Shown one piece after another: positions 1 to 64,000 of a stretch of 64,000 nt of DNA. Below the pieces are notes generated by a model. It made no database searches. It was given only the letters and a program-made list of their open reading frames with translations, and had not been told where the DNA came from. The stretch is from Lebetimonas sp. JH292 (GTDB lineage: Bacteria > Campylobacterota > Campylobacteria > Campylobacterales > Nautiliaceae). The DNA is taken from assembly GCF_000523275.1 (NCBI RefSeq), contig NZ_ATHQ01000001.1, positions 505,001 through 569,000 on the forward strand, read 5' to 3'. Within the stretch, counting starts at the first letter, position 1. Every line of letters starts with the position of its first letter. A program made the translations under genes and the position numbers.

Positions 1-180
1 TCTAACTGCGGATATGTAAAAGAGGATTTAAACTTAAAAGAGAGAGTTTGGATATGTCCTGTATGTAAGACAAAACACGATAGAGACATAAACGCAAGTA
101 TAAATATTTGCAAGGTTGGGGCATCAACCTTTGGCATAGATGGTGTAAGACCTATTATTAAACAGGCTACCATCGCTTAA
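1..180 (+). CDS. tnpB: TnpB (IS200/IS605 family) C-terminal fragment
   Basis: The frame is open from base 1 to a TAA at 178-180 and gives 59 residues; the 5' part lies outside the window. The fragment has the TnpB zinc finger (CGY, then CPVC about 17 residues later) followed at once by the HDRDINASI stretch, which carries the last RuvC-type acidic residue. It ends with the usual VGAST...VRP tail. TnpB is the RNA-guided nuclease of IS200/IS605 elements and cuts DNA using an RNA made from the element's right end. The ancestor of Cas12 is in this family. Whether the full protein is intact cannot be judged here. Confidence 0.9.
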
Positions 181-220
181 AGCCAGAATCCCCCGCCTTT
201 AGGCGTGGGGAGTATGTCAA
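181..220 (+). mobile_element. IS200/IS605 right end and 3' part of the omega/reRNA scaffold
   Basis: Directly after the tnpB stop is a GC-rich hairpin (CCCC-CGCC, loop TTTA, GGCG-T-GGGG at 191-210) followed by AGTATGTCAA. This is the typical right-end imperfect hairpin of IS605-group elements, where the RNA scaffold ends and the guide begins. The bases just after 220 would therefore act as the guide. The boundary at 220 is inferred from this family pattern; the left end is not in the window. Confidence 0.7.
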
Positions 221-298
221 AAAAAATCCAAGTCCAATATTTTTAAAAATTTCTCCTCGTGTTTCTATATCATACCACATTTTTTTGATTATTTTCAT
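221..298 (-). pseudogene. Small gene truncated by the IS insertion
   Basis: An ATG at 298 follows a good ribosome binding site (GAAGAGG) and opens a frame of 26 native codons, starting MKIIKKMWYDIETRGEIF, before it runs into the IS right end at about 220. The rest would lie beyond the left end of the IS. The start region is nearly identical to that of the 76-residue gene at 666-896, so the two genes share their control region but not their coding sequence. The family is not recognised. Confidence 0.5.
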
Positions 299-551
299 AT
301 TATGACCTCTTCTCTTGCTTGTTTTTAATATTTTGTATTTTAATCGTGGTAGGTTATAGAGTGGTTGTTCCACTACCGCAAGTGGCGGTAGGGTGGGGAT
401 ATGCGGTTAGATTACCGCAAGGTGTAGAAAATGAGATTAATTATTATTCTCATTTTGGTAGCGGTGGTGGCGACACCGCTCTACTAAAAAGTGCGGGTTT
501 TCTCCCGTGCTTACCTACCACAATTATAGCATAAATTTTTCTCTTCCTCAA
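299..551 (-). promoter_or_regulatory. Promoter and long structured leader, copy A
   Basis: On the minus strand a promoter reads TTGAGG (551-546), a 17-base spacer and TATAAT (528-523). The roughly 220-base leader down to the ATG at 298 contains a series of short inverted repeats: GTGG/CCAC, TACCGC/GCGGTA, GCGGT/ACCGC, AAAATGAG/CTCATTTT and AGCGGTG/CACCGCT. Its last 60 bases (299-358) are almost the same as 896-955 in copy B. This suggests a transcribed, folded regulatory RNA. No known riboswitch class was recognised. Confidence 0.5.
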
Positions 552-669
552 AATTACTTTTTAATTGTTTATCGTGTTTTGGTTTATGTTTAACATCGCT
601 ATTAAAAATTATTATTATTCCGATTAGTGTTATTAATCCTCCAATTATTCCCAATAATATTCCATTCAT
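511..669 (-). CDS. Small single-span membrane protein with KHKPKHDK motif
   Basis: This 52-residue ORF starts at an ATG that overlaps the TGA of the upstream 76-residue gene (ATGA overlap), with GGAGG a few bases ahead. Residues 3-22 are one hydrophobic glycine/isoleucine-rich helix. A basic tail KHKPKHDK follows, then an acidic stretch and a short CYNCGR end. The KHKPKHDK motif is shared with the 37-residue protein at 4541-4654, which ends right after it. The last codons overlap the copy A promoter, so the C-terminal extension may have arisen when that unit was placed next to it. Function unknown. Confidence 0.55.
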   Translation of the reverse strand: MNGILLGIIGGLITLIGIIIIFNSDVKHKPKHDKQLKSNFEEEKNLCYNCGR

Positions 670-896
670 TGTAAATCCTCCAATTTGTCAGTTTCTATTT
701 TTAATTTCCAAGTTAAATATAAAACTATAACTATTATAGCAATAAATCCAAAAGTTACTAATAATTGTTTAAAAAAAGGCAATTTATCAAATGCGTTAAA
801 AATAAAAGCTATCATACCAAATAATGCAGTTAAAACAATTCCCCAAGCTAATCGGTAATTTGATACTTTTTCTTTTTCTTTCTCTAATTGGCTCAT
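666..896 (-). CDS. Small two-span membrane protein, unknown function
   Basis: The 76-residue protein starts at the ATG at 896 behind GAGAGGA. An upstream in-frame ATG at 1004 exists but lies inside the leader, so it was not used. The order is a charged N-terminus (MSQLEKEKEKVSNY), a hydrophobic segment at about 17-34, a short loop, a second segment at about 44-64 and a charged end. It is translationally coupled to the 52-residue gene at 511-669. I do not recognise the family. Pairs of tiny membrane proteins under a folded leader recall type I toxin or phage-defence effectors, but that is only an analogy. Confidence 0.6.
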   Translation of the reverse strand: MSQLEKEKEKVSNYRLAWGIVLTALFGMIAFIFNAFDKLPFFKQLLVTFGFIAIIVIVLYLTWKLKIETDKLEDLQ

Positions 897-1105
897 ATTA
901 TCCTCTCTTCTTTTGCTTGTTTTAAATATTTTGTATTTTAATCGTGGTAGGTTACCATCGGCTAATCCGGCAAGGGTGGCGGGTAGGGAGTTGGGATAGC
1001 CCAACTGAAAGGTAGCCGATGGATAGGATAGTTATAGTCCTATTGATAGTGACTCTTGCCCTGTATCTCCTACACAATTATATCACAAATTTTTTTATTA
1101 CTCAT
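897..1105 (-). promoter_or_regulatory. Promoter and structured leader, copy B
   Basis: A TATAAT box (1082-1077, minus strand) sits at the same relative place as in copy A. The leader to the ATG at 896 is about 175 bases. It folds with a 10-bp outer stem (955-964 with 1013-1022) enclosing GTTGGG/CCCAAC (990-995 with 1000-1005). The last 60 bases match copy A closely although the stems differ in sequence, so structure may be kept more than sequence. Confidence 0.5.
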
Positions 1106-1156
1106 AATTTATTCTTAAAAGATTTTATTTTTACTTTTTTATTTTCCATCTTTTTT

Positions 1157-1429
1157 TTATTTTCTCTTTAAAAGTTCTATTGAAAAAAACTCTTTTAATT
1201 TAAACGTAGGAGCTTCTCCTTTTATTAACCCTTCTAATTTTTCATCTTCTTTTTCCTGTTGTTTATATTTCAAAATGGTTGTTATATAATCGTCTGTATA
1301 GGTAATATAATATTTTCTGACATTATAAAGGAACTCTTTTGGAGTTAGGATTTTTTCTTTTAACATATAAGCAATATCATAAAAATCCCTTATTTTAGTT
1401 ACCTTCTTTTGTAAAAATATTATATGCAA
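1157..1429 (-). pseudogene. Remnant of an AbiEii-like nucleotidyltransferase, C-terminal part
   Basis: About 90 residues are open, with an RDFYDIAYMLKEKILTP stretch. This resembles the C-terminal 'RD-x-YDI' region of AbiEii/AbiGii type nucleotidyltransferase toxins. Related-looking coding sequence continues upstream to about 1530 in another frame (EAYILRNRDIAYNIF), so the gene is frameshifted and lacks its catalytic N-terminal part. No AbiEi-like antitoxin gene is visible nearby. The family call rests on a short motif and is weak. Confidence 0.35.
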
Positions 1430-1525
1430 TATCCCTGTTTCTTAATATATAGGCTTCATTTAATTTCTCTTTTTCGGATATATTCTCAAATAAGTTTTTT
1501 TCAGGCAAAAATTTTTTATATTTTT

Positions 1526-1769
1526 TTATAAGCTTTTCTTCAAGTTAGATATTAATTTATCCGGATAAATATACTTAATTTGTTTCTTAAAAATCTTGAA
1601 ATTGTTTTTCTTTAAGAAAAAAAATAAATTTTCCTTATCAAACCAATCAACATATTTTGAATAAGGCATACTCCTAACATCAATAACTATATCAATATCA
1701 TATTTTTTTAGTAAATTAGTAAAATTATCTAATGTGTGAATAGAATGTCCTTGTAAAAATTGTTTTCAT
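1526..1769 (-). pseudogene. DUF488-family remnant
   Basis: After an ATG at 1769 and a one-base frame slip within the first six codons, the frame reads QGHSIHTLDNFTNLLKKY, then IDIVIDVRSMPYSKYVDWF and ends at a TAA at 1526. GHS near the start followed by a hydrophobic-DVRS-x-P stretch is the signature of DUF488 proteins. At about 75 residues it is much shorter than the family (usually over 120) and frameshifted, so it is a decaying copy. Confidence 0.55.
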
Positions 1770-1817
1770 TTTTTTTTACTTTTGTGTTTAATTCAAAACA
1801 GGGGCAGCCTACCCCTC

Positions 1818-2201
1818 TTACCATCTGCTTATCATATTCCTGTCTATTGAACCGACCTGTCTGCTTACAGAACTGATATTTGAATTGACGCTTGCCAAAT
1901 CGGCTGAGATGACTTTTTGGAGTTTTAGTATATCTCCTCTTATTGTTCCTGTACTATCGCCTAAAAGTTCTGCTATATGAACAATATTATTGCGCTCATC
2001 GCCGTTTTTGTCTATATATTTTTTCAATTCCTCAACAGCTTTGTCTATTTTGTCAAGTTTTTCTTCGTCAATATCGTCTTTGCTAAATTCTCTTTCATCT
2101 ATTTTTTTCATGATGAGATTAAAGGCATTGTCACTTAGTTCTTTTTTTACTTGCATCTCCATTTCGTTTATATCCTGGGATATGAAAGACTGCATTTCCA
2201 T
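1818..2201 (-). CDS. Hypothetical coiled-coil protein
   Basis: A 127-residue ORF. Residues 1-75 are charged and helical (many E, K and D), with a predicted coiled coil. Residues 75-127 read like a helical adaptor with serine-rich repeats (NSNISSVSRQVGSIDRN). A further short open stretch lies upstream at about 2220-2300 and was probably once part of the same gene. No family recognised. It lies among broken genes, so it may itself be a fragment. Confidence 0.4.
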   Translation of the reverse strand: MEMQSFISQDINEMEMQVKKELSDNAFNLIMKKIDEREFSKDDIDEEKLDKIDKAVEELKKYIDKNGDERNNIVHIAELLGDSTGTIRGDILKLQKVISADLASVNSNISSVSRQVGSIDRNMISRW

Positions 2202-2375
2202 TCTTAATCTTTCTTTTTCTTACATTTTTTCCCTGTTTTCGTAAAGATGTTTGCTTAATTTTTCGTCTAATTTTTCCGACTTTTTTCTCTCTCATTGTAT
2301 CATAGCGTCTCCTTTTTTTTTAATTTATAATTAATTTATTTTATAATTCTTCTCATTAGCTTTCCTTTTTAGCAA

Positions 2376-2562
2376 TTAAGTTTTTAAACCTGCTTTGATT
2401 TTTAAATTGTAAAAATCATCTTCAAGCTCTTTAATCCTTTGCTCGTATTCTTCTATTATTTTTTTGTATTCTTCAGTTCCCGACTTTAAGCTCTTTATTT
2501 TCTTTTTTAAGCTCCTCGTTTTCGGTTTTTAGTTCTTTGAATTTAGGCATCAGTTCAATCAT
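2376..2562 (-). pseudogene. Frameshifted coiled-coil fragment
   Basis: From an ATG at 2562 the reading is MIELMPKFKELKTENEELKK and so on, with heptads of L, E and K. A one-base slip near 2490 is needed to continue through IIEEYEQRIKELEDDFYNL to a stop at 2376. It is a leucine-zipper-like fragment of about 60 residues with no recognisable function. Confidence 0.35.
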
Positions 2563-2629
2563 TCGTTTGCGTCTTATCTCTTCCCTTTATAATTATATGA
2601 ATTAAATTTCTTACAAAAAGAAAAAAAAG

Positions 2630-3501
2630 TATGAAATTAATGGAAATGTTTTTTTATCTTTCTCTAGATATAAAACAATCTATTATTCCTAAAAATCAAA
2701 TTTAATAAATAAAGAAGTAAGGCCAATAGGTAATCAAAATATAGGTATTATAAAAAAAATTTTGTATCCTAAAAGATGGTAAATTATTTTAAACAAAAAG
2801 GTAAAAAAATACAAATCCAGCAAGAACCTATTGTAGGAATAATATTTAAAAAGAATAATAACAATATAATATATTCTTACCTTGCAAGTCATTTAAAATT
2901 TTACTATTCGCCTAAAGATATAAATAGAAATATGACTATTCCAAATGTTGAAAGAAAGAGTTTTATTGAAAATGCCATAAAAAAGAGTAATATTGCTTAT
3001 TTAAATATTCAGCCTTAACAAAAACAATTTTATAGATTTTATCCTGTAAAATTTATAGGTTTTAAAAAGGTAGATTATATAACAAATTTATTAGTTAAAA
3101 CGAATGAAGATATTATAACTATTTATCCTAAAAGGATACCTACTATTTTGAAAAAAGAAAAAAATATATTAATAACTATTCTTCTAATATTAATACTTCT
3201 AAAACCACATACATAAAAAATCTTTTTAAAGGATTGAAATCAATTTATGAAAAAACAAATGTAGAATTCAAATTAATAAATAAAAAAGATTATTCCATTG
3301 AAGAATTTAATTCTCAAAATATTGTAAATAAGGTTTTACAATATAAAAATGATAATGATTTGATTCCGCCTTTGGTGATTACAATCGGATCAGAAAGATT
3401 ATTATGAAGACATGAAAAGAAAATTATTTAAATATGGATTTATTACTCAAAATATAATATATGAACATTTACTTACTTCTAAATATTCTGCAAATAAATA
3501 A
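2630..3501 (+). pseudogene. Degraded Argonaute-like gene (candidate)
   Basis: Coding sequence can be followed across several frames: LINKEVRPIGNQNIGIIKK before 2776, the open stretch 2776-3018, then PVKFIGFKKVDYITNLLVK, then a helical linker, and finally IPPLVITIG, a one-base slip, DQKDYYEDMKRKLFKYG and FITQNI, with a stop at 3499-3501. A hydrophobic strand followed by D-x-YY-x-x-(M)K-x-x-L-x-x-x-G-x-x-(T/S)Q-(N)I is the pattern at the MID-PIWI junction of prokaryotic Argonautes. The DEDX nuclease part that should follow is missing. The call is an inference from a short motif in a broken gene. Confidence 0.35.
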
Positions 3502-3825
3502 TTTACTTTTGCAAATTTTAGTTAAATATGGGATGTTTCTTGCAGTGTTATAAGAAACTCCGCTTAATTTTGCCACCTGATAAGCGTTTACCGGTTTGCC
3601 TTGTAATCTTAAAAGATTAACAGCGTTTTGAATCTTCTCTTTTGTCTTTGTAGTCTTAACAGCTCTTGCCTTTTCCGGATTTCTTAACCTGTTAATAACT
3701 TTTGACTTTGTTAGCAGTGTATTAATTGCGTTGACGATTTCGGGGTCGCTTATTTTGCCCGTTATTACTGCGTCAATCAGTCTGTTAGGCAACGTAAATT
3801 CTATGTTTTCAAGCTTTAATCTCAT
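3469..3825 (-). CDS. Small helix-turn-helix protein
   Basis: 118 residues. Residues 60-100 hold a helix-turn-helix: KTKEKIQNAVNLLRLQGKPV, then AYQVAKLSGVSYNTARNI. Such segments occur in small DNA-binding proteins of integrating elements and replicons. The last 20 residues are cysteine- and lysine-rich and overlap the antisense end of the Argonaute-like remnant, so the C-terminus may be frameshifted. A good RBS (GGATTGAAATG) precedes the start, and the AT-rich gap upstream carries repeated TATAGTTTA-like boxes (3846-4020) that could be operators. Confidence 0.45.
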   Translation of the reverse strand: MRLKLENIEFTLPNRLIDAVITGKISDPEIVNAINTLLTKSKVINRLRNPEKARAVKTTKTKEKIQNAVNLLRLQGKPVNAYQVAKLSGVSYNTARNIPYLTKICKSKLFICRIFRSK

Positions 3826-4056
3826 TTCAATCCTTTCATTTTATATTATAGTTTAACTATTTAATGTATATTATATAATAACTATAGCTAAAAATCAAGT
3901 ATAAAGACTGCATACACTTAAAAAACAATAAAAAATCGTTAAAAAAATAACGAAAAAACGGCAAAAGATGACAAAAAATAATCAAAAATTTTATATTGTT
4001 ATAGTTTATATATAGTCAATATATATTATAGAATAATACATATTTACCACTTTTCT
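3826..4056. other. AT-rich intergenic gap with TATAGTT-type boxes
   Basis: No gene is visible in these 230 bases. The stretch contains several related short words (TATAGTTTAACTAT, AACTATAGCTA, TATAGTTTATATATAG) that could serve as promoter/operator sites for the helix-turn-helix gene. It also lies downstream of the RelB-like gene, where a toxin partner would be expected but is not found. Confidence 0.3.
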
Positions 4057-4299
4057 TTACTTTTTCAATATCTTTTTTAAAAGATATTTGTATTTTTTTT
4101 TATTATTTTCAATGTTGTTAATTCTTTTCTCTAATTCTTTACTTGGAACTTTTAAATCAAATGGAATACCTTTCTCCATAGCAACTTTTGCTAAAAAAAT
4201 ATTTACAGCGTCCCCAAAAGATATTCCTAATTTTTTAAATACTTCTTTTGCTTCATCGTAAAATTCTTTTTCAACTCTTATACTGGTTTGCATTCTCAT
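4057..4299 (-). CDS. RelB/DinJ-family antitoxin, no partner toxin visible
   Basis: 80 residues. The N-terminal half is a ribbon-helix-helix: RMQTSIRVEKEFYDEAKEVF, then GISFGDAVNIFLAKVAMEKG, followed by IPFDLKVP. This AVNIF-x-x-x-V-x-x-x-G-IPF-x-x-x-(V/P) pattern is the hallmark of RelB/DinJ antitoxins. The lysine-rich C-terminus would bind and neutralise a RelE/YafQ-type toxin. That toxin gene normally follows directly, but the 230 bases downstream have no such ORF, so the gene is an orphan here. It is probably self-regulated through the palindrome at 4323-4340. Confidence 0.8.
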   Translation of the reverse strand: MRMQTSIRVEKEFYDEAKEVFKKLGISFGDAVNIFLAKVAMEKGIPFDLKVPSKELEKRINNIENNKKKYKYLLKKILKK

Positions 4300-4319
4300 A
4301 GCAATCCTTTTTTTAATTC

Positions 4320-4348
4320 ATTATACACCAATTGGAGTATAAAATCAA
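4320..4348 (-). promoter_or_regulatory. Promoter and palindromic operator of the RelB-like gene
   Basis: On the minus strand TTGATT (4348-4343), a 17-base spacer and TATAAT (4325-4320) form a near-consensus promoter. The spacer is filled by a near-perfect 18-bp palindrome, ATACACCAATTGGAGTAT at 4323-4340 (16 of 18 positions symmetric). This is a natural operator for a dimeric ribbon-helix-helix repressor. Confidence 0.65.
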
Positions 4349-4540
4349 GTTTATATAGATTTGAATTGTGTTAAGTTTTAATAGAGATTTTTTATGAAAA
4401 AAATTGCAATTTTATCCACTAAATCTTTTTTCATTTCAAGATAAATTTCTTATTTTAAAATTACCATCTATTCCCAAAATAAACAGCTGGAACAATGAAA
4501 CAAAAGAGAATATAAATATATTTAAGTTTTTCTATCATTT

Positions 4541-4654
4541 TTATTTATCGTGTTTTGGTTTGTGTTTGGTATCTGGCTTTACTAATAAAGCAAATATAAG
4601 ACCTGCTAATAAAAATGCTCCAACTCCTAAGTAAGTCATTAATACATTACTCAT
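4541..4654 (-). CDS. Small single-span membrane protein ending in KHKPKHDK
   Basis: 37 residues: a short N-terminus, a hydrophobic helix at about 6-25 and the basic tail TKHKPKHDK at the very end. The start at 4654 has AGGGG nine bases ahead, and a TATAAT box lies at 4683-4678, so the gene has its own short leader. The same tail occurs in the 52-residue protein at 511-669, which suggests a family of tiny membrane proteins in this island. Function unknown. Confidence 0.55.
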   Translation of the reverse strand: MSNVLMTYLGVGAFLLAGLIFALLVKPDTKHKPKHDK

Positions 4655-4675
4655 TGTTAGCCCCTTTATTTATTA

Positions 4676-4875
4676 ATATTATACCATTTATTTTAAATAA
4701 ATTTTAGCTTTAATAACTTTACCAAATTTAGCTGTTATAATAGAAAAGGCTGTTTCAATACCTTTTCTTATTTTACTTATAACAAAATATTCTTTATCTT
4801 TTTTCATATTGTTTCTAAAAACAGGGATTTTATCAGTATTTAAACTTCTGTTGAGCTCATCTTCTATTTTACTGA
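4676..4875 (-). pseudogene. DDE transposase C-terminal remnant
   Basis: Reading across a one-base slip gives LNTDKIPVFRNNMKKDKEYF, then RKGIETAFSIITAKFGKVIKA. An R-K-x-IE-x-x-FS segment near the end is common in DDE transposases of the IS982/IS4-like groups. The upstream part of the gene was displaced where IS256-like sequence starts at about 4876. The exact family is uncertain. Confidence 0.35.
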
Positions 4876-5755
4876 TTCTTCAAATTTATTATGGGAAATA
4901 AAAAAAAATAAGTGCATTTAATATTAAATAGATTTTAACGATTCAATAAAAGCAAAAAAAGATGAAAGATTAAAAAGAAATAAAAAAAATAATTGAAGAC
5001 CAATTCTTTTTTATGTAAAGCATAAAAATCATTTTAAATAAGGTTTTAGTTTGTTTTCGAAAATTATACAAATTGAAAATAATTTCTAATAGGTTCTGAA
5101 TACTCAAAGTAAGTTGATAATATATACTTTTTTTAAATCGTACTTAGAACCAACATATTTCATTGAATATCTAATTTGATGAATAATACAAATCCTTTTA
5201 ATCCGTCAACAGAAGCTATTAAAATATCCTCTACTCCTCTGTTATTTAAATCTGTTACAAATTTTGCACCTTCATTTTATCATCTTTTATTTTAAATTAT
5301 TCCAGGAGTAATTTTATCTACTATTCTTGAAATTAAGCTATCACTCATTTCTACATCATACATCTCTTTTACCTGTTTTTCTATATCTCTTAAACTCATC
5401 CCTCTCGCATACATTGCTATTATCTCATCTTCTGTCCTACTGATAGTCCTTTGGCCTTTTTTTACTATTTGAGGCTCAAATTCACTCTTTCTGTCTCTTG
5501 GAATATTTAACCTAATCTCTCCACTGTCACTACGAACTGTTTTTGAGTAATAACCATTCTTTGAAATATCATTATTCTCTACGAACTCTTCAATCTCTGC
5601 TTTTAGCATATTCTCTATCTCTTCATAAATTCTTTTATTACTTTAGATTTATTTTCTAAAATCTATATTATTTAATACCGCTTCTTTTCTCATAATATAT
5701 CCTTTCATTTTATTTTTTTCTTATTCTAATTTATCTTACACAAATTTTGAAGCGG
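4876..5755 (-). mobile_element. IS256-family element, decayed transposase
   Basis: From an ATG at 5693 (MRKEAVLNNIDF), with frame slips, the gene reads into the 105-residue open stretch 5292-5609: NGYYSKTVRSDSGEIRLNIP, RTEDEIIAMYARGMSLRDIE and SLISRIVDKI, the well-known N-terminal region of IS256 (mutator) transposases. Beyond the stop, pieces such as TDLNNRGVEDILIASVDGLK and YFEYSEPIRN continue the family order. Frameshifts and stops make it non-functional. Possible terminal repeats with a CTTCAAA core lie near 4875 and 5750. Confidence 0.75.
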
Positions 5756-7039
5756 TATCCATAGTTACATACATCTTCAATTATTTCTTTTTCATTTTTA
5801 GCAATAATTAAAAATTTATTTATATTACCAAATACTATATTTAATCTTTTTAAAATTTCTTCTTTTGTATAATCTATCCAAAAACCGAATATATTTTCGC
5901 ATCTGTTTTTTTGATAAAAAGTATTTTTTTATATTTTTAGAAACAGTTACAATATTTTTTTGTTTTAAAGTAATCTCTTTTGATTTATTTTGGATTTATT
6001 TTATTAAAATATTTAAAATATTTAATAAAATTTTATTGGCATAAAGCAGATTTTTTCTATAAATAGCCACACCAAAAGGTGCATATTCATCCAAAATTTT
6101 ATATATTTCTTCATAGTTATAAAGTTTTTTATATAATTTTTCAAAAACAGAGGCAATTTTTTCAAATTCTTTTAAAAAATATTTATACTTTGTAACTTTT
6201 TCCAATTCTTTGATATCATCTAATCCTTTAACTAAAGTATTAAAGACAAAATCAATATCATTAATTATCTTTTTAAGAAAAATCAATCCAAAAATAAATA
6301 ATAAAATTAAAACTATTATCTCAGCTAAAAACATTTTTAAAAAATATTTTTCAAAAATCAACAGTTTTTTACTGTAATCAATAGAAAGAGCCAAAATTAT
6401 TTTTTTATTTATGGGATAATAAATAATTAAATTCTTGTTTTTAATGTTATATAGTCTATTTTTATTTTTTATTACAATATTAACAACAAATCCGTTTTTT
6501 TCAAAAATTTTTTTGCTTAAAATTTCATAAACTACTAATTTACCGTTTTTTTTAGTCTCATTAGTATTTGTAATATCTGTGATATAAACAAAATATATCT
6601 TATTATTTAATAAATAAACAGCAAATCCATTTTTTTTATAGTTAAAAAGAGGAAGTTTTTTTAAAATTATCTCTTTATTGTTTTTTACAGCTCTGCCGTA
6701 TACTAAATTTAAATTTTTATCCAAAAACACCATGCCATCAATTCCAAGATTTAATAATGTATCTCCTCCACCGAAATTTGATTTGATAAACTCATTGTTT
6801 CTATTTTGTATAAAATTATATGCATCATCCCACTCGGCCCAATCGTTTGCAATCTTTTCTAAAAAACTTTTTTCTTTTTTTACAATAAAATCAACCTGGG
6901 ATAATTTTTCCTGAACATAATCTTCAGTAAAATTATTAAACAAATTATGGTAAGAATATGAAAAAAACCCGACAATCAATAAAATGGAAATAAATACATA
7001 AAAAATATAATACTTTAGCAGCTTTTGGTAAATATTCAT
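5756..7039 (-). pseudogene. CHASE4-domain membrane sensor, 3' end lost
   Basis: The intact part (5996-7039) starts at an ATG behind AAGGG and encodes about 347 residues: membrane helix (about 10-28), a CHASE4 sensor domain with the hallmark NDWAEWDDAYNF, a second membrane helix at about 235-260, a HAMP-like linker and a PAS-like start (YAPFGVAIYRKNLLYANKIL). A TAA at 5996 interrupts it. The same frame resumes with KEITLKQKNIVTVSKNIKKY, then needs slips to DYTKEEILKRLNIVFGNI before reaching the IS256-like end at about 5755. The output domain, probably GGDEF, EAL or kinase, is gone. The remaining protein would sense but not signal. Confidence 0.7.
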
Positions 7040-7158
7040 TATATCCCTTTTAATAATTAAATAATCCTGTTTATAAAAATACCAAAACAAATATTTATTT
7101 GATTATTAACAATAAAATGAGAAATATAAGTGACAGACACTTAATTATGAAGTTAATC
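7040..7158. other. Intergenic gap between the broken sensor gene and tRNA-Ser
   Basis: About 120 AT-rich bases with no gene. The island's right edge lies at or before the tRNA gene. No clear attachment-site repeat of the tRNA 3' end was seen at the other edge of the window. Confidence 0.3.
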
Positions 7159-7249
<91 letters not shown>

Positions 7250-7332
7250 AATTTGTGGAATAAAATTATACCAAAATTTTTATTTATTGCAAGAAATATA
7301 AAAAAGGATTTAACAAATTTTAAATCCTTTTA

Positions 7333-7704
7333 TTAAAATCTGTGATGGGAACAGGATTTATCCAAACTCATTTTTTGGGTTTTACCTTCTAAAAATCTGT
7401 TTATTGCCTCTTCTACCGTATTTGTAGAATCATCATAATATACATCTATTCCTTCATTTATAAATCCTTCAAATGGCCTTGGACCAATTCCCGCAACAAT
7501 CAAAGCATCAGCTCCGAGATTTTTAATATTGCTAACGGCATTATCACATGCCCCATCACCATGGCCTGAATTTTGAGCAAAATCAACATCTTTTATTTTT
7601 CCATTTTCAATATCAACCATTACATAAAAAGGCGCTCTTCCAAAATGCGCCCCTCTTTTAGCCATTAATCCGTCAGGAGTATTTGTAGGAATTACTATTC
7701 TCAT
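7333..7704 (-). CDS. Dinitrogenase FeMo-cofactor biosynthesis-like (NifX/NifB C-terminal fold) protein
   Basis: 123 residues with the fold of the NifX/NafY and NifB C-terminal family: MRIVIPTNTPDGLMAKRGAH with a GRAP-x-Y motif, an acidic/glycine loop GHGDGACDNA, and GADALIVAGIGPRPFEGFI. These proteins bind or carry metal-sulfur clusters; outside nitrogen fixers their cargo is unknown. The end SCSHHRF adds possible metal ligands. It overlaps the next gene upstream by four bases (7701-7704), so the two are coexpressed. No nif genes are visible in the window. Confidence 0.8.
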   Translation of the reverse strand: MRIVIPTNTPDGLMAKRGAHFGRAPFYVMVDIENGKIKDVDFAQNSGHGDGACDNAVSNIKNLGADALIVAGIGPRPFEGFINEGIDVYYDDSTNTVEEAINRFLEGKTQKMSLDKSCSHHRF

Positions 7705-8078
7705 TTTAATTCTCCTTTTATATTTTCTAAAATTTCTAATGCATTTTCTCCTGCATTTTTTCTTACTCGAATTATTTTAATTCCCTCAAGATTTAAAGCA
7801 TCTTTCATATTCGGTCCGACCGCTCTTACAACAATATAATCACACCCGTCAACTTTTGATGCTTTTACATGTTTGTGATGATGGGCAACTTCATCTTCGC
7901 TGTGTTCCTCCTGATGCCCTTCTTCATGTTCGTGCTCTTCTTTTGCGTGAGTGTTTTCATTTAAAGAAAGTAATTTAAAATTATTTCCTTCATATTCAAA
8001 TATTGCAAAATACGGTGCCCTGCCCGTTCTTGTTACAATTTCTAAATTTTCACCCTCTACCGGAACTGCTATTTTCAT
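7701..8078 (-). CDS. NifX-like cofactor protein with a histidine/glutamate-rich insert
   Basis: Second member of the same family (KIAVPVEGENLEIVTRTGRA, then YFAIFEY near the N-terminus, and CDYIVVRAVGPNMKDAL later). In the middle is an insert rich in H and E (about residues 45-70: EEHEHEEGHQEEHSEDEV, then AHHHKHV). Such an insert suggests binding of nickel, zinc or another metal. The start at 8078 was chosen because it lies seven bases from AAAGG; the ATG at 8084 is too close. It pairs with the 7333-7704 product, and the two may form a heterodimer. Confidence 0.78.
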   Translation of the reverse strand: MKIAVPVEGENLEIVTRTGRAPYFAIFEYEGNNFKLLSLNENTHAKEEHEHEEGHQEEHSEDEVAHHHKHVKASKVDGCDYIVVRAVGPNMKDALNLEGIKIIRVRKNAGENALEILENIKGELK

Positions 8079-8122
8079 TATCATCCTTTTTTTATTTAAA
8101 ATAACACAATTTTATTTATAAG

Positions 8123-8716
8123 TCAATTTTTAAGAGGCTTTGGATTAATAAAGTTCTCACCTTTAATAATTTTATCCCACATATAATAATCACTCCATTC
8201 CTTTTTTATCTGATCGCTGAAAATAATCTCTTTTAAATTAATTTCTCCCATATTTTCAATATTATACGCATCTTCCCTAAAACACCGGGCATATCCCGTA
8301 TCCGTTTCGTGGACTATTACAGAATTAACTTTTATGTTTTTTTCATTGTTTCGAAACACAGTTAAACCTAAAACTCTATCAACCATTAAAAAGAATACCC
8401 TGCTAAACTGTTCGGCAGATGGATTTACGGGCAATATTATCCATCTTTCGCTAAATTTTTTAGCAAATTCAATATATTCGGAGTTATCATATTTCCATAA
8501 TGTTATGGCATGGTCAAAACTGTCTATTAATTCTTTAATAGTAGTTTTCATAAGACCGAAATCATATACCATCCCTCCGTTATCCAAAAAATTTGATTCA
8601 AGCAAAATTTCCACTTTATAGCTGTGCCCGTGAATTGAGCGGCTGCAACGTCTGCTTGTACAGTTTCTTACAATATGTGCATTTTCAAATTTAAAAAGTT
8701 TTCTAATAATCATCAA
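8123..8716 (-). CDS. queD: 6-carboxytetrahydropterin synthase QueD
   Basis: QueD converts dihydroneopterin triphosphate to 6-carboxytetrahydropterin for queuosine synthesis. The 197-residue protein has the zinc histidines H14, H29 and H31 (in FENAHIV and SIHGHSYKVE), the catalytic cysteine C24 and the GGMVYDFG and HET motifs. The Cys-HGH spacing is CX4HGH, not the CX3HGH of the E. coli enzyme, and the C-terminal tail is long. It follows queE with a four-base overlap, which supports the pathway call. Confidence 0.9.
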   Translation of the reverse strand: MMIIRKLFKFENAHIVRNCTSRRCSRSIHGHSYKVEILLESNFLDNGGMVYDFGLMKTTIKELIDSFDHAITLWKYDNSEYIEFAKKFSERWIILPVNPSAEQFSRVFFLMVDRVLGLTVFRNNEKNIKVNSVIVHETDTGYARCFREDAYNIENMGEINLKEIIFSDQIKKEWSDYYMWDKIIKGENFINPKPLKN

Positions 8717-9420
8717 ACTCCCTTTTTTTTACCAAAAATTCTGATATGAAGCCTGTCGGAATAGCAAAAATTGTTTTTCAGACAAAATTCAAATACGCTT
8801 TTTGCATTATTTTCAAGCTTTTCTTTACTTTCTCCCATAGGCATACAGTAAATATCCAAATTTATTCCTTCGGTTATATCAAAAATTTCTTTCTTTAATT
8901 TTTCTAAATTGTTTTTATCCACAACAAATTTAAAAAAACTTTTTTTTGCGTTTTTTGCAATATTTTTTATAGCCTCTTTTTTTACTCTTTTATCATACAT
9001 TTCCCCGCTGTTAGATAATTTAACACTCATAGCAAAAACAACATCTTTATATCTTGGATATTTTTCAAAATCTATATTAATAGTGGCATTTGTTTCAACG
9101 GTAATATTTCCTCCGTAATTTTCTACCAAAGGGTAAATCTGTTTATAATAAAGAATAGGCTCGCCGCCTGTAATCACCAAATCTTCATTTTTTTGTTTTA
9201 AAGAATTTATTCTGTTTATTATTTCGTCAATATCAATCTTTTTCCATTCTTTTTCGTATTTTTTATTAACGGCATAATAACTGTCACACCCCTTTTCACC
9301 AAATCCCGGACACTTAAGGTTGCATCCCCCTAGTCTTAAAAAGATACTTACTCTTCCGGCATATTTTCCCTCGCCCTGAATGGAGCGGAATATTTCAGAT
9401 ACAGGTAAATTCTTTTTCAA
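8713..9420 (-). CDS. queE: 7-carboxy-7-deazaguanine synthase QueE
   Basis: Radical-SAM enzyme acting after QueD in queuosine synthesis. The start (SEIFRSIQGEGKYAGR) is typical of QueE, followed by LRLGGCNLKCPGFGEKGC and later VITGGEPILY (SAM-binding GGEP). The cluster cysteines appear as C33-X3-C37-X7-C45, wider than the usual CX3CX2C. It overlaps queD by four bases and the FAH gene by 26 bases. Activity on the pathway intermediate is inferred from family and neighbours. Confidence 0.88.
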   Translation of the reverse strand: MKKNLPVSEIFRSIQGEGKYAGRVSIFLRLGGCNLKCPGFGEKGCDSYYAVNKKYEKEWKKIDIDEIINRINSLKQKNEDLVITGGEPILYYKQIYPLVENYGGNITVETNATINIDFEKYPRYKDVVFAMSVKLSNSGEMYDKRVKKEAIKNIAKNAKKSFFKFVVDKNNLEKLKKEIFDITEGINLDIYCMPMGESKEKLENNAKSVFEFCLKNNFCYSDRLHIRIFGKKKGV

Positions 9421-10004
9421 TCAAAACCTTTTTGTTTTTTAAAATTCTTACTGTAAATTTATCTCCTTTTTCTACCCCTCCGACGCCTTTTGGCGTTCCG
9501 CTCATTATAATGTCTCCATCTGCAAGCCCAAAAATTTTATCAATATCTTTAACTAAAAAATCCGGCTTATAAATCATTAAAGAAACATCGCCTTTTTGGA
9601 CTAATTTTCCATTTTTATAAACCTCTATTTCCAAATTTTCAGTTTCATCAATTTCAACGAAATCACTAAAAACTGCGGCATTTTTAAACGCTTTTGCCCT
9701 CTCCCATGGAAGTCCTTTTTGTTTAAGTCTGCTTTGAATTTCTCTAAGAGTTAAATCAAAACCAAAACCGACACCCACTATTTTTTTATTTTGAATTAAA
9801 AAAGAAATTTCCCCCTCATAATGCTGTTCCTTTATAATCAACTATTTTCAACTCACAACCTATCGAACAATTAGGCTTTATAAAATAAACAGGCTCACTT
9901 GGAATTTCATTATTAAGCTCTTTTATATGCTCTACATAATTTCTACCAACACACACAATTTTGCAGGGAGTTATTTTTTGATTTTCAAATTTAATTGTTT
10001 TCAT
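9395..10004 (-). pseudogene. Fumarylacetoacetate hydrolase family protein, frameshifted
   Basis: Two frames make one protein: 10004-9816 gives the N-terminus ([16 protein letters not shown] and EPVYFIKPN), and 9841-9395 gives [32 protein letters not shown] and MSGTPKGVGGVEKGD. These are the conserved FAH-family lid, metal-binding and C-terminal parts. They join at [10 protein letters not shown] after a one-base slip in the A/G run near 9827. FAH-family hydrolases and decarboxylases act on beta-keto acids. Either the gene is recently broken or the assembly has an extra base. It overlaps the flavin-reductase gene upstream (ATGA at 10001-10004). Confidence 0.8.
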
Positions 10005-10561
10005 CTATTATACATTTCACAAAGTCTCGCATATCCTTTTCCAACCCTTGCAACCGGTTCAAATTCTCCTTCAAAATACATTTTTTTTATTTCAAGAAAA
10101 AAAGCGACATTTACCATTTCTTCTTTTTCAAAAGTTCCGTATAATGTGGTTAAAAATGCCCTTTTACATCCTTTTACAATCGGTGGAAAATCAGCATCAA
10201 TTTTTTCAAGTTCTATTCCGAATTTTTCCGCTTCGTTTACCCCGTATGGCAATACTTCGCTTGTTTTATCCATCTTTTCGGTTAGTTCAACTGGCACTAA
10301 ACATACTGTCGCTTTTTTTGTCTGTTTAATATTTACCAGAGTATCTTTTGGCTCATTTATATCATGTCTTTTTTTCTTTGCCACACTTACCATAACAATG
10401 GAAGGCTCCCCGCATACACCCATAAAATAACTAAACGGAGCCAAATTAACTAATCCGTTGTTTTCTGTTACTATCCAAGCAATCGGACGGGGGATTATAT
10501 TATCCGACATTAATTTGTATTTTTTAATTTTTTCAATTTTAGAAAAATCTATTATCTCCAT
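10001..10561 (-). CDS. Flavin reductase-like (FMN-binding split-barrel) protein
   Basis: 186 residues with the flavin-reductase fold: [22 protein letters not shown]-x-SYF-x-G, then [10 protein letters not shown]. The family binds FMN and often uses NAD(P)H. The gene heads a block of overlapping genes (FAH, queE, queD), so it is likely cotranscribed with them, with a start behind the ATG at 10561. Its substrate cannot be deduced. Confidence 0.8.
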
Positions 10562-10743
10562 TTTATTCTGAAAAAAATATTTTTTTTAATTTTTAATATT
10601 AAATTTTTTATTTTCTGATGTAATACACTTTTTAAAACAAAAAATAAAAAATAAAAGGAAAAAATTTTGAATTTAATATTAAAAAAGCAAAAAATATTTG
10701 CATTATATTTATAATATAAAGAAAAAATATTTATATAGGGAAT
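10562..10743. other. AT-rich divergent promoter gap
   Basis: About 180 bases between two divergently read genes. On the plus strand a TATAAT box (10710-10715) lies about 30 bases ahead of the small ORF. No RNA gene or repeat was recognised. Confidence 0.35.
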
Positions 10744-10750
10744 ATGAGCC

Positions 10751-10951
10751 TTGATTGTCAGTTTAAAACAGATAAATTTTTCGGAAATTTTGGATTTGAA
10801 TGAAATTGAATACTCTTTTTCTTTAAAAAATGGAAAGAATATATTAAAAAAATTAAAATTGGAATGTTATAAGAGCATAAATACATTACCTTCCCCAAAA
10901 GAACAAACAGAAGAAAGTATAAGTATTTTTTATAAAATAAACTTTTTTTAA
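10751..10951 (+). CDS. Hypothetical 66-residue protein
   Basis: A TTG at 10751 gives IVSLKQINFSEILDLNEIEY and a polar end. An ATG at 10744 lies in another frame and stops after 19 codons, so a one-base slip may hide the true start. The plus-strand TATAAT at 10710 supports expression. The end meets the convergent YjbQ gene with a four-base overlap. Nothing recognised; it may be a real small protein or the remains of one. Confidence 0.35.
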   Translation: MIVSLKQINFSEILDLNEIEYSFSLKNGKNILKKLKLECYKSINTLPSPKEQTEESISIFYKINFF

Positions 10952-11364
10952 ATGCCCCACACGGTAATTACAATTTTTCTAACACCCGGGCGGTTTCTGT
11001 GTTCATTTAAATAAATCCCCTGCCAAGTCCCAAGATTTAATTTTCCATTGGTTATCGGAATATTCAGACTTACCCCGAACATAGAAGATTTAAAATGGGC
11101 GGGCATATCATCCGCCCCTTCCAATGAATGGTTATAATTATATCCGTCAGGCACTAAAGAAGAAGAAATTTCTTCCATATCAATTCTGACCTCAGGGGAG
11201 ACGTTTTCATTGATAGTAAGGGATGAGGAGGTATGCTTTAAAAACAGATTTATTATTCCGACATTTACATCGCTTATGTTTACTGAATTTAAAATTTTAT
11301 CCGTAACAATAAAAAAACCCCGACTTGGGACTTTTATAGAAATTTCTTTTTGTCTAAAAATCAT
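10948..11364 (-). CDS. YjbQ/UPF0047 family protein
   Basis: 138 residues with the UPF0047 core: FLKHTSSSLTINENVSPEV, DDMPAHFKSSMFG and the end GTWQGIYLNEHRNRPGVRK. The family is small, metal-binding, and annotated as a thiamine-phosphate-synthase-like secondary activity; its true role is unsettled. It overlaps the 3' end of nrdB by 11 bases, so it is probably translated from the same message. Confidence 0.88.
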   Translation of the reverse strand: MIFRQKEISIKVPSRGFFIVTDKILNSVNISDVNVGIINLFLKHTSSSLTINENVSPEVRIDMEEISSSLVPDGYNYNHSLEGADDMPAHFKSSMFGVSLNIPITNGKLNLGTWQGIYLNEHRNRPGVRKIVITVWGI

Positions 11365-12394
11365 CGAAGCTTAAACTGCCTTTGGAATAGTTTACAACAT
11401 TGCCTTCGAAAAAGTTGGTTTTTTGCTCATTAAAACTAGAAAAGCTGTCAAACCAGCTGATAGGATTTTTAAGTCCCGCTTCTGGAAATAAAAGCTCGAT
11501 TCCCATGGCATTTGCCCTTTTATTTGCAAGATATTTGGTAAACCTGTCTGTTAATTCCCCGCTTGTTCCCAAAATCTGGTCTTGTGTAATATACCATCCC
11601 CAGTCTCTTTCAAGCTCATAAGCCGCATAAAGCATATCTTTTATATTTTTTATAACTTCAGGAGTAAAAAGCTTTGGAAATTCTTTTTTTATCTCTTTAA
11701 AAATATTTGCAAAAAGGGCTGTATGCGTCACCTCATCCCTTTGGATAAATCTTATCATCTGGGCACTTCCAATCATTTTACCTGCTCTTGCCAACACATA
11801 AAAAGCGGCAAATCCGTTATAAAAATAAATACCCTCTAAACACTGATTGGCCACAATCATATAAATCTTTGCCTCGTCATCGCCCGCGAGAGCTTTAGCT
11901 CCCCACTCTTCATATACATTGCCTATAAATTCGTTTTTCTTTCTAAGATTTTCATCTGTTCGCCACATCTCATATATTTCATCCGTATTAAGGGAAATAC
12001 TGTCGACCATTACGGCATAACTCTGGGAATGAAGAGCCTCTTCATATGCCTGCCTGACCAGACACATATTAACCTCAGGTGCTGTAATCCAAGGGTTTAC
12101 ATGGTCGGGCGTATTGTTTGTCTGAATTGAATCCATAAAAATCAGTTGGGCCAATGCCTTATCGTACATATTTTTTTCCGCCGGCAGTAAATTTTTATAC
12201 TGTCTTGCATCATCTGTTAAATCAACTTCCCTTGGAAACCATGTGTTTGCAAGCATCATCTCCCACAGATTATATGCCCAGGGATATGAGAGTTTATTAA
12301 GATTAATCATCCCTTCGGTACAACCGTTAATTATAGAGGTGGTTGAACCTCTGTGCATCGGACAGTTGTAATTAAACAACTTTTTTATTTGCAT
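11354..12394 (-). CDS. nrdB: Ribonucleotide reductase, small (beta) subunit, class I
   Basis: 346 residues. It generates the radical used by NrdA to reduce ribonucleotides. Iron ligands are visible: the D in MDSIQTNN, E and H in YEEALHSQ, the E in ANQCLEGIYF, and E/H in QRDEVTHTALF. The tyrosine of EALHSQSY sits where the radical tyrosine is in E. coli NrdB, so a di-iron tyrosyl enzyme is expected. nrdA lies upstream, separated by an 80-base repeat-containing gap. The C-terminal tail binds the alpha subunit. Confidence 0.95.
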   Translation of the reverse strand: MQIKKLFNYNCPMHRGSTTSIINGCTEGMINLNKLSYPWAYNLWEMMLANTWFPREVDLTDDARQYKNLLPAEKNMYDKALAQLIFMDSIQTNNTPDHVNPWITAPEVNMCLVRQAYEEALHSQSYAVMVDSISLNTDEIYEMWRTDENLRKKNEFIGNVYEEWGAKALAGDDEAKIYMIVANQCLEGIYFYNGFAAFYVLARAGKMIGSAQMIRFIQRDEVTHTALFANIFKEIKKEFPKLFTPEVIKNIKDMLYAAYELERDWGWYITQDQILGTSGELTDRFTKYLANKRANAMGIELLFPEAGLKNPISWFDSFSSFNEQKTNFFEGNVVNYSKGSLSFDDF

Positions 12395-12427
12395 TTTTAC
12401 TCCTTATATTCTTTCCTTCTATCCATC

Positions 12428-12473
12428 AAAAACACACAACTCACAACTCACTATTCACTACTCACTTTTCACC
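12428..12473 (+). repeat. Heptanucleotide tandem repeats between nrdA and nrdB
   Basis: Units of seven bases follow each other (AACTCAC, AACTCAC, TATTCAC, TACTCAC, TTTTCAC). They fill most of the gap between the nrdA stop and the nrdB start and belong to the dispersed family described in the findings. Confidence 0.7.
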
Positions 12474-14915
12474 TTACTGGCACCCGAAGCATTCAACACT
12501 TCTGTCCATCACCTCTTCTTTTATTTCAGGAGACTGGCTTCTTAAATAATAAAACGATTTTAATCCCAGTTTCCATCCAAGTATATAAATTTCATGGAGA
12601 TACTTCCCGCTTGCTTTGTCTGTAGTAATAAATATATTCAGACTCTGCCCCTGGTCTATCCATTTTTGCCTTATTGCGGCGGCTTTTACCAAAACTCTCT
12701 GGTCAAGCTCATACGCCGGAGTATAAAACATATAGGTTTCGGCACTGAGATTTGGCACAACTACAGGAATAAGTCCGCTTAAATTCTCCTCATACCATTT
12801 TCTTTTATAAACAGGTTCTATTGTCTGGGTTGTTCCTGTCAAAATAGAAATGGAACTCGTAGGCGCAACGGCCATTAAATATCCGTTTCTAATTCCGCCT
12901 TTTACCTTTTCCCTTAGACCTTCCCAGTCATACTTCATTGCCGTAAACAAATCTTTTTCAACAAGTTTTTTAGCTTCTTCATTGGCTGTATCCATAGGAA
13001 GTATGCCTTTAGACCATCTGCTGCCCTCAAATTCGGGATATTTTCCTTTTTCCCTCGCCAAATCACAGCTTGCACTGATTGCATGATAACTGATGCCTTC
13101 AAATATTTCATCTATTATTTTAAAATGCTTGTCGCTTCCCCAAAAAATCTGTCTTTCGGCCAGCATCTGGGCTTCACCCATTGCCCCGAGACCGATTGCC
13201 CTGTTTTTAAGATTCGTATCTTTTGTTTTTCTAACCGGATAATAATTCAAATCAATTACATTATCAAGCATTCTGATAGCAATCGGTACAACCTCGCCAA
13301 TTTTTTCAGGTGTATTTACTTTGCTTAAGTTTACACTCGCAAGGTTACAAACAGCTGTTTTCCCGCCAAATGGCACTTTTTCAACAATATAAACTTTTTT
13401 ACCTTCAATTGAATCAAGCGAAGTTATTTTTTTGGCTTTTTTAGTTACTTTTACACCTCCGCTTTCCACCTCAATTTCGTCATCTTCTTCAAAAACAGAA
13501 AAACTCTCATCTTCAAAAGTTACTTTTACCTTATAATGGTTCGGCTCGGTATTTTGAAATATTTCTGTACAAAGGTTTGAACTTCTGATAATTCCTGAAT
13601 GGTTATTTTGATTACGTCTGTTGGCATTGTCTTTAAAACAAAGAAACGGATTGCCTGTTTCATAATATTCAAGCAAAATTTTTTTCCATAATTCCTTTGC
13701 TTTTATTTTTTCTTTTGTAATATTCGGGTCGTTTTCATATTCTATATATTTTTTTTCAAATTCCTCCCCGTATAAATCAGTCAAATCTTTAGTTTCATAC
13801 GGGTCAAACAGGCTCCATAGTTCATCGTTTAAAACCCTTTTCATAAATAAATCAGGAATCCATAAAGCGGGAAATAAATCATGCGCCCTTCTTCTCTCTT
13901 CCCCTGAATTTTTCTTTAAATCCAAAAAGTCCATAATATCCATGTGCCATGGTTCAAGGTAAACGGCTATTGCCCCTTTTCTGGTTCCGAGCTGATCCAC
14001 CGCAATTGCCACATCATTTGTAATTTTTAGCCATGGAATTACTCCGCCTGCAGCATTTTTATGGTTGTCGATAAAACTTCCGAGCGCCCTTATTTTACTT
14101 ACATCCCATCCAATTCCGCCTCCAAATTTAGATAAAAGTGCCATCTCTTTATAATCATCAAAAATACCTTCTATATTATCGTTCATACTTCCTACATAAC
14201 AAGAGCTGAGCTGATGCCTTGTAGTTCTTGCATTAGATAAAGTTGGAGTTGCTACCATTACTTCAAATTTAGAAATTACATCATAAAATTTCTTAGCCCA
14301 ATATCCTCTAATTGATTTTACATCATTTAAATTTATTTTTTCCTTATCTTCTTCTGGAATAGAAGAAAGATTTGTTTCATTTTGAGCAAGAAACATGGCA
14401 ACGCCCATAAAAAGCTGCTGAGGCAGTTCTATAGGGTTATTTTCCCTGTCTTTAATGATATATCTGTCATAAAGCGTTTTTATTCCAAGATAAGTAAAGA
14501 GCAAATCCCTTTCGGGTTTTATATAATCATTCAGTTCATTTAAATCATATTTTTCTTTAAGCCCCGGTAAAATCCTGCCTGCAGTTTCGCCTTTTTTAAA
14601 ATATTCCTCTAAAGAGTTATAACCTGTAAAGCCTGAGACTTTATGATACAAATCGTATAAAAAAAGCCTTGCGGCAACAAAATTCCAGTTTGGCCTGTCT
14701 ATATCGATTTTATCAACAGCTGTTTTAATTAACGTCTGCTGAATCTCTTCTGTTGTAATTCCGTCACGAAATTGGAGCTTTGCATCAAGCTCTAATTCGC
14801 TGTAATCCACACCTTCAAGACCTTCACAGGCAGCCATGGTATATTTTCTAATTTTAGAAATATCTAAAAGTTCTCTTCTGCCGTTTCTTTTAATAACAGT
14901 AATTCCTGAATACAT
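12474..14915 (-). CDS. nrdA: Ribonucleotide reductase, large (alpha) subunit, class I
   Basis: 813 residues. Order: ATP-cone (about 5-90: ITVIKRNGRRELLDISKIRK), barrel N-terminal half with TPTLSNARTTRHQLSSCYVG, the SKFGGGIGWD loop, the active-site SSNLCTEIF region, AVCNLASVNL, and the C-terminal cysteine pair ECFGCQ. An insert of about 60 residues (roughly 456-515) sits between CTEIFQNTEPN and KTAVCNL; it is acidic and lysine-rich, lacks intein motifs, and probably represents a clade-specific loop. It delivers deoxyribonucleotides together with NrdB; the ATP-cone implies allosteric control by ATP/dATP. Confidence 0.95.
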   Translation of the reverse strand: MYSGITVIKRNGRRELLDISKIRKYTMAACEGLEGVDYSELELDAKLQFRDGITTEEIQQTLIKTAVDKIDIDRPNWNFVAARLFLYDLYHKVSGFTGYNSLEEYFKKGETAGRILPGLKEKYDLNELNDYIKPERDLLFTYLGIKTLYDRYIIKDRENNPIELPQQLFMGVAMFLAQNETNLSSIPEEDKEKINLNDVKSIRGYWAKKFYDVISKFEVMVATPTLSNARTTRHQLSSCYVGSMNDNIEGIFDDYKEMALLSKFGGGIGWDVSKIRALGSFIDNHKNAAGGVIPWLKITNDVAIAVDQLGTRKGAIAVYLEPWHMDIMDFLDLKKNSGEERRRAHDLFPALWIPDLFMKRVLNDELWSLFDPYETKDLTDLYGEEFEKKYIEYENDPNITKEKIKAKELWKKILLEYYETGNPFLCFKDNANRRNQNNHSGIIRSSNLCTEIFQNTEPNHYKVKVTFEDESFSVFEEDDEIEVESGGVKVTKKAKKITSLDSIEGKKVYIVEKVPFGGKTAVCNLASVNLSKVNTPEKIGEVVPIAIRMLDNVIDLNYYPVRKTKDTNLKNRAIGLGAMGEAQMLAERQIFWGSDKHFKIIDEIFEGISYHAISASCDLAREKGKYPEFEGSRWSKGILPMDTANEEAKKLVEKDLFTAMKYDWEGLREKVKGGIRNGYLMAVAPTSSISILTGTTQTIEPVYKRKWYEENLSGLIPVVVPNLSAETYMFYTPAYELDQRVLVKAAAIRQKWIDQGQSLNIFITTDKASGKYLHEIYILGWKLGLKSFYYLRSQSPEIKEEVMDRSVECFGCQ

Positions 14916-15002
14916 TATTCTCCTTTGAATGTAGAAAAAATTTTATGAAGTCTAAAAGAAATAATATCAAAAAAAACTTAAAAAAAAATAATGAAAAAGA
15001 GA

Positions 15003-17075
15003 TTAAGAGAAGAGTTTTATCAAACTAACCCCTATAAACGCCGCAATATAGGCAAATACGTTTGGATAAACCGTATAAAAAATTCTCCAGGCCCACTGTG
15101 GCACTTCTGCATAAAATGTACTCATGGCTGCAACACACGGGGAATAAAACATAACAATTATAATCATTGCAACCGCAGCAGTAAACGGCATAGAATTTTT
15201 TATTTTTTCTATTAATGCTTTACTTGTTTCATCCGCTTCACCAATTCCGTATAATTCGGACATAGTTCCGACAACCGCCTCTTTTGCGGCAAGTCCCACA
15301 AGAAGACTGACATCTTCCTTCCATCCCAAATCAAGAGGCTTTGTAAAAGGTACCATTAATTTTCCCACTCTGGCTATATATGAATTTTCTAAAATTTCCT
15401 GCTGCATTTTATTTGCTAAAACTTCTTTTTGATTTGCGTTTGCACTTTGAATCAAAGGCTCATATTTTTTAACAATATCGGCTCTCGGATAAGCGCTTAA
15501 AAACCAGATACCAAATGCTGTAATACCGATAAAAACACCCGCTTTTCTTAAAAACAGTTTTGTTTTTACCCATAAATCAAAAATAACAGCTTTTATTTTT
15601 GGAAATCTGTATTTTGGAAGTTCCATAACAAACGGCTCCGGCTCCCCTTTGAATAAAACTATTCTTAATATTTTTGCAACAATAAGCCCCGTCAAGGCAC
15701 CGCCCAGATAAATGGCAAACATAACATCGCCCTGGAGTGAAGGTGCAAAAAAAGCACTTACCAATAATACATAAATAGGAAGTCTGGCCCCGCAGCTCAT
15801 AAATCCTATAACAAGCATTGTTATAAGTCTGTCTTTTGGATTTTTGAGCGTTCTTGCCGCCATATATGCAGGAACTGAACAACCAAAACCTGATACAAGA
15901 GGAATAAATGCCCTCCCCTGCAGTCCAAATCTTTTTAAAACACCGTCCATCACATAAGCGGCCCTTGCCATATAACCGGTCTGCTCAAGCAGATTTAGCC
16001 CCAAAAACAAAATCAGGATATTTGGCAAAAACATAACAACCGCCCCGACTGCCGGAATTACACCTTCAACAAGTGCTTGTTTTATCATACTCTCGGGCAT
16101 TGCATTTCCAACCCAACTTCCAAAAATATTAAATCCGGCATCAATCCAGTCCATTGGAACTGCACCCAAAGAAAACGTTAACTGAAAAATAGCCCACATT
16201 ACAAATAAAAATATAGGAAGCCCTAAAATAGGATGAATTAAAATTTTATCTATTTTTTCTGTTAAAGTCTCTTTTTTTGCTTTTTTTGCTATCTGGGTGA
16301 CTATTCCTTTTGCTAAAGCAAGTCTTTCTTCAAAAAGAATGGTTTTTGTATCTTCTTCAGAATATTCACCCCTTAAAATATCTTTTGATTTTTTAAGTTC
16401 GGGCATTAAGTCCGCAAACCATGGTTTTTCATGAATTATTTTGTAAATATCCTCATCATCTTCAAGAAGTCTTATCGCCACAAATCTTTTTGAAAATTTA
16501 TCACAGTCTTTAATAAAAGGTTTTAAGTTTTCGATTGTCTCTTCCACTGTTTCAGAATAATAAATTTTTGGAATGTTCTTTTCTTCATATGCTTTAATTA
16601 CTTTTTGAAAAAGTTCTTCCAATCCAAATTTCTCTTTTGCCGAAACGTTTTCGGCCTTTATGTTTGTAAGTTTAAAAAACTTGTCTGTATCAATTTCCCC
16701 GCCCTGCCTTGAATATTCGTCATACATATTAAAAGCGATTGCCATAGGCCTCCCTAAATCCGCTATCTGAAAAGAAAAAACCAGATTTTTTTCAATCTGA
16801 TTTGAATCAACTACATTTAAAATTAAATCATATTCCTCATTTAGTAAAAATTTTTTGGTTACATCTTCTTCCGGTGTATATGTATGAAGAGAATAAGTGC
16901 CCGGTAAATCGATAAGCTTTATTTTGTAACCGTCTCTAACAAACTCCACTTCTTTTTTTTCAACCGTAACGCCTGAAAAGTTTCCGACATGAAGCGTTGC
17001 GCCCGAAATGGAATTGATTAAATGGCTTTTCCCGACATTGGGCTGACCGACAAGGGCTACTTTAATCTCTTTCAT
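15003..17075 (-). CDS. feoB: Ferrous iron transporter FeoB
   Basis: 690 residues. The N-terminal G domain has G1 at residues 10-17 (GQPNVGKS), a G3 DLPGTYS, and G4 NMYD. It is followed by the helical guanine-dissociation-inhibitor region and a membrane part of about eight helices with the GFGCSVPA and SPCVAAM cysteine motifs characteristic of FeoB pores. Its start lies 14 bases inside feoA. The upstream regulator (Fur) box was not clearly seen. It imports Fe2+ under reducing conditions, as expected for an anaerobe. Confidence 0.96.
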   Translation of the reverse strand: MKEIKVALVGQPNVGKSHLINSISGATLHVGNFSGVTVEKKEVEFVRDGYKIKLIDLPGTYSLHTYTPEEDVTKKFLLNEEYDLILNVVDSNQIEKNLVFSFQIADLGRPMAIAFNMYDEYSRQGGEIDTDKFFKLTNIKAENVSAKEKFGLEELFQKVIKAYEEKNIPKIYYSETVEETIENLKPFIKDCDKFSKRFVAIRLLEDDEDIYKIIHEKPWFADLMPELKKSKDILRGEYSEEDTKTILFEERLALAKGIVTQIAKKAKKETLTEKIDKILIHPILGLPIFLFVMWAIFQLTFSLGAVPMDWIDAGFNIFGSWVGNAMPESMIKQALVEGVIPAVGAVVMFLPNILILFLGLNLLEQTGYMARAAYVMDGVLKRFGLQGRAFIPLVSGFGCSVPAYMAARTLKNPKDRLITMLVIGFMSCGARLPIYVLLVSAFFAPSLQGDVMFAIYLGGALTGLIVAKILRIVLFKGEPEPFVMELPKYRFPKIKAVIFDLWVKTKLFLRKAGVFIGITAFGIWFLSAYPRADIVKKYEPLIQSANANQKEVLANKMQQEILENSYIARVGKLMVPFTKPLDLGWKEDVSLLVGLAAKEAVVGTMSELYGIGEADETSKALIEKIKNSMPFTAAVAMIIIVMFYSPCVAAMSTFYAEVPQWAWRIFYTVYPNVFAYIAAFIGVSLIKLFS

Positions 17076-17298
17076 TTTCTCTCCTTACTTCAATCTCTTT
17101 AGCTTCTTCTTCTCTTAATGCTACCGGGATATTGTTAACTTCTACTTCATAAGTGTTTTTTGCAAGTGTGTGTTTTAAAACCTTTACCTCTTCTCCTCTT
17201 GCAAACCCCATCGAAAACAGCCTGCTTTTTAAAGGTTCTTTTGCCAAAATTTTTTTAATAATTCCGCTTTCGCCAATTTTTAGTTCATTAAGCCTCAA
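17062..17298 (-). CDS. feoA: FeoA
   Basis: 78-residue SH3-like protein: LNELKIGESGIIKKI, then LFSMGFARGEEVKVLKH and EVEVNNIPVALREEEAKEI. FeoA works with FeoB at the cytoplasmic face. It lies ahead of feoB and overlaps it, so the pair forms one operon, divergent from the Uma2 gene. Confidence 0.93.
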   Translation of the reverse strand: MRLNELKIGESGIIKKILAKEPLKSRLFSMGFARGEEVKVLKHTLAKNTYEVEVNNIPVALREEEAKEIEVRRENERD

Positions 17299-17338
17299 GT
17301 CATCTCCTTTTTTTAAAACAATATTACCACTACTTTAA

Positions 17339-17395
17339 AAAAACTTTTTTGATATACATCAATAAATGGTATAATTATTTAAAAAAAGGTAAATT
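17339..17395. promoter_or_regulatory. Divergent feoAB / Uma2 promoter region
   Basis: The 57-base gap between feoA and the Uma2 gene contains, for the plus strand, a TATAAT box at about 17370-17375 (GGTATAAT) with TTGATA some 15 bases ahead, and an AAAAAGG ribosome binding site before 17396. Short AT-rich inverted words could hold a Fur box but none is convincing. Confidence 0.35.
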
Positions 17396-17932
17396 ATGGC
17401 AGCACCTATTTTAAAATATACCTATGAAGATTATAAACTATGGAAAGGCGATTGGGAATTAATTGAGGGTTTTCCAATTGCTATGGCACCTAGCCCCATT
17501 ATCAATCATCAATATCTTTCTACAATGTTTGCAATTCAAATTGGAAATTCCATAAATGACAATAAATGTGAAGAGTGTATTGTAATAGTTGAAGAAGATT
17601 ATATTGTAAATGAAACTACTGTTTTAAGACCAGATGTTGCAATGATTTGCAATGAAGAAAATAATTTTATTACAAAAGCACCGGAAATAATTGTAGAAGT
17701 AATTTCTACTTCAACCGCAAGAATTGATGAAAATGAAAAATTTAAAATTTACGAAAAAGAGGGAGTGAAATTTTATATACTTGCATATCCGGATTTTAAA
17801 ATGGCAAAAGTTTATGAAAACAAAGATGGATTTAAAAAAATAGGTGATTTTTCAAATGAAAAAATAACCATTAATGCAAAATGTAAAATTGAAATAAATT
17901 TTAATGATATATTTAAAAAATTAAGGGGATAA
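17396..17932 (+). CDS. Uma2 (DUF820) family PD-(D/E)XK-fold protein
   Basis: 178 residues. The Uma2 order is visible: YTYEDYKLW at the start, [20 protein letters not shown], then RPDVAMICN and [17 protein letters not shown] with the PD and E-x-hydrophobic residues of a nuclease active site, and [19 protein letters not shown]. The family is found widely, often in many copies, and its role is unknown. It sits one base ahead of purT, suggesting cotranscription. Confidence 0.85.
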
Positions 17933-17933
17933 A

Positions 17934-19103
17934 ATGAAATTGACTACTCCACTAAAATCCAATTCAATAAAAATAATGCTTCTTGGCTCAGGTGAGCTTG
18001 GAAAAGAAGTGGCGATAGAAGCCAACAGACTGGGATGTGAGGTAATTGCGGTGGACAGATATCCAAACGCACCGGCAATGCTTGTAGCTGGGAGGAATTA
18101 TGTAATTAATATGAAAAATAAAGATGAAGTTCTTGATGTAATAAGAAGGGAAAAACCCAATTTCGTATTGCCCGAAATTGAGGCTATTAACATAGAAGCT
18201 CTTTTTGAAGCCGAAAATGAAGGTATTCATATCATTCCAAACGCCGAAGCTGTTAATAAAACAATGAACAGAAAAAACATAAGAAAATTCGCGGCTGAAA
18301 CTTTAGGACTTAAAACAAGTAAATACAAATTTGTAACAAACTATGAAGATTTAAAAAAAGCCTGCGAAGAACTCGGCTATCCGGCTGTGGTAAAACCTGT
18401 TATGAGCTCTTCGGGGCATGGACAAAGTATAGTAAAATCTTCTGAAGAAATAATAACCGCCTGGGAATTTGCAAAATCAGATGCCAGGGGAAGTGCAGAT
18501 GAACTGATAGTTGAAGAGTTTATTGATTTCGATTATGAAATAACCCTTCTTACAGCTAAAAATGACGAAGAAATTGTTTTTTGCCCTCCAATTGGACATA
18601 TTCAAAAAGGGGGAGACTATATTTTTTCCTGGCAGGAAATGAGAATGAATGAAACAGCCTTAAATAAAGCCCAATACATAGCTAAAACAATAGTTGAAGG
18701 TCTTGGAGGAAGAGGAATTTTCGGAGTAGAAATGTTTGTAAAAGGCGATGAGGTATATTTTAGCGAAGTTTCTCCCCGCCCTCACGATACCGGACTTGTA
18801 ACAATGATTACCCAAACGCAAAGCGAATTCGCCCTTCATATAAGAGCCGTTTTAAATCTGCCTCTTGGTTTTGAATTCCTTACCCAAGGTGCAAGTGCCG
18901 CTTATAAAGCAGATAAAACTTCCTATACTCCTGTTTTTAATTTTGATAAAGAAATTTTCAGCACTAATTCAAGATTTATAGTTTTTGGAAAACCTTATTC
19001 CCATCCCGGAAGAAGAATGGGGGTAATTTTAGTCAGTGATAAAAATTATAAAGATGCCTTAAAAAAAGCCGAACTTCTTATTTCTAAAATCTCAATTGAT
19101 TAA
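17934..19103 (+). CDS. purT: Formate-dependent phosphoribosylglycinamide formyltransferase PurT
   Basis: 389 residues of ATP-grasp fold: [20 protein letters not shown] at the start, [18 protein letters not shown] (ATP loop), [18 protein letters not shown] and [10 protein letters not shown] near the metal site. PurT makes formyl-GAR using formate and ATP in purine synthesis, which fits a formate-producing or formate-using vent bacterium. It overlaps nothing downstream; a repeat tract separates it from amt. Confidence 0.95.
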
Positions 19104-19137
19104 AATTTAATCACTTTTTTCTTTCTTTTATCTTCAT

Positions 19138-19200
19138 CTTGTGAGTTGTGAGTTGTGAGTTGTGAGTAGACAAGTTGCCAAGAAGCCAAATAGCCGAATA
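19138..19200 (+). repeat. Composite heptamer/octamer tandem repeats between purT and amt
   Basis: Four GTGAGTT-type heptamers (19141-19168) run straight into octamer-like words (GACAAGTTGCCAAGAAGCCA) at 19168-19190. The same octamer stretch appears in opposite orientation at 24143-24166. It lies just ahead of the amt ribosome binding site (AAAGGAGG). Confidence 0.65.
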
Positions 19201-19213
19201 AAAGGAGGAAAAA

Positions 19214-20383
19214 ATGGATATGGCATGGGCACTTGATACCTTTTTTGCACTGTTTGCATTTACATTAATTATTTTAATGGTACCCGGTTTTGCAATGCTT
19301 GAAGCCGGGCTTGTCAGGACAAAAAATGTCTCAACCGTTTTAACAGTTAATACCATGATTTATATTGTTGCAAGTTTGGTGTTTTTCTTTTGGGGATATA
19401 TATTGGCTTTTGGAGGCTGGAATGGAAGCTCTATGAGCAAATATGCTGCATTTTTATTTCAAATGGCATTTGTAGGTAAAACCGTTAATATTATGAGCGG
19501 AGGGGTGAGTGAGAGAACAAGAATTATCCCCCTTGCAATTTTTACAGTTTTTATGGCAGGGTTTATATATCCTCTAATAGTTAATTTCACATGGGGAGCC
19601 GATTTGCTTAAAGGAACATTTCTTGATATTTCAAATATGCATGATTTAGCTGGTTCGACTGTAATTCATTCAACCGGTGCATGGGCACTTTTAGCCGCAA
19701 TATTAATTATTGGTCCCAGAAAAGGAAGATATAAAGACGGCAAAGTAAAAGTGGTTCCTGCCAGTAATATTCCTTTGGTAGTATTGGGTGCTCTGCTTTT
19801 ATGGATAGGCTGGTTCGGATTTAACGGCGGAAGCGTGGGAAGCATTTCAAGCAAAAATGCCGCTGACACAGTGGCGATGGTTGTTATGAATACAAACAAC
19901 GCCGGTCTTATAGGCGGGCTTGTTGTTATGATTTTAAGTTATCTAACATATAAAAAATTTGATATCACAATGATTTTAAACGGAGCTTTAGGAGGTCTTG
20001 TGGCAATTACGGCGGGTGCGGATGTGTTAAGCCCTGTTGCTTCAATTATAGTTGGATTAATAGCGGGAATTTTGGTATTTTATGCCGTGCCTTTTTTTGA
20101 TAAATTAAAAATTGACGACCCGGTGGGGGCACTTTCAGTTCATTTGGTAAACGGGATTTGGGGAACAATTGCGACAGGAATCTGGGGAAAAGGTATAAGT
20201 TTAGCTGCTCAAATAAAAGGTGTTATAGTAGTTGGAATTTTTGCATTTATTGCTTCTTATATTATTCTTTATATTATAAACAAATTTATACATTTCAGAG
20301 CAGGCGAAGATGAGGAGGTGGAAGGACTTGACGTAAAAGAATGCGGAATAGAAGCTTATCCGGAATTTAAAAGGGCAATTTAA
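19214..20383 (+). CDS. amt: Ammonium transporter (Amt family)
   Basis: 389 residues with about 11 membrane segments. The N-terminus (MVPGFAMLEAGLVRTKN) and the sequences GSTVIHSTGAWALL, WIGWFGFNGGS and DPVGALSVHLVNGIWGT are Amt signatures, including the paired pore histidines. It takes up ammonium. No glnB/glnK follows; instead the gene ends six bases from a convergent chemoreceptor gene. The start has a strong AAAGGAGG site. Confidence 0.94.
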   Translation: MDMAWALDTFFALFAFTLIILMVPGFAMLEAGLVRTKNVSTVLTVNTMIYIVASLVFFFWGYILAFGGWNGSSMSKYAAFLFQMAFVGKTVNIMSGGVSERTRIIPLAIFTVFMAGFIYPLIVNFTWGADLLKGTFLDISNMHDLAGSTVIHSTGAWALLAAILIIGPRKGRYKDGKVKVVPASNIPLVVLGALLLWIGWFGFNGGSVGSISSKNAADTVAMVVMNTNNAGLIGGLVVMILSYLTYKKFDITMILNGALGGLVAITAGADVLSPVASIIVGLIAGILVFYAVPFFDKLKIDDPVGALSVHLVNGIWGTIATGIWGKGISLAAQIKGVIVVGIFAFIASYIILYIINKFIHFRAGEDEEVEGLDVKECGIEAYPEFKRAI

Positions 20384-20389
20384 GCTCTT

Positions 20390-22366
20390 TTAAATTCTAA
20401 ACTGTGAGAGTTCTTTCATTAAAGCATCTGCTAAACGGTAAATATTGTCAATAGTTTTTGCATTATCTTCTATATATTTTTCATTATTGGCTGAAAGTTC
20501 TAAAATCTTATTCATATGTACACTGAATTCCTCCATTTTTTTAACAATATCATTAACGGCGTTTACATTTTCTTCCACACTGCTGACAACATTGTTCATT
20601 TTAGTTGAAACATTTTCTATTTTTCCCTGAACATCGTTTGCAACTTTGGCAATTTCATTTACTTTTTGAACATTTTGGTTCATTTCCTCATTTGCATCGC
20701 TGATTCCCTGAACAATTACATTGATAGTCGCATCTATTTCACTTAAACTTTTCTGGGTTCTTTCAGCTAATTTTCTGACTTCATCCGCAACAACGGCAAA
20801 TCCTCTTCCGTGTTCACCAGCCCTTGCCGCTTCAATTGCCGCATTAAGCGCCAAAAGATTAGTCTGTTCCGCTATTTCCTTTATTACTGATAAAATACTT
20901 TTTACACCTTCGGCATTATTCGTAAGTTCATTCATTTTCAAAGCCAAATCGTTTTCATTTTGGGAATTTTCCTGAATCTGTTTTATGACCTGTTCTATTT
21001 CAGAAATAGTATATCCCAATGCCTCATTTGCTTTTAAAATAAGATTTTTAATCTCCTCAGAGGAATTTGCTTCATTAGTTAAATTTTCTTCAATATGCTT
21101 GGATTCTTCGGCGGTGGAGATTATGATTTCATTTTCGCTGTTGATATTGTTTTCTATAATTTTAAAATCTTTTTTAAGTTTCACAGATACTGATTTATTT
21201 TGATTAGAACTGTTATATGCAGAAGAAAGCACTTCTCTTAAACTTTCGATAAATTCTCCCAAACTATTTCTTATAATTCCGAATTCATCATTTTCATATA
21301 TTTTTATATCAACGGAGAGATCTTTACTTTTGGCAATCATTAATATTAACGATTTTAAAGAATTAATTTTCATTTCAAGATTTTTTACACTTGTTATTCC
21401 AATAATTATCATAAATAAGTTTGCCAGAACACCCATTATAAATACTAACGGATTAACATAAATTTTATTAATATCATTTTGAATAATATTAGCTATTTTA
21501 TCATCAATTTCTTTTAACTTGTTTATTTTTTTAGTAATGGTTTTAAACCAATAAACCGGATCAACTCCAAAATTTCCCATTTCATGTTTTGAAATGGCAA
21601 TCTCTCTTAATTTTTCGACTTTGGCAAATGAAGGGGCTTTTACTATTTTAAAATACATTTCTTTGATATTTTTATTTGCAAATGTTAAAAAATCATCATT
21701 GAAAGCCTTTTGTTCGGCAACCAATGTAACAAATTTAGTATACATTCCCGGCAAAAATTTATCTGCACCGAATGTTGCACTAAGAACTGCCCTTTCAATC
21801 CCCGCCCTTTCTTTTGCTTTTAAAAAGCTTGAATAAGCAGCCAGCTCCATAGCTATTTTCGCATTAGGCGCAAGTTTTGCACTGTTTCCGATAATTTTCA
21901 GTATATATGAGTTCATTGTTGTATACCATTTAACTTCATCTTTTAAAGAAATTTTTAAATTTTCTACTTTTGCTCTTATATTGTTGATATTTGAAAGATA
22001 ATTATTCAGTATGTCAATATATTTTTTTGTTTCGTTATCCAAAAAAGAGACGTCAATACTTTTCAGTACTTTTTTATACATCGCTATTTTTTCATCCGTC
22101 AATTTTCTCTGCTTAGCAAGTAAATTAACAAATTTTTCTCCCTTACTTCCTATAAACCCGGCACTCATACCCCTTTCTTTTTGTGTTTCGTGAATTAAAA
22201 GGCTCAGGCTTCTGCTTAATTGCATTATGTTTGAAAGCTCTTTTTTTACGGTTAAAGCATGTTGCCAGCTTAAAAAATCCCTTACATTATAAAATGTTAA
22301 AAAAATTGAAGCTAACAATACAATAATAATCATTGTCATTCTTAATGATAATTTTTTAATACCCAT
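20390..22366 (-). CDS. Methyl-accepting chemotaxis protein with NIT sensor domain
   Basis: 658 residues. A membrane helix (about 9-27) is followed by an NIT (nitrate/nitrite-sensing-type) periplasmic domain: [20 protein letters not shown], then [11 protein letters not shown] second helix comes near 305-325, a HAMP-like linker, and the signalling hairpin with [20 protein letters not shown] and [19 protein letters not shown]. It is a transmembrane chemoreceptor likely reading an oxidised nitrogen compound or a related ligand. No CheA-binding operon partner lies next to it. Confidence 0.9.
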
Positions 22367-22418
22367 TTTAACCCCTTGTTAATATTTTTTTATTATTATA
22401 GTATAAAAAAGGAAATTT

Positions 22419-22862
22419 ATGAAAAATTTCTGCCTGCCAAATCAAGACGGAATTGAAATTTGTTTAAAAGATTTAAGAGGGAAATGGATAATACTTTATT
22501 TTTATCCAAAAGACAATACTCCAGGATGCACTACCGAAGCAAAAGAATTTAGCCAATTATTGGATGAATTTGAAAAATTAAACGCCGTAGTTATAGGAAT
22601 AAGTCCGGATTCCCCTAAAAAACACTGTAATTTTATAGAAAAACATGAGCTAAAAATTACACTTTTAAGCGATGAAGAGAAAAAAGTTTTAAAAGAATTC
22701 GGGGCATGGGGCAAAAAGAAAATGTATGGAAAAGAATATGAGGGAGTAATCCGCTCAACTTTTATCATCAATCCTGAAGGTGAAGTTGTAAAAGAATATA
22801 AAAAGGTAAAAGCAAAAGGTCATGCCGCCAAGGTTTTGGAAGATTTGAAAACTTGTAAATAA
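22419..22862 (+). CDS. bcp: Thioredoxin-dependent peroxiredoxin, Bcp/PrxQ type
   Basis: 147 residues with ILYFYPKDNTPGCTTEAKEF, the Bcp active-site region and peroxidatic cysteine. The residue five places later, a resolving cysteine in E. coli Bcp, is lysine here, so it would act as a 1-Cys enzyme or use another cysteine. GVIRSTFIINPEG near the end is typical. It reduces hydroperoxides. Confidence 0.92.
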   Translation: MKNFCLPNQDGIEICLKDLRGKWIILYFYPKDNTPGCTTEAKEFSQLLDEFEKLNAVVIGISPDSPKKHCNFIEKHELKITLLSDEEKKVLKEFGAWGKKKMYGKEYEGVIRSTFIINPEGEVVKEYKKVKAKGHAAKVLEDLKTCK

Positions 22863-22865
22863 AAA

Positions 22866-23447
22866 TTAAAACCATGAAATTAATTTTTCAAAAAATCTTT
22901 CATTTTTTATTTTTTCTGAAGCTATAATATTATTTATTATTTTATTAAAAAATCTATTTGTTACATAAAAAGAGTCAACATAACAAGGGATACTCCACCC
23001 TATCACAGGCCCTATCCTTCCTATATAAGGACCTAATATCCCGCTTCCTATTTCTATCCAGTGACCGTTTTTTTTCAAAAAATTATTATATGCCTGTTTA
23101 CAGAAATTGTATGAGTTTTTTTCCTGATTACATTCTGTTCAAAACAGTATATTGTATATACAGGTGTGCCCAAAATATATATTAGATTTGGAATGAAAAT
23201 TATTGGCAAAAGATAAAATACTTCCGTATTTTTTTAGAATTAAATTATTATATTCTTTAGCCGTGGCAATCCCGTTTCTTTGAATAACTTTTATATGAAA
23301 AACTTTCCTGTAAAATCTGTCTTTTTCTTTAACATTCATATAGCTTGAAACACATTCTCCGTAATGATTATATTTTACGAATTCTTTTTTGGTTTTTTGC
23401 TGAAAATCGAGAATTTGCACAGGTGTTAATTTTTTATAGCTTGTCAA
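22866..23447 (-). pseudogene. Cysteine-rich hypothetical gene with an internal TGA stop
   Basis: Two open stretches, 23139-23447 and 22866-23078, are in the same frame and are separated by a single TGA at 23139. Read through, they give KEYNNLILKKYGSI, YFGHTCIYNILF, then TECNQEKNSYNFCKQAYNN and IEIGSGILGPYIGRIGPVIG. No start with a ribosome binding site is found, and relics of an N-terminal part occur in other frames up to about 23560. It looks like a recently inactivated gene of unknown family. Confidence 0.5.
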
Positions 23448-23575
23448 AATATTTATTGCTTAATTTATTTATCCAATTTGGAATGAAAATTTATCCAAAA
23501 ATCGTTCCCGGCAAAAAGAAAATTTATTGTAAAAAACAGTATAAACAATATAAATTATAACATCTTTTTATCAAA

Positions 23576-24031
23576 TTAAAACCCGTATCTTTTCATAGCG
23601 GCTCTTGCTTCTCTTTGAAGTTCTTTTTCTTTCATTACCCTTCTTTTGTCATGAAGCTGTCTTCCTTTAGCAACCGCTATTTCAAGTTTTGCCCTGTTTC
23701 TTTTGTTAAAATAAATCTTAAGAGGAACTAATGTATAACCTTTCTCACTTGTATATCCGGCAAGTTTTGCTATTTCATTTTTATGAAGTAAAAGTTTTCT
23801 GGGTCTTTTTTCATCATGCCTAAAGGCCTTATAAGTAGTGTCGAGATTGCTTATGTGCCCCTGCATCCACCAAGCCTCGCCGTCTTTTATTTTTACAAAT
23901 GAATCTTTTAAATTCGCTCTTCCCTGTCTCAGGGCCTTTACCTCACTTCCTTTAAGCTCAATTCCGGCTTCGTATTTGTCAAAAATATCATAATCATAAT
24001 ATGCTTTTCTGTTCGTTGCAACCGCTTTCAT
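23576..24031 (-). CDS. smpB: SsrA-binding protein SmpB
   Basis: 151 residues with the SmpB order: [60 protein letters not shown], and a basic tail [20 protein letters not shown]-type end with KRYGF. SmpB loads tmRNA on stalled ribosomes. The ribosome binding site (AAAAGGTG) is part of the GTGAAAA repeats that lie upstream, so the repeat tract supplies or overlaps the translation start signal. Confidence 0.96.
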
Positions 24032-24268
24032 TTTTCACCTTTTCACTTTACACTTTTAATTTTTCACCATAGCCGCTTTTGATAGCCAGGTGAGCAAAGC
24101 TCACTTTTCACTTTTCATTTTTCATTTAATAACTTGGCCTCTTGGCTTCTTGGCAACTTGTCTACTTGGAACTTGCATACCTAAGAATTTAGCTACTTGG
24201 CAAGCTCACAACCCCGCCGCTTTTCAAGCAGCCGGGCAAGCTCACCACTCACTACTCACTACTCACTT
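24032..24268. repeat. Large composite repeat tract between proB and smpB
   Basis: From left to right: TTTTCAC heptamers (24032-24068), a perfect GTGAGC-AAA-GCTCAC hairpin (24090-24104), more TTTTCAC/TTTTCAT heptamers, an octamer array (CTTGGCCT, CTTGGCTT, CTTGGCAA, CTTGTCTA, CTTGGAA at about 24132-24204), the GC-rich hairpin module (24212-24245) and CACTACT heptamers up to the proB stop. No gene was found in it. Confidence 0.7.
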
Positions 24269-25014
24269 ATAAACAGCGTTCCTTTAATATGATTCCCTTT
24301 TAAAAATTCTTTTACACTCTTTAAATCATTGCCGTTGGTTAAGAACATGGGAATATTTTTATCCATTAAAAATTTGGCCGCTTTAAGTTTTGTTACAATG
24401 CCTCCCGTTGCAAATTTGTCATTGGGATTACATTCGGCATTCAGCCAGGTGTCTTTTATTTCTTTTACAGTCTTAATAGGTAGGGCGTTAGGATTTTTCT
24501 TAGGATTGTCCGTATAAAAAGCATCAATATCGCTAAGCATTATAAGCAAATCACCCCCAAAATAATATGTTACATAAGCACTCAACTGATCATTGTCTCC
24601 AAAAATTATCTCTTCTACAGAAACAGAATCATTTTCATTAATAATTGGAATAACTTTATTTTGAAGCAGTACATTTATCATTTTTTTTGCATTGCTGCTT
24701 CTTTTTCTGCTGTCAAAATCTGCCGCAGTTACCAAGACCTGGGCAACGGTTATATTATATTTATGAAATCTTTCCTTATATTCCCTCATTAATAAAGGCT
24801 GCCCTATCGCCGCAAGAGCCTGTTTGTTTTCCAGCTTTGTTTTATCCAGGGGACATTTCGTATAACCTGTCCCCACGGCACCTGAGGTGACCAAAATTAT
24901 TTCATATGTTTTATTAAGTTTCGCTAATAAATCAACAATTTTATCCATTCTTTTTGAAAGTTTTCCGTTTTCATATAACGTCGCAGTCCCTACTTTAAAT
25001 ATCAGTCTCTTCAT
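24259..25014 (-). CDS. proB: Glutamate 5-kinase ProB (kinase domain only)
   Basis: 251 residues with the amino-acid-kinase fold: [56 protein letters not shown] and [19 protein letters not shown]. It phosphorylates glutamate for proline synthesis. The C-terminal PUA domain of E. coli ProB is absent, as in several Campylobacterota. The start lies 20 bases inside the end of obgE, so the two are cotranscribed. Confidence 0.94.
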
Positions 25015-26059
25015 TGTTTACACTTTCTACTAAATTCATTAATGCATATTTTAAAGAATCTATATTAATATTACTCACAGAACTTATAGGCAAAACAAAT
25101 GTGTCTTCTTGGAAATAGCAAGGATAATCAGGATTTGCCCTATATTTACATTCTGTTTTTACAATTCCAAATTTTTCAAAAAATTCTTCTATTTTGTTCT
25201 TATCGGCAATATCCGATTTTGTTAAAGCTATGGCATATTTTCTATTAGCTAAAATCTCTGAATAATTTTTAAGCTCTTCTTTCAATGTTTCAAACTGATA
25301 AAAAGGCTCTCTAAAAGAAGCCATATCTATCATATAAAGAATTATTTTTGTTCTTTCAATATGTCTTAAAAACTGAAGCCCAAGTCCCTTACCTGCGTGA
25401 GCCCCTTCAATAATTCCCGGAATATCGGCCATTACAAAACTTCTAAAATCATCTACCCTTACAACCCCGAGTTTTGGAGTAAGTGTGGTAAATTCATAGT
25501 TTGCTATTTCGGGTTTTGCATTGGATAAAGTGGAAATAAGTGTTGATTTTCCGGCATTAGGAAAACCGACAAGCCCCACATCGGCTATTAATTTAAGCTC
25601 CATTATTATTTCAATCTCTTTTCCTTCCTCTCCCGGCTGGGCATATCTTGGAAGCTGCTGTCTAGGGCCCCTGAAATGCCAGTTTCCAAGCCCTCCTCTT
25701 CCGCCTTCAAGCAATATTTTCTTTTCACCGTCTTTTTTCATATCAAGTAAAATTTCACCTGTATTTGCATCTTTTATTATTGTCCCGGGCGGCACTTTAA
25801 TTATTAAATCCTTGCCCCCACTTCCATGTTTTTTACGTCCTTCCCCTGGCCTGCCGTTTTTTGCTTTAAGAAGCTTTTTCCCTTTTAAATGAGATAAAGT
25901 ATGGGTATTCTTATCACAGATAATTGTAACATCTCCGCCTTTTCCCCCATCTCCTCCGTCAGGCCCGCCTTTTGGAACAAATTTTTCTCTTCTGAAACTG
26001 ACACATCCGGCTCCGCCTTTGCCTGATTTGACTGTTAATTTGACATTATCTACAAACAA
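24995..26059 (-). CDS. obgE: GTPase Obg/CgtA
   Basis: 354 residues: glycine-rich Obg domain ([20 protein letters not shown], then [14 protein letters not shown]), G domain with G1 [10 protein letters not shown]3 [10 protein letters not shown], and NKSD-type TKSD, and a short C-terminal part. Obg acts in 50S ribosome assembly and stress control. It lies downstream of rpmA and rplU, the usual bacterial order. Confidence 0.96.
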
Positions 26060-26109
26060 ATTAATCCTTTTTTTGAGAATTTTAACATAAAAAAACAGAA
26101 TCTTTAATT

Positions 26110-26215
26110 TCCGATTTTAAAAATTAAATGTTAGATATTTAGAAGTAAATGTTAAATGCTGAATTTAAAATTAATTTCATTTATAATTCAACACTCAACA
26201 TTCAAAATTAAAAAA
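26110..26215. repeat. AT-rich heptamer-like repeats between obgE and rpmA
   Basis: Words such as ATTCAAC, ACTCAAC and ATTCAAA follow at seven-base steps (about 26180-26212), with related GTTAAAT/GTTAGAT words before. It is an AT-rich version of the heptamers seen elsewhere in the window. Confidence 0.5.
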
Positions 26216-26234
26216 GGCAAAGCCTTTTAGAAGT

Positions 26235-26492
26235 TTATTTTGCAGGATAAACTGAAACTTTTTTTCTGTTTTTATCTTTAATTTCAAATTTTACAAATCC
26301 GTCTATTAATGCGAAAATAGTATGATCTTTTCCAAGTCCGACATTGTTTCCGGGATGAACTTTTGTTCCTCTTTGTCTGATAATAATATTCCCGGCTCTT
26401 ACAAATTCTCCACCAAATTTTTTAACGCCTAACCTTCTACCGGCAGAATCTCTGTTATTCTGTGTAGAACCTTGCCCTTTCTTATGTGCCAT
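26235..26492 (-). CDS. rpmA: 50S ribosomal protein L27
   Basis: 85 residues, full length: [36 protein letters not shown], and [20 protein letters not shown]. It follows rplU by 14 bases in the standard rplU-rpmA-obgE order. Confidence 0.98.
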
Positions 26493-26506
26493 TGTATCTC
26501 CTTAAA

Positions 26507-26815
26507 TTATGCTTTAATTTCTTTAATTTTAACTCTTGTAAAATCTCTTCTAAATCCTCTTTTTTTCTTAGAGTCTTTTCTTCTTCTTTTTTTGAAGATT
26601 ATAACTTTTTTTCCTCTTGCGTGATTAATAACTTCAGCAACTACTTTTGCTCCTTCCACCACAGGAGTACCGATTTTTGTATCATCGCTTTTTACTAATA
26701 AAACTTCATTAATTTCAATATCACTTTTTGGCTCTGCTTCAATTCTGTCAAGTTCAAGTACATCACCTACTTTTACTTTATATTGTTTACCGCCGTGTCT
26801 GATAACCGCATACAT
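26507..26815 (-). CDS. rplU: 50S ribosomal protein L21
   Basis: 102 residues: [20 protein letters not shown] at the start and [20 protein letters not shown] near the end are L21. It heads the rplU-rpmA-obgE-proB block; a regulated promoter at 26845-26877 precedes it. Confidence 0.98.
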
Positions 26816-26844
26816 ATGCTTCCTTTTTTCTTTTTTAGTGTGAA

Positions 26845-26877
26845 ATATTACACATTTTTCCTTAAACTAACCTTAAA
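26845..26877 (-). promoter_or_regulatory. rplU promoter with tandem TTTAAG (HP1043/HsrA-like) boxes
   Basis: On the minus strand TTTAAG (26877-26872), five bases, and TTTAAG (26866-26861) precede TAATAT (26850-26845) by ten bases. TTTAAG-N5-TTTAAG is the binding motif reported for the essential Helicobacter regulator HP1043 (HsrA), whose Campylobacter counterpart is CosR. The same layout, with identical spacings, lies upstream of rplM. Confidence 0.6.
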
Positions 26878-26900
26878 TTAAGTAAAATTTAAGGTTAGTT
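26865..26900. repeat. 15-bp perfect inverted repeat upstream of rplU
   Basis: AACTAACCTTAAATT (26865-26879) and its complement (26886-26900) flank a six-base loop. The left arm contains one of the TTTAAG boxes, so the element either doubles the regulator site on the other strand or forms a terminator for the ridA side. No T-run follows on the minus strand. Confidence 0.5.
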
Positions 26901-26920
26901 ATAAATGTTAAATTCACAAT

Positions 26921-27301
26921 TTATAATTTACAATTCACAATTGCCACACACTCTATTTCCACTTTTGCACCTTTTGGCAACTCTTTTACCGCAACGGTAC
27001 TGCGCGCAGGTTTATGTAAAAAATATTCACCATAAATTTCATTCATTGAGGTAAAATCATTTATATCGCTTAAAAATATTGTTGTTTTTACCACATTTTC
27101 TATTTTTGCCCCCGCTGCATTTAGCACAGCTTTTAAATTTTCGCAAACCTGTTTTGTTTGTGTTTTTATATCAGAATTTAAAAATTCTCCGCTCGGAGTT
27201 AGAGCAATCTGTCCTGAAGTAAAAATTATATTCCCGCACTTAATAGCCTGAGAATATGGACCTATTGCTTCAGGAGCATTTGAAGTATGAATTTTTTCCA
27301 C
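26921..27301 (-). CDS. ridA: RidA/YjgF family enamine/imine deaminase
   Basis: The GTG at 27301 was chosen because AAAGGAG lies six bases ahead; the upstream ATG at 27340 would add 13 residues with no such site. The product of about 126 residues has [20 protein letters not shown] and [13 protein letters not shown], then [20 protein letters not shown] with the conserved arginine and final E-x-x-A. RidA removes reactive enamines made by PLP enzymes. It is downstream of the patatin gene. Confidence 0.93.
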
Positions 27302-27347
27302 TTTTTCTCCTTTTTTTGAAATTATATCATTAATTTTCATTTCTTAT

Positions 27348-28223
27348 TCACCATTTTAACTGTTTCACACTTTCACTATTTTCACCTTTTATTATTCCCT
27401 TCTTTTTTGCACTGTTTATGGCATCTTTTGTAAATTCTTCACCTATTTTAATGAGTTCTATTGCCCGGTGAAATTCATACCATTTCGCTATATTTTCCGG
27501 TATTTCTATTTCAATATCCGCGCTGTATTCGGCTCTTCTGTATCTAAATATAGTATCCATCATTAAATCAATTGACTGATTCACGGGGTCTTGTTTTTCT
27601 TTAAAAATTTTGTACCAGATCTCTTCCATTAAATTCTGTTTTTTTCTAACTTCTTTAGATAATCTTATTTTTATTTCTTTATCATTTCCATATAAATTAA
27701 CAGCAATTATTAAATCACTCATATCGCTCATAACAGGGGCTATTGGCATTATATTGAGAACTCCTCCATCAACCAAAAGCATTTTGTTTAATTTAACCGG
27801 CTGAAAAATTCCGGGAATAGAAGCTGAAGCTTTAACTGCTTCCCACAAAGGTCCTTTTTGAAACCAGACTTCTTTTTTTTTGTTCAAATCTGTTGCAACA
27901 GCCGTAAATTTAACTGGCAAATCTTCTATTTTATAATCACCTACCAGTTCTTTTATTTTATTAAATATTTTATCCCCGTTTAGCCAGCCGTTTTTTGCCA
28001 GAGGATTGTTTAAAAATTTTACCATATCCAAAACATCAAGATTTTTTACCCAATTTTCATACACTTCAAGTTTGTTACACGCCTCAAGAGCCCCTATTAA
28101 CGCCCCCATTGAAGTACCGGAAATAGATATTATTTCAAAACCGTACTTTTTTAATTCTTTAATAACACCAATATGGGTATATCCTCTCGCACCACCACCA
28201 CTTAATACTAATGATATTTTCAT
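27348..28223 (-). CDS. Patatin-like phospholipase
   Basis: 291 residues. The oxyanion loop GGGARGYTHIG, the nucleophile elbow ISGTSMGALIGA (GxSxG) and the catalytic D in LVDGGVLNIMP are all present, so the enzyme should be an active cytoplasmic serine esterase of RssA/YchK type. The last dozen residues (GENSESVKQLKW) are encoded by GTGAAA-like repeats similar to the intergenic heptamers. Confidence 0.9.
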   Translation of the reverse strand: MKISLVLSGGGARGYTHIGVIKELKKYGFEIISISGTSMGALIGALEACNKLEVYENWVKNLDVLDMVKFLNNPLAKNGWLNGDKIFNKIKELVGDYKIEDLPVKFTAVATDLNKKKEVWFQKGPLWEAVKASASIPGIFQPVKLNKMLLVDGGVLNIMPIAPVMSDMSDLIIAVNLYGNDKEIKIRLSKEVRKKQNLMEEIWYKIFKEKQDPVNQSIDLMMDTIFRYRRAEYSADIEIEIPENIAKWYEFHRAIELIKIGEEFTKDAINSAKKKGIIKGENSESVKQLKW

Positions 28224-28347
28224 AAAATCCCCTCTTTAAAATGAAAAATGCAAAAATCAAGAATGGAAAATTTTTAATATATTATTTATAAAAATTTAAT
28301 ATTGTGTCTGTCACTATTATTAAATAATAAAAAGAAAAAAGAAAAAC
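28224..28347. other. Short AT-rich gap before the patatin gene
   Basis: About 120 bases between rpsI's stop and the patatin start. No repeat, RNA or clear promoter was recognised. Confidence 0.3.
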
Positions 28348-28746
28348 TTATCTTTTTGAGAATTGTGGAGATTTTCTTGCTTTCTTTTTCCCGTATTTTT
28401 TTCTTTCAACTTTTCTCGCATCTCTTGTAAGTAAACCTTCAGGTTTTAAAACAGCTCTGAATTCAGGCGCATATTCAACTAAAGCCTTTGAAATACCATG
28501 CTTAAGTGCATCAGCCTGAGCAGCAAAACCACCGCCAAAAACTTTTGCTTCCACATCTACAGAAGTTTCCTGTTTTGTAAGCATTAAAGGCCATTTAACC
28601 CTGAGTTTAAGAGCTTCTCTTCCGCCTAAAAATTCATCTAATGTTTTACCGTTTATTGTAATATTACCGCTTCCGGCTTTTATCCAAATTTTAGCCACTG
28701 ATCCTTTTCTTTTTCCTGTTGAATAAATTTTTCCGTGCATTTTCAT
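28348..28746 (-). CDS. rpsI: 30S ribosomal protein S9
   Basis: 132 residues: [20 protein letters not shown], then [20 protein letters not shown]-type end with the terminal FSKR that reaches the P site. The start overlaps the stop of rplM by one base, in the usual rplM-rpsI pair. Confidence 0.97.
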
Positions 28747-29168
28747 TAGTTACCCTTTATTTGAGCTGTATGAGGATGATTTTCACCTGCATAAACTTTA
28801 AGTTTTTTAAGCATTTTTCTTCCAAGTTTTGTTTTTGGAAGCATTCCTCTTGTAGCTAATTTAAATAATTTTTCAGGATTGTTTTTTAGAAGTTTTTCAA
28901 CTGTTTCCTCTTTTACGCTTCCGAAATATCCCGTATGTTTATAATATTTGTCTCCAAGTTTTTTATTTGAAGAAAATTTTACCTTATCTGCATTAATAAC
29001 CACAACAAAATCACCGCAATCTACATGAGGTGTATAAAAAGGTTTATGTTTTCCCCTTAAGTATGTGGCTATTTCTGTAAGAACCCTACCAAAAATTTTA
29101 TCTTTAGCATCTATTAATATCCAATCTCTTTTAACATCTTCTTCTCTAATTGATTTTGTAAATTTCAT
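28746..29168 (-). CDS. rplM: 50S ribosomal protein L13
   Basis: 140 residues from the ATG at 29168, chosen because AAAGG lies seven bases ahead; a GTG two codons upstream lacks this. L13 motifs: [31 protein letters not shown] and [20 protein letters not shown]. It leads the rplM-rpsI operon under the promoter at 29201-29233. Confidence 0.97.
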
Positions 29169-29200
29169 TATCACACCTTTTGTGAATTTTTTGGTGTAGA

Positions 29201-29233
29201 ATTTTAAACTACAAACCTTAAAAAAACCTTAAA
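29201..29233 (-). promoter_or_regulatory. rplM promoter with tandem TTTAAG (HP1043/HsrA-like) boxes
   Basis: TTTAAG (29233-29228), five bases, TTTAAG (29222-29217), ten bases, then TAAAAT (29206-29201) on the minus strand. The architecture equals that of rplU, and the flanks ACTTAATTTAAGGTT and ACAC-x-AAAAAA are also shared, which suggests common control. Confidence 0.6.
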
Positions 29234-29255
29234 TTAAGTTTTATTTAAGTTTAAA

Positions 29256-29723
29256 TCAGCCAAAATTTGAAAATTTTAATACAAGCTCCACTTCCCCGGC
29301 GGGAATTCTGAGTTCTCTGCTTATTTCTTCTATGGAATAACCGTTTTTATATAGCGAACGTATTCTTTCTTCATCCTGCGTGTTTACATTGCTAAAATCA
29401 AAAACTTTCTTTTTATTTTTACATTCGACAACAGAAATTTTTTCTTCCAGTTCCTGAAGTTTTGTCAAATATTTTTTTTCCATTGACTTAAGATTTGTAA
29501 GCATTTCATCTATTATATTTTCCAAATTCTCTAAATCATTGTCACCTTTGATATTTTTTATCTCTTTTTTTAATTTGAAAACCTCCTGATTCAAATCCTC
29601 CAGCATTAATTCCATTGCCCCGAATTTACTTTCATTTACTTTGTCTCTGTTTATTATATAAAAAAATAAAAAAAGCATAAATCCGCTAAGCCCTATAAAC
29701 ATTATCAACGTTATTTTATCCAT
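29256..29723 (-). CDS. Membrane-anchored coiled-coil protein with C-terminal HTH
   Basis: 155 residues: one membrane helix (about 5-23), a long coiled coil (about 40-100) rich in E and K, and a C-terminal helix-turn-helix-like segment, DEERIRSLYKNGYSIEEISR, then ELRIPAGEVELVLKF. A membrane-tethered DNA-binding or cell-envelope regulatory role is possible. It overlaps the end of the next gene upstream by eight bases, so the two form an operon. Confidence 0.6.
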   Translation of the reverse strand: MDKITLIMFIGLSGFMLFLFFYIINRDKVNESKFGAMELMLEDLNQEVFKLKKEIKNIKGDNDLENLENIIDEMLTNLKSMEKKYLTKLQELEEKISVVECKNKKKVFDFSNVNTQDEERIRSLYKNGYSIEEISRELRIPAGEVELVLKFSNFG

Positions 29724-30234
29724 TTTCAGCCTTCATCTGTCTTATCATCGCCCTTTCCCTCGCCATTATATAGGCATTATAATCTTTTTCATCTCTTTCA
29801 TGCATAAATTTAATTTTTGCAATATTTTTATCAGCACCTTTAAAAATAACAGGCACAATCCTCGGAGGAAAAACAGGAAGTTTCATTCTGCCGTAATATT
29901 TTTTATTTTTTTCGAATAAATTGTTTTTTATTTTAAAATGGCCAAAACCTATTTCAGTAATTTCGGTTTTATTTTTTAATTTTATAAAATTTTTTTCTTC
30001 ATTTTTAACAATAGCGCTTAATTCGTCCACTTTTCTGTGAAGTGCTATCAACAGTTCAAGCAAAACCGGATCGGTGTCTTTTGTCTCCCCCCTTGCTTTT
30101 GCAAGCTTTACATACTGTCCTATGGGGTCGTCGCTTTCACTTCCAAGCATATCAAACTCTTTTTGAAGTTCGTCAGCATATTCATCAAATTCAAATTCAA
30201 CAATTACCGATATCAGTCTAATCTTATCTGCCAT
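29716..30234 (-). CDS. PilZ-like hypothetical protein
   Basis: About 172 residues from the ATG at 30234 (GGAG seven bases ahead; the ATG two codons earlier is too close). The N-terminal half is helical; the second half resembles a PilZ-type beta barrel (IGFGHFKIKNNLFEKNKKYY, MKLPVFPPRIVPVIFKG) ending in a helix YNAYIMARERAMIRQM. The RxxxR/DxSxxG c-di-GMP signature is not clear, so it may be an atypical PilZ or a different small barrel. It precedes the membrane coiled-coil gene. Confidence 0.45.
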   Translation of the reverse strand: MADKIRLISVIVEFEFDEYADELQKEFDMLGSESDDPIGQYVKLAKARGETKDTDPVLLELLIALHRKVDELSAIVKNEEKNFIKLKNKTEITEIGFGHFKIKNNLFEKNKKYYGRMKLPVFPPRIVPVIFKGADKNIAKIKFMHERDEKDYNAYIMARERAMIRQMKAENG

Positions 30235-30248
30235 TATCATTCTCCATT

Positions 30249-30303
30249 ATTCTTTCACCACTCACTACTCACCACTCACCACTCACTACTCACCACTCAC
30301 TAA
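30249..30303 (+). repeat. CACTACT-type heptamer tract after mqnP
   Basis: Seven-base units (CACTACT, CACCACT) repeat about seven times in the gap between the mqnP stop and the next gene's start. Confidence 0.7.
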
Positions 30304-31140
30304 TTATACCTTGTCCAAAATAATAAAAATTAAAAAAATTATTCCCAAATATCCGTTTACATCAAAAAAAGCCTTTGGAATATTTTTAAAATCCCTATTT
30401 ACTAACATTTGTTCATAATAAAGCATACCGGCTGAAATAAAAATTCCTACCCATCCAAAAAAACCGAGGTGGGCATAAGCGGCAAACAAAACCCAAAAAA
30501 TTACCGTAAAAATATGAAACATTCTGGATATAAAAAGAGCCCCTCTTTCACCTACTAATGCTGGAATTGAATGCAGATGCTCTTTTTTGTCAAACTCTAT
30601 ATCCTGCAGTGAATATAAAACATCAAATCCCGCCACCCAAAACATTACACCAATTGCCAAAAAAACACTCCAGCAGGGAATTGAACCGCTAACGGCAACA
30701 GCCCCGGCAATAGGAGCTAATCCTAAAGAAATTCCCAAAATCAGATGCGCTAATTCACTAAATCTTTTAAAATGTGAATATCCCGCCAAAATAAATAAAA
30801 CAGGAACTGATAATTTAAAAGCAAGGGAATTTATCAAATATGCGGCAATTACAAAAACAAAAGCATTTATTCCGATAAATAAAAGCATCTCTTTTTCTTT
30901 TACTTCACCCGTAACAGAAGGTCTGCTTGCAGTTCTTGGATTTTTTGCATCAATATCCCTGTCTACATATCTGTTATAAGCCATGGCGAAATTTCTTGCA
31001 CTTGCAGCGGCTATAATCGCTAAAATCAGCAGTTTCCATCCAAACCACCCGTTGGCAGCCACTACCATGGCAATTAATATAAAAGGAATACTGAAAATTG
31101 TATGCTGAAATTTAACCAATTCCATATATTTTTTTATCAT
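30304..31140 (-). CDS. mqnP: UbiA-type prenyltransferase, probably MqnP
   Basis: 278 residues with eight or nine membrane segments. The two prenyl-phosphate/metal sites are NRYVDRDIDAKN (N-x-x-x-D-x-x-x-D) and YSLQDIEFDKKE (D-x-x-x-D). In Campylobacterota such a single UbiA protein is assigned to the futalosine route of menaquinone (MqnP). The early text MELVKFQHTIFSIPF is usual for the family. Menaquinone would receive electrons from the complex encoded at 34376-43742. It is divergent from miaA. Confidence 0.88.
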   Translation of the reverse strand: MIKKYMELVKFQHTIFSIPFILIAMVVAANGWFGWKLLILAIIAAASARNFAMAYNRYVDRDIDAKNPRTASRPSVTGEVKEKEMLLFIGINAFVFVIAAYLINSLAFKLSVPVLFILAGYSHFKRFSELAHLILGISLGLAPIAGAVAVSGSIPCWSVFLAIGVMFWVAGFDVLYSLQDIEFDKKEHLHSIPALVGERGALFISRMFHIFTVIFWVLFAAYAHLGFFGWVGIFISAGMLYYEQMLVNRDFKNIPKAFFDVNGYLGIIFLIFIILDKV

Positions 31141-31144
31141 TTCT

Positions 31145-31236
31145 CCTCCACTTCACAACTCACAACCCCGCCGCTTTGCAAGCGGCCGGGCAAGCTCACA
31201 ACTCACAACTCACAACTCACAACTCACTACTCACCT
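31145..31236 (+). repeat. Heptamers with GC-rich hairpin module between mqnP and miaA
   Basis: ACTTCAC/AACTCAC heptamers, then the GC-rich module (CCCCGCCGCTTTGCAAGCGG and following, 31166-31199), then five more AACTCAC units. The tract sits exactly in the divergent promoter gap, between the mqnP and miaA starts. Confidence 0.7.
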
Positions 31237-31272
31237 TTAATTATTGTATAATTGTAGCAAAAAAGGATAAAT

Positions 31273-32130
31273 TTGTTTGCCATTATAGGGCCTACAGCTT
31301 CAGGAAAAAGCAATTTGGCAATAAGCTTAGCAAAAAAATTAAATTATGAAATTCTTTCTCTCGACAGTTTAAGCATATATAAAGAAATTAACATTGCTTC
31401 GGCAAAACCGAGCAGGGTTGAATTAAACGAAATTAAACATTACGGAATAAACGAAATATATCCAAACGAAAAATTCGACGTAACAAAATTTACAGAAATA
31501 TATAAAAAAATCCCACACACAAATATAATAATTGTGGGGGGGACCAGTTTTTATTTAAAGGCCATGATTAGCGGAATTTCAAAAATGCCCCAAATCAGTG
31601 AAGAAATAAAAAAAGAAGCAAAAAAACTAAATTATGAATTTCTAAAAAAAATAGACCCTGTTTACACAGATAAAATTTCAAAAAACGATTCTTACAGAAC
31701 CCAAAAAGGAATAGAAATTTATCTTGCTACAAATTTAGCGCCCACAGAATATTTTAAACAAAACCCTCCAAAACCTGTAATTAAAAATTTACCCATTTTT
31801 GAAATTGAGATTGATAGAAAAACACTTAGAGAAAGAATAAAACTAAGAACCAAAAAGATGTTTGAAATGGGTCTTATTGACGAAATAGCGTATCTTGAGT
31901 ATAAATACCGCGACAGAAGACTTCCGGCATTAAAAGCCATAGGAATAAAAGAGGTACTTGATTATTTTAACGGGATTTATGATAAAAACACCCTTTTTGA
32001 AAAAATAGTTACAAACACTGCAAGACTTGCAAAAAGACAGCAGATTTTCAACAAAACCCAGTTTCCAAATAAAATTTCGACACCTCTTGATAAATTAGAA
32101 AATTTAATACTAAAAAAATATAATTTTTAA
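31273..32130 (+). CDS. miaA: tRNA dimethylallyltransferase MiaA
   Basis: 285 residues. The P-loop is at the very start: MFAIIGPTASGKSNLAISLA, followed by LSLDSLSIYKEINIASAKPS, VGGTSFYLKAMISG, and KDSYRTQKGIEIY-type RRAxE region. It isopentenylates A37 of tRNAs that read UNN codons. The start is TTG at 31273, five bases after AAGGA; no ATG/GTG is suitable. The 3' end overlaps the convergent pflA by four bases. Confidence 0.95.
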   Translation: MFAIIGPTASGKSNLAISLAKKLNYEILSLDSLSIYKEINIASAKPSRVELNEIKHYGINEIYPNEKFDVTKFTEIYKKIPHTNIIIVGGTSFYLKAMISGISKMPQISEEIKKEAKKLNYEFLKKIDPVYTDKISKNDSYRTQKGIEIYLATNLAPTEYFKQNPPKPVIKNLPIFEIEIDRKTLRERIKLRTKKMFEMGLIDEIAYLEYKYRDRRLPALKAIGIKEVLDYFNGIYDKNTLFEKIVTNTARLAKRQQIFNKTQFPNKISTPLDKLENLILKKYNF

Positions 32131-34355
32131 ATTTTCATTTTACGTTTTGAATTTTTAACTTTAAGGCATTTATCTATATATTTTTTATTTTTTGTTAAGT
32201 TTGCTAACATAAAATAAGCCCTTGCCTTATCTTCTCCGCTTATTCTGTTTAAAAGACTTTTTAAAACTTTAATAGCTTCTTTTTTATTTTGTGAATATTT
32301 AGCATATGTAAATTCCACAAAAGGGGAATATGAGTACGCCTTAAAATAATCCTGTAAATCAATAATTTTTTTAGCATATGTTGCTGCTAAAAGATTATCA
32401 CTGTTTTTTAGTGCCCGGTTTACTATTTTTATAAATGCGTCTGTATTTCTTATGTCTTTTGTTTTATCCAGCTCTTTTGCAAGTTTTAATGCTTCATTAA
32501 ATCTATCTAATTTCCAAAGGGCAAAGAATTTTTTAAGTTTATATTCATAACATCCTTTTTTCATTATATTACACAAATCATCAACTGCTAAAACTAAATT
32601 TTTATAATCCCTGAGACCTTCAAGTGCCGTTATTTTTCTTTTCATCCATTTAATAAAAATTTTATCATCTGGTGAGTCTAAATATTTATTGCAAACCACA
32701 GACGCTATATCGTAGGTTTTGGTTTCAATTGCGCATTTATAAACGTTTTCGTCATATTTTTTATCTAAAACAATCTTTTTAGCTTTAATTAAATTAATAG
32801 CTTTAAAACATTTTTTATTTTTAAGCAGATAAATGATATATTTCTTATAAAATTTATTTAAAAACTCTTTTTTGTTTTTAAAAATTTTATCTGGGATTTC
32901 TTTAATTTTATTTTCAAGTTTTAAAATTTCATCATATTTTTTGAGCTTATAAAGAATCATTACTTTTTTATATAATGCTTTATACGCTGTGTCCCCTTTA
33001 TATTTTTTAAGAATTTCATCAATTATTTGCAGCTGTTTTGTCAGGTTTTTTTCCGGAACCTGAAAAATAACTTTATCCCTCAACGCACTCATTGCATCAG
33101 AATAATCCCCGTACGGAAATTCATTTAAATATCTTTCTATCCAGTAAAGCGCCTTTTCATAATTTCCAAGTTCATAATACCAGTTTGCCAGATTGTATTC
33201 GAGAGGTTCATACAAATCATCCAATTTTTTAAGTTTTTTTATTAAATCTTCCCCTATATTGACGGCAAGTTTATACGCATTGTGGCCCGCAAGCAGTTTT
33301 GCAAGTTCATAAGCTTTTTGAGTGTCTTTTAAAAGATAATATTTTTTTGCCTTGTATATTTTTTCATAATATTCAATTGCCTTTTTTATATTCCCCTTGT
33401 CCATATATCTTTGGGCAAGCCTTGAAGCGGCAAGAGAAGCTATTTCAATATCATTAGTTGAATATAAAGCTTTTTCATAAAATTTAAAAGCTTTTTTATC
33501 ATCACCCATCATATATAACTGGTCGGCCAAATAAATCATAGCCTTATACGCTTCTTTTGTGTTTGGATATTCATTTATTATTCTTTGAAAAAGATAACTT
33601 GCATCGCTCATAAAACCGATTTTAGAATAATTTTTTGCCATTAACAGTAAAACTTTCGGAAGATTGTCGTCAAATGCAAATCTTTTGATCCATTCCTTAC
33701 CAAAACTGATAACGTCACTTGCATCATTTTGAGCATCTAAAATTTTAAGTTTTAAAAATAAAATATCCGGTAAAAAAATCGAGTTTGGATAAGTTTTAAC
33801 AAAACTGTCAATTTCCGCCGCTACATCTCTGTGATGTTTATAAGCGCTTAAAATTTCAAAATATTTTAAAACATCCCCGCTCTCTTCATTAATTGGATTG
33901 CCGTTTTCATCTATCGCCCCTATAAAGGGTTTAGGAGAATCTGTAAAATAAAATTTCAACCCGTTAATTTTTGGCTCATATAATTTTTTATCACTTGCTA
34001 TTACAACCCATTTTTTTGTTTTTTGCATTTTAAAAGGATTTATTAAAGAATTCTTATACAAATGTTCATTAAAATTTTTTAACTGATAAAATCTTTTTAT
34101 TTTAATTATTAAAAAAAATTTTTTATTTTGAAATTTTGGGATAATATTAAAAAAAACAGAATTTGTTTTAAATACAGGTGTTGAAGGGATATCGTTAAAT
34201 TCACAAATTATTTTTTTAACATTTTTTTTGCAGACAAACGGTTTATCGTTATATAAAGTCAGTATTTCATATTTTTGTTTATTTTTAAAATAATCAATGT
34301 TAATTTCCAAAGAAAACAAATAAATAAAAGAAAATAAAAAAAGAAAAAATTTCAA
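32127..34355 (-). CDS. pflA: Tetratricopeptide protein, probable flagellar-motor protein PflA
   Basis: 742 residues with a signal peptide (1-16: FLFLFSFIYLFSL), a beta-rich N-terminal domain (about 20-150), and a long run of TPR-like helical pairs (about 180-730: LADQLYMMGDDKKAFKFYEK, NLANWYYELGNYEKALYWIE and others). In Campylobacter jejuni the gene just after nuoN is pflA, whose product is a periplasmic TPR scaffold needed to rotate the flagellar motor. The same position and architecture here support the call. It lies 20 bases after nuoN and is likely read with it. Confidence 0.75.
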   Translation of the reverse strand: MKFFLFLFSFIYLFSLEINIDYFKNKQKYEILTLYNDKPFVCKKNVKKIICEFNDIPSTPVFKTNSVFFNIIPKFQNKKFFLIIKIKRFYQLKNFNEHLYKNSLINPFKMQKTKKWVVIASDKKLYEPKINGLKFYFTDSPKPFIGAIDENGNPINEESGDVLKYFEILSAYKHHRDVAAEIDSFVKTYPNSIFLPDILFLKLKILDAQNDASDVISFGKEWIKRFAFDDNLPKVLLLMAKNYSKIGFMSDASYLFQRIINEYPNTKEAYKAMIYLADQLYMMGDDKKAFKFYEKALYSTNDIEIASLAASRLAQRYMDKGNIKKAIEYYEKIYKAKKYYLLKDTQKAYELAKLLAGHNAYKLAVNIGEDLIKKLKKLDDLYEPLEYNLANWYYELGNYEKALYWIERYLNEFPYGDYSDAMSALRDKVIFQVPEKNLTKQLQIIDEILKKYKGDTAYKALYKKVMILYKLKKYDEILKLENKIKEIPDKIFKNKKEFLNKFYKKYIIYLLKNKKCFKAINLIKAKKIVLDKKYDENVYKCAIETKTYDIASVVCNKYLDSPDDKIFIKWMKRKITALEGLRDYKNLVLAVDDLCNIMKKGCYEYKLKKFFALWKLDRFNEALKLAKELDKTKDIRNTDAFIKIVNRALKNSDNLLAATYAKKIIDLQDYFKAYSYSPFVEFTYAKYSQNKKEAIKVLKSLLNRISGEDKARAYFMLANLTKNKKYIDKCLKVKNSKRKMKI

Positions 34356-34375
34356 TATATTTCCTTAAAATGGAA

Positions 34376-35707
34376 TTACATTGAAATTGTAGCATTAAAT
34401 ACGCCTGAAGCAAAAATCCCAAAATAAATTGTACCGGCCAACAGTATTAACTGACCTATCAAGCTGCCAGGTGTTATCGATAATTTAACATTATTTACAG
34501 GTTTGTCAAAATAGATATGTTTAACAATCCATGCATAATAAGCAACTGCCAAAGCGGAATTAAGAACAGCTATCAACACTATAGGCCAAAGACCAGCGTC
34601 AACTCCGGAATAAAATGCGACAGCTTTACTCATAAAGCCTGCCAAAAGAGGAATTCCCGCAAGCGAAAACAGCTGGACAGTAAATAAAAATGCATGAACA
34701 GGGGCTTTTATACCCAAACCTTTTATATCCTCAAGGAATTTAACTCCCCCTTCTCTTCTTAAATCATTTAAAATCAAAAATACGCTTGTCTGCATAAAAA
34801 TATATGCTATTGCATAATAAAGCACTCCTGCATATGAATAAACGCTTGCCGCTGCGGCAAAAGGAATAAGGGCATAACCGCTGTGCGCGATGGAAGAATA
34901 AGCCAATATTTTTGAAATTCTTTTTTGCCACAAAGCCATAAAATTGGCAAGCGTCATAGTAATAATCGCAAAAAAACTAAAAATCAATACTGTCGCCAAC
35001 GGATAAGCAATCATAAATTTATAAAATGCCTTAAAAATAGCTATTAACATTACACTTTTAATAACACCGCTTAGTATAGCAGCGGCTGCATGATTAACCT
35101 GGGAATATGTATCGGCAGCCCACGCATGCATCGGTACAATTGTAAGTTTGTAAAATACACCTGCAAGCATTATAGCTACGGCAATTAATGTAAATTTACC
35201 GTTTACACTCATTTGAGAATATGTAAAACTCTCTGTTGTAAAAGAGAAAAACGCAAATCCCAGTAAAATAATACCACTTGCTACTGCACCTGCTATAAAT
35301 GCTTTAACCGCACCTTCCGCATTGTAAAAATTTCTTATATTTGCAACTAAAATATAAGAAACTATCGCAATAGACTCAAACAAAACAATAAATACAAAAA
35401 AATTATCTGTTTCGAGTATTGCGAGTGAAAGACCTGCTATAAAAAGCATTTGTGCTATTAGCGGCCTTTCAAACCCTGTAAGTGAAAGAGACACGGCCGC
35501 AAGTGTCGCAAGTAAAACATATTCAATCAATTTTGTGGCACTGTCGGTGACAAACAATGGAAAAACACTGCTTAAACTTTGATTGGTATAAACAAAATAA
35601 GCAGATGCTATAAATGCCAAAACTGCAATCAGTTTAGCGATAAATATATTACTTTTATAAAACACTGGTACCAATAATCCCGCTGCAATTAAAATTATAA
35701 AACTCAT
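34376..35707 (-). CDS. nuoN: Complex I subunit NuoN
   Basis: 443 residues, about 12-13 membrane helices. The antiporter-like signature AVAIMLAGVFYKLTIVPMHA, then WAADTYSQVNHAAAAILSGV is visible, and RISKILAYSSIAHSGYALIP is conserved in NuoL/M/N. It is a proton-pumping arm of the membrane domain. Its start base overlaps the stop of nuoM. Confidence 0.94.
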   Translation of the reverse strand: MSFIILIAAGLLVPVFYKSNIFIAKLIAVLAFIASAYFVYTNQSLSSVFPLFVTDSATKLIEYVLLATLAAVSLSLTGFERPLIAQMLFIAGLSLAILETDNFFVFIVLFESIAIVSYILVANIRNFYNAEGAVKAFIAGAVASGIILLGFAFFSFTTESFTYSQMSVNGKFTLIAVAIMLAGVFYKLTIVPMHAWAADTYSQVNHAAAAILSGVIKSVMLIAIFKAFYKFMIAYPLATVLIFSFFAIITMTLANFMALWQKRISKILAYSSIAHSGYALIPFAAAASVYSYAGVLYYAIAYIFMQTSVFLILNDLRREGGVKFLEDIKGLGIKAPVHAFLFTVQLFSLAGIPLLAGFMSKAVAFYSGVDAGLWPIVLIAVLNSALAVAYYAWIVKHIYFDKPVNNVKLSITPGSLIGQLILLAGTIYFGIFASGVFNATISM

Positions 35708-37137
35708 TACATACCTCCAAGAAAGCCGAATGCTTGATTTGCCAAATCAAAAATAGGCTGTGGATTTATTCCAAAATAAACAATTAAAACGGCAAAAACT
35801 GCCAAAGCAAATTTTTCTGCAATAGTCATTGAAAAATCGGATTTTATTACCGTGTCTGATGCTTCGCCGTGAATCGAACGTCTTACAGCCCAAATTATAT
35901 AACCGGCACTTATCAAACTTCCCAAAGCAATTATTGCTATCCACCAGCCATAGGCTTTAATAGCGGAAACTATAATTGTAAGTTCACCTACAAATCCCAT
36001 TGTTCCTGGAAGTCCTAAAGCTGCCATACCGGCTAAAATAAATATTGCGGAAGCATATGGCGCATATTTCATAATACCTCCCATTTCATCCATATACCAA
36101 GTATGTGTTTTATGATGCAACCATCCTGCAATTAAAAACAATGGTGATATAACAAGAGCATGCCCTATCATTTCATATAAAGCCGCACTAAGCCCGTCAT
36201 ATGTCATAGTAGAAACAGCAACCACAACAAGACCCATATGTGATATTGAAGAATAAGCAACCATTCTTTTAATATGTCTTTCAAATATGGCAAGCATACC
36301 TGCAAAAAGTGTTGTTGTAAGCCCTATAATTACCATCCAAATAGCAAACTCTTTTGTAGCTGCAGGCATAAGCTCAACAGTAAATCTGATAAGCCCGTAA
36401 GCACCCATTTTAAGTAAAACTCCTGCCAATAATACAGAAATTGAACTAGGCGCTTCTACGTGTGCGACAGGAAGCCACGTATGAAGTGGAAACACGGGCA
36501 GCTTCGCTGCAAATCCTAAAAACATCAGCCACCATATAAGTGCTGGTGTAGTAAGTGCCGCCTCTTTGATTAATGTTAAATCCCAGTATCCTGTCTGTTT
36601 GAATAAAAGAAAAAATCCTACAAACATAAACATTGCAAAAACGTGTGTAAAGAGGAAAAATTTTATTGCAGCATATATTCTTTTTTCTCCTCCCCAAATT
36701 CCTACAAGAAAATACATCGGAACCAAAGTCAATTCCCAGAAAATAAAAAACCATAATACATTAGTGGTCATAAAAACACCGAAAATAGGACCGCTGAACA
36801 TAATGAGCAAACTAAAATATGCCGCTTGGTTTTTTTCTTCCCAGGACGTAAATACAACAAGAATCAATAAAGCTGATGTTAAAAGCAGCATTGCAATACT
36901 CAAAGCATCAACCCTAAGTGTCAAATCAAACCCAAACTGAGGAACGTTTAAATAATTTCCAAGCTCCAAAAATCCAACCTGAGGCAAATCTTTATACCAG
37001 CTAAACGCAATAAAAAATTCCACAATAAACCAGCCGAGTGCTATATATTTTGTATATTGTGGAGTTGATTTTGTCAAATAATAAACTAATACCGATAAAA
37101 ATATCGGCGCAAAAATAATATCTACCGCTACCATCAC
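35707..37137 (-). CDS. nuoM: Complex I subunit NuoM
   Basis: 476 residues of antiporter-like membrane protein. Hallmarks: KLPVFPLHTWLPVAHVEAPS, SVLLAGVLLKMGAYGLIR and RHIKRMVAYSSISHMGLVVV, with the conserved lysine and glutamate of the proton channel (LTLVPMYFLVGIWGG has the E/T region before it). Four bases overlap with nuoL. The ATG at 37137 or 37134 may be used. Confidence 0.95.
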   Translation of the reverse strand: MMVAVDIIFAPIFLSVLVYYLTKSTPQYTKYIALGWFIVEFFIAFSWYKDLPQVGFLELGNYLNVPQFGFDLTLRVDALSIAMLLLTSALLILVVFTSWEEKNQAAYFSLLIMFSGPIFGVFMTTNVLWFFIFWELTLVPMYFLVGIWGGEKRIYAAIKFFLFTHVFAMFMFVGFFLLFKQTGYWDLTLIKEAALTTPALIWWLMFLGFAAKLPVFPLHTWLPVAHVEAPSSISVLLAGVLLKMGAYGLIRFTVELMPAATKEFAIWMVIIGLTTTLFAGMLAIFERHIKRMVAYSSISHMGLVVVAVSTMTYDGLSAALYEMIGHALVISPLFLIAGWLHHKTHTWYMDEMGGIMKYAPYASAIFILAGMAALGLPGTMGFVGELTIIVSAIKAYGWWIAIIALGSLISAGYIIWAVRRSIHGEASDTVIKSDFSMTIAEKFALAVFAVLIVYFGINPQPIFDLANQAFGFLGGM

Positions 37138-38984
37138 AGACCCTTTACAATTATTAAGATTGCCAATACAATAATTGCAACACCGATAACCATTTGTCCC
37201 ATATATGTTCCTATTTTACCAGTATGCCCTATTCTGAAGATTTTATAAATTCTGTAACTTGTAGGGACGCTCCCGTCAACAATATAATCGACAACATAAG
37301 TGTCAAACCATCTTGCAGATGCCGCAAGGGCATTTACTATTATATTTTTGCTAACCCAGGTAATCATCGCCTCCACATAATAACCGTTGAATAGAATTTG
37401 ATGAATTGTCTGCACAAAATGGTGGGACCCTATTTTATAAAGTAAGTTCAGTCCTTTTACATAAAGCCCCACAACAATTAAGAAAATAACAAACATAGTT
37501 GTAAGCATAAATATACCAAGCCAGGCTATATGCTCTTCTACACCAGCTTCTCCTGTAATATAATGTACTATATTACTTTGCCAAATAGCAATAATAAGTG
37601 TTATAAAAGCCAATATTCCAAGAGGCAGTCTAATCCACAAATTACTTGGTTTATGTACGCTTCCCGCTATATCTTCATTTCTCGGTTCTCCCAAGAAAAC
37701 CAAAATCCAAAGTCTTGTAATATAAGCGATTGAAAGAAGCGCCGCTATTGTTACAAAAATTTTAGTAAATTCATTTCCGTGAAGCCATGCTGCCGTTACA
37801 ACCATTTCTTTTGAAAAAAATCCGCTAAACGGAGGAACCCCCGCCAAAGAAAGTGAGCCCATGGCCATAAACAAGGCTATATAAGGAGCTTTTTTTACTA
37901 ATCCCCCCAGTTTCCATGCATCTTTTGTGTGATGGGAAATATATATAATAGCACCTGCACTTAAGAACAATAACGCTTTAAAAATAGCATGATTTACCAA
38001 ATGCATCATTCCGGCAGCCAAACTTCCGACTCCAAGGCCTACAAAAGCAATTGAAAGATGTGACATTGTTGAATAAGCGAGTATTTTTTTAATCTCTTTT
38101 TGTACAAGAGCAGAAGTTGAGCCTATAAATGCCGAAAGAGCGGCAACATTTGCCACAACATATAACGCATCTGTATAAGCATAAAAATCAAAAAGTCTTG
38201 CCACTATATAAATACCGCTGTTAACCATTGTAGCACCATGGATAAGAGCTGAAACTGTAGTAGGACCTTCCATTGCATTCATTAGCCAAGGATATAATGG
38301 AAACTGCCCTGATTTACCGATTGCACCCATAAAAATAAAAAGAGCTGCAACCAGCGCAACTGTTTTATTAATCTCTCCTGCATCTGCTAAATGATTTAGC
38401 TCTACTAAATTAACTGTTCCTACATAATAATAAAGTAGTCCAATTGCTGCTAAAATAAATATATCACCAAATCTTGTATATAAAAATGCTTGCATACCTG
38501 CATTAGCAGCAGATTTTTTATAATACCAGAAACTGATTAAAGCATAACTTGCAAGACCCATAAATTCCCAGCCGACAAACGCGCCTATCAAATCTTTTGT
38601 AATTACAAGCAGTATCATCCCGCCTATAAAAAACAATACTTTTGCGTAATATCTCGGTTGGTCCGGATCACTTCCCATATAATCATGTGCAAAATGAATA
38701 TCAGCAAACCCAAGACCGGTCGCTATCAAAAGCATTACAATGGAAAGATGGTCTATATAAATTCCAAAAGGCAAATTAATTTCACCGTAATGAATCCATG
38801 TATAATCAATATTTATAGGAGAGCCTGAATGTGTTAAAAATATAACAATACTTGCCAAAAACAATATTGCACCTGTAACTTCTGCTACCCAAAAAGCCAG
38901 AGGCTGTTTTAGTTTACCTAAAACATACGCCAATACTGCACCGATAAACGGAGCGTATAATAAAATGTTTACTGCATTATTCAT
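37134..38984 (-). CDS. nuoL: Complex I subunit NuoL
   Basis: 616 residues. Antiporter motifs: GKSGQFPLYPWLMNAMEGPT, TVSALIHGATMVNSGIYIVA, and KKILAYSTMSHLSIAFVGLG. The C-terminal third carries the extra helices and the lateral arm typical of NuoL. It overlaps nuoK by eight bases. Confidence 0.95.
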   Translation of the reverse strand: MNNAVNILLYAPFIGAVLAYVLGKLKQPLAFWVAEVTGAILFLASIVIFLTHSGSPINIDYTWIHYGEINLPFGIYIDHLSIVMLLIATGLGFADIHFAHDYMGSDPDQPRYYAKVLFFIGGMILLVITKDLIGAFVGWEFMGLASYALISFWYYKKSAANAGMQAFLYTRFGDIFILAAIGLLYYYVGTVNLVELNHLADAGEINKTVALVAALFIFMGAIGKSGQFPLYPWLMNAMEGPTTVSALIHGATMVNSGIYIVARLFDFYAYTDALYVVANVAALSAFIGSTSALVQKEIKKILAYSTMSHLSIAFVGLGVGSLAAGMMHLVNHAIFKALLFLSAGAIIYISHHTKDAWKLGGLVKKAPYIALFMAMGSLSLAGVPPFSGFFSKEMVVTAAWLHGNEFTKIFVTIAALLSIAYITRLWILVFLGEPRNEDIAGSVHKPSNLWIRLPLGILAFITLIIAIWQSNIVHYITGEAGVEEHIAWLGIFMLTTMFVIFLIVVGLYVKGLNLLYKIGSHHFVQTIHQILFNGYYVEAMITWVSKNIIVNALAASARWFDTYVVDYIVDGSVPTSYRIYKIFRIGHTGKIGTYMGQMVIGVAIIVLAILIIVKGL

Positions 38985-39285
38985 CTCTCACCGCCTTATC
39001 CAGGTTATCAGGTATTATTTCGCCTGTCATCCTTGAACTTAATATAAATATCAAAATACCTGCTGCCGCTTCAAGTGTGGCAATAACTATAATTACATAA
39101 GCTACGGCCAAACATCTTGTAAATCCAAAATGATACGCCGCACTTGCCAAAAGCAGAATTACCGCATTTAAAAGCATTTCAAGAGAAAAAAATATTTTTA
39201 AAAAATCACTTTTACTTGTAACACCGTATAATCCTACGCCAAAAAGCATAAGCGCAAAAAAAGCGTCAATATAAAAATTAACCAT
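38977..39285 (-). CDS. nuoK: Complex I subunit NuoK
   Basis: 102 residues, three membrane helices: FALMLFGVGLYGVTSKSDFL, KIFFSLEMLLNAVILLLASA and VIVIATLEAAAGILIFILSS. The two membrane glutamates (in SLEM and TLEA) used in proton transfer are both present. Confidence 0.94.
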   Translation of the reverse strand: MVNFYIDAFFALMLFGVGLYGVTSKSDFLKIFFSLEMLLNAVILLLASAAYHFGFTRCLAVAYVIIVIATLEAAAGILIFILSSRMTGEIIPDNLDKAVRDE

Positions 39286-39287
39286 TT

Positions 39288-39755
39288 TTATTCCTTTTCA
39301 TGTTTTAGAGTGTACAGCATTCTAATACTTCCATATAATATGCTTGCTCCCACTACACCTGTAAAAATCGCTATTTCAGCATAAAAATCGGTAAACACCT
39401 TTACCTGTTCTTCAAGAGGTATAGGCTTGCCGGCATTTGAAATTTCAGGCATTAAAAACGGAATTATCACCAACCCTATCAAAACAAACGTAACAACCGC
39501 AACAGCCCACGGCCTAATTTTAAATTCAGGAAATTTAGCCCCTATAACCGTCACACCGAAAAGTGTTAAAACAACAATCCCCCCGGTATATACAAATATT
39601 TGGAAAAGTCCTAAAAATTTTTCACCCATTCCTATATAATATATACCGAGTAAAAACATCATCGTAACAAATGACATCACGGCACCCACGGTATTTTTTT
39701 GTGTTAGACTCATAACAGCAAGGACTAATGCCAAAAATAAAATCAGTATACTCAT
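39288..39755 (-). CDS. nuoJ: Complex I subunit NuoJ
   Basis: 155 residues, five membrane helices. The FQIFVYTGGIVVLTLFGVTV region is the NuoJ signature with its conserved glycine-rich helix that links the quinone site and membrane arm. It starts with ATGA, which would overlap the intended TGA of nuoI (see nuoI). Confidence 0.94.
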   Translation of the reverse strand: MSILILFLALVLAVMSLTQKNTVGAVMSFVTMMFLLGIYYIGMGEKFLGLFQIFVYTGGIVVLTLFGVTVIGAKFPEFKIRPWAVAVVTFVLIGLVIIPFLMPEISNAGKPIPLEEQVKVFTDFYAEIAIFTGVVGASILYGSIRMLYTLKHEKE

Positions 39756-40305
39756 TTTTCCTCTCCTTTTGGAGCTTCAGACTCTTGTTTTTTAGCTTCA
39801 GCTTCTGCCTTCTTTTTTTAGCTTCAGCTTCTGCCTTCTTTTTAGCCAGCATCTCAGCTTTTTTTCTTGCTTTTTCCTCTTCTTCTTTTTTCTTCTTTTC
39901 AATCCACTCTTCCGGCACGTCAGCCCTTACCCAGAAATTTTCAAGAGTGTCGTGTGTTCCGTTTTGAGTTATCATTTCTATATCCCCGCCTGAAAGTTTA
40001 ATGGCTTTTTCAGGTTTGGTAGGGCACACATCTTCACATAAACCGCAAAAAATACAAATAGCTAAATTTACTTCCGGTACTTTATTCGGTCTTTTAATAG
40101 GAAGCGGTTTCATTTTAATAGCGTCTACAGGACAAATTTTATTACATGCATCGCATCCGGTACATATATCATATCTTACAACATGCCTTCCCCTGAAAAC
40201 GGAAGATTTGTGAGCCGGTTCTTTTACCACATCTTTAATGGCCTCTCTCGGCTCGGTTACTGCTTTTAAAACCCTTAATACTCTTTCGCTAATCTGGAAT
40301 AACAT
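39622..40305 (-). CDS. nuoI: Complex I subunit NuoI with frameshifted C-terminal tail
   Basis: Two 4Fe-4S ferredoxin motifs are intact: CTGCDACNKICPVDAIK and CIFCGLCEDVCPTKPEKAI. A charged tail of K, E and A follows, made by tandem copies of a 25-base unit (KKKAEAEAKKKAEAEA). A run of seven A (T at 39813-39819) shifts the frame, so the tail reads RRQKLKLKNKSLKLQKERK to 39622. With six A it would end KKQESEAPKGEEK and stop at 39752, overlapping the nuoJ start as elsewhere in this operon. The cluster-binding part is not affected. Confidence 0.88.
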   Translation of the reverse strand: MLFQISERVLRVLKAVTEPREAIKDVVKEPAHKSSVFRGRHVVRYDICTGCDACNKICPVDAIKMKPLPIKRPNKVPEVNLAICIFCGLCEDVCPTKPEKAIKLSGGDIEMITQNGTHDTLENFWVRADVPEEWIEKKKKEEEEKARKKAEMLAKKKAEAEAKKRRQKLKLKNKSLKLQKERKNEYTDFIFGISPCCYESNTKKYRGCRDVICYDDVFTRYILYRNG

Positions 40306-40306
40306 T

Positions 40307-41278
40307 TTAAGCTCCTAATATATAAATTCTTGCAAATGTAACCCAAACCAAATTGAGTATAGCCATAGGCGTGAGCCAGCTCCAGGTAAATTTTAACATC
40401 TGATCAAGCCTGAGTCTTGGATTTGACGCTCTTATTGCAACAACCATAATGGCAATTAAAACTATTTTAATAAACAGCCACCAAAAACTCTCAAACCCCA
40501 ATCCTCTGTATCCGCCGAAAAAAAGCACCACCGCACTGGCACTTACAACAAGTATTTCGGTAAATCCCGCAAATTTAAGCAAAATATAATTTGTTCCGGA
40601 ATATTCAGTATAAAATCCGTAAACAATTTCCTGTTCCGCATCCGGAATATTAAAAGGAGGCTGCTCAAGAATTCCAAGCATTGCTATAATATAAATAATC
40701 GCACCCGGCAGTAAAATCAATGTAGTAAGCCATGTGTTACTTTCCATAATTTCATATAAATTCATAGTTCCAAAAAGAACTGCCGGTGAGAGTGAAGCAA
40801 GAAAAAACGGCGATTCCATTGACAACATTTGTGAAAGTATTCTCATCCCTCCAAGAAGAGAATATTTGTTATTACTTCCAAAACCTGTAAGGAACAGTAA
40901 AAACGGTTCAACCCCTATTAATACAACAAGTCCCAAAACTCCGTAATTTGTATCTATAATCCCATGCCCGTTATTAACCAAAGGACTCCATGGAATTAAA
41001 AACACGGGAAGTGCAGCCACCAAAGGGGCAATTATGGGAATAATATTAAAAAGATACGGATCAGCACTTTTAGGAGTAACACTTTCTTTTACCAAAAGTT
41101 TAAACACATCATATACTGTTTGTAAGCTGCCGGCAGGCCCGTTAAAATGAGGACCCACTCTTTTATGAACATAAGCCAGAGCTTTTCTTGAAAAATAAAA
41201 AATAAAAAAAGTCCAGCAAAGTAAAAATATAAATCCAGGAAACACAAAAATATAAAAAAGTATTTCACCTATTCCCAT
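40307..41278 (-). CDS. nuoH: Complex I subunit NuoH
   Basis: 323 residues, about eight membrane helices. It has the quinone-site loops FSRKALAYVHKRVGPHFNGP and EQPPFNIPDAEQEIVYGFYT-EYSG (both strongly conserved in NuoH and in HycD-type hydrogenase subunits). It sits between nuoCD and nuoI in the core order. Confidence 0.94.
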   Translation of the reverse strand: MGIGEILFYIFVFPGFIFLLCWTFFIFYFSRKALAYVHKRVGPHFNGPAGSLQTVYDVFKLLVKESVTPKSADPYLFNIIPIIAPLVAALPVFLIPWSPLVNNGHGIIDTNYGVLGLVVLIGVEPFLLFLTGFGSNNKYSLLGGMRILSQMLSMESPFFLASLSPAVLFGTMNLYEIMESNTWLTTLILLPGAIIYIIAMLGILEQPPFNIPDAEQEIVYGFYTEYSGTNYILLKFAGFTEILVVSASAVVLFFGGYRGLGFESFWWLFIKIVLIAIMVVAIRASNPRLRLDQMLKFTWSWLTPMAILNLVWVTFARIYILGA

Positions 41279-41287
41279 TTTATCTCC

Positions 41288-42943
41288 TTATCTGTCTAAA
41301 TCGCCCTGACATATATGCATACTTCCGTAAAGCAGCGGAATGTCAGATAATGTTTTTCCTCTAATCAATGTATCAAGCACCATTGTATGGTTTACACTCG
41401 GAGCTTTAAGTTTAAGTCTGTAAGGGCTGGTTGCTTTTTCACCTGTTACTAAATGCATAAGCATTTCGCCTCTCGCCCATTCAACTCTTGCAACAGCCTC
41501 ACCTTTTGGAAGTCTTTTTGGAATTCTTACCAAATGATCTTTCATTGGGTCCATTTCTCCCGCTTCAATACCTGCTTCAATTTTTTTCATTGCCTGTTTA
41601 ATTAAATCAATAGCCTGGTTTATTTCTTTATAGATTATAAAAAGTCTGTCTCTTGCATCACCGTTTTCACAGGTTACATAATCTATTTCAAGCTCCCCAT
41701 AAGCAGCATAAGGTTCATCTATTCTTACATCTGTTTTATATCCGCTCGCTCTGGCTATAGGACCTGCTAAATAATAAGTTTCGACATCATCTTTTGTAAA
41801 CATTCCAAGATTTTTTGCCCGTGTGGTCATAAGCGGATTTTTCATAAAAATATCTTCGATATCAGGTTTAACATTTTCCCATTTTTTAATTGCTTTTTCT
41901 ATTTCCCCAAACCATGTTTTATAATCACTTAAAGGAAACCTCACTCCCCCCGGTTCAACGCTTGCGGTTGCGATTCTTGCCCCGCTGTAATCTTCCAATA
42001 CATCAAGGAAAAATTCCCTGATATCAAGCGTCCACATTAAAAATGTCTGAAGGCCCATTGTTCCGAAAAATCCACCGACAGAAAGTAAATGAGATGCAAT
42101 TCTTCCTGTTTCACCTAAAATCACCCTCATAAATTTGGCAAAAGGGGTTATTTCTTTTCCAGCAATCTCTTCTACCGCCTGGGAATAACAAATCATAGGA
42201 TTGGGATTGTCCATAAAGCAGATTCTCTCAACCGCTGTAATAGCCCCTATAAAATCTTTTCTCTCAACTAAATTTTCAAGTGCTCTCCATACATATCCTA
42301 TGTCTGGGTCTATTTTTTCAATAATTTCCCCGTTTGTGGTAACTTTTAACCTAATCGGCCCGCTTGCAGGATGCGTAGGCCCCCAGTTTAATATTGTATG
42401 AGCGCTCTCATGCCCTATTTTTTGCTCATTTTCATCGAAATCATCAAAAAAATCTTTTGTAATAATATTAATATTTTCTATTAAATTTTTTTCATGGGAA
42501 ACCCAGTCAAAATCTTTTCTGAAAGGAAATTTTCCGTAAAAATCCTGGGAAATTAAAAAATACCTGAGATTCGGATGATTTTTAAATTTTACTCCGAAAG
42601 TCGAATAAGCCTCAAGTTCATGCCAATCGGCACTCGGAAAAAGAGGGGTAATTGAATCAATTTCACATTTTTCAAGCTCTCTTGGTAAATCAACTTTAAG
42701 CCATACATTTCTTTTATTTTTTAAATCTTCCAAAAAATAATTCATCTCAATTTTATCTTCATCTATAAAATCGGTAGGTGAAACGGTTGAGCAGGTTTTA
42801 AGCCCCTCTTCTTTAAGGGCTTTTACAACATTTAACAAATCATCTTTATTTTTAAGTTTTGTTTTTAGCCATGTTTTTTTGTAATCTTCAATATATTCAT
42901 TTTCATAATTTTTTAAAATATCTTTAAGTTTCTCCATTGCCAT
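41288..42943 (-). CDS. nuoCD: Fused complex I subunit NuoCD, hydrogenase-like
   Basis: 551 residues; NuoC-like part about 1-165 (SADWHELEAYSTFGVKFKNH), NuoD-like part about 180-551 starting NWGPTHPASGPIRLKV. The NuoD part contains DIGYVWRALENLVERKDF, then AVERICFMDNPNPMICYSQA, text that matches the large subunit of group 4 NiFe hydrogenases better than standard NuoD. The CxxC pairs of those enzymes appear as C242-x-x-D245 and C546-x-x-D549, so the NiFe site should be absent but only one residue per pair has changed. It oxidises or reduces quinone with NuoB. Confidence 0.9.
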   Translation of the reverse strand: MAMEKLKDILKNYENEYIEDYKKTWLKTKLKNKDDLLNVVKALKEEGLKTCSTVSPTDFIDEDKIEMNYFLEDLKNKRNVWLKVDLPRELEKCEIDSITPLFPSADWHELEAYSTFGVKFKNHPNLRYFLISQDFYGKFPFRKDFDWVSHEKNLIENINIITKDFFDDFDENEQKIGHESAHTILNWGPTHPASGPIRLKVTTNGEIIEKIDPDIGYVWRALENLVERKDFIGAITAVERICFMDNPNPMICYSQAVEEIAGKEITPFAKFMRVILGETGRIASHLLSVGGFFGTMGLQTFLMWTLDIREFFLDVLEDYSGARIATASVEPGGVRFPLSDYKTWFGEIEKAIKKWENVKPDIEDIFMKNPLMTTRAKNLGMFTKDDVETYYLAGPIARASGYKTDVRIDEPYAAYGELEIDYVTCENGDARDRLFIIYKEINQAIDLIKQAMKKIEAGIEAGEMDPMKDHLVRIPKRLPKGEAVARVEWARGEMLMHLVTGEKATSPYRLKLKAPSVNHTMVLDTLIRGKTLSDIPLLYGSMHICQGDLDR

Positions 42944-42946
42944 CCC

Positions 42947-43420
42947 TTAAAATTTCATTTGTTTCCAGAGACCGCCCTGACTTGACGCACTCGGCTCGCC
43001 TCTTTTTATTTTTTCTTTAAGTTCTTCAAGTCCGGCAATAATTGCTTCCGGTTTTGGAGGACAGCCCGCCACAAACACATCTGCAGGCAGAATTTCGGTC
43101 ATATTTTTAATTACCGATGGAGAATCATTATAAGGACCCCCGTCAAACGCACATGCACCGATTGCCACAACATATCTGGGCTCCGGCATCTGCTCGTATG
43201 TTCTAAGAAGAGCCGGAAGAATTTTTTTGCTTACAAGCCCTGTAATAAAAATAATATCGGCCTGTCTCGGAGTCGGCGTCATTATATATCCGTATCTTTC
43301 CCAGTCATATCTCGGCCCCATGGATGCCAACATTTCAAGAGAGCAGCAGCCGCTACAAAAATGGACAATCCAAGGAGATTTACTCCTTGCATAATTAAAG
43401 AAATCAAGCACTTTTAGCAT
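42947..43420 (-). CDS. nuoB: Complex I subunit NuoB
   Basis: 157 residues. It carries the N2 cluster nearest the quinone site. Ligands: C25 and C26 (with an extra C22 giving CxxCC in HFCSGCCSLEM), C90 in IGACAFDGGPY and C120 in VAGCPPKPEAI. Hydrogenase small subunits have CxxC at this place, while NuoB usually has only CC; both patterns are present here. Overlaps nuoA by 17 bases. Confidence 0.94.
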   Translation of the reverse strand: MLKVLDFFNYARSKSPWIVHFCSGCCSLEMLASMGPRYDWERYGYIMTPTPRQADIIFITGLVSKKILPALLRTYEQMPEPRYVVAIGACAFDGGPYNDSPSVIKNMTEILPADVFVAGCPPKPEAIIAGLEELKEKIKRGEPSASSQGGLWKQMKF

Positions 43421-43742
43421 TTCTATACTCCTTCATACTGATAGTAATAGCCGCAAACAGCAATACACCAAATATCATGGCCCAATTTAAGGCATTTTTA
43501 TTATCTGCAAAAACAAACAAAGAAAAGAAAAGTCCAGCCATATCAAAAACAATAAATGCAATCGCAAAAATAAAATAATTGAAATTGGCTTTGTTTGGAA
43601 CTTCACTGCTTGGCGGAAGTCCGCATTCAAAATGATCGTTTTTAATTTCACCAGGATTGTAAGGTGCCACTATTATACCCAAGAGATACAATAAAACTAC
43701 CCCTGTAATCAGACCTGCGGCTATTGCCAAAATCAAACCCAT
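43404..43742 (-). CDS. nuoA: Complex I subunit NuoA
   Basis: 112 residues, three membrane helices, with HFECGLPPSSEV and NYFIFAIAFIVFDMAGLFFS (the ECG loop and FD motif of NuoA). It is the first gene of the operon A-B-CD-H-I-J-K-L-M-N-pflA. A TTATACT-like box lies about 20 bases upstream of 43742. Confidence 0.93.
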   Translation of the reverse strand: MGLILAIAAGLITGVVLLYLLGIIVAPYNPGEIKNDHFECGLPPSSEVPNKANFNYFIFAIAFIVFDMAGLFFSLFVFADNKNALNWAMIFGVLLFAAITISMKEYRNAKSA

Positions 43743-43883
43743 TTTATCTCCTTTTTAATTTCAGTATAACAAAATTATAAAATATTTTTTCTCAGTTTAA
43801 TAATTATAAGAAAAAATTATGAAAAAACAAATCTTTACAAAAATTTTACAGGTTTTATGTTACATTAAGTAATAAATATATAT
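43743..43883. other. Intergenic region upstream of nuoA
   Basis: About 140 AT-rich bases containing the probable nuo promoter (minus strand) and the 3' side of the AAA+ gene. No repeat was seen. Confidence 0.3.
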
Positions 43884-45596
43884 TCACTTATGTAAAAAAC
43901 CTATCTCTTTTTCATTGTCGAACGCATTTATTTTTTCTTTTCTAATCTCCTCTATAAAATCTTGAGTTTTAAACATAGAATTTTTTCTCATAGCAACTTT
44001 TAGGGCGGTATTTTTTATTATAACCTCAATTTGAGCTCCGGTAAGTTCAAATGATGAGAGTTTCTTAATATCAAAATTTTCTTCATATTTAGCATTTTTA
44101 GGAAGCTTAAGTTCCCATAATTTCAATCTTTCTTTGAAAGACGGTTTTTTAAATTCTATTTTTAAATCAAATCTTCTTGAAAATGCTTTATCAAATGATT
44201 CAAGCAGATTGGTTGTGGCAATTAAAATTCCTTCGAATTTTTCGATTCTTTCTAAAAATATATTTTGCATCTGATTGTGCATTTTATCGGCACTGCTGAA
44301 GGTTGCGGCTGTTCTTGTACTCAAAAACTGGTCGGCCTCGTTCAATAAAAGCACAGGTTTTGTTTTTAGTTTTTCCGCCACCATATTATATTCGTCAAAA
44401 AGTTTCCTTACATTTTTTTCACTCTCACCCACATACATGGAAAGTATTTTAGAGCAGTCAAGGCTTAGAAGAGGCTTATTAAACTCTTTTGCCAAAGCCA
44501 AAGCCGTAACTGTTTTGCCGGTTCCCGGATGTCCGTAAAAAATTATTTTAGCCTCTATGCCGTTTGAGCTTTTTACTCCCCATCTTTTTAATTTATTTAT
44601 TACTTTTTTATCCGTCTGTTTTAACAAAGTATTCAGACTCTCTTTTGTTTTCTCATCCAAAACAATATCTTTTAATGAATATTCTGGTTCAATAAAATCA
44701 AAAAGCGTTTCTTTTACAATATGTTCAATTTTATGTTTTGTTCTTGGATGTATCAAATCTTTGAGTATTTCATCATTTATAAAAAATATTTTTGTAAAAC
44801 CCCCAAAAGCGCCTATCAGTTCGTCATAATCCACAATTTCCTCGCTGACAAGCTTTGAGTTCTCATCCAGCAAACTTCTGTTTTTTATTCTTTCTATCTC
44901 ATCACTGCTGACAAGATTTAATAAAAAATTCATTTCCCTTGCATTTTCATTCGAATTGGTATACTCTTCTTTTAAAAGAGCTAAAAATATTATTTCCTCT
45001 TTTTCATTTAATTCATACTCTTTTATAAAATTAATTACCGGCAGATCAATTTTTGTTTTTTTAACTTTTTCTTTTATTGTATTTTCAATAAGTTTTAATT
45101 TGCTTTGAAGCCTTTTTATGCTTGAGCTTGTTTTGGAAAAAGAATTTTTTATATTTGCAAGCTGTTCGTATATTTCTATTCTTAAAAACTCATCATGCAA
45201 AAATTCCAGATGGTCGTTATATGGTTTATTTTCAGGCACCACAAGTTCGAGCGAACCCTGCTCTATTAACCTTAAAAAAGCAATGGAAAGAGAAATACTG
45301 GAATTAAAAAGCTCCAGATTGGTCATATCATTTATTTTAAACTGTCCCACTGAGCTTATTACAACCCATCCCTCCTCTATCAGATTTTTTATTACGTCTA
45401 TATTTTCAAGGGCTTTAAATTTATCTTTTCCAAATATCGAAAATAAAATTTCCTTTACGCTGACATCCTCTTTTGAATCCAGATAAAATTCAAGCATAAT
45501 CCTTAGTATTTCAGTTTCTTCTTTTTTTAAATTTAAAACTTTGTAAACAGTGCTGTTTTGGGGATTTTTTAAAAAAGATATTATATTATTTACCAA
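43884..45596 (-). CDS. AAA+ ATPase (CDC48-like) with unknown N-terminal domain
   Basis: 570 residues. The N-terminal 300 residues are helical and unrecognised. The C-terminal half is an AAA domain: Walker A YGHPGTGKTVTALALAKEF, Walker B KPVLLLNEADQF, sensor 1 ILIATTNLLESFD, and arginine finger AFSRRFD. The Walker B has NEAD rather than DE-x-D. This type of ATPase is common in Campylobacterota but its substrate is not known. It is monocistronic here, divergent from rsmE. Confidence 0.8.
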   Translation of the reverse strand: MVNNIISFLKNPQNSTVYKVLNLKKEETEILRIMLEFYLDSKEDVSVKEILFSIFGKDKFKALENIDVIKNLIEEGWVVISSVGQFKINDMTNLELFNSSISLSIAFLRLIEQGSLELVVPENKPYNDHLEFLHDEFLRIEIYEQLANIKNSFSKTSSSIKRLQSKLKLIENTIKEKVKKTKIDLPVINFIKEYELNEKEEIIFLALLKEEYTNSNENAREMNFLLNLVSSDEIERIKNRSLLDENSKLVSEEIVDYDELIGAFGGFTKIFFINDEILKDLIHPRTKHKIEHIVKETLFDFIEPEYSLKDIVLDEKTKESLNTLLKQTDKKVINKLKRWGVKSSNGIEAKIIFYGHPGTGKTVTALALAKEFNKPLLSLDCSKILSMYVGESEKNVRKLFDEYNMVAEKLKTKPVLLLNEADQFLSTRTAATFSSADKMHNQMQNIFLERIEKFEGILIATTNLLESFDKAFSRRFDLKIEFKKPSFKERLKLWELKLPKNAKYEENFDIKKLSSFELTGAQIEVIIKNTALKVAMRKNSMFKTQDFIEEIRKEKINAFDNEKEIGFLHK

Positions 45597-45640
45597 ATCC
45601 TCTCCTTAATTTTATTATAATTATATCAAAAAGGCGCTAA

Positions 45641-46300
45641 ATGCAGTTTTTATATTATCCAAAGCCCGAAAACAGAATAATCTTAAAAGGGGAAGAATAC
45701 AAATATATTTTTAAAGTAAGAAGAATAAAAAAACATGAACCTATAAAAATAAGAAACCTAATAGATGATTATTTATATATTTATAAAATAGATGAAATAA
45801 ACAAAAAAGAGGCTTTTTTGTCTCTTATTGAAAAAAAATATTTTCCAAACAGGCCAAAAACATTTTTTCATATTGCATGGTGTATAATTGAGCCTAAAAA
45901 CATAGAAAAAACAATTCCTTCGTTAAATGAAATCGGGGTTGGCAAAATAAGCTTTGTATACTGCGATTTTTCCCAGAGAAATTTTAAGTTAAAACTTGAT
46001 AGAATTGAAAAAATTCTTATAAATTCCTGCCAGCAATGCGGAAGAAGTGACAAAATGCAAATAGAAATTTTAAATTCAAGTGAAGATTTTTTTGAAAAAT
46101 ACCCGAGTTTCAGCGCACTTGATTTTAACGGAAAACAAATTGAATTAAAAAAAAACATAACCATGCCAATTTTAATAGGGCCCGAAGGCGGATTCAGTGA
46201 AAAAGAAAAAGAAAAATTCAGAGAAATTTACAAACTTCAAAGTTTTATATTAAGAAGCGAAAGCGCAGCGTGCGGCATATGTGCTAAAATATTACTTTAA
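45641..46300 (+). CDS. rsmE: 16S rRNA m3U1498 methyltransferase RsmE
   Basis: 219 residues: N-terminal PUA-like part (IILKGEEYKYIFKVRRIKKH) and SPOUT knot with PILIGPEGGFSEKEKEKF and LRSESAACGICAKIL near the end, both RsmE signatures. It methylates the decoding-site uridine of 16S rRNA. Starts at 45641 behind AAAGGCG. Confidence 0.93.
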   Translation: MQFLYYPKPENRIILKGEEYKYIFKVRRIKKHEPIKIRNLIDDYLYIYKIDEINKKEAFLSLIEKKYFPNRPKTFFHIAWCIIEPKNIEKTIPSLNEIGVGKISFVYCDFSQRNFKLKLDRIEKILINSCQQCGRSDKMQIEILNSSEDFFEKYPSFSALDFNGKQIELKKNITMPILIGPEGGFSEKEKEKFREIYKLQSFILRSESAACGICAKILL

Positions 46301-46309
46301 ATGAAAAAA

Positions 46310-46894
46310 TTATTTAATAACTTTTAATATATTCTCAGCTAATTTCAAGGCTTTTGTTCTGTGGGATATTTTTTGTTTTATTTTTTCATCTAGTTCACCC
46401 AGTGTATTATCAAACCCTTTTGGAATAAACATAGGGTCATAACCAAAACCTTTATCACCCTTTGCTTCATCTATAACATCACCATGCATAAAACCATGCG
46501 TAGTAAAAATTCCATAAGGTGAAGCTATTGCAATTGCTGCTGTATAAAAAGCCGGCGTTTTTTTTATGTTTCTTTTTTTAAGTTCGCTTATCAGCTTTTT
46601 TAAATTGTCTTTGTCACTTGCTTCACTTCCGGCAAACCTTGCGGAATAAATTCCGGGAATTCCACCGAGAGCGGGAACGCTTATTCCGCTGTCATCTGCC
46701 ATTACTAAAAATTCCGGAAGTTTTTCAGCAACGGCTTTTACTTTAATAATCGCATTTTCTTTAAATGTTTTTCCGTTTTCCTCTATTTCAAAAGGCTCTA
46801 TTAAATCTGTATAGGGGATTATTTCAAAATCTTTTAAAATTTCTTTTATTTCCCTGACTTTACCCTTATTTGAAGAAGCCAAAACTATTTTCAT
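46310..46894 (-). CDS. rdgB: XTP/dITP diphosphatase RdgB (HAM1)
   Basis: 194 residues: [40 protein letters not shown], and [20 protein letters not shown], then [11 protein letters not shown] near the end are HAM1 motifs. It removes ITP, XTP and dITP from the nucleotide pool. Confidence 0.95.
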
Positions 46895-46953
46895 AATATT
46901 TCCTTATTTTTTTCTAATTAAATCATTTTCTTTTTTTTATTTTCAAAATGAAA

Positions 46954-48369
46954 TTATATCAAACGTTTAGGAGCGGAAAAATAATACCCCTGGGAATAAT
47001 CGACACCCAGTTTTTTAATAAATTCAAAAATTTCTCTGTTTTCAACATATTCCGCCACAGTCACCATATTGCCTTTTTGTGCAAATTCTACAATTGTCTG
47101 GACTATCATTTGTGATTTCTTATCTGTAAGAATATTTTTTATCAAACTGCCGTCTATTTTTAATCCGTCAATCTGAAATTTAAACAGATAACTGAAATTG
47201 GAATATCCGCTTCCAAAATCGTCTATAAAAATTTTAACCCCGTAGTCTTTAAGTTTTTGCAAATAACTTAATATATAAGAATCCGATGCAATATCTTCAT
47301 TTTCCAGAAGCTCAATCGTTATTCTTTCAGGTTCGGGAAAATTTTTTATCAATTTATATATTTTTTCTTTTATATTATCATCTTCAAAATCCTCCAAAGA
47401 AAGATTCAGTGAAACCTCTTCTTTTCTTTCTTTAAAGAAATTAAGAGTTTTTTCAAAAACAATCAGTGTTAAATTTTTATAAATATTAACACTTTTCGCC
47501 ACATCCAAAAATTCCCCCGGTGAATATACTTTTCCGTTTTCATCAATCATTCTTATCAGTGATTCATATTTTACAATTTTTTGTGTCTTATTATCTACTA
47601 TGGGCTGAAAATAAGGAATTATTCTGTCTTCTCTCATAGCTTTTTCCAAAATATTTAAAGTTTTCTGATTTTTTTCAAAACTCTGGGCCAAATCTTTTAT
47701 TTCGCAGTAACAGAGACATTTTACTTTTTTTCTTTTTGCATATTCCACTGCAATATCAGCTACTGTAAAAACATCTTTTTCTTTTTTTGAACCGATTCCC
47801 GCCCTGAAAAAAAGATTAATTTCGTTTTTATTTACAATATACGGTTTTTCCAACTCTTTAATAATTTTTTTAATATATAAACAGTTTTCAAAACATTCGT
47901 ATTCATCCAGTAATACGGCAAACTCGTCTATATTTATATGATAAATTTTATTATTAATAAGTTTTTTTAATCTTTTTGCGACTTCCTGAATAATTAAATT
48001 GCCCATTTCCTGGGAAAAATAATCGTTTACTTCCCTGAATTTATTAATATTAAATATAGCCAAAGCATTTTTATCTGTTTTTTTCATATCTTCCATTAAT
48101 TTTATTCTGTTTGGCAAATTGGTAACAGGGCTGAAATAATATCTTTTAATCATTTCGTTTTTATAATATTTAATAGAATTTACGGCTTTATTTATAGATA
48201 CTTTTAATTTTTGAAATTCAATAAAAGACATTGTCATATTTAATTTTTCATAAATTCCTTTTGAAACTTTTTCATCAAAGAATTTTAAAAACAGGGTTAT
48301 ATCCCTTTTTAAATTATTTGTAAATTTATAAAATCCGCACAGCGTGGCAATTAAAGCCAGAAACAGCAA
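46954..48369 (-). CDS. GGDEF-EAL protein (C-terminal part of a split gene)
   Basis: 471 residues with the order GGDEF-like (degenerate: HINIDEFAVL instead of GGDEF), then EAL domain. The EAL part has YFQPIVDNKTQKIVKYESLI (ESL in place of EAL), ELLENEDIA, DDFGSGYSNFSYL and LKIDGSLI. So the diguanylate cyclase site is probably dead and the phosphodiesterase site largely complete; it may degrade c-di-GMP. The start is only a TTG inside a membrane helix without a ribosome site, so this is the continuation of the gene at 48381-48914 after a one-base frameshift. Confidence 0.75.
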   Translation of the reverse strand: MLFLALIATLCGFYKFTNNLKRDITLFLKFFDEKVSKGIYEKLNMTMSFIEFQKLKVSINKAVNSIKYYKNEMIKRYYFSPVTNLPNRIKLMEDMKKTDKNALAIFNINKFREVNDYFSQEMGNLIIQEVAKRLKKLINNKIYHINIDEFAVLLDEYECFENCLYIKKIIKELEKPYIVNKNEINLFFRAGIGSKKEKDVFTVADIAVEYAKRKKVKCLCYCEIKDLAQSFEKNQKTLNILEKAMREDRIIPYFQPIVDNKTQKIVKYESLIRMIDENGKVYSPGEFLDVAKSVNIYKNLTLIVFEKTLNFFKERKEEVSLNLSLEDFEDDNIKEKIYKLIKNFPEPERITIELLENEDIASDSYILSYLQKLKDYGVKIFIDDFGSGYSNFSYLFKFQIDGLKIDGSLIKNILTDKKSQMIVQTIVEFAQKGNMVTVAEYVENREIFEFIKKLGVDYSQGYYFSAPKRLI

Positions 48370-48380
48370 AAAGAAAGAAA

Positions 48381-48914
48381 TTAAAATGTTAAATTAAATT
48401 TCATAAAAGATCTTTTAAAAGGCGCTTTTGCCTCTATATATCCTACAACGTCTCCTTTTTTAAATCCTCTTATTTTATTTGAGCTTTTAATCCCACCGCA
48501 GCTGAAAATTTTATGTTTTTCATAACCGTGGCATTTCAGGCATTCATTTTTCATAACAATCGGTTTATAATAAGTAATGTAATTTGAATTAATCTTATAT
48601 ATCTCTTTTTTATTTTTAATTTTTTTAAAAAAACCGTTGTTTTTCAGCTGAGGATTCTTAAATAAAGAAAACAGTTTAAAATCTATATTTGTATTTTTTT
48701 TATATATTTTTATAATGGATGAAAAGGGAGTATAAGTATCTTTCATTTCCGAATATTTAACACTGAATATTGCCTTGGTACACAACCTTACTTTGTTTAC
48801 TTCTTCGTATATAAAAAAATTTAATAATATAAAATAGAGTATTACAAGTATCATTGTTGCAGTAAACAAAGAAAGTGCGATAATTTTAAGCATCTTAGAT
48901 AAAATTGAGCCCAT
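48381..48914 (-). CDS. Haem-binding sensor part (N-terminal half of the same gene)
   Basis: A membrane helix (about 8-36) is followed by a periplasmic domain with one c-type haem site, NECLKCHGYEKH (CxxCH at about 127-131 from the GTG at 48920; the ATG at 48914 is preferred). The type is like the Tll0287/DUF3365 haem sensor. The frame stops at 48381, but another frame continues ILISFFLLFLALIATLCGFY, a membrane helix, directly into the GGDEF-EAL part. Together they would be a redox or NO/CO-sensing c-di-GMP enzyme of about 650 residues. Confidence 0.7.
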   Translation of the reverse strand: MGSILSKMLKIIALSLFTATMILVILYFILLNFFIYEEVNKVRLCTKAIFSVKYSEMKDTYTPFSSIIKIYKKNTNIDFKLFSLFKNPQLKNNGFFKKIKNKKEIYKINSNYITYYKPIVMKNECLKCHGYEKHKIFSCGGIKSSNKIRGFKKGDVVGYIEAKAPFKRSFMKFNLTF

Positions 48915-48972
48915 ATTCACTCTTTTTTGAAAAATTATATCATAATTTTTCGTTATGTAAAGAAAAAAAGAG

Positions 48973-51900
48973 TTAAATCTCTTTTAATCCGTATTCTATA
49001 TGTTTTTCTTTTTTATGTTTTGAAATTAAATATCTCCAGTAAAGAATAGGAACAACAATAACCGAAAGCGCAGTTGAAGCGAAAACACCGAAAATAAGGG
49101 CTACGGCAAGACCTTGCCATACCGGATCGAGCACAATGACAAATGAAGCTAAAATAATAGCAAGAGCAGTTAAAACAATAGGTCTGAATCTTGTGGCCGC
49201 CGCTTCAATAACTGCCTCATTAATACTTCTGCCCTGTTTAATTAAATCGTTTGTAAAATCTATAAGTAATAGCGAATTTCTGACAACAATACCGGCCAGT
49301 GCGATAAAGCCGATCATACTTGTTGCCGTAAAATATGTTTTTGAATGGAAAAACGCCAGAGTTATCCAGTTCATTATTGCATGTCCCGGAAGCACTCCTA
49401 TAAATGTAAGAGGCACTGCCGCAAGCACGATTCTTGGGACTCTAAAGTTTTTATAATAAGCAACCATCAACAGATAAATAAGAATTACCGCAACGCCAAA
49501 GGCGCTTCCGAGGTCTCTGAACACATCAAATGTAAGCTCCCATTCCCCGCCCCAGATTAAATCATAACTTTTACCTGTTTTTAAATCAGTGGCTTTTAAA
49601 TTAAGTCTCGGATTTCCGTCATAAGTAATTTTATATCCGGGAATACCTTTGTCTTTAAGATTAAAGAAAATATCAAGTAGTGCATAAATACTTCCTCTTT
49701 TATTCATTTCACCTGTAACCATTACCATAGGTCGCAAATCTTTACTCGTAATCATTCCGTCGTATTTAACAGGTTCAATTTTTACGACTTCTTTTAAAGG
49801 TACCAATCTGTGTGTAGTCATAGACATTAATTTAATTTTATCAAGGCTTTCCAGATTTTTTCTGTATTTTTTTTCAAACCTCACAAAAATACCAACCTGT
49901 TCTTTTTCACTTGGAATATGGGCAACACTAATTACAGCTCCCTTTAATCCCATACCGAGTATTTTTGCAATCTGCTCTACACTGATTCCAAGAAGCGCCG
50001 CTTTTTGCTTATCAGGAACAATTTTATATTTTACAATCTGTCTGTCTCTCATAATATCAATATCCACAACCCTGTCGGTATGTTTATATAAACTTTCTAT
50101 ATAATTTGCCAATTTCAGTCTACCCTCTTCATCTCCTCCAAATACCTGCATAAGAAGTGTGGCCATTACAGGCGGGCCCGGAGGATCTTCCACAAGCTTA
50201 ATATTTGCATTCTCAAAGCTGCACTGGCTCTGAATAACTGGTCTTAATCTGCTCACCATATCGATAGAACTTTCTTTTCTTCCCTCTTCTTTAGGAAACA
50301 GATTAACTCTTATTTCACCGTAATTTTCGCCCTGTTTCATAGAACTTCCCCTAAGAAGTCCGTTAAAATCTACTACTCCGCTAATTCCTATAAACTGCTC
50401 GAAATCTTTTATTTCTTTTTGTTTACTTAAAATATTTGCCACACAGTTGCTGACTTTTGTGGTTGTATCAATACTGCTTCCTTTTGGAAGGTCAATTGTA
50501 ATATTGAATGTATTTTTATTAGCACCAGGAAGCATTTTGAAAAGAACTATTTTATACACAGGTAAAATAAGTGAGCATGCAAACAATAATAAAACAACAC
50601 TAAAAAACACTGCCCTTTTAAGGGTTGAATTTAAAAGAGGATTCAATATAGAATGAAAAACCCTGAATGTTTTTGTTTTTCTAATATCAAAAGGCTCGTG
50701 TTTTTCCTTATGTTCAGGTAAAAATTTAACAGCAGCCCAAGGGGTAAACATATACGCAATTACAAGTGACGCTATCATAGCAATTGGCACATTAAACGGA
50801 ATTGGTCCCATATAAGGCCCCATCATTCCTGTAACAAAAAACATAGGCAAAAACGCAAGAATAATGGCAAGTGTAGCTACATTTGTAGGGTTACCGATTT
50901 CATTTGTGGCATAAACAGCGGCATAATCTCTCGGCTTATCACCTATTGAAAAATGCCTGTGTATATTTTCTATAACCACTATGGCACTGTCAACTAAAAG
51001 TCCCAAAGCCAGAATAAGGGCAAACAGGGTAATTCTGTTTATACTCTGCCCTGCGAGCATTCCTATAAACAATGTAATTGACAAAATAAGAGGGACGGTA
51101 AATACAACGATTAACGCTTCCCTAAATCCCAATACCAAAATTAATAAAAAGAAAATTACAACAAGGGAAACTATCAAATGATTAAGCAGTTCGTTAACCG
51201 CATGGTTTGCCTTATGTCCGTCATTTCTTGTTATATAAACATGGACACCTTTTGGCAGTGTTTTTTGAAGTTCCTTTGCTTTGGCTATTACATCCCTTGC
51301 AACAAAAACGGCGTTGGTACCTCTTTTTTTACCCACAAAAATAGTTACCTGATTCTGTTTTATACCAACCGGAAATTTATTTTCACTTTTTCCTATAAGG
51401 GGGTCTTCATAAAAAGACCTTCCGGCTTCATAAAAAGTTTTGTGTTTGTGTTGAAAATCAACACCGTCTTTAACTTTTGCAATATCTTTTATATAAATCG
51501 GCCTTCCCATATAGTTCGCAACCATTAAATTTTCAACGTCTTTTACATTTTTTATAAATCCGTCAAATTCCAAAGGAATGGAATATTTTTTATTATCCAT
51601 TCCTCCAAGAGGATAATCAACATCGGCACCTTTAAGAGACATGGCAATCTGAGCAAGAGATAAATGATAAGCAGCTAATTTTTGAGGGTCAATTAGGATA
51701 TTAAACTGCCTTTTATGTCCCCCTTTTATTCCTATGATACTTACGTTTTTTACCGATGCAAGCGGACTTAATAATCTTTGGGCAATTCTGTAAAGCTCAG
51801 AATCGTTATATTTAGTACTTGAAAGAGCCAAAGTTACAATCGGCACTTCGTCAATATCAACAGGTTTAATTAAAGGTGTCCATACGCCTTTTGGGAGTTT

Positions 51901-52461
51901 ATCCATATTACGCATAACCCTGTCATAGAGCTTGCTTAAACTTCTTACTTTATCCTGACCTATTTTAAACCTTACAGTCACAACTCCCGCACTGTTCATA
52001 GCCATACCGTAGACATGCTTAACGCCGGTCATGGCTTTAAGAATTCTTTCAAGCGGCTCAACTATAACATTTTGAACTTCTTTGGAGCTGGCTCCCGGAT
52101 AAACAACAATCACATTGGCGGCTGGAACGTCTATTTGCGGATTTTCCTCTCTGGGTGTCAAAAAAACGGCTATTAATCCCATTAAAACAAGGGCAAGTGC
52201 AATAACCGGAGTTAAAGGGTTTTTTAAAAAAGTTCTGGCAAGTTTACCTGCTATATTTAGTTTTAATTCTTCTTCGAGATGAGTTAATTCCTCTTCTTTT
52301 TGAGAAATTTCTTTTTCTCTTAAATTTGCCTCATTTTCAAGAGCTTTTATTTCATCCTCAAGTTTTTGTATTTCACTTATGTCACACTGTTGTGATTTTA
52401 ATTCATTTAACTCTTTTCGTTTTTCTTCTAATTTAGCTTTTATTGCTTTTAATATTTCCAT
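48973..52461 (-). CDS. RND efflux transporter, inner-membrane pump, with coiled-coil N-terminus
   Basis: 1162 residues. Two repeats of membrane plus periplasmic domains; NVIVVYPGASSKEVQNVIVE, GLLVDSAIVVIENIHRHFSI, and FIALAGIVVRNSLLLIDFTN are RND signatures. An extra N-terminal 68 residues (EILKAIKAKLEEKRKELNEL and so on to KEISQKEEELTHLEEEL) form a coiled coil before the usual start at NIAGKLARTFLKNP. The AGGAG site five bases ahead of the ATG at 52461 supports its translation. It exports drugs, metals or lipids, cargo unknown. Nine bases downstream of the adaptor gene. Confidence 0.92.
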   Translation of the reverse strand: MEILKAIKAKLEEKRKELNELKSQQCDISEIQKLEDEIKALENEANLREKEISQKEEELTHLEEELKLNIAGKLARTFLKNPLTPVIALALVLMGLIAVFLTPREENPQIDVPAANVIVVYPGASSKEVQNVIVEPLERILKAMTGVKHVYGMAMNSAGVVTVRFKIGQDKVRSLSKLYDRVMRNMDKLPKGVWTPLIKPVDIDEVPIVTLALSSTKYNDSELYRIAQRLLSPLASVKNVSIIGIKGGHKRQFNILIDPQKLAAYHLSLAQIAMSLKGADVDYPLGGMDNKKYSIPLEFDGFIKNVKDVENLMVANYMGRPIYIKDIAKVKDGVDFQHKHKTFYEAGRSFYEDPLIGKSENKFPVGIKQNQVTIFVGKKRGTNAVFVARDVIAKAKELQKTLPKGVHVYITRNDGHKANHAVNELLNHLIVSLVVIFFLLILVLGFREALIVVFTVPLILSITLFIGMLAGQSINRITLFALILALGLLVDSAIVVIENIHRHFSIGDKPRDYAAVYATNEIGNPTNVATLAIILAFLPMFFVTGMMGPYMGPIPFNVPIAMIASLVIAYMFTPWAAVKFLPEHKEKHEPFDIRKTKTFRVFHSILNPLLNSTLKRAVFFSVVLLLFACSLILPVYKIVLFKMLPGANKNTFNITIDLPKGSSIDTTTKVSNCVANILSKQKEIKDFEQFIGISGVVDFNGLLRGSSMKQGENYGEIRVNLFPKEEGRKESSIDMVSRLRPVIQSQCSFENANIKLVEDPPGPPVMATLLMQVFGGDEEGRLKLANYIESLYKHTDRVVDIDIMRDRQIVKYKIVPDKQKAALLGISVEQIAKILGMGLKGAVISVAHIPSEKEQVGIFVRFEKKYRKNLESLDKIKLMSMTTHRLVPLKEVVKIEPVKYDGMITSKDLRPMVMVTGEMNKRGSIYALLDIFFNLKDKGIPGYKITYDGNPRLNLKATDLKTGKSYDLIWGGEWELTFDVFRDLGSAFGVAVILIYLLMVAYYKNFRVPRIVLAAVPLTFIGVLPGHAIMNWITLAFFHSKTYFTATSMIGFIALAGIVVRNSLLLIDFTNDLIKQGRSINEAVIEAAATRFRPIVLTALAIILASFVIVLDPVWQGLAVALIFGVFASTALSVIVVPILYWRYLISKHKKEKHIEYGLKEI

Positions 52462-52469
52462 TCCCGCTC

Positions 52470-53510
52470 CTATAATTTTTGTCCGTCAATCATATTCGCA
52501 GGCGGATAAAGAATTACCTTTTCTCCTGCATTCAACCCTTTAAGCGCAATATAATCCCCCTCTTGGGCAATTTGTTTAACGGCTATAAATTTGGCAATTC
52601 CGTCTTTATTGACAAAAACCCCCATAATCCCTTCCCTGCTTGTCAAAGCAGCAAACGGAACAAGAACGGCTTCTTTTTTTCCTAAAATTATCTTCGCTTT
52701 TGCATACATTCCGGGCAGCAGTTTATTATCATATTTATTAAATTTAAATTTAACTATATAAGAATGTGTTGCAGGATCGGCACTCGGAATAATATTCTCC
52801 ACTTTTGCGCTGTATTTTTTATTAATAGCCGGAACAAAAATTTCCACTTTCATTCCAAGCTTAAATTTATCAATATCCCCTTCTTTTACAAAACTTCTTG
52901 CTTTAAGAGAGCTTAAATCGCTTAAAATTAAAACAGGATATCCAGGAAGCGCCATTTCACCCACATTTTTCATTTTTCTTGTAACCACCGCATTAATAGG
53001 GGATTTTACTTTAGCATATTTTATCTGGTTTCTTGCCATATCAAGAGCCGCTTTTGCCCTTTTTAACATACCTTTTGCCATATCCACCTGTTTTTTCCTA
53101 ATATTCATATTAAGTGTCATTTTTTCAAAATCTCTTTTGCTTACAGCCCCTGCTTTATATAAATTTTTAAATCTTTCATAATCCCTTTTTGCATCTGCAT
53201 AAGCCATTTCGGCCATCAGCACACCGCTTTGGGCCTGTAAAAGAGCACCTCTTGCCTGATTTAGCATTGAATACACATCGGTAGGGTCAACAACAAACAA
53301 AAGTTCGCCTTTTTTAACCTTTTCACCTTCTTCAGCTTTTATTTCTTTAATATATCCCATAACTCTCGGGGCCAGCATAACCTGTCTTTTTGCATATATA
53401 TCGGCAACATAATCTTTTTTTATATAAATAACACCTTTTTTTGCAGTTGCAAATTCATAGGCAAACAAACTCAATGCAAATGCTGAAATTAACGCTATCT
53501 TTTTAATCAT
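52470..53510 (-). CDS. RND periplasmic adaptor (membrane fusion protein)
   Basis: 346 residues. A signal peptide (1-16) is followed by the lipoyl half (RVMGYIKEIKAEEGEKVKKG), the coiled-coil hairpin (about 75-150), the second lipoyl half (VKSPINAVVTRKMKNVGEMA) and beta-barrel/MP domains. It links the pump at 48973 to the TolC-like protein encoded just upstream. Confidence 0.9.
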   Translation of the reverse strand: MIKKIALISAFALSLFAYEFATAKKGVIYIKKDYVADIYAKRQVMLAPRVMGYIKEIKAEEGEKVKKGELLFVVDPTDVYSMLNQARGALLQAQSGVLMAEMAYADAKRDYERFKNLYKAGAVSKRDFEKMTLNMNIRKKQVDMAKGMLKRAKAALDMARNQIKYAKVKSPINAVVTRKMKNVGEMALPGYPVLILSDLSSLKARSFVKEGDIDKFKLGMKVEIFVPAINKKYSAKVENIIPSADPATHSYIVKFKFNKYDNKLLPGMYAKAKIILGKKEAVLVPFAALTSREGIMGVFVNKDGIAKFIAVKQIAQEGDYIALKGLNAGEKVILYPPANMIDGQKL

Positions 53511-53528
53511 TTATACTCCTTTTTGTTT

Positions 53529-53568
53529 TTCCATTTTTCACTACTCACCAATCACTACTCACCAATCA
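53529..53568 (+). repeat. Heptamer tract between the tolC-like and adaptor genes
   Basis: TTTTCAC, TACTCAC, CAATCAC, TACTCAC, CAATCAC follow one another at seven-base steps, filling the gap up to the stop codon of the TolC-like gene. Confidence 0.65.
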
Positions 53569-54981
53569 CTATTTAACAAAGTCTCCAATGCTTGCTTTAA
53601 GTTTAGCCGCCGCAACAGCTTCATCATATTTTGCCTTAATAAGTTCCGCCCTTGCTTTTCTTGCATCCGCCTCTTTCATTAAAAGAATAGTCATATTTAT
53701 CATTCCCTGTTTATACATATAGGTATATTTTTTTAAAATTTCTTCGGCCAGTTCTTTGTTTGTTAACTTATTTTTTATTATTTTAGTTTTTGTTTTTAAA
53801 TTCAGATATTTCTGTCTTACATCAAGTGCAATACCTTTTTTCATATATTGATAATAATAGCCTGTCTGAAGTGCTTCGATTTTACTTTTTTCAATGTCGG
53901 CGTCTTTGCTCTTATCAAAAATGTTATATTTTAAACCTATTGCCGCCAGCCAGTAATCTTTATCGCTTCTTATATTGGCAACAGTGTTATCATTCCATCC
54001 ATATTCCAAATGTGCCCCTATCATAGGATAATTTTCGGCAGAATCAAATTTAATCTTTTTTTTCATAGTCTCATAATTTTTTTTCATCCATTTTAAATCG
54101 TTTCTGTTTTTTAAAGCCTCTTTAATTAATGTTTTTAAATTACTATTAGGAGAAATAATTACTTCAAAATCACCAACAGACGTAATATCGTAATCATCAC
54201 TTAGAAATCTTAAATAAGACAAAGCCAGGGCATATTTGTTTTTGGCCTCTTGTAAATATGCATCAACCTGGGAATCCCTTTTTTCGGCTTGCAGTAAATC
54301 AATATCTGTTGCCATGCCTTCTTTTTTAAATTCTTTAACCATTTTTACAAAAGAGTTTGTTGTTTCTTTTGCCTTATTTAAAGCGTTTATAAAATATTTA
54401 GCGGCAACAGCCCCATTATATGCTTTTAATACTTCCAAAGCCAAAAGAGTTTTATCTCTTTGAAATTTATATTTGTTTGCCAATATCTGAAGTTTTGCCA
54501 TTTCTTTTGCATAAGTTAATTTAAATCCTGTAAAAATAGGCACTTCATAAACAAAATTTGTAGCAAAATTGCTTCTTGGGGCGGGATAATTTAAATCATG
54601 CGGTTTAATAGCTAAAATTCCCTGCATAGCGGCCAAATCCTGAGGTGTTAAAGAATTTGAATTTGCTTTCATCAACGCACCGCCCAAAGGAGCTAAAAAA
54701 TCGCTGAAGCCAAAGTCGCTGAAAGTGGCTTCCCTGCTGCCTAATTTCATTCCAAACACATATAAGGCGTTATTAGTTATGCTTATTTGCTCGTTAAAAA
54801 TAAATTTGCCCCATTCCATTCCTCTGGCTTTATCCAAATCGCTTTTGGCTTTGTCAATATTAAGCTTTTTTGCCTTTAGCTCTAAATTATTAGAAAGAGT
54901 TTCTTTTAAAACTTCGTTAAATGTCACATTTTTGGCTAAAAGCAGACCTGACAAAGCGGTTAGAATCAAATATTTTTTCAT
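53569..54981 (-). CDS. TolC-like outer membrane efflux protein
   Basis: 470 residues with signal peptide (1-17: KYLILTALSGLLLAKN). Typical paired outer membrane efflux repeats: LDKARGMEWGKFIFNEQIS, TNFVYEVPIFTGFKL, LKYNIFDKSKDADIEKSKIE. It is the first gene of a three-gene efflux operon (TolC, adaptor, pump). The late repeats (AVAAKYFINALNKAKETTNS) show the long helices of the channel. Confidence 0.88.
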   Translation of the reverse strand: MKKYLILTALSGLLLAKNVTFNEVLKETLSNNLELKAKKLNIDKAKSDLDKARGMEWGKFIFNEQISITNNALYVFGMKLGSREATFSDFGFSDFLAPLGGALMKANSNSLTPQDLAAMQGILAIKPHDLNYPAPRSNFATNFVYEVPIFTGFKLTYAKEMAKLQILANKYKFQRDKTLLALEVLKAYNGAVAAKYFINALNKAKETTNSFVKMVKEFKKEGMATDIDLLQAEKRDSQVDAYLQEAKNKYALALSYLRFLSDDYDITSVGDFEVIISPNSNLKTLIKEALKNRNDLKWMKKNYETMKKKIKFDSAENYPMIGAHLEYGWNDNTVANIRSDKDYWLAAIGLKYNIFDKSKDADIEKSKIEALQTGYYYQYMKKGIALDVRQKYLNLKTKTKIIKNKLTNKELAEEILKKYTYMYKQGMINMTILLMKEADARKARAELIKAKYDEAVAAAKLKASIGDFVK

Positions 54982-55082
54982 ACCGCTCCTTTAAATATTT
55001 TTCGAATTGTAACAAAGATTATAAAGATTTTAAGAAGTTATAAGAAAAAGTTATAATAAAAAGGGAGAAAAATTACCTTCTT

Positions 55083-56888
55083 TTATTTTTTCCTGCTCAT
55101 TCTTTTTCTCTCAGTCGGATCCAAATATTTTTTTCTTACCCTTATAGATTTAGGGGTAATTTCCACAAGTTCATCATCTTCTATCCATTCAAGGGCTTTT
55201 TCAAGAGTAAGCTGAACAGGGGGAACCAGTTTTATCGCTTCATCGCTACCACTGGCACGGACATTGGTTAAATTTTTACCTTTAATAGGATTTACTTCCA
55301 AATCGTTACTTCTGCTGTGTTCCCCGACTATCATTCCGTTATAAACTTTATCCCCAGGTTTTATAAACATTCTGCCTCTCTCTTGCAAATTAAATATTGC
55401 ATATCCTACGGCCACACCGTTTTCCATAGAAATCAAAGCTCCGTTTTTTCTTGTATAAGGTTTGGTAGTGGCGGGTCTAAATTCAAGAAACGAGCTGTTA
55501 AGCACTCCCTCACCTTTTGTATCGGTCATAAATTCGCCTCTATATCCTATAAGTCCGCGTGCCGGCATTTCAAATTCAATTCTTGTACTTCCGTCGCTTA
55601 AAGGCATCATATTTTTCATAACCGCGCCTCTGGTTCCAAGTTTTTCTATTACAACTCCGCTGTAAATATCCGGTACATCTACAACGACATATTCATAAGG
55701 TTCAAGTTTAACCCCGTTTTCCACTTTAATAATAACCTCAGGACGAGACAGGGAAAATTCAAAATCTTCACGTCTAAGGTTTTCAGCAAGAATTGCTATT
55801 TGAAGCTCTCCCCTTCCGCTTACTTTAAATTTACCCTCACCCAGTTCTTCTATTTTCATTGCAATATTTGTCTGCATCTCTTTAAAGAGTCTATCCCTGA
55901 GTTTAGGAGCTGTTACATTTTTACCCTCAGTCCCCGCAAGAGGTGAATCGTTTACGCTTAAAATAACACTGATGGTAGGTTCTTCTATATGAAGTGCGCC
56001 TAAAGCTACAGGATTATTCCTATCGGCAATCGTATCCCCCACATTAAGGGCTTCAAATCCGGCAACAGCCACAATATCCCCCGCTTTCGCCTCGTCAATT
56101 TCCATCCTATCAAGTCCTAAAAATCCCATCAGTTTGGTAACTCTTCCGTTTATTTTTTCACCGTCGGCTTTAACCAGTGTTACTTCTTCACCCTTTTTAA
56201 CTGTACCGTTAAAAATTCTTGCAATTCCTATTCTTCCCACATAATTATCATAATCAAGAGTAAATACCTGCATTTGCAACGGGGCGTTTTCATCACCGGC
56301 AGGGGCAGGAATATATTTTGTAATTGCCTCAAAAACAGGAATCATATCATTATTATTATCCTCAAGTTCCCATTTTGCATATCCCTCTTTGGCAGCGGCA
56401 TAAATTATAGGAAAATCAAGCTGGTCTTCAGTAGCACCCATACTTACAAACAGATCAAACACTTCATCAACAACCCTGTCCGGTTCTGCTGCGGGTTTGT
56501 CTATTTTATTTACCACCAAAATAGGTTTAAGCCCGAGTGAGAGTGCTTTTTTTACAACAAATTTAGTCTGGGGCATTACACCTTCCTGGGCATCTACAAG
56601 AAGCAATACGCCGTCCACCATTTTCAAAACCCTTTCAACTTCCCCTCCAAAATCACTGTGCCCCGGAGTATCAATAATATTAATTCTGAATTCATTCCAT
56701 CTGATAGCCGTATTTTTACTTAAAATTGTAATTCCTCTTTCTTTTTCCAAATCATTACTGTCCATTACCCTCTCACCTAAATCTTTCCTTGCGTCAAGGG
56801 TGTGGGACTGTTTGAGTAGTTCATCCACAAGTGTAGTTTTTCCATGGTCAACATGGGCTATAACTGCAATGTTTCTAATATTCTTCAT
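55083..56888 (-). CDS. typA: Translational GTPase TypA/BipA
   Basis: 601 residues. G1 AHVDHGKT (11-18), switch region [11 protein letters not shown]3 [12 protein letters not shown], and [20 protein letters not shown] (TypA-specific), then domains with the terminal RKRMSRKK. It helps ribosome assembly and stress responses. It is single and divergent from the flagellar genes. Confidence 0.96.
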
Positions 56889-56968
56889 TAATTACCTTTA
56901 AAAATTTTTGAAATTATACATCAATTTTACTGTTTTCACAATTTCACCATTTTCGCTAAAAACTGCTT

Positions 56969-56982
56969 GGAATATTTTTTGC
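56969..56982 (+). promoter_or_regulatory. Sigma-54 promoter of the flgD operon
   Basis: TTGG-AATATTTTTT-GCTT: GG at 56969-56970, exactly ten bases, GC at 56981-56982, 25 bases before the small ORF start. This is the -24/-12 pattern. Hook genes of Campylobacterota are known to be RpoN-dependent. Confidence 0.6.
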
Positions 56983-57006
56983 TTACTAAAAATAAAAAGG
57001 TTTTTA

Positions 57007-57150
57007 ATGCCTCATTTGATAGAATTGTTAACCCTTGCAGATAATAAAACAAAACCGAAAATCAAGCCTACACAAAATTTTTTATTGCAGATTCTAAAAG
57101 ATATGGAGCCCATTGGAACAATATTTGCTTTAATTTTAAAAAAGGCTTAA
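57007..57150 (+). CDS. Small ORF ahead of flgD, unknown
   Basis: 47 residues from the ATG at 57007 (AAAAAGG six bases ahead; the longer frame from 56908 would start inside the promoter). MPHLIELLTLADNKTKPKIK, then a helical end LQILKDMEPIGTIFALILKK. It stops two bases before flgD, so it is in the same operon. It could be a short remnant of a FliK-like gene or a genuine small flagellar protein. Confidence 0.55.
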   Translation: MPHLIELLTLADNKTKPKIKPTQNFLLQILKDMEPIGTIFALILKKA

Positions 57151-57152
57151 AA

Positions 57153-57827
57153 ATGTCATCAATAGCAACTATAAACAACAATGCAACACAGGCCGGCAAT
57201 GACAAAGTTTACAATCCAAATTCACAGCTCGATAAAAACGCCTTTATGAAGCTGTTTTTAAAACAGCTTGAAATGCAAGACCCTACAAATCCTATGGATA
57301 CGGATAAAATGCTTGAACAAACTGCGTATCTTTCTACAATGGAAATGAATACAAATATGCAAAAAACCATAAACACTCTCGCCCAAACCCTTACAGCCAC
57401 AAATCAATTATCCACATTATCATCTATAGGCAAAATGGCCGATACAGGAGAGAGATATATCAATGTAACAGATAATGATACGAAAAAAGATTTTGAATTA
57501 TATTTTGGAGATAATATACAAAGTGGAAAAGTTCAAATTAAAGATAAAGCTGGAAATATAGTTAAAAAATTTCACCTAAATCCCCATTCCAAAGGAATAT
57601 TAAGCTTTGAATGGGATTTAAAAGACAATAACGCCAACAGGGTAAAAAGTGACAGTTATGAAGTAAGCGCAACATATACAGACCCTAATGGAAAACAAGA
57701 AACAACAGCATTGGGGGCATATCCTATAGAATCAATAAGATTTGAAAACGGAACTGTATATGCTAAATTGGGTAAAAAATATATACCATTTTATTTAATA
57801 AAAGAAATATATCAGTGGCAGGGATAA
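57153..57827 (+). CDS. flgD: Flagellar hook assembly protein FlgD
   Basis: 224 residues. The N-terminal cap region LDKNAFMKLFLKQLEMQDPTNPMDTDKM is clear, followed by a beta-rich FlgD core (KDKAGNIVKKFHLNPHSKGI, SDSYEVSATYTDPNG). FlgD caps the growing hook rod. The hook gene follows. Confidence 0.9.
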   Translation: MSSIATINNNATQAGNDKVYNPNSQLDKNAFMKLFLKQLEMQDPTNPMDTDKMLEQTAYLSTMEMNTNMQKTINTLAQTLTATNQLSTLSSIGKMADTGERYINVTDNDTKKDFELYFGDNIQSGKVQIKDKAGNIVKKFHLNPHSKGILSFEWDLKDNNANRVKSDSYEVSATYTDPNGKQETTALGAYPIESIRFENGTVYAKLGKKYIPFYLIKEIYQWQG

Positions 57828-57828
57828 T

Positions 57829-57885
57829 ATTTAAATGTTGAATGTTAAATTATGAATATTGAATATTAGATGTTGAATAATTTTG
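57829..57885 (+). repeat. AT-rich heptamer-like repeats between flgD and the second flgE
   Basis: Words TGTTGAA, TGTTAAA, TTATGAA, TATTGAA, TATTAGA, TGTTGAA occur at seven-base steps (about 57834-57877). Confidence 0.55.
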
Positions 57886-57903
57886 GTTAATAAAAGGATT
57901 AAA

Positions 57904-59816
57904 ATGACAAGGTCATTTTTTAACGGTATAAGCGGAATGAAAAGTTTTCAAACGGGGATTGATATTTGGGGAAACAATATCTCAAACATCAATACCGTGG
58001 GATACAAAGAAACAAACCCTGAATTTTCTTCTATCTTTTCACAGACTCTGAAAAATTCACCGATATTTTCGGATGTCGGGCTTGGAAGCAGACTCGATGC
58101 CAATGCAATTAACTTATCGCAAGGAAGTTTTATTGACTCAGACAATCCTTTCGATATTGCTCTTGGAGGAAAAGGCTGGATAGCGGTTAAAAAAGGAGAT
58201 GATACCTACTATACAAGAAACGGTTCTTTTAAAAGAGATGCCAACGGATATTTGGTTGATGATAACGGAGATTATTTATTGGTTGCAAATGCAAATAATA
58301 TAAAAAACAATAACGGAAGCTATGAAATAAACCAAAACATACCTACAGATAATTTAATTAATAATCCCCTATCACCTATTTCTTTGCCAAATTCAATGAT
58401 TTTACCGGCAATTGCCACAACAAAATCAAATTTTTAACAAACTTAAATGATTCAGATAAAATAACCACAACCGCACCGGCAACTCTTAATAATGATTTCA
58501 GTGCATTATATTCAAATGACGAAAAAGATTTAAAAGTAAGAGATGGAGATTCATTTGTTTTTGGATTTGGAAATCCGGCAACATATTCCAATAATTTAAT
58601 TTCAAGTGAAATATGCATAAACAATGATATTAAAGATGGAAAAGATTTGGTTTATGATTTTACAATCAATGGAAAAGATATTAATCTGACACTTCCTGAC
58701 GGAAGTACAAAAAGTGAAATTCAAAATGCCCTTGTCAATAAATTAACACAAAATGGAATAGATGCGACGATATCAGACAACGGAATAATGATTTCTAACC
58801 CGACAAAAATAATTTTACACTCAAATAATAATAATTTACCAAATATTGCAGCTGAAAAATTAATTTACAAATCCACACCCCAAACAGAAAATGAATTTGA
58901 CACTATGCAAAATTTAATCGATAAATTCCAGTCCCTAGCAAATAATATCGATCCGAATGTCTCGGTTTCTCTTGACGATAAAGGAAGAATGGTTACAACA
59001 AATCCTACCGCTAAAACTGTTAATTCATATCTTCTCAAAACAGAGAATTCCAATGACTTGTTTATTAACAATCTTGGAGGAATAGGAAATGAAATTTATC
59101 CCCAGACAAGTACAAAAAGCAATGCTTTTAAAGTAAACAAACAGGATTTCGGCGGGAACATTTATGATACAAACGGTAACAAAGATATAATTTCTTTTTC
59201 TTTTACAAAACAAAAAGTTTTAAATAATCAAATAAAATGGAACGGTAAAATAACAGTAAAAGACGATCAAGGCAATATAATCAACACAACAAATCAGAAT
59301 TTTACTTTTGAACAAAACGGAAAATTACTATCCCCTAAAACATTAACAATAAATTCTCCTCAAACAATAAATATTAACTTCAACTTAACGTCATATACAA
59401 AAACAGATAATAAAACAAATTATTCATTTTCTCAAAACGGGCTTGAAAAAGGTTATCTTCAAGGATATGATATCAATGACGACGGAGTTATTTTTGCAAA
59501 TTTTTCAAATTCCAAAAGTGTGGAGCTCGGACAGATTCCGATTTTCCATTTTCAAAACCCTCAGGGACTTGAAAGTATCGGGGGCAATCTTTTTAGAAAG
59601 ACCAATAATTCAAATAAAGCATTTTTATATGAAAGCAATGGAGAATACATTCCTTATGCAAAAGTAATTTCTCATAAACTCGAAGCTTCAAATGTAAATT
59701 TTGCCGAAGCGATGACAGAGCTTATAATAAACCAAAAAGCATTTTCAGCGGCAGCAAAAACTGTAACAACCAGCGATGAAATGATACAAAAAGCAATTAA
59801 TTTAAAAAGAGGATAA
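57904..59816 (+). pseudogene. flgE2: Second FlgE-like hook protein, frameshifted
   Basis: The N-terminal part, from the ATG at 57904, has the flagellar rod/hook start TRSFFNGISGMKSFQTGIDI, then WGNNISNINTVGYKE, and GLGSRLDANAINLSQGSF. A frame of 178 codons stops at 58437. After one extra T in the five-T run at 58431-58435 the same protein continues (FLTNLNDSDKITT...) in the frame that runs to 59816, whose end EASNVNFAEAMTELIINQKA is a typical hook C-terminus. Altogether about 640 residues. It is either broken or an assembly error. Confidence 0.85.
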
Positions 59817-59819
59817 TAT

Positions 59820-59880
59820 AGTAGTGAATAGTGAGTGGTGAGTGGTGAGCTTGCCGGCCGCTTGAAAAGCGGCGGGGTGG
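59820..59880 (+). repeat. Heptamer and GC-rich hairpin module between the two hook genes
   Basis: GTGAGTG-type heptamers (59824-59845) followed by the hairpin module (59846-59878, reverse orientation to the copies at 24212 and 31166). It lies directly ahead of the sigma-54 promoter of flgE. Confidence 0.65.
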
Positions 59881-59892
59881 GTAATTGAAAAA

Positions 59893-59906
59893 GGAATGAA
59901 TTTTGC
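59893..59906 (+). promoter_or_regulatory. Sigma-54 promoter of flgE
   Basis: AAGG-AATGAATTTT-GCTTGG: GG at 59893-59894, ten bases, GC at 59905-59906, 35 bases before the flgE ATG. Same spacing as at 56969. Confidence 0.65.
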
Positions 59907-59940
59907 TTGGTAAAAAAAACTTTATTTAAAGGAATGAATC

Positions 59941-62529
59941 ATGATGAGAAGTCTTTGGAGCGGGGTTAGCGGCCTAAACGCTCATCAGGTTGCAATGGAT
60001 GTAGAAGCTAACAACATTGCAAATGTAAATACTGTAGGATTTAAATACTCTAGAACCAATTTTCAAAATCTTTTAAGTCAAACAGTAAAAAGCGCTACTG
60101 CACCGCAGGGAAAACTCGGTGGAAAAAATTCACTTCAAATAGGTCTTGGAACAAGTGTCAGCGCAGTTGAAACATTGTTTAAACAAGGAAGTATTCAAAA
60201 TACCGACAAAAATACAGATATGGCAATTAACGGAGACGGTTTTTTTGTTGTGAGTGGAGACGGAGGAAAAACATATAAATATACAAGAGCCGGAGATTTT
60301 ACATTTGATGCAAACGGTAATTTTGTTGACCCAAACGGAATGATAGTACAAGGATGGCTTGCAGACCCGGACACACATACAATAGATACCGCAAAAGGGG
60401 TTCAGCCGATATCTATTCCACCAGGTCTTACCACACCGGCAAACGCTACAAGTAAAATTCAAATAAAAGCAAATCTAAACAGTGGGGATCATATTAAAGA
60501 AATGAGCGGAACAAGACCTACTATTGATCAGACTGCAGATATTAGCGGATTATATAATGCAAGTGGAGAACAATTATCTTTAACCCCTGATAAAGACACT
60601 TTGACTTTGGCAATAGAAGATGCAAACGGAAATATAAACAATTATACATTTACTTACGGAAAAAGCACATCAAATACAGACAGAAAATTTACCACCATAA
60701 AAGATTTATTAGACGAAATCAATGAAATAATAAAAGATCCAACCGGTACAAAACCATCATCAGAATACAAAGTTTATTTAAACGGAAACGGACAAATTGT
60801 GGATCCGGAAAACAAAATAAAAACAGAAACCACACTTTCATCTACCAATACGGAATTAGAAAATATTTTCAAAGGTTTAAACGGACCCTCAACCACTACA
60901 GAGCCTATGAAATCCTTAAAAAACAGTTTTATCGGTGCCGACGATGTAGGCGAGCTTTTTAATGCAAGCGGTGATGCGTTTAATATAGAAGAAGGACAGG
61001 GAATTAAAGTTAATATAAACGGACTTGGGGAAACAAGAAATTTCATATATTCAAAAACACCAATAAATGAAACCGAAGGCTGCGGAAGTGCAAGCGGCTC
61101 TTATCAGCCAAAGGAAAATACCGTTTCTGATTCGAATGAAGGGCTTCACTGGTTATATAATTCCACAACAAATGATGATAATAACCGTGCATTTATGAAT
61201 GTCAATCAAAAAATATCATTCCAAATTGATAAAAACGCAGACGGAATAATAGATGACACATTAACATATGTTTATGGAAAAGATTTCCAGACATTCAGTG
61301 ATTTATGCTGCCTTTTGAATTCAGATTTTACAAGCAATAATATAAATGACAATGTAAGTTTTGAAAACGGTAAAATGAAAGAAACCCAGGATATAATTAA
61401 AAATGTACAATTAAAAGATTCCAATGGAACAATCAATGATTCAAATTCAAACACCCCTCTTGGGAAATTGTCTCAAATTTTCAAATCTTTGGGCAACGGC
61501 ACATCAACAGATACATTTTATAAAAATGATACATATTATTTTCACGATATTCAGGATTTGGCATATGTATGGCAATTGGCGATAGATGACAGCGGAGATA
61601 CTTCAAATTCAACATCCGGAAACAGCGGTATTGTTTCAATAGATGAAAACGGAAAATTAAATATAAAAAACACCTCAGCAAATTCATTTAATATAAATTT
61701 ATCTGGTTATCCGAATGATGAAAAAGACAATGATTTATTTACGGAAGCTTTTTCACCGATAAACGGAAGTTTGGCAGCAGGAGGATCAACCTTTTCACAG
61801 GCTATTAATGCTGCAACTCACACAACAAGCATTGATGTGTTTGATTCGCTTGGCAGCAAGCACACTTTAACACTTCATTTCAGAAAAGCACATACATCTG
61901 AAAATCCGAACGATCCGACAGTTTGGAAATGGTATGCCGATGTCCCGGCACCTTCGTCTCTTGATCAGCCGGCAAACGGATATGTAAAATTTAATCCTGA
62001 CGGAAGTATAAATTCCTATAATCCTCCTAGTTTAATATTTAATCCTAACAACGGAGCCAATTCAGGACAGGCCCTACAGCTTGATTTAGGAAACATTGGC
62101 AAATTTGACGGAATCACATCTTTTGAAGCGCCTAGTTCCACTAGCGGACAGACGCAAAACGGTTATCCGGGAGGAGATTTGCAAAGTTTAGTAGTTGATC
62201 AGACAGGAACGGTAATAGGGGTATTCTCCAACGGCAGAAGTTATTCCCTAGCCCAGGTTGCATTAGCAAAATTTGTCAATAACGAAGGCTTGATGAGCGA
62301 GGGTGGAACACTGTTCAACGCTTCGCCAAATTCAGGTGAACCGATAGTAGGAACTGCCGGAACAGGGGGAAGAGGTGCTGTTCAGCCAAGTGCTCTTGAA
62401 ATGAGCAATGTTGATTTAAGCAGAAGTTTAACTCAGTTAATTGTAATTCAAAGAGGATTTCAGGCAAATTCAAAAACTATTACAACAAGTGATGAGATGT
62501 TAAATACACTTTTACAGCTTAAAAGATAG
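59941..62529 (+). CDS. flgE: Flagellar hook protein FlgE
   Basis: 862 residues, long for a hook protein but typical for Campylobacterota FlgE. N-terminal MRSLWSGVSGLNAHQVAMDV, then ANNIANVNTVGFKY; C-terminal SNVDLSRSLTQLIVIQRGFQ, then NSKTITTSDEML. Between lie variable domains that are acidic and asparagine/threonine-rich. The hook is the universal joint between motor and filament. It has its own sigma-54 promoter. Confidence 0.95.
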   Translation: MMRSLWSGVSGLNAHQVAMDVEANNIANVNTVGFKYSRTNFQNLLSQTVKSATAPQGKLGGKNSLQIGLGTSVSAVETLFKQGSIQNTDKNTDMAINGDGFFVVSGDGGKTYKYTRAGDFTFDANGNFVDPNGMIVQGWLADPDTHTIDTAKGVQPISIPPGLTTPANATSKIQIKANLNSGDHIKEMSGTRPTIDQTADISGLYNASGEQLSLTPDKDTLTLAIEDANGNINNYTFTYGKSTSNTDRKFTTIKDLLDEINEIIKDPTGTKPSSEYKVYLNGNGQIVDPENKIKTETTLSSTNTELENIFKGLNGPSTTTEPMKSLKNSFIGADDVGELFNASGDAFNIEEGQGIKVNINGLGETRNFIYSKTPINETEGCGSASGSYQPKENTVSDSNEGLHWLYNSTTNDDNNRAFMNVNQKISFQIDKNADGIIDDTLTYVYGKDFQTFSDLCCLLNSDFTSNNINDNVSFENGKMKETQDIIKNVQLKDSNGTINDSNSNTPLGKLSQIFKSLGNGTSTDTFYKNDTYYFHDIQDLAYVWQLAIDDSGDTSNSTSGNSGIVSIDENGKLNIKNTSANSFNINLSGYPNDEKDNDLFTEAFSPINGSLAAGGSTFSQAINAATHTTSIDVFDSLGSKHTLTLHFRKAHTSENPNDPTVWKWYADVPAPSSLDQPANGYVKFNPDGSINSYNPPSLIFNPNNGANSGQALQLDLGNIGKFDGITSFEAPSSTSGQTQNGYPGGDLQSLVVDQTGTVIGVFSNGRSYSLAQVALAKFVNNEGLMSEGGTLFNASPNSGEPIVGTAGTGGRGAVQPSALEMSNVDLSRSLTQLIVIQRGFQANSKTITTSDEMLNTLLQLKR

Positions 62530-62536
62530 TATAATT

Positions 62537-62558
62537 CGCTAAAACTTCTGTTTTAGCG
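62537..62558 (+). promoter_or_regulatory. Perfect hairpin covering the ribosome binding site of the Maf gene
   Basis: CGCTAAAAC, loop TTCT, GTTTTAGCG form a 9-bp stem; GGAG follows at once and the ATG lies eight bases further. There is no T-run after it, so it may act as a translational attenuator or a weak terminator in the flgE-maf message. Confidence 0.5.
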
Positions 62559-62566
62559 GAGAAATT

Positions 62567-64000
62567 ATGAATCTTTTTCAAAAAAATATAAATTTTTTTT
62601 ATCAAAACATTCCTTCGTTTTATAAATTAATAACTTCAATAAAAACAAGAAGATACCAGCTTGTAAACAATAATATACTTGATACACAAACAAATACTTA
62701 TCTTTATCCAAATTCTATTGATGAAGATTCAATCATATTTTCATATAATCCTGTACAAAATTCTTTATGGGAAAAAAATTTTTTTTATATTAATCCAGAA
62801 GAATTAGATGAAAAAGAATTTTATTTAACAGGCAAAATAGTAAATTCTTTAACTGATAAAGCTAAAAACTTAAATTACACCGATGGATTTTATTTTGAAG
62901 ATAATTTTTTACCTGCAACTGTTATTTTAGGATTATTATCAGGCAAACATATAGAAATATTAGCGCAAAAACATAATTTTCAGTCTCTTTTTATATATGA
63001 ACCGGAACCGGAATTTTTTGCAATAAGTCTGTATTTTATAGATTATGAAAAACTTTATAAAAAATTAAGAGGAAAACTGTTTGTTTTCATAAAAAATAAA
63101 ATTAATTATTTTGCAATTGAAAAATTTTATTTTGAAAGAATCATAACGTCAAATTTTGCCAGATTCACCCTCACCACCTATGAAAACAAATTTATAATAG
63201 ATGCCAAAAATAAATTTAATAAAATTTCCGTTTTAAAAAACAGAGGATGGGGAACTTTCGAAGATGAAATAAAAGGAATAAAAAATCATTTGCAAAATAT
63301 TGAAAAATATCCTCTGTTAAATAAATCCAAAAAATTAAATATTCCTGTTTGTATAGCAGCCAATGGAAAAAGTTTGGAAAAAAATATTGAATTTATTAAA
63401 AAAAACAAAGATTCCATGATAATAATTTCAGTAGGAACTGCGCTTAAACCTTTAATAAAAGCAGGATTGCAAAGTGATTTTCATATAGAACAGGAAAGAA
63501 TAGATACATTAATTGAAGCTTTAAAAGATATATTACCAAATTACAGGGGTTATTTTTTAGGAGCAAGTGTTGTAAATCCAAAAATTTTCCAAATGGCAAA
63601 AAAACCTTTAATGTATATCAGGGAAGCTTTTACACTGGAAAACAATTATTTTACTTTAAAATATTCCTCCCCAATAGTCGGAAACACAGGTATGGCATTT
63701 GCAAGTGAATTTAGTAATGAAATATATCTATGCGGAATGGATTTAGGTTTCAGACTGGGGGAGAGAAAACATTCATATGGAAGTTTTTATGACAATAAAG
63801 AAGACACAGAACAAAAAGGGATTAAAGTAAAAGGAAATTTAAGTGATGATATATATAGCGATTCATTGTTTTTAAGCAGCAAAAGCAATATAGAAAAATT
63901 AATAAAAGAAAAACAGACAAATGTTTATAATTTAAGTGATGGTGCTTATATTGAGGGTTCAGTTCCAATAAAAGACAAAAAATTACCTATTATTGATAAA
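62567..64000 (+). CDS. Motility accessory factor (Maf) type flagellin glycosylation protein, 5' part
   Basis: Open for 478 codons from the ATG at 62567 (GGAG ahead) to the window edge. The middle part reads KSKKLNIPVCIAANGKSLEK, then SDFHIEQERIDTLIEALKDI, ASVVNPKIFQMAKKPLMYIR and SSPIVGNTGMAFASEF, followed by LCGMDLGF. This is the DUF115/MptE-like region of Maf proteins, which transfer nonulosonic acids (pseudaminic or legionaminic acid) to flagellin in Campylobacterota. Sitting right after flgE supports a flagellar role. The C-terminal part lies outside. Confidence 0.85.
   Translation, partial: MNLFQKNINFFYQNIPSFYKLITSIKTRRYQLVNNNILDTQTNTYLYPNSIDEDSIIFSYNPVQNSLWEKNFFYINPEELDEKEFYLTGKIVNSLTDKAKNLNYTDGFYFEDNFLPATVILGLLSGKHIEILAQKHNFQSLFIYEPEPEFFAISLYFIDYEKLYKKLRGKLFVFIKNKINYFAIEKFYFERIITSNFARFTLTTYENKFIIDAKNKFNKISVLKNRGWGTFEDEIKGIKNHLQNIEKYPLLNKSKKLNIPVCIAANGKSLEKNIEFIKKNKDSMIIISVGTALKPLIKAGLQSDFHIEQERIDTLIEALKDILPNYRGYFLGASVVNPKIFQMAKKPLMYIREAFTLENNYFTLKYSSPIVGNTGMAFASEFSNEIYLCGMDLGFRLGERKHSYGSFYDNKEDTEQKGIKVKGNLSDDIYSDSLFLSSKSNIEKLIKEKQTNVYNLSDGAYIEGSVPIKDKKLPIIDK

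Follow-up and report, generated by a model that had tools for sequence, protein, structure and literature searches.

A complex I-like lineage without NuoE, NuoF and NuoG and with two cysteines at NiFe-site positions in Lebetimonas sp. JH292 and related Campylobacterota

The minus-strand operon at 34376-43742 of Lebetimonas sp. JH292 codes for NuoA, NuoB, a fused NuoCD, NuoH, NuoI, NuoJ, NuoK, NuoL, NuoM and NuoN according to NCBIfam and Pfam, and its NuoCD belongs to a clade, here called CxxD after its motifs, that to judge from sequence forms a lineage of its own among the non-hydrogenase branches of the tree, outside all canonical NuoD proteins sampled. Our preferred reading, to which we give a probability of about one half, is that this lineage is a complex I-like proton pump that lacks NuoE, NuoF and NuoG (EFG), probably takes its electrons from ferredoxin or flavodoxin, and has a rebuilt acceptor site. 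Coordinates refer to the window, i.e. the whole 64,000-nt stretch of contig NZ_ATHQ01000001.1 that was analysed; the whole genome is 99.7% complete.

Gene content, N2 cluster and membrane arm

The genes, all on the minus strand, are nuoA (43404-43742, assigned through NCBIfam and Pfam), nuoB (42947-43420), nuoCD (41288-42943), whose product is a fused C and D (49-kDa) subunit of 551 residues of the CxxD type, nuoH (40307-41278), nuoI (39622-40305), nuoJ (39288-39755), nuoK (38977-39285) and the genes of the three antiporter-like subunits, nuoL (37134-38984), nuoM (35707-37137) and nuoN (34376-35707). This is the gene set of an EFG-less complex I-like enzyme, NuoABCDHIJKLMN, and the NuoE, NuoF and NuoG of a 14-subunit complex I are missing from it. 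The initial annotation had described the operon in this way and had named separate nuoEFG genes elsewhere as evidence that would contradict it. Whole-genome HMM searches, which are the basis of the genome-wide statement and in which the controls were positive, gave zero matches to NuoF (PF01512), NuoG (PF10588) and NuoE (PF01257), and an origin of NuoEFG from another locus was rejected on these grounds.

NuoI contains two 4Fe-4S motifs and a long, charged C-terminal tail rich in Lys, Glu and Ala, which varies in length between relatives and is a possible docking tail. Its reading frame slips in a run of A near 39813-39819 (minus strand) and then continues into nuoJ; the nuoI of the relatives stops just before nuoJ. 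The slip is probably a one-base homopolymer assembly error and possibly a real frameshift.

NuoB, the N2-bearing subunit, retains four cluster cysteines plus C22, and the equivalents of the N2 ligands C63, C64, C129 and C158 are invariant, in agreement with the complex I superfamily. Its motif C22-S-G-C25-C26 (43343-43357, minus strand) had been read as the CxxC of hydrogenases combined with the tandem Cys of NuoB. The motif itself is present, and its CxxC region is identical in pattern to the FCTGCGGIEM of MbsJ, but with the following Glu as anchor it is offset by one residue from the small subunits of the genome's own Ech and Hyf enzymes, so that on sequence grounds a correspondence to the hydrogenase CxxC would be tentative.

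In the membrane arm we compared residues of E. coli NuoH, NuoK, NuoL, NuoM and NuoN that we take to be functionally important in the proton pathway. As in the complex I superfamily, the key Glu and Lys residues of NuoK (E36 and E72), NuoL (E144, D178, K229 and K399) and NuoN (E133, K217, K247 and K395) are retained, as are the channel Glu/Lys motifs of NuoM, in which K212 is replaced by Glu in one relative (one of 17). NuoH keeps E157, E218, E220 and E228, has Asp for E216, and places E36 within a two-residue deletion. From these residues we infer pumping through the membrane arm.

The NiFe-site and quinone-site positions of NuoCD

Where a hydrogenase has RxCxxC and canonical NuoD has R-x-[DN]-Y, the L1 motif of NuoCD reads R240-I-C242-F-M-D245 (42209-42226, minus strand), which bears out the initial annotation in that the second hydrogenase Cys is replaced by Asp. 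The L2 motif, C545-Q-G-D548-L-D-R551 (41291-41311, minus strand), stands in place of CxxCxxR in hydrogenases and of [VI]xx[ED]xxR in canonical NuoD. It had been recognized correctly as CxxDxxR, but its Cys and Asp lie at 545 and 548 and not at 546 and 549. The residues then quoted as standard for NuoD, Val and Glu, have to be widened: the first place is occupied by Val or Ile, and the second by Glu in 18 and by Asp in 3 of the 21 canonical sequences. D548 is for this reason Nuo-like as far as sequence goes, and only the first-place Cys of L2 is odd in comparison with the canonical Val or Ile.

With the group 4 hydrogenases (Ech, Hyf/FHL, Mbh) NuoCD shares the first Cys of each CxxC, the Arg preceding L1 and the C-terminal Arg. 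It differs from them in the Asp that replaces the second Cys of both motifs, and therefore no NiFe site is expected; every member of the clade has CxxD and CxxDxxR rather than the four Cys of RxCxxC and CxxCxxR. The assignment as an active hydrogenase was rejected because two of the four NiFe Cys are gone. Neither is NuoCD of the Ehr type, which has no L1 or L2 Cys, as it retains two. Given the hydrogenase-rooted tree, C242 and C545 are most simply explained as leftovers of the NiFe site, i.e. an ancestral remnant. AlphaFold2 models of NuoCD, and of the D domain with ten relatives, had a mean pLDDT of 53, too low to resolve the site.

The JH292 genome encodes four further proteins of the 49-kDa family. 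The FHL/Hyf-type, the Ech-like and the Coo/Ech-like proteins have intact CxxC motifs, and the Ehr-like protein has none. The complex of the latter, without L1 or L2 Cys (L022, 9024-15671), adjoins succinyl-CoA synthetase-like genes and genes which, named by our own reading, are presumably 2-oxoacid:ferredoxin oxidoreductase-like.

The half-retained motifs have a parallel in MBS, the membrane-bound sulfane reductase of Pyrococcus furiosus (MBS/MBX; 6U8Y), an enzyme already regarded as intermediate between hydrogenase and complex I (PMC7684303). In HMMER alignments, from which the MbsL residues were read, partly via a chimeric look-up query, P. furiosus MbsL has R-I-C85-V-P-E88 and C385-P-P-D388-I-D-R391, and C242 and C545 of NuoCD align with C85 and C385. 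Of the four NiFe Cys, both complexes thus retain the same two and have acidic residues in place of the others, and they also share a one-residue deletion in the His loop, the lack of the quinone His and Tyr, and FCxGC in the B subunit. According to PMC7684303, MBS lacks H38 and Y87, and no more than three Cys ligate its proximal cluster. In contrast, NuoB of the CxxD complex has the tandem Cys, which MBS lacks, together with both other ligands; its arm is composed of NuoAHJKLMN and not of Mrp-type antiporter modules, and the maximum-likelihood tree puts the D subunits on separate branches. An MBS/MBX-like operon occurs in another member of the Campylobacterota (G061; L063, 172-8563); it encodes antiporter subunits of the Mrp type, and its large subunit is CxxE/CxxExxR (motifs RICVPEP and CPPEIER).

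Bovine H59 and Y108, or H38 and Y87 in Thermus, are the residues at the quinone headgroup (PMC8119997; PMC7684303). NuoCD has no counterpart of the His, for its headgroup loop, GPTHPAS-G (188-195; 42359-42382, minus strand), is one residue shorter, and F243 (42215-42217, minus strand) replaces the ligand Tyr. The equivalents of H59, Y108 and D160, the last of which we take to be the partner of H59 in the bovine enzyme, are present in 21, 20 and 21 of the 21 canonical NuoD sequences and in none of the 13 sequences of the CxxD clade, all of which have a deletion, a Phe and a Thr, Asn or Ser, respectively, at these places. In the alignments, then, the triad is lost, a change which the initial annotation had not mentioned, while the N2 ligands and the proton-channel residues were retained. 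The three missing headgroup residues argue against an ordinary menaquinone site. In comparison to canonical complex I (NuoD, Nqo4, NDUFS2), the fold family, N2 ligands, proton-channel residues and membrane subunits are alike; the differences are the absence of NuoEFG and of H59, Y108 and D160, the Cys at L1 and L2, and the position of the D subunit outside the canonical group.

Distribution and phylogenetic placement

CxxD-type NuoCD was found in 14 of 397 Campylobacterota genomes, namely in all nine listed Nautiliaceae (f1) and in five others (four f4, one f7). The other NuoD-like proteins of the Campylobacterota, among the matches listed, reach at most about 33% identity. We compared 18 operons from the Nautiliaceae and the five other Campylobacterota, with NuoCD identity down to 58%. 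C242, D245, C545, D548 and the FC[ST]GCC of NuoB are invariant in all 18, so that the CxxD/CxxD pattern, for which the initial annotation had proposed a check in other Nautiliales, is common to them. Because only 41% of the D-domain columns are invariant in the same set, these residues are not a product of chance, and a chance motif was rejected.

The Nautiliales loci agree in gene order, and so do those of four other carriers; in the one remaining carrier (G003) the contig ends after nuoI. The compared loci have no extra subunit gene in common, and no gene for an electron partner was found linked to the operon in them. In most Nautiliaceae the operon is flanked by genes for a winged-helix AAA ATPase (43884-45596) and a TPR protein (DUF7494; 32127-34355). 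As replacement subunits they were rejected, since in the deeper relatives (L015, L016 and the five carriers outside the family) they do not lie beside the operon.

NuoG was found in none of the nine Nautiliaceae genomes, and in one of these (G299, a draft of 99% completeness) the CxxD NuoCD is the sole protein of the 49-kDa family. In all five carriers outside the Nautiliaceae, a canonical NuoD and a NuoG occur in addition. Since they keep a canonical complex I alongside, the CxxD enzyme probably differs from it in function.

Viral contigs contained no relative, and the matches on plasmids were all below 60% identity; some of them were taken as canonical references. Two plasmid records deserve a description of their own. 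Rhizobium leguminosarum plasmid pR132503 (L062) bears a stand-alone nuoC-nuoD pair beside cyanophycinase and isoaspartyl peptidase genes, and pSTEC411_1 (L083), a 1.4-Mb sequence annotated as an E. coli plasmid, bears nuo genes, although the part of it that was inspected contains no uninterrupted frame for a complete nuoM.

The D-domain tree, inferred by maximum likelihood, was rooted on the hydrogenases; its sample left out Fpo, full NdhH and the EFG-less complexes of other phyla. The hydrogenases (100/100), the CxxD clade (100/100), MBS (100/99) and canonical NuoD (99/97) each form a supported group. The placement deep inside ordinary NuoD that would have spoken against the initial annotation was not obtained, and NuoCD also scores below each curated NCBIfam cut-off for NuoD (303.1 of 360 bits for PRK06075; 237.5 of 459.35 for TIGR01962). 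With 231.9 of 600 bits it likewise falls below the curated cut-off for FpoD, the D subunit of Fpo (F420H2 dehydrogenase).

The order of the three non-hydrogenase groups is less firm. The D-domain tree joins MBS with canonical NuoD (97/92), yet AU tests rejected neither a union of CxxD with canonical NuoD (p 0.093) nor one with MBS (p 0.101), from which the tree separates the CxxD D subunit; a tree of B and D together leaves CxxD, MBS and the canonical group as a trichotomy (59/37). The earlier description of the complex as transitional or half-converted is apt in that the clade lies outside both the hydrogenases and canonical NuoD, but the half-site is not unique, as MBS shares the two Cys. 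Because neither the AU tests nor the joint tree of B and D fixes where the clade branches with respect to MBS and canonical Nuo, "separate living lineage" would seem the better wording. With Fpo and the EFG-less D subunits of other phyla outside the sample, this lineage may include more members than were found here, or may be nested together with those proteins.

Proposed function and its alternatives

How could such a complex work without NuoEFG and without the quinone triad? Because EFG are absent, electrons would enter at or near NuoI, where reduced ferredoxin, a plausible candidate donor, or flavodoxin, for which a gene is present in the JH292 genome, would reduce the two clusters, possibly docking at the charged tail. 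N2 would take over the electrons from there and hand them on to an acceptor inside the chamber that lies between the NuoD, NuoB and NuoH subunits, and this step would be coupled to proton pumping via NuoH, NuoL, NuoM and NuoN. Menaquinone would be the likeliest acceptor because menaquinone genes are present (MqnP at 30304-31140 in the window and MqnC elsewhere in the genome). It would be held and protonated in a manner unlike that of complex I, there being no His or Tyr, with D245, D548 and the two thiols as candidate proton groups. Polysulfide is its chief rival as acceptor.

Related complexes offer precedents. Ferredoxin has been proposed as the electron source of the EFG-less complex of Desulfitobacterium, and alignments of the 11-subunit complex have been taken to indicate the same Q-module function as in 14-subunit complex I (PMC11238625); for the complex of Campylobacter jejuni, flavodoxin is the proposed donor (Weerakoon and Olson 2008, cited in PMC12361115). 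The 11-subunit complex of Desulfitobacterium hafniense has the same gene set and order, again without nuoE, F and G, and a Nuo-type membrane arm. The CxxD complex differs from it in the lost quinone triad, the two NiFe-site Cys and the fusion of C and D, the D. hafniense D subunit itself lying outside our sample. The partial NUO complex of Nautilia profundicola is evidently the same enzyme as that of JH292. The N. profundicola report (PMC2628731) also lists nuoK as missing, whereas it is present in the Lebetimonas sp. JH292 operon. Carboxydothermus hydrogenoformans is reported there to have this gene structure too.

Polysulfide reductase belongs to the respiration of N. profundicola (PMC2628731), and an MBS-like ferredoxin:polysulfide reductase, in which a sulfur chain would be reduced at the proximal cluster in the hydrophobic chamber, would fit the two Cys with their acids, the H38-loop deletion as in P. 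furiosus MbsL, the lost quinone residues, FCxGC and the top PDB match of NuoB, which is MbsJ by a small margin. However, MBS chemistry needs the three-Cys proximal cluster (PMC7684303), and with the tandem Cys and both other ligands retained in NuoB no open iron site is expected. Moreover, the CxxD complex has none of the Mrp-type membrane modules of MBS, and the two Cys are dispensable for MBS catalysis. We regard this reading as unlikely.

The enzyme could also run in reverse, the proton gradient driving the formation of reduced ferredoxin for CO2 fixation. That this is its main direction in cells, with menaquinol (from H2 or formate) and the proton motive force yielding reduced ferredoxin or flavodoxin, we find rather improbable, and it is a variant of our preferred reading and not a full alternative. 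The Nautiliaceae have a ferredoxin-consuming CO2-fixation cycle, and for the partial complex of N. profundicola a reverse flow of electrons that yields NAD(P)H has been proposed (PMC2628731), but the group 4 hydrogenases that these genomes also encode can themselves serve as a direct source of ferredoxin, and no sequence feature fixes the direction.

An ordinary EFG-less complex I of the 11-subunit kind, with a normal quinone reaction and with the Cys and the lost residues as meaningless drift of the lineage, would agree with the known nuoABCDHIJKLMN set and with the complex I-like N2 and membrane-arm residues. Against this, the changes are invariant in 18 operons, which is not drift, the residues H59, Y108 and D160 are lost in all 13 clade sequences while canonical NuoD keeps them almost throughout, and the D subunit lies outside canonical NuoD and below every curated cut-off for it; we give this reading little credence.

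A metal bound by C242, D245, C545 and D548 at the former NiFe place, with a metal-based reaction, is very improbable even though the four residues are invariant in the clade at the four NiFe-ligand positions and genuine group 4 hydrogenases are among the proteins of this genome, because four Cys hold the NiFe cofactor (PMC12134894), Asp or Glu is normal at the second L2 place of canonical NuoD, and MBS has an equivalent set, in which the C85A and C385A enzymes have activity comparable to wild type (PMC7684303).

MBS and EFG-less complex I are already known, and so, from the 2009 report (PMC2628731), is the absence of nuoE, F and G in Nautilia profundicola. For these bacteria, neither the CxxD/CxxD motifs nor the separate lineage nor the missing quinone triad turned up in the open-access literature that was searched. 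For the origin of complex I from hydrogenases, and the question of whether the quinone site arose before or after the loss of NiFe, few intermediates have been available so far, MBS being the chief one. To our preferred reading of an EFG-less pump with a rebuilt acceptor site, a bolder version may tentatively be added, which we consider possible but doubtful: besides MBS, the clade could represent a third line to have survived between the NiFe hydrogenases and complex I, its NiFe site frozen at a stage of two Cys and two Asp, with the N2 tandem Cys and the full pumping arm kept, a substrate, reduced or oxidized, other than conventionally bound quinone, and a Cys2Asp2 pocket that takes part in the chemistry. 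The CxxD clade adds an independent data point, in which an MBS-like half-lost site is combined with the N2 ligation and membrane arm of complex I, and in it the loss of the three quinone residues is uncoupled from the remainder of complex I; some members of this lineage are in culture. As some bacteria carry both the CxxD type and a canonical complex I, the question of donor and acceptor of an EFG-less complex becomes directly testable.
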